10,000 nt of DNA, taken from positions 1 to 10,000 of the forward strand of contig JAIWNK010000040.1 of the NCBI GenBank assembly GCA_020216845.1, written 5' to 3'. The notes beneath the pieces are model-generated. The model ran no database searches. It worked only from the letters and a program-made list of their open reading frames with translations, and was not told where the DNA came from. The stretch is from Anaerolinea sp. Lineage in GTDB: Bacteria > Chloroflexota > Anaerolineae > Anaerolineales > Anaerolineaceae. Made by a program: the position numbers and the translations under genes. Below are positions 1-10,000 of the stretch, one piece after another (position 1 is the first letter of the stretch; every line of letters starts with the position of its first letter).

Positions 1-1
1 C

Positions 2-2215
2 CCGCGCCTGATCAAGATTTTGCAGGGCGGTGTGCAGCATCAGGTCTTGAACGCGCGCAAACATGATGAAGAAGCGCTGATTATTTTGCGCGCCGGCGCC
101 TATGGGGCGGTGACGATTGCGACCAACATGGCCGGGCGCGGTGTGGATATTAAGTTGGGTGGTGCCTTGCCGGATGAGGTGCATCGGGATGTGAACCGCG
201 TGCTGCGACGCAATGGCATAGACCCGTATGGGATGACCGATGAAGAACGCTATCAGGCTTTGCAGCAGGTGCCGGCGGATGCCTATGGCATTTATGCCGA
301 AGCTGTACAGGCATTTTTGCAGCATATTCAGCAAATGCGGCAAGTGCGCGCTCTGGGCGGCCTGCATGTGATTGGCTCAGAACGGCACGAGGCGCGCCGC
401 ATTGATAATCAGCTGCGCGGTCGGGCCGCTCGTCAGGGCGATCCGGGCTCTTCGCGCTTTTACCTTTCCCTGGAAGATGACTTGATGCGTCTCTTCGGTG
501 GGGCACAGGTTGAAGCTTTGATGAAACGGCTGAAGATTGATGAAAGTATGCCGATTGAAAGCGGCATCGTTGGCCGGGTGGTGGAGCAATCACAGCATTC
601 GGTTGAAGGGCGCAACTTCGATATCCGCAAGCACACGCTGGAATATGATGATGTGTTGAACATGCAGCGCAAGCGCATTTTTGCTCAGCGTGACCGTGTG
701 TTCACCAAGGAAGATTTGTTTGAAGATGTGGCTGAGATGTTGCGCGCCGAATTGCAAACGCGCGTGGCGCAGGAAGCCAAGGCAGAAGAAGGCCCCTGGC
801 GTTTGCTGGCTTACCTGGAAGAGATTCAACCGCCGATTCAAACGCAGGGTGTCTTTTACCCCACCTACACACAGCGCTTGCTGATGCAAGAACTGCGTGC
901 TGCCTTGCCAGAACGCCCCGAACCGGCGGATTTGTATCAGGCCTTTTTGCAGTTGACCGAACGCGTCCTTCATGCTGAGCGCGAGCACGTCTTGCGCACG
1001 GTGCAAGACCTGTTGGAACGCGCCGAAGAGTCTTTTGATGCTCAATTGGCGGAACGCCTGGAAATGTTGGATACGTTCCGCGAGGGCCTGAAGGAACGAG
1101 CAGAAGCGGAAGAGGGTCCATTGCGCCCGCAGGCGTTGCTGGAAGAGCTTTCGGGGTTGGTGCGCACACCGTTGCGCCTCTCGCCGGAGCAATTGCGCGC
1201 CTTGCCCGAAGGCGGGGCGGTGGCTTTGGATGCGGTGCGGCAGCAGGTGCAGGCCAATTTGTTGGGGGTGGCGCTGACGCGTCTTTCGGGCACCTTGCTG
1301 CGTCGCATCAGCGATTTGGATTTGCGCCCGTCGCAACTGCAAAACCTGGAATGGGCCGATGTGGCCGATACCGTCTTGCGGGTCGTGGAGGCATTTTATG
1401 ACCGCCGCGCCGAGCAATTGCTTGGCAAAGATGGGCAGATTGCCCATGACCTTGATCCATTGTTTGAGCGGTTGGGCAACGCAGTGCTTGATGAACGCAA
1501 CTGGATGGCACTTTTGGGGGTGGCGGCACAGGGCACGCAAATGGACTTTGACCGCCGCACGCACCGCCGCACCTGGCGGCGGGTGGCCCGCCTCAATTAT
1601 GTCTACCTGACGGCGCAGCTGATTGGCCGCCGCGAGGAACAAGATTTGACCCGGGAAATCATTGAACATTTGGAACAGGCCGTTCAAATGCAGCGCCGGG
1701 TGTGGGGCATTTTGGAATGGGGACGCCTGACGCAAAATGATGTGACGCTGGGTCAGATGGAAGGAAGCTTGTTGCGGCAACTTGCTGAACAATGGGGCGA
1801 GGAGACTTTGCAAGCACATTTGGGCGATCGCCTGAACGAATTGCCAGAAGGGCCAAGGCGAGATATGATCCTGGCCTTGGGACGGCGATTGCAGAACGAG
1901 GCGCATCGCGAGCTGTTGTTGCGGGTCATTTCGCAGGCCTGGATTGATTACCTGACGCAGATGGAAGCACTGCGGGTGCAAATTGGCATGGAATCGTATG
2001 CGCAGCGCGATCCGTTGGTGGCCTACAAGAGCCGCGCTTCGGAATTGTTCAATGACTTGCTGAAGGAAATTCGCAGTGGTGTGGTGGCAGCGATGATGAC
2101 CTATCGTCCGAGCCGGGCGGCTGCGGCAAGCGTGGAGCGCGATCTAGCCGCTCAGGATGAACGCCCCGCTCCCGCTTCGCCGGACCGCTCGACCAAAAAA
2201 CGCAAACGCCATTGA
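2..2215 (+). CDS. secA: Protein translocase subunit SecA, C-terminal part (5' end outside window)
   Basis: ATPase motor that drives preproteins through the SecYEG channel at the inner face of the membrane. The reading frame is open from base 2, so the gene begins upstream; the TTG at 20 is internal. Visible in order: second nucleotide-binding fold with [17 protein letters not shown] (about 107-166), then [19 protein letters not shown] and the arginine-finger motif VI (about 357-440), [14 protein letters not shown], the scaffold-helix start [19 protein letters not shown] (from about 638), and the scaffold end [12 protein letters not shown]...[12 protein letters not shown] (from 1940). Known SecA proteins have about 130 residues between EYDDV and the W(x)nL segment; here there are 433, so some 300 residues are inserted. 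Motif VI reads RGRAARQGD where RGR(S/A)GRQGD is usual. The C-terminus ends in a basic KKRKRH tail with no cysteines, so the SecB/lipid-binding zinc motif is absent. If the missing N-terminus is of usual size, the whole protein would be about 1,200 residues (inference). Identity is certain. Confidence 0.97.
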
Positions 2216-2238
2216 GAAAATTTTAACAAATTGGTCTG

Positions 2239-2264
2239 TTGGCAATTGGATTTTGGTGTATAAT
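2239..2264 (+). promoter_or_regulatory. Possible upstream promoter of rpsA (P1)
   Basis: A perfect -10 hexamer TATAAT lies at 2259-2264, just after secA. The best -35 match, TTGGCA at 2239-2244, leaves a spacer of only 14 bases, which is short; no good -35 sits at 16-18. It is therefore a weaker candidate than the promoter at 2303-2331 but may act as a second start for rpsA. Confidence 0.3.
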
Positions 2265-2302
2265 CATACCCGCTTAACCCATGCGGCAGCCCTTAACGGG
2301 GC

Positions 2303-2331
2303 TTGTCAATAAAGCATTTCGCCTTTATAAT
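2303..2331 (+). promoter_or_regulatory. SigA/sigma-70-type promoter of rpsA (P2)
   Basis: TTGTCA (2303-2308) and TATAAT (2326-2331) are separated by exactly 17 bases, giving 11 of 12 consensus matches. Transcription would start near 2338, leaving a leader of about 30 bases. The rpsA ribosome binding site GGAG at 2355-2358 lies 11 bases before the ATG. A 5-bp inverted repeat AGCCC/GGGCT (2288-2292 and 2299-2303) abuts the -35 box. Confidence 0.8.
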
Positions 2332-2369
2332 GGGCAGTATCTTAAATCCTTTTTGGAGTAATTGATCGT

Positions 2370-3602
2370 ATGGAAACTAACGACGCCCAACTCGAGCAGG
2401 GGGCAGTGCCCGAGAATCATGCAGAGAACAACATGGCTTCCTTGTTAGAACAGGAAGGCCTCGGCATTGATTTCCCCACCGCTGGGGAAATTCGCAATGG
2501 TGTGATTGCCAGTCTGACGCCTGGCCAGATTCTGGTTAGCGTTGGAACCAAATCAGAAGGTGTTATCAGTGGCAAGGAATATGAGCTGATCCCGGAAGAG
2601 GAACTGGCCACGCTCAAGGTTGGGCAAGAGATTCCGGTTTATGTCATCAACCCTGAAGACCAAAACGGGAACCTGGTGCTTTCTTATGTGCGTGCCCGTG
2701 AAGAGGTGAGCTGGAAGGATGTGGAAGCGCTGAAAGAGTCGCGCGAAAGCATTCGCAGCAGCATTGTTGGCTACAACAAGGGCGGCCTCATTGTTCCGGT
2801 GATGGGCTTGCGTGGGTTTGTGCCTGCTTCTCAAATTAGCCTGTCTCGTCGTGCTGCGTTGAGCGGGGATACCCCCGATCAGATGTGGAGCAAGATGATT
2901 GGGCAGGAAATTTACGTGTGCGTGATTGAAGTGGATCGCGAACGCCGCCGCCTGATCCTCTCCGAACGTGCTGCTTCGACCGAAACGCGCGAATCGTTGA
3001 AAGAGCGCGTGATTGATGAGCTGCAAGAAGGCGAAATCCGCACGGGGCGTGTGACGAGCCTGGCCGATTTCGGCGCGTTCGTCAACATCAATGGCGCCGA
3101 TGGTCTGGTGCACCTGTCCGAAATCTCGTGGGATCGCATTCAGCATCCCGGCGAGGTGTTGAAAGTTGGGCAGGAAGTCAAAGTCAAGGTGATTAGCGTT
3201 GACCGCGAAAAGAAGCGCATTGGCCTGTCCATTCGGCAGCTGTTGGATGACCCGTGGGCACAACGCGTGGCGGCCTATCAGGTTGGGCAGTTGATTGAGG
3301 GTAAGATTACCCGCCTGACCAAGTTTGGTGCTTTTGCCCGCATTCAGGACGACCTGGAAGGTCTGATTCACATCTCTGAAATCAGCGAACGCCGCATTGA
3401 GCACCCCAAAGAGGTGCTGAAGGAAGGCGACGTGGTGACGTTGCGGGTCATCAAGATTGATCCCGAGAACCATCGCGTGGGGCTGAGCCTGCGCCGGGTT
3501 GAATCCATGGCTTATGCCGATATGGACTGGATGGAAATCGTTGAGGACCTCAACGAAAGCGATGAGGATGCTCCGAGCGAATCAGAGCAACCGGCGGAGT
3601 AG
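2370..3602 (+). CDS. rpsA: 30S ribosomal protein S1, four S1 repeats
   Basis: RNA-binding protein of the small subunit that captures and unfolds mRNA at initiation. The 410 residues hold four OB-fold S1 repeats at about 39-108, 126-201, 220-289 and 305-376. Repeats 3 and 4 are the most canonical (GxVtsladFGAFVnI...GLVHlSEIS and FGAFARI...GLIHISEIS, each followed by a VKVISVD or LRVIKID strand). Repeats 1 and 2 are more divergent, as in known S1 proteins, where the N-terminal ones contact the ribosome. A short acidic N-terminal segment and an acidic, Ser/Glu-rich tail (about 390-410) flank them. This is shorter than the six-repeat E. coli protein and matches the four-repeat type of many Gram-positive and related lineages. 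The ATG start is supported by GGAG at 2355-2358. The gene appears monocistronic: its own promoter upstream and a terminator hairpin directly after the stop. Confidence 0.95.
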   Translation: METNDAQLEQGAVPENHAENNMASLLEQEGLGIDFPTAGEIRNGVIASLTPGQILVSVGTKSEGVISGKEYELIPEEELATLKVGQEIPVYVINPEDQNGNLVLSYVRAREEVSWKDVEALKESRESIRSSIVGYNKGGLIVPVMGLRGFVPASQISLSRRAALSGDTPDQMWSKMIGQEIYVCVIEVDRERRRLILSERAASTETRESLKERVIDELQEGEIRTGRVTSLADFGAFVNINGADGLVHLSEISWDRIQHPGEVLKVGQEVKVKVISVDREKKRIGLSIRQLLDDPWAQRVAAYQVGQLIEGKITRLTKFGAFARIQDDLEGLIHISEISERRIEHPKEVLKEGDVVTLRVIKIDPENHRVGLSLRRVESMAYADMDWMEIVEDLNESDEDAPSESEQPAE

Positions 3603-3613
3603 TTGAAACCTGC

Positions 3614-3653
3614 GAGAGCGCACCCGAACCGGTGCGCTCTCTTCTCATTATTT
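3614..3653 (+). terminator. Intrinsic-type terminator after rpsA
   Basis: A perfect 11-bp stem, GAGAGCGCACC (3614-3624) with GGTGCGCTCTC (3631-3641), encloses a 6-base loop and starts 11 bases after the rpsA stop codon. The following TTCTCATTATTT is T-rich but interrupted, so termination may be partial. No clear promoter is visible between it and the next gene, so some read-through into the dipeptidase run is plausible. Confidence 0.75.
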
Positions 3654-3679
3654 CCTGAGCTCGAAAGGTACGGCAGATA

Positions 3680-4759
3680 ATGACGTTTCTCGTGGATGCA
3701 CATCAAGACCTGGCTTACAATATGCTGACCTTTGGGCGAGATTATCGCCGCTCTGTGGCCGAAACTCGTCGCCTGGAAGAAGGCTTGCCGGTCTTGCAGC
3801 ATACCGGGCACACTTTATTGGGCTGGCCAGAATATCAAGCCGGTCAGGTTGGGCTCATTTTTAGCACCCTGTTCCTGGCGCCGCGCCGCTATCGCGGCGG
3901 CGATTGGGATGTGCAATCCTATGCAAACTTTGACGAGGCGCGGCAGCTTTTGCGGGCGCAGGTGGCGCTCTATGGGCGGCTGTGCGATGAGTCACCGCAG
4001 GCGTTTCAACCGGTGCGGCAACAGGCAGAGCTGAAAGCGCTGTTGCAGGCCTGGCAAACCGAGCCCTCGCCGCATCCGGTGGGGCTGTTGTTGCTGATGG
4101 AGGGGGCGGAGGGCATTGCTCACCCGGACGAATTGGCAGAGTGGTGGCAGGCGGGTGTGCGGGCAATCGGGCTGGTATGGGCGGGGACGCGTCTGTGCGG
4201 TGGAATGCATGAGGGCGAGGGCTTTACCCGCGAGGGGGAAGCGTTTTTGGAAGTGATGGCTGACCTGGGCTTTACGCTCGATATCAGTCACATGAACGAA
4301 CGCTCCGCTCGTCAGGCGCTAGAACGCTATGCCGGGCCGGTGATCGCCTCCCATGCCAATGCGCGCGCCCTGCTGACCCCCGACAATCAACGTCATTTGT
4401 CCGATGATGTCATCCGCTTGTTGATTGAGCGCGATGGGGTGATGGGCATTTTGCCTTTCAATCGCTTTCTCAAAGCGACCTGGAAGCCCGGCGATCCGCG
4501 TTCCGCGGTCACCTTGTTGGATGTGGTTGCTCACATGGACCATGTTTGTCAATTGGCTGGGGATGCCCGTCATGTGGCGATTGGCACCGATTTTGATGGC
4601 GGCTTTGGGTGGCCATCAGTGCCGCAAGAGCTGGATACGATTGCGGATCTGCAAAAATTGGCCCCGCTGCTTTTGGAACGGGGCTATTCTGCCGAGGATG
4701 TGCAAAACATCTTTGGCGGCAATTGGCTGCGACATTTGGAGCATAGTTTACCCGAATGA
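3680..4759 (+). CDS. Peptidase family M19 (renal/membrane dipeptidase-like) metallopeptidase
   Basis: Binuclear-zinc amidohydrolase-fold enzyme; members hydrolyse dipeptides, often with D-amino acids or a dehydro residue. The 359-residue product shows the expected ligand set: HxD near the N-terminus (H8, D10 in DAHQDL), the bridging glutamate E141 in LLLMEGAEG, H204 in LDISHM, H225 in IASHANAR, and D304 in GTDFDGGFG. Length is normal for bacterial M19 proteins. No signal peptide or membrane segment is visible, so it is probably cytoplasmic. The first motif, DAHQDLAYN, departs from the common DGHNDL form, so it belongs to a less typical subgroup and the natural substrate cannot be named. ATG start supported by AAAGG at 3664-3668. 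The stop overlaps the next start by 4 bases (ATGA), which ties it to the downstream membrane and envelope genes. A role in peptidoglycan-peptide or D-amino-acid dipeptide turnover is possible (inference). Confidence 0.88.
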   Translation: MTFLVDAHQDLAYNMLTFGRDYRRSVAETRRLEEGLPVLQHTGHTLLGWPEYQAGQVGLIFSTLFLAPRRYRGGDWDVQSYANFDEARQLLRAQVALYGRLCDESPQAFQPVRQQAELKALLQAWQTEPSPHPVGLLLLMEGAEGIAHPDELAEWWQAGVRAIGLVWAGTRLCGGMHEGEGFTREGEAFLEVMADLGFTLDISHMNERSARQALERYAGPVIASHANARALLTPDNQRHLSDDVIRLLIERDGVMGILPFNRFLKATWKPGDPRSAVTLLDVVAHMDHVCQLAGDARHVAIGTDFDGGFGWPSVPQELDTIADLQKLAPLLLERGYSAEDVQNIFGGNWLRHLEHSLPE

Positions 4760-5262
4760 GTACACCGGACCGTCCCCCTCTCTCGGATCCTGAAGCGTTG
4801 GAAACCCTGCCGGGGCTGCCCTACTCGCGCCGACGCGTGCGTCTGGGTTTGGTGCTGACGCTGATTGGGTTTGTCGTCTTTCTAATTGGTGCACAACCGA
4901 GCTTTTTTGGCTTAGATCGTAGCCCGGTGGTCGGCTTTGTGCAAATTGCCGTCTTTTTGGTCGGGCTGGGGGTAATGTGCTTGGGCGGCTATTTGAGCCT
5001 GATGGCGCTGTGGAAAGATCAACAACCGACAATTGCAGCTGATATTGGCCTGCGTATGGTGGCAACCGGCTATTTGATTGCTGTGTTTGCTGGCATGGCC
5101 GATGTGTTTGGCGTTGGCAGTCACCCTTTGCCGGGCGTGCCCTTCTTTGGTGAGTGGCAGGCGCGCGGCGTGCAATTGGGGCAGGCGGTGATTGTGGTTG
5201 GCTTTTTGCTGCTCATTCCCTATCGGCGCATTGGCAAGTCGGACACGGACAAACATTCGTAG
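4756..5262 (+). CDS. Small four-helix integral membrane protein, unknown function
   Basis: The 168-residue product is not assigned to any family. After a polar, proline-rich cytosolic N-terminus (about 1-28) it has four hydrophobic segments at roughly 29-47, 57-84, 98-118 and 139-156, and a short charged tail (YRRIGKSDTDKHS). By the positive-inside rule, with RRRVR before helix 1 and RR after helix 4, both ends are probably cytoplasmic. The loop between helices 3 and 4 carries GVGSHPLPGVPFFGEW. The ATG at 4756 overlaps the dipeptidase stop (ATGA), and a distant GGAG lies at 4738-4741, so translation is probably coupled. The downstream gene starts within 35 bases. The real-gene call rests on this context and on the clean membrane topology. 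No enzymatic motif is visible. Confidence 0.75.
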   Translation: MSTPDRPPLSDPEALETLPGLPYSRRRVRLGLVLTLIGFVVFLIGAQPSFFGLDRSPVVGFVQIAVFLVGLGVMCLGGYLSLMALWKDQQPTIAADIGLRMVATGYLIAVFAGMADVFGVGSHPLPGVPFFGEWQARGVQLGQAVIVVGFLLLIPYRRIGKSDTDKHS

Positions 5263-5296
5263 CGGAGACGATTTGTTCGAGAGCCTGTTGCCTCCC

Positions 5297-6256
5297 ATGC
5301 ATCGTCAGTGGTCACGCCGTGAATGGGTGTTGACGCTGGCGGTAGCGGTTGGGTTGTGGGTCATTTACGCGTTCATTGGCCCGGGCATTGATTATTACGG
5401 CGCATATACCTGGATGGTAAACAACCCTGAGATGTATCCGCTCAACGCGCAACGCCCTTGGACGCTGAACCCGACCTGGATGGTGCCGTTCATGGCGCCA
5501 TTCATCACCTTGCCGGGGCGGGCGGGCTATCTGGCCTTTATGGCGGCAACGCTGGCGATGATGATTTTTGGCGCCTATGTCTTTGGCGGGCGACCTATTC
5601 CACTGTTGCTTTCGGCGCAAATGTGGTGGGTGTTGTGGTGGGGGCAGTTGGAAGGCTGGGGCGTTTTGGGGCTGGTGCTGTGTTGGTTGGCCATGCAGCA
5701 GCCGGTCAGCTGGGGCTGGATGTTTTTGGGGCTGACAATGGCTTCATTCAAGCCGCAGGTTAGTTTCATTCCAGCTTTGTTTGCCTGGTGGCAGAGCGGG
5801 CAGCGTCGTTGGGCTTCGGCAGCGTTGTTGCTGGGCGTGGCGCTGTTGAGTGTGCTCATTTGGGGCCCCTGGCCGTTGTGGTATTGGCAGGGCCTGCAAG
5901 GTTTTGTCGGCGATCAACATGCCGGGCCGTGGAATGCCTCCTTGGGGTGGGTGGCCTTGCCGCTGTTTGTGCCGGCGCTTGGGTTGCCCCTTCGCCGCGA
6001 TCAACGATTGTTGGCGTTGACGGCGACGGCTTTGTTGGTTTCGCCCTATTTGCCCTATTACAGCACGATTGTGCTGTTGTGTTTCAACCTGCCGGTGTGG
6101 TTGTATGTGTTTGCGTTTACCGGCTATTTGACCGATCTGTTGGGCACACGCCTGGCCTGGAATGCTTTGGCGCTGCTGCCGCTGTTGACCCTGGCATGGC
6201 TATACTTTCCGCTGGCACAACGCGCCTGGCAGCGTTGGAAGGACAGACGGAGTTGA
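5297..6256 (+). CDS. Multi-spanning membrane protein, GT-C/GT87-like glycosyltransferase
   Basis: About 319 residues, almost entirely hydrophobic with many predicted membrane helices. Features recall the polyprenol-phosphate-sugar-dependent GT-C enzymes of family GT87 (DUF2029/PimE type): an acidic residue in the first extracytoplasmic loop (D32 in GPGIDYYGAYTW), a helix-boundary GQLEGWGVLGLVL segment (116-128) like the family GQxN/GQ motif, and a positively charged ...SFKPQVSFIPALF segment (150-162) like its ALKPxP motif. Such enzymes transfer a sugar from a lipid carrier outside the membrane. The family assignment is by motif resemblance only; another polytopic transferase or flippase is possible. 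The start is uncertain: ATG 5297 gives a sensible N-terminus (MHRQWSRREW), but in-frame TTG 5273 has a better ribosome binding site (GGAG 5264-5267). The stop overlaps the next start by 4 bases (TTGA). Confidence 0.65.
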   Translation: MHRQWSRREWVLTLAVAVGLWVIYAFIGPGIDYYGAYTWMVNNPEMYPLNAQRPWTLNPTWMVPFMAPFITLPGRAGYLAFMAATLAMMIFGAYVFGGRPIPLLLSAQMWWVLWWGQLEGWGVLGLVLCWLAMQQPVSWGWMFLGLTMASFKPQVSFIPALFAWWQSGQRRWASAALLLGVALLSVLIWGPWPLWYWQGLQGFVGDQHAGPWNASLGWVALPLFVPALGLPLRRDQRLLALTATALLVSPYLPYYSTIVLLCFNLPVWLYVFAFTGYLTDLLGTRLAWNALALLPLLTLAWLYFPLAQRAWQRWKDRRS

Positions 6257-7566
6257 AACGAGCTGTTGTTGTAGGTGGGGGGCTGGCTGGTTTGGCCGCC
6301 GCACGCGACCTGGTGTTGGCCGGGTGGCAGGTGACGCTGTTGGAAGCAGGTGCCGCCTGGGGGGGGCTGGCAAGCGCCTTGACGATTGCCGGTGAGCGCG
6401 TGGAACGCTTCTATCATTTCGTTTGTCGCTCCGATGATGCTCTGGTGGGCCTGGCGCGTGAATTGGGGATTGAGCAACGTCTGCACTGGACGCGCACCCG
6501 CACGGCGTTCTTCTATCATGGACGGCATTACCGGTTTGGCACTCCGCTGGACCTGTTACGTTTTACCCCGGTGCCATTCGCTCAACGCGTGCGCTTTGGT
6601 TTGCATGTGCTCTCTTCCCGATTGCGTTCGCAATGGAAGGCGCTCGATGATGTGCCGGCGCAGCAGTGGTTGGTGCAACACATTGGTCAGCAGGCTTATG
6701 ATGTCATTTGGCATCCGCTCTTGTGGGGCAAGTTTGGTCAGGATGAGCAGGAAATTGCAGCGGCATGGATGTGGCACCGCATTTGGCGTGTGGCACGTTC
6801 GCGTCAGCATTTGTTGGCCCCTGAGATGTTTGGCTTTTTTGAGGAAGGATCGTTTACCATCGTTCAGGCTTTGGTGGATTGGTTGACAGCGCGCCCGCAG
6901 CAGGTGCAATTGCGTTTGCACACACCGGTGCGCACCTTGCAACGCGACGAAAACAGCTGGCAAGTGCAGCTTATGAACGATGAAACCCTGACGGCAGATG
7001 CGGTCATTTCGACTGTGGCGCTGCCGGTGCTTGTGCGCCTGTTGCCACAGGCGAGTGCGTCCTATCGGCAGCAATTGAGCAGCATCCCAATGATTGGCGT
7101 GGTCTGTCTTTTGCTGCGCTTGCGCCAATCCTTCAGCCCCAACTTTTGGCTGAATATTCACGATCCGCAGGTGGCGTTTAATGGCGTCATCGAGCTGACC
7201 AACCTCAATTTACGCCTGCGGCAGGCGGGGTTGAACCTGTTGTATGTGCCGTTTTACCTGCCAACGGACAGTGAGCGTTATCAGCGCGCAGATGAGGGGC
7301 TGATGAGCGAATATTTGTCGGCGCTGCGACGGGTGAACTCGGCATTTGATGAAAGCTGGGTTGAGGAAGCCTATATCTCACGCGAGGCATATGCACAGGC
7401 GGTCTGCAAGGTGGGCTTTTTGCAGCGCATGCCGGATGTGCGGGCGCCTTTGCCGGGGCTATATGTGAGCGACTCGACGCAGTTTTACCCTGAAGATCGA
7501 ACATTGAGCGCAGCAATTCGGCGGGGGCGCCTGGCGGCAGCCTGCGCACAAGAGGATGTGCGGTGA
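6253..7566 (+). CDS. NAD(P)/FAD-dependent oxidoreductase, amine oxidase/protoporphyrinogen-oxidase-like
   Basis: A 437-residue flavoprotein. The N-terminus is a dinucleotide-binding fold, VVVGGGLAGLAAARDL (GxGxxG at G8, G10, G13) with the ribose-binding acidic residue E31 in VTLLEAG and the following AWGGLA turn (35-40) typical of the amine oxidase/UDP-galactopyranose mutase superfamily. The C-terminus has a second FAD contact, GLYVSDSTQFYPEDRTLSAA (402-421), with an aspartate in the expected place, although the usual AGD is altered to VSD. The substrate cannot be read from the sequence; relatives act on polyprenoids, amines, porphyrins or nucleotide sugars. The start is TTG 6253, chosen because GGAAGGA (6237-6243) lies 9 bases upstream and the protein then begins MKRAVVVGGG. 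The open frame runs further up but overlaps the glycosyltransferase, so that extension is rejected. Both ends overlap neighbours by 4 bases, which implies a shared pathway with the glycosyltransferase and the methyltransferase. Confidence 0.85.
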   Translation: MKRAVVVGGGLAGLAAARDLVLAGWQVTLLEAGAAWGGLASALTIAGERVERFYHFVCRSDDALVGLARELGIEQRLHWTRTRTAFFYHGRHYRFGTPLDLLRFTPVPFAQRVRFGLHVLSSRLRSQWKALDDVPAQQWLVQHIGQQAYDVIWHPLLWGKFGQDEQEIAAAWMWHRIWRVARSRQHLLAPEMFGFFEEGSFTIVQALVDWLTARPQQVQLRLHTPVRTLQRDENSWQVQLMNDETLTADAVISTVALPVLVRLLPQASASYRQQLSSIPMIGVVCLLLRLRQSFSPNFWLNIHDPQVAFNGVIELTNLNLRLRQAGLNLLYVPFYLPTDSERYQRADEGLMSEYLSALRRVNSAFDESWVEEAYISREAYAQAVCKVGFLQRMPDVRAPLPGLYVSDSTQFYPEDRTLSAAIRRGRLAAACAQEDVR

Positions 7567-8459
7567 CAGTCGAGCAGGCTATTTGCGATTTGTGCGGTGG
7601 GCAGGCGTTTGAATTGCTTTACCCGGGCACTGCCGATGTTGCTGAAGATCCGGCGTTGTATTATGGCTCGTCGCGTCAGAAGGCCGGGCATTTGCCGATT
7701 GTGCGTTGCCGTGGCTGTGGGTTGGTGTTGAGCAACCCGCGCGATGACCTTGCTACCCGGCGGCAGGCCTATGCACAGCTGGCAGATGAAGACTATGCCG
7801 CCGAGGAGTTTGCCCGGCAATGGGTGGCAGCGCAACGATTGGATTGGATTGAAAAATGGGTGGATCGGGCGCGCCTGATCGATGTGGGCTGTGCGACCGG
7901 CGTGTTTGTTGGGCAGGCTTTGGGGCGCGGCTGGTGGGCCGAAGGGGTTGACCCTTCGCTGTGGGCGTTGGCGCGTGCCCGGCAACGGTGGCCGCAGGCT
8001 CGCTTTCACCCCGGCATGTTGGAAGATTTGCCATTGCCCGAGCAGCGCTTCGATGTGCTAACGCTTTGGGATGTGCTGGAACATGTGCAAAGCCCAACGG
8101 CACTGTTAAGCCGGGCGGCTGAATGGGTGAAGCCGGGTGGTTGGTTGGCATTGAACGTGCCGAATGTGAGCAGCTTTTCGGCGCGATGGATGGGGCGGCG
8201 TTGGGTTTTGTTGTTGCGCGAGCACTTGTGGTACTTTTCGCCCAAGACGTTACGCGCCTTGTTGGCGCGCACGGGCTGGCGGTTGATTGCTCAGCGTCCG
8301 AATCGGACTGTGTTTTCGGCAGCCAATGTGCTGCGCCGTCTGGCACAATATGACCTGCCGGGGTTGCGCCGGGCATCCAATTGGCCGGTGTTGCGGCGGC
8401 TGTGGTTGCCGGTATGGATGGGGGAATTGAATGCGTTGGCGCAGCGCGTGGCGGAATAG
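7563..8459 (+). CDS. SAM-dependent class I methyltransferase with N-terminal zinc ribbon
   Basis: The 298-residue product begins with a probable zinc-binding pair of CxxC motifs (C8-C11 in CDLCGG and C49-C52 in CRGCGLVLSNPR), followed by a Rossmann methyltransferase of the Methyltransf_23 type: motif I LIDVGCATGVFVG (105-117), acidic residue after strand 2 (D130 in GVDPS), DVLTLWDVLEHV (164-175), the KPGGWLALNVPN strand (190-201), and the EHLWYFSPKTLRALL segment (220-234) common in this family. Relatives methylate sugars, lipids or quinone-like compounds; the acceptor here is unknown. GTG 7563 is preferred: AGAGGA (7551-7556) is 6 bases upstream, and the start overlaps the preceding stop as GTGA. 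It is the last gene of the coupled run. No terminator is visible between its stop and the next promoter. Confidence 0.88.
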   Translation: MTVEQAICDLCGGQAFELLYPGTADVAEDPALYYGSSRQKAGHLPIVRCRGCGLVLSNPRDDLATRRQAYAQLADEDYAAEEFARQWVAAQRLDWIEKWVDRARLIDVGCATGVFVGQALGRGWWAEGVDPSLWALARARQRWPQARFHPGMLEDLPLPEQRFDVLTLWDVLEHVQSPTALLSRAAEWVKPGGWLALNVPNVSSFSARWMGRRWVLLLREHLWYFSPKTLRALLARTGWRLIAQRPNRTVFSAANVLRRLAQYDLPGLRRASNWPVLRRLWLPVWMGELNALAQRVAE

Positions 8460-8480
8460 ATAGCAAAAACGCCAGAATCC

Positions 8481-8509
8481 TTGACATCGGTTTGCCGCGC
8501 CGGTATAAT
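8481..8509 (+). promoter_or_regulatory. Perfect-consensus SigA/sigma-70-type promoter of rplU-rpmA-rpmE
   Basis: TTGACA at 8481-8486 and TATAAT at 8504-8509 are separated by exactly 17 bases, a 12 of 12 match. Transcription is expected to begin near 8516, about 100 bases before the rplU start. Such a strong promoter fits ribosomal protein genes. Confidence 0.9.
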
Positions 8510-8515
8510 ATCGGC

Positions 8516-8616
8516 TTGCCTTGCCCCCAATGGGCAAGAGCTTAACATCCCCAACTTCCCCGTTCCTCGGCGCGCGGTAGCGCAGGGCGGGCGGTGAAGT
8601 GAAGATTGGAGAAACG
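8516..8616 (+). promoter_or_regulatory. 5' leader of the rplU operon, with hairpin
   Basis: Transcribed leader of about 100 bases between the predicted start site and the rplU ATG. It opens with a perfect 7-bp hairpin, CTTGCCC (8520-8526) with GGGCAAG (8532-8538) around the loop CCAAT, then an unstructured C-rich stretch and a short GCGC-GGTA-GCGC hairpin near 8570-8584. The rplU ribosome binding site GGAG follows at 8608-8611. Ribosomal protein leaders that bind their own product are known for L21 in other bacteria, but no match to a described leader family is claimed here. Confidence 0.45.
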
Positions 8617-8934
8617 ATGAAGTACGCGATTGTGGAACAAGGCGGCAAGCAATATCAGGCCGTCGAAGGGTCTACCATTTTGGTGGACTTGATGGAAGCC
8701 GAAGCCGGTCAGCAGCTCAAGCTGGAACAGGTGCTGTTGCTGGTGGATGGCGAGGAAATTCGGGTTGGCACGCCTGCGGTTGCTGGTGTTTCGATCGAGG
8801 CAACGGTTGAGGCGCATGTCAAGGGCCCCAAGCTGACGATCTTCAAATATAGCCCCAAGAAGCGCATCCGCGTCAAGACCGGGCACCGTCAGCAGTACAC
8901 CCGTTTGATGATTAACAAGATCGAAGTGGAGTAA
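8617..8934 (+). CDS. rplU: 50S ribosomal protein L21
   Basis: Structural protein of the large subunit that binds 23S rRNA. The 105-residue product is a full-length, ordinary L21: [18 protein letters not shown] at the N-terminus, [31 protein letters not shown], and the rRNA-binding signature [16 protein letters not shown] near the C-terminus. ATG 8617 is chosen over the in-frame GTG 8599 because L21 proteins begin with MYAIV/MKYAIV and because GGAG (8608-8611) lies 5 bases before it. First gene after the strong promoter; rpmA follows 5 bases after its stop. Confidence 0.97.
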
Positions 8935-8939
8935 AGACA

Positions 8940-9221
8940 ATGGCGCATAAAAAAGGTGGTGGTTCCAGTCGCAATGGTCGCGACAGCAATGCACAACGCC
9001 TGGGTGTGAAGCGCTATGCAGGTGAGTTTGTCCTTTCTGGCAATATTCTCGTCCGGCAGCGCGGCACCCGCATCAAACCGGGGCTGAACGTTGGCATTGG
9101 TAAGGATGATACGCTTTTTGCAACCGCAGCGGGTATCGTTGTGTTCGAAACCCTGCCGACCGGACAGAAGCGCGTGAACGTGTCGCCGCTTGAATTTGAA
9201 GAAGCGACCCCAACAGCGTAA
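8940..9221 (+). CDS. rpmA: 50S ribosomal protein L27
   Basis: Large-subunit protein whose N-terminal tail reaches the peptidyl transferase centre. The 93-residue product begins directly with [20 protein letters not shown], so it lacks the cleaved N-terminal extension found in Firmicutes, which agrees with the absence of a Prp-type protease gene between rplU and rpmA. The core [18 protein letters not shown] and the [14 protein letters not shown] region are typical. Ribosome binding site GGAG at 8928-8931 lies inside the end of rplU, consistent with co-translation. A 69-base gap with a hairpin separates it from rpmE. Confidence 0.97.
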
Positions 9222-9232
9222 TTTTGCCTTGC

Positions 9233-9258
9233 CCGTCTGACTGCTTGAAGTCTGACGG
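9233..9258 (+). promoter_or_regulatory. Intercistronic hairpin between rpmA and rpmE
   Basis: CCGTCTGAC (9233-9241) pairs with GTCTGACGG (9250-9258): five pairs, one T-T mismatch, three pairs, and an 8-base loop. TCTGAC also occurs as a direct repeat in the two arms. No T tract follows, so it is not an intrinsic terminator. It may be a processing or stabilising element, or an autoregulatory site ahead of rpmE. Its role is unproven. Confidence 0.4.
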
Positions 9259-9290
9259 AACCTGGCTGTTATGAAAGGAAGGTTTTTGGC

Positions 9291-9767
9291 ATGAAAAAGG
9301 GTATTCACCCAACTTATTATCCCGATGCACAGGTGATTTGTGCCTGCGGCAATACCTGGACGACCGGTTCGACGCGCAAGGTCATTCGCACCGAAGTTTG
9401 CTCGAATTGTCACCCCTTCTTCACCGGTCAGCAGCAGCGCCTGGTGGACATTGAAGGTCAGGTGGACCGCTTCTATCGCAAGCTGCAAGCGCGTCAGGCT
9501 TATGTGGACGCCAAGAAAAACCGCGAAACCGAGCGCGTTTCATTGGAGCGCCCGGTGGCCGATTTGGAACTTGGCCCACGCCCAACTGAGGCTTTGACCA
9601 AGGCTGGCCTTACGACGGTTGGCCTGATTTTGGCCAAAATGGCCGAAGGCCCAAGCGCCTTGTTGGATGTGGAAGGCTTTGGTCGCAAATCTTTGATTGA
9701 CCTGAAGAAGCGCCTGCGCCAATTGGGCTACACCCTGCCGGAAGCGGCGGATGAGGTTGCTGCCTGA
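9291..9767 (+). CDS. rpmE: Ribosomal protein L31 fused to an RNA polymerase alpha-CTD-like domain
   Basis: The 158-residue product is more than twice the usual L31 length of about 70. Residues 1-65 are a normal zinc-type L31: [20 protein letters not shown], with the four zinc cysteines C17, C19, C37 and C40, then [22 protein letters not shown] charged, probably helical linker (about 66-86) leads to residues 87-150, which resemble the helix-hairpin-helix C-terminal domain of RNA polymerase alpha: [29 protein letters not shown], then [16 protein letters not shown]. By eye, R97 matches E. coli alpha R265, G131 matches G296, K133 matches K298 and S134 matches S299, while N268 is replaced by E100. 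The frame is open and in the same codon style across the junction, so a sequencing artefact is unlikely. L31 sits at the central protuberance and bridges to the small subunit; the extra domain could contact nucleic acid or a transcription factor (inference). Strong ribosome binding site AAAGGAAGG at 9274-9282. Confidence 0.92.
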
Positions 9768-9792
9768 GTCTCTGACTCGCACACGTCAATTC

Positions 9793-9829
9793 CTACCCCT
9801 CCCGAGTTTTGGGAGGGGTAGCTTTTTTT
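9793..9829 (+). terminator. Intrinsic terminator of the rplU-rpmA-rpmE operon
   Basis: A perfect 11-bp stem, CTACCCCTCCC (9793-9803) with GGGAGGGGTAG (9811-9821), has a 7-base loop and is followed by C and seven T residues (9823-9829). It lies 25 bases after the rpmE stop and is a textbook Rho-independent terminator. Confidence 0.95.
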
Positions 9830-9856
9830 CAAAAACAGCGATTTTTGCGGTACAAT
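9828..9856 (+). promoter_or_regulatory. Probable promoter of tdk
   Basis: TTCAAA (9828-9833) and TACAAT (9851-9856) are separated by 17 bases; the -10 matches 5 of 6 and the -35 matches 4 of 6. The -35 box overlaps the end of the preceding terminator T tract. The start site would be near 9863, giving a leader of about 24 bases. Confidence 0.6.
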
Positions 9857-9886
9857 CGGGCTATTCCAACTCCAGGAGATGCTTCT

Positions 9887-10000
9887 GTGAAACACCATTC
9901 AGGCTCGGTGGAAGTCATCACCGGTTCCATGTTTTGCGGCAAGACGGATGAACTGATTCGCCGTCTGCGCCGGGCGACGATTGCACGCCAAAAGGTGCAG
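9887..10000 (+). CDS. tdk: Thymidine kinase type II, N-terminal fragment (cut by window edge)
   Basis: Phosphorylates thymidine to dTMP with ATP in the salvage pathway. Only the first 38 residues are inside the window, but they include the diagnostic opening of type II thymidine kinases: a beta strand VEVITG followed by the P-loop GSMFCGKT (residues 13-20) and [20 protein letters not shown] 9887 is the likely start: AGGAG at 9874-9878 lies 8 bases before it and the predicted promoter is just upstream. A tdk gene next to rpmE is a common arrangement in several bacterial groups. The remainder, including the zinc-binding lasso domain, lies beyond base 10000. Confidence 0.92.

Follow-up and report, generated by a model that had tools for sequence, protein, structure and literature searches.

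The window analyzed here, a stretch of 10,000 nucleotides from an Anaerolinea sp. assembly (GCA_020216845.1, contig JAIWNK010000040.1), closes with three co-oriented genes, rplU, rpmA, and rpmE (Table 1). The hairpin 3' of rpmE is called terminator-like on its position and stem length only, one such hairpin having been found against 2.4 expected in shuffled sequences; beyond it a thymidine kinase gene (PF00265) begins. The source genome (1.83 Mb, 168 contigs, 75.7% complete) gave a single L31 match, and a separate contig, C113, bears an RpoA-size frame that has a CTD of its own (69.9 bits).

Table 1. Features of the rplU-rpmA-rpmE locus in window coordinates
Feature	Position	Strand	Details
Putative sigma-70-type promoter-like sequence, TTGACA-17-TATAAT, before rplU	8481..8509	+	12/12 consensus; consensus match only
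rplU, ribosomal protein L21, 111 aa	8599..8934	+	PF00829, 111.9 bits
rpmA, ribosomal protein L27, 93 aa	8940..9221	+	PF01016, 120.7 bits
Shine-Dalgarno-like AAAGGAAGG before rpmE	9274-9282		
rpmE fusion gene	9291..9767	+	bL31 plus alpha-CTD-type domain; ATG start, 158 aa plus stop
bL31 domain, residues 1-65	9291..9485	+	PF01197, 91.3 bits (cut-off 27); C17, C19, C37, C40
Polar arm, residues 66-85	9486..9545	+	Mostly the end of predicted helix 54-82; length nearly fixed, sequence variable in the family
Alpha-CTD-type helix-hairpin-helix domain, residues 86-150	9546..9740	+	R97, G129-F130-G131, K133, S134, K139, K140, R143
Terminator-like hairpin then T run, 3' of rpmE	9793..9821	+	13-pair stem

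The initial annotation read rpmE as a fusion of L31 with an RNA polymerase alpha-CTD-like domain, and the fusion is real: both Pfam domains score above their cut-offs within one 158-aa open reading frame. The complete four-cysteine L31 that it saw at residues 1-65 is borne out by PF01197, and the cysteines form a type A zinc motif that is nearly invariant (at least 90%) in 44 diverse relatives. It had allowed that profiles might place the C-terminal part (its residues 87-150) in no helix-hairpin-helix or alpha-CTD family; they place it in the latter. RNA_pol_A_CTD (PF03118) matched residues 78-143 in Pfam with 32.1 bits (cut-off 23.8, E 9.3e-8), whereas the generic HHH_5 profile (PF14520), run on residues 82-158 alone (77 aa), reached 13.7 bits, below its cut-off of 27. 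An NCBIfam search agreed with Pfam, and the best 38 matches in a PDB sequence search were all RNAP alpha. PF01197 matched 44/44 of the diverse relatives and PF03118 43/44 (E <= 0.01) versus HHH_5 in 5/44, which rules out a generic helix-hairpin-helix domain. The alpha N-terminal domain is absent from the fusion protein, in which L31 alone precedes the CTD-type domain. AlphaFold predicted a single helix from residue 54 to 82 followed by the domain (mean pLDDT 82.5), but the relative placing of the two domains is unreliable because pTM was 0.48. Fold comparison, as the initial annotation had advised, assigned the predicted domain to the alpha-CTD fold; Rad51/Dmc1 N-domains likewise fit, with lower Z. 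The four-cysteine motif is missing from 3 of 107 collected fused loci (L123, L159, and L160), and fusions L220 and L221 also lack it; the added domain is therefore found on zinc and zinc-free L31 alike.

A profile built from the L31 tail and the CTD was searched against 396 genomes of the class Anaerolineae, and 162 were scored as fused (best E <= 6.4e-23, the next genome being at 5.2e-20; counted by eye, then recounted). All belong to 20 families, in which they make up 162 of 173 genomes; the other 234 genomes of the class gave E >= 5.2e-20 or no match at E <= 1e-9. Low scorers were checked, and G478, G442, G425, and G533 proved on reading to carry full extensions, while G497 was called fused from its coordinates alone (query residues 1-137, in a 158-aa frame). 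Among the 11 failures in the fused families, nine had a best E above 1e-12 in a separate search and were taken to have L31 missing from the assembly, G644 is apparently split over two contigs, and G347 has a 96-residue unfused L31. Of 301 genomes drawn from the phylum, the 38 from Anaerolineae supplied all 28 matches at E <= 1e-16, and the 263 from outside the class none; L31 matches, counted by eye, numbered one in 291 of these genomes, two in one, and none in nine. A protein search returned at least 7903 matches at E <= 0.001 among 8000 candidates scored, not necessarily all fusions, and 119 of the best 120 carried both Pfam domains in precomputed annotation read by eye. The best 80 loci of a genome scan comprised 60 fusions (L064-L123, with L097 and L104 lacking the L31 start) and 20 unfused loci. 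Two Bryobacteraceae matches among these 80, long in the tblastn list, were candidates for a fusion outside Chloroflexota and prove to be unfused with lysine-rich tails.

The survey of Chloroflexota rpmE genes that the initial annotation had proposed thus finds the fusion intact and widespread. These data indicate that bL31 bears a real, conserved, and remodeled alpha-CTD-type domain, found in this survey only within the class Anaerolineae. Judged by sequence, L31 in many species of the class carries an added domain, a relative of the RNA polymerase domain that binds nucleic acids and proteins. Two side observations concern other Chloroflexota records: L117, titled Herpetosiphon sp., is a fusion very like those of family f2 and may come from a mislabeled MAG, and the unfused L31 proteins L124, L126, and L128 end in PRERKPR-like tails, each about 100 residues long, in which proline, arginine, alanine, and glutamate abound.

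The initial annotation had worried that relatives might have a short L31 and a separate downstream CTD gene; an assembly or annotation artifact joining two genes, which the fragmented source genome might have invited, is practically excluded by the same fusion in 162/396 class genomes, including single-contig ones such as G176, G005, and G112, and in the named strains Longilinea arvoryzae KOME-1 and Flexilinea flocculi TC1. No separate CTD gene was found in the unfused genomes scanned either. In G276 (f11), G518 (f7), and G325 (f107), the sole PF03118 match (E <= 0.01) lies in an RpoA-size frame. The second match in G037 and G152 of family f4, whose unfused status rests on the PF03118 genome scan and the L31-tail/CTD profile scan, sits in NusA. 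Second matches in G344 (f97; L215, G344:C303, 34.8 bits) and G510 (f110; G510:C1:5156335, 26.5 bits) lie within frames of 1537 aa, beginning by eye like RpoC (RNAP beta prime), and 1546 aa, respectively. All 30 class genomes scanned, fused or not, had a CTD match above cut-off in a frame of 263-396 residues, taken as RpoA. In the 23 fused genomes, the DNA-level PF03118 scan (E <= 0.01) placed the L31 domain above the curated cut-off in 19 and below it in 3 and left it unmatched in 1 (G541).

Among fused loci with 450 or more upstream bases, L27 lies at most 1 kb upstream in 94/97, and both L21 and L27 are present in 93/93 of those with at least 900. This order is not fusion-specific, since L27 also adjoins L31 in 9/30 loci outside Anaerolineae and in 12/14 further unfused loci.

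Residues were compared, in E. coli numbering from MG1655 rpoA, between 100 distinct fusion proteins and 28 RpoA CTDs of the same class (L174 and L175, from f4, were left out). The 265 determinant, which we take to be R265, N268, N294, G296, K298, S299, and E302, is kept in 28/28 RpoA CTDs, as is R293. In the L31 domains, position 265 is still R in 90, with K in a further 8, and G296 is kept in 99, K298 in 81, and S299 in 86. N268, by contrast, survives in 16; N294 does so in 1, with G instead in 98, and E302 in 5, with D instead in 76, and R293 is mostly lost. The window protein retains equivalents of R265, G296, K298, and S299 (R97, G131, K133, and S134, respectively), as the initial annotation had recognized; its residues at N268, C269, N294, and E302 are E100, A101, G129, and D137. 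With N268, N294, and E302 replaced, the complete determinant is absent from the window protein and most relatives. The suggestion that the domain binds DNA as alpha-CTD does is therefore weakened: the four residues on which it was based are mostly kept, but N268, N294, and E302 are mostly lost in L31 and fully kept in RpoA.

A different set of residues has become fixed on L31. Position 304 is K in 97 of the 100 L31 domains, 305 is K in 90 and R in 6, and 308 is R in 95, and all three vary in the 28 RpoA CTDs. They are conserved about as strongly as the core leucines 270, 300, and 307, in a set of distinct but related proteins, and the helix pattern suggests that they would face outward. A helix-hairpin-helix hairpin grips the nucleic-acid backbone without sequence preference, and the G-F-G of the L31 domain is close to the usual hairpin form. 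A three-residue insertion before position 285 is common to the L31 and RpoA copies of the class and absent in E. coli, which suggests that the domain originated inside the lineage.

The stretch from R60 of L31 to the R265 equivalent measures 37 residues in 89 of the 100 distinct proteins (range 34-43). Mean pairwise identity is 36.5% in the arm, 70.5% in L31, and 51.3% in the domain. According to two papers, bL31 has its C-terminal part on the 30S head, where it contacts uS13, uS19, uS14, and h41 or h42 (PMC9966373, PMC7530986). The initial annotation had tethered the added domain to the central protuberance; on these accounts that placement is not upheld, and the domain should be at the 30S head.

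Our best explanation, to which we give slightly less than an even chance, is that the added domain docks on the 30S head and clamps nucleic acid there. The gene product would be the cell's L31, with the fused form presumably built into ribosomes as usual, as bridge B1b/B1c. The domain would be a copy of the alpha-CTD helix-hairpin-helix that probably arose within the lineage and was later remodeled. Since the C-terminal part of L31 is placed close to uS14 and h41/h42 on the 30S head, the extra domain would occupy the same region, extended from L31 by a helical arm whose length is fixed. The GFG hairpin, R97, K133, and K139/K140/R143, probably at the surface, would most likely grip a nucleic-acid backbone; the proposed ligand is the 16S rRNA in the head, and binding to it might strengthen or tune the intersubunit bridge formed by L31. 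This explanation is favored by the sole L31 match in the source genome and the mostly single L31 per genome in the phylum, by the constancy of the spacing despite the divergence of the arm, and by the predicted helix leading into the domain. It is also favored by the basic residues at 304, 305, and 308, which are near-fixed in L31 and variable in RpoA, with none of 16 NusA copies of the domain basic at 308. Among those NusA copies, 305 is basic in 3 and 304 (K/R) in 11; the 16 are the domains caught by pattern, minus that of G232, and poorly recognizable ones are mostly outside the set.

Several observations count against a clamp, and shared ancestry may also fix the spacing. A 16S comparison covered 11 fused and 7 unfused, non-independent genomes: 12/32 had no 16S match, and the partial sequences of G489 and G524 were excluded. 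No gain or loss on the scale of a helix tracks the fusion in h33, h39, h41, or h42. Three single positions partly separate the groups: 968, 1116, and, in h41, an added base near 1286 that is present in 5/7 unfused and 1/11 fused genomes. Helix 39 has 25-26 bases in all 18 Anaerolineae, fused and unfused (L266-L283), versus 39 in E. coli. In families f93, f113, and f117 the domain on L31 is divergent and without the basic set (R265 is kept in 3/6), and does not fit the proposed surface; in the f101 copy, position 305 is E and 308 is Q. In an RpoA plus NusA tree of 30 genomes, f93/f113/f117 form a separate clade (support 100), and f4 and f11, nested inside the main fused clade (support 83; deep branches weak), do without the added domain on L31; that absence also counts against the clamp.

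In genome G373 (f101), NusA is encoded adjacent to L31 and ends in two such domains, to which the domain on L31 is 82% and 79% identical; its identity to the remaining domains compared is at most 57%. An unrooted tree of 94 domains (76 columns) groups RpoA CTDs with the f101 L31 and its NusA (97), sets the E. coli acidic repeats on very long branches, and leaves most L31 domains outside both groups with weak support; it separates f93/f113/f117 and f101. AU tests, made with fast trees and a short alignment, rejected no constraint at 5% (p = 0.18 for all L31 domains together, 0.26 for main plus f93/f113/f117, 0.058 for main alone), and a single origin of the fusion is thus not rejected.

A domain of this kind ends NusA in part of the class. 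PF03118 matched above cut-off in the NusA frame of 7/30 genomes (G373, twice, G037, G546, G152, G192, G638, and G327), and by eye NusA has an alpha-CTD-like C-terminal domain in 13/23 fused genomes and both f4 genomes. Loci of this type include L204 (G373, two copies), L212 (G037), L213 (G192), and L214 (G327). The domain is poorly recognizable in seven fused genomes (f12, f118, f120, f126, f127, f128, and f129), and none was seen by eye in fused f93, f113, and f117 (G366, G407, and G571) or unfused f7, f11, f97, f107, and f110. NusA of the source genome (L244) has the domain by eye, with a profile match that is not significant (12.9 bits, E 0.15). Presence of the domain on L31 is therefore not strictly tied to its presence on NusA, as the NusA domain is missing in some fused genomes and present in unfused f4. 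Alpha-CTD-like domains were also seen on other large proteins (L205, L207, L208, L209, and L211, in G373, G638, and G546), whose carriers, named by eye, are SNF2-type helicases, a PPK2-like protein, and a 1374-residue frame with six such matches, one of them below cut-off.

These NusA domains bear on a possible transcription-translation tether, in which the domain on the 30S head would, like alpha-CTD in E. coli, bind the NusA C-terminal domain, RNAP, or upstream DNA and would couple the leading ribosome to RNAP. Its relationship to alpha-CTD, by sequence and fold, the occurrence of similar domains at the end of NusA, and the high identity in G373 are in keeping with such a role, as is the reported binding of the E. 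coli NusA AR2 to alpha-CTD (PMC12297416). We nevertheless consider a tether unlikely, given the mismatched distribution of the two copies, the insignificant match in the source genome's own NusA, a mostly constant spacing for which a flexible tether has no need, and the loss of much of the DNA determinant. Unlikely, too, is a broader proposal in which the alpha-CTD-type module on RpoA, L31, and, in several lineages, NusA is a shared docking handle, the L31 copy engaging NusA, RNAP, or a common partner from its place on the 30S head. If true, transcription-translation coupling would be hard-wired into the ribosome and not dependent on NusG and NusA only, and a NusA-L31 module transfer, as may have occurred in f101, would reflect the shared partner.

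The domain could instead be an inherited, near-neutral folded tail, joined to L31 by chance and kept as harmless. Other Chloroflexota L31 proteins bear diverse tails, the domain is absent from f11, f4, and G347 (f101), and its residues have drifted in f93, f113, and f117; but drift would not keep positions 304, 305, and 308 as conserved as core leucines, even allowing that related sequences are not 100 independent observations, and we regard this account as improbable. We are at least as skeptical of the initial annotation's moonlighting regulator, in which free L31 would bind DNA or its own mRNA through the domain and control ribosomal genes. A precedent is gamma-proteobacterial bL31, reported to be an autogenous repressor; it acts through its N-terminal segment (PMC10931766). 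The equivalents of R265, K298, and S299 are mostly kept, but N268, N294, and E302 are mostly lost, and an Rfam scan of the window gave no family at threshold, which leaves room for an undescribed leader.

Extensions of ribosomal proteins are common; one made of an RNA polymerase domain and kept by many families of a class is unusual. A transcription domain has moved onto a ribosomal protein and been remodeled, and the fusion allows a test between a ribosome's own handle for the transcription machinery and a new clamp at the L31 bridge. Searches of the open-access literature, judged by titles and the opening lines of abstracts, turned up no description of the fusion, which is weak evidence of absence, with most subscription journals outside that scope.

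Compared with type A bL31 (PF01197, rpmE), the protein is a complete zinc-type L31 and the sole L31 match, in an L21-L27-L31 order shared with unfused Chloroflexota, but the fusion adds about 90 residues holding a second folded domain. With the RNAP alpha CTD (PF03118), the added domain shares the profile, the fold, and the three-residue insertion before position 285 seen in RpoA of the class and not in E. coli; it differs in not being on RpoA, in having mostly lost N268, R293, N294, and E302, and in its near-fixed K304, K305, and R308. The C-terminal domains of NusA, which are acidic repeats in E. coli and alpha-CTD-like in some Anaerolineae, are the same kind of domain ending another gene-expression protein, but the NusA copies are without a basic residue at 308 and do not strictly accompany the L31 copy. 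Chloroplast ribosomal proteins are reported to bear N- and C-terminal extensions (PMC5071890); L31 here likewise has an added tail, but one that is a recognizable relative of an RNA polymerase domain.
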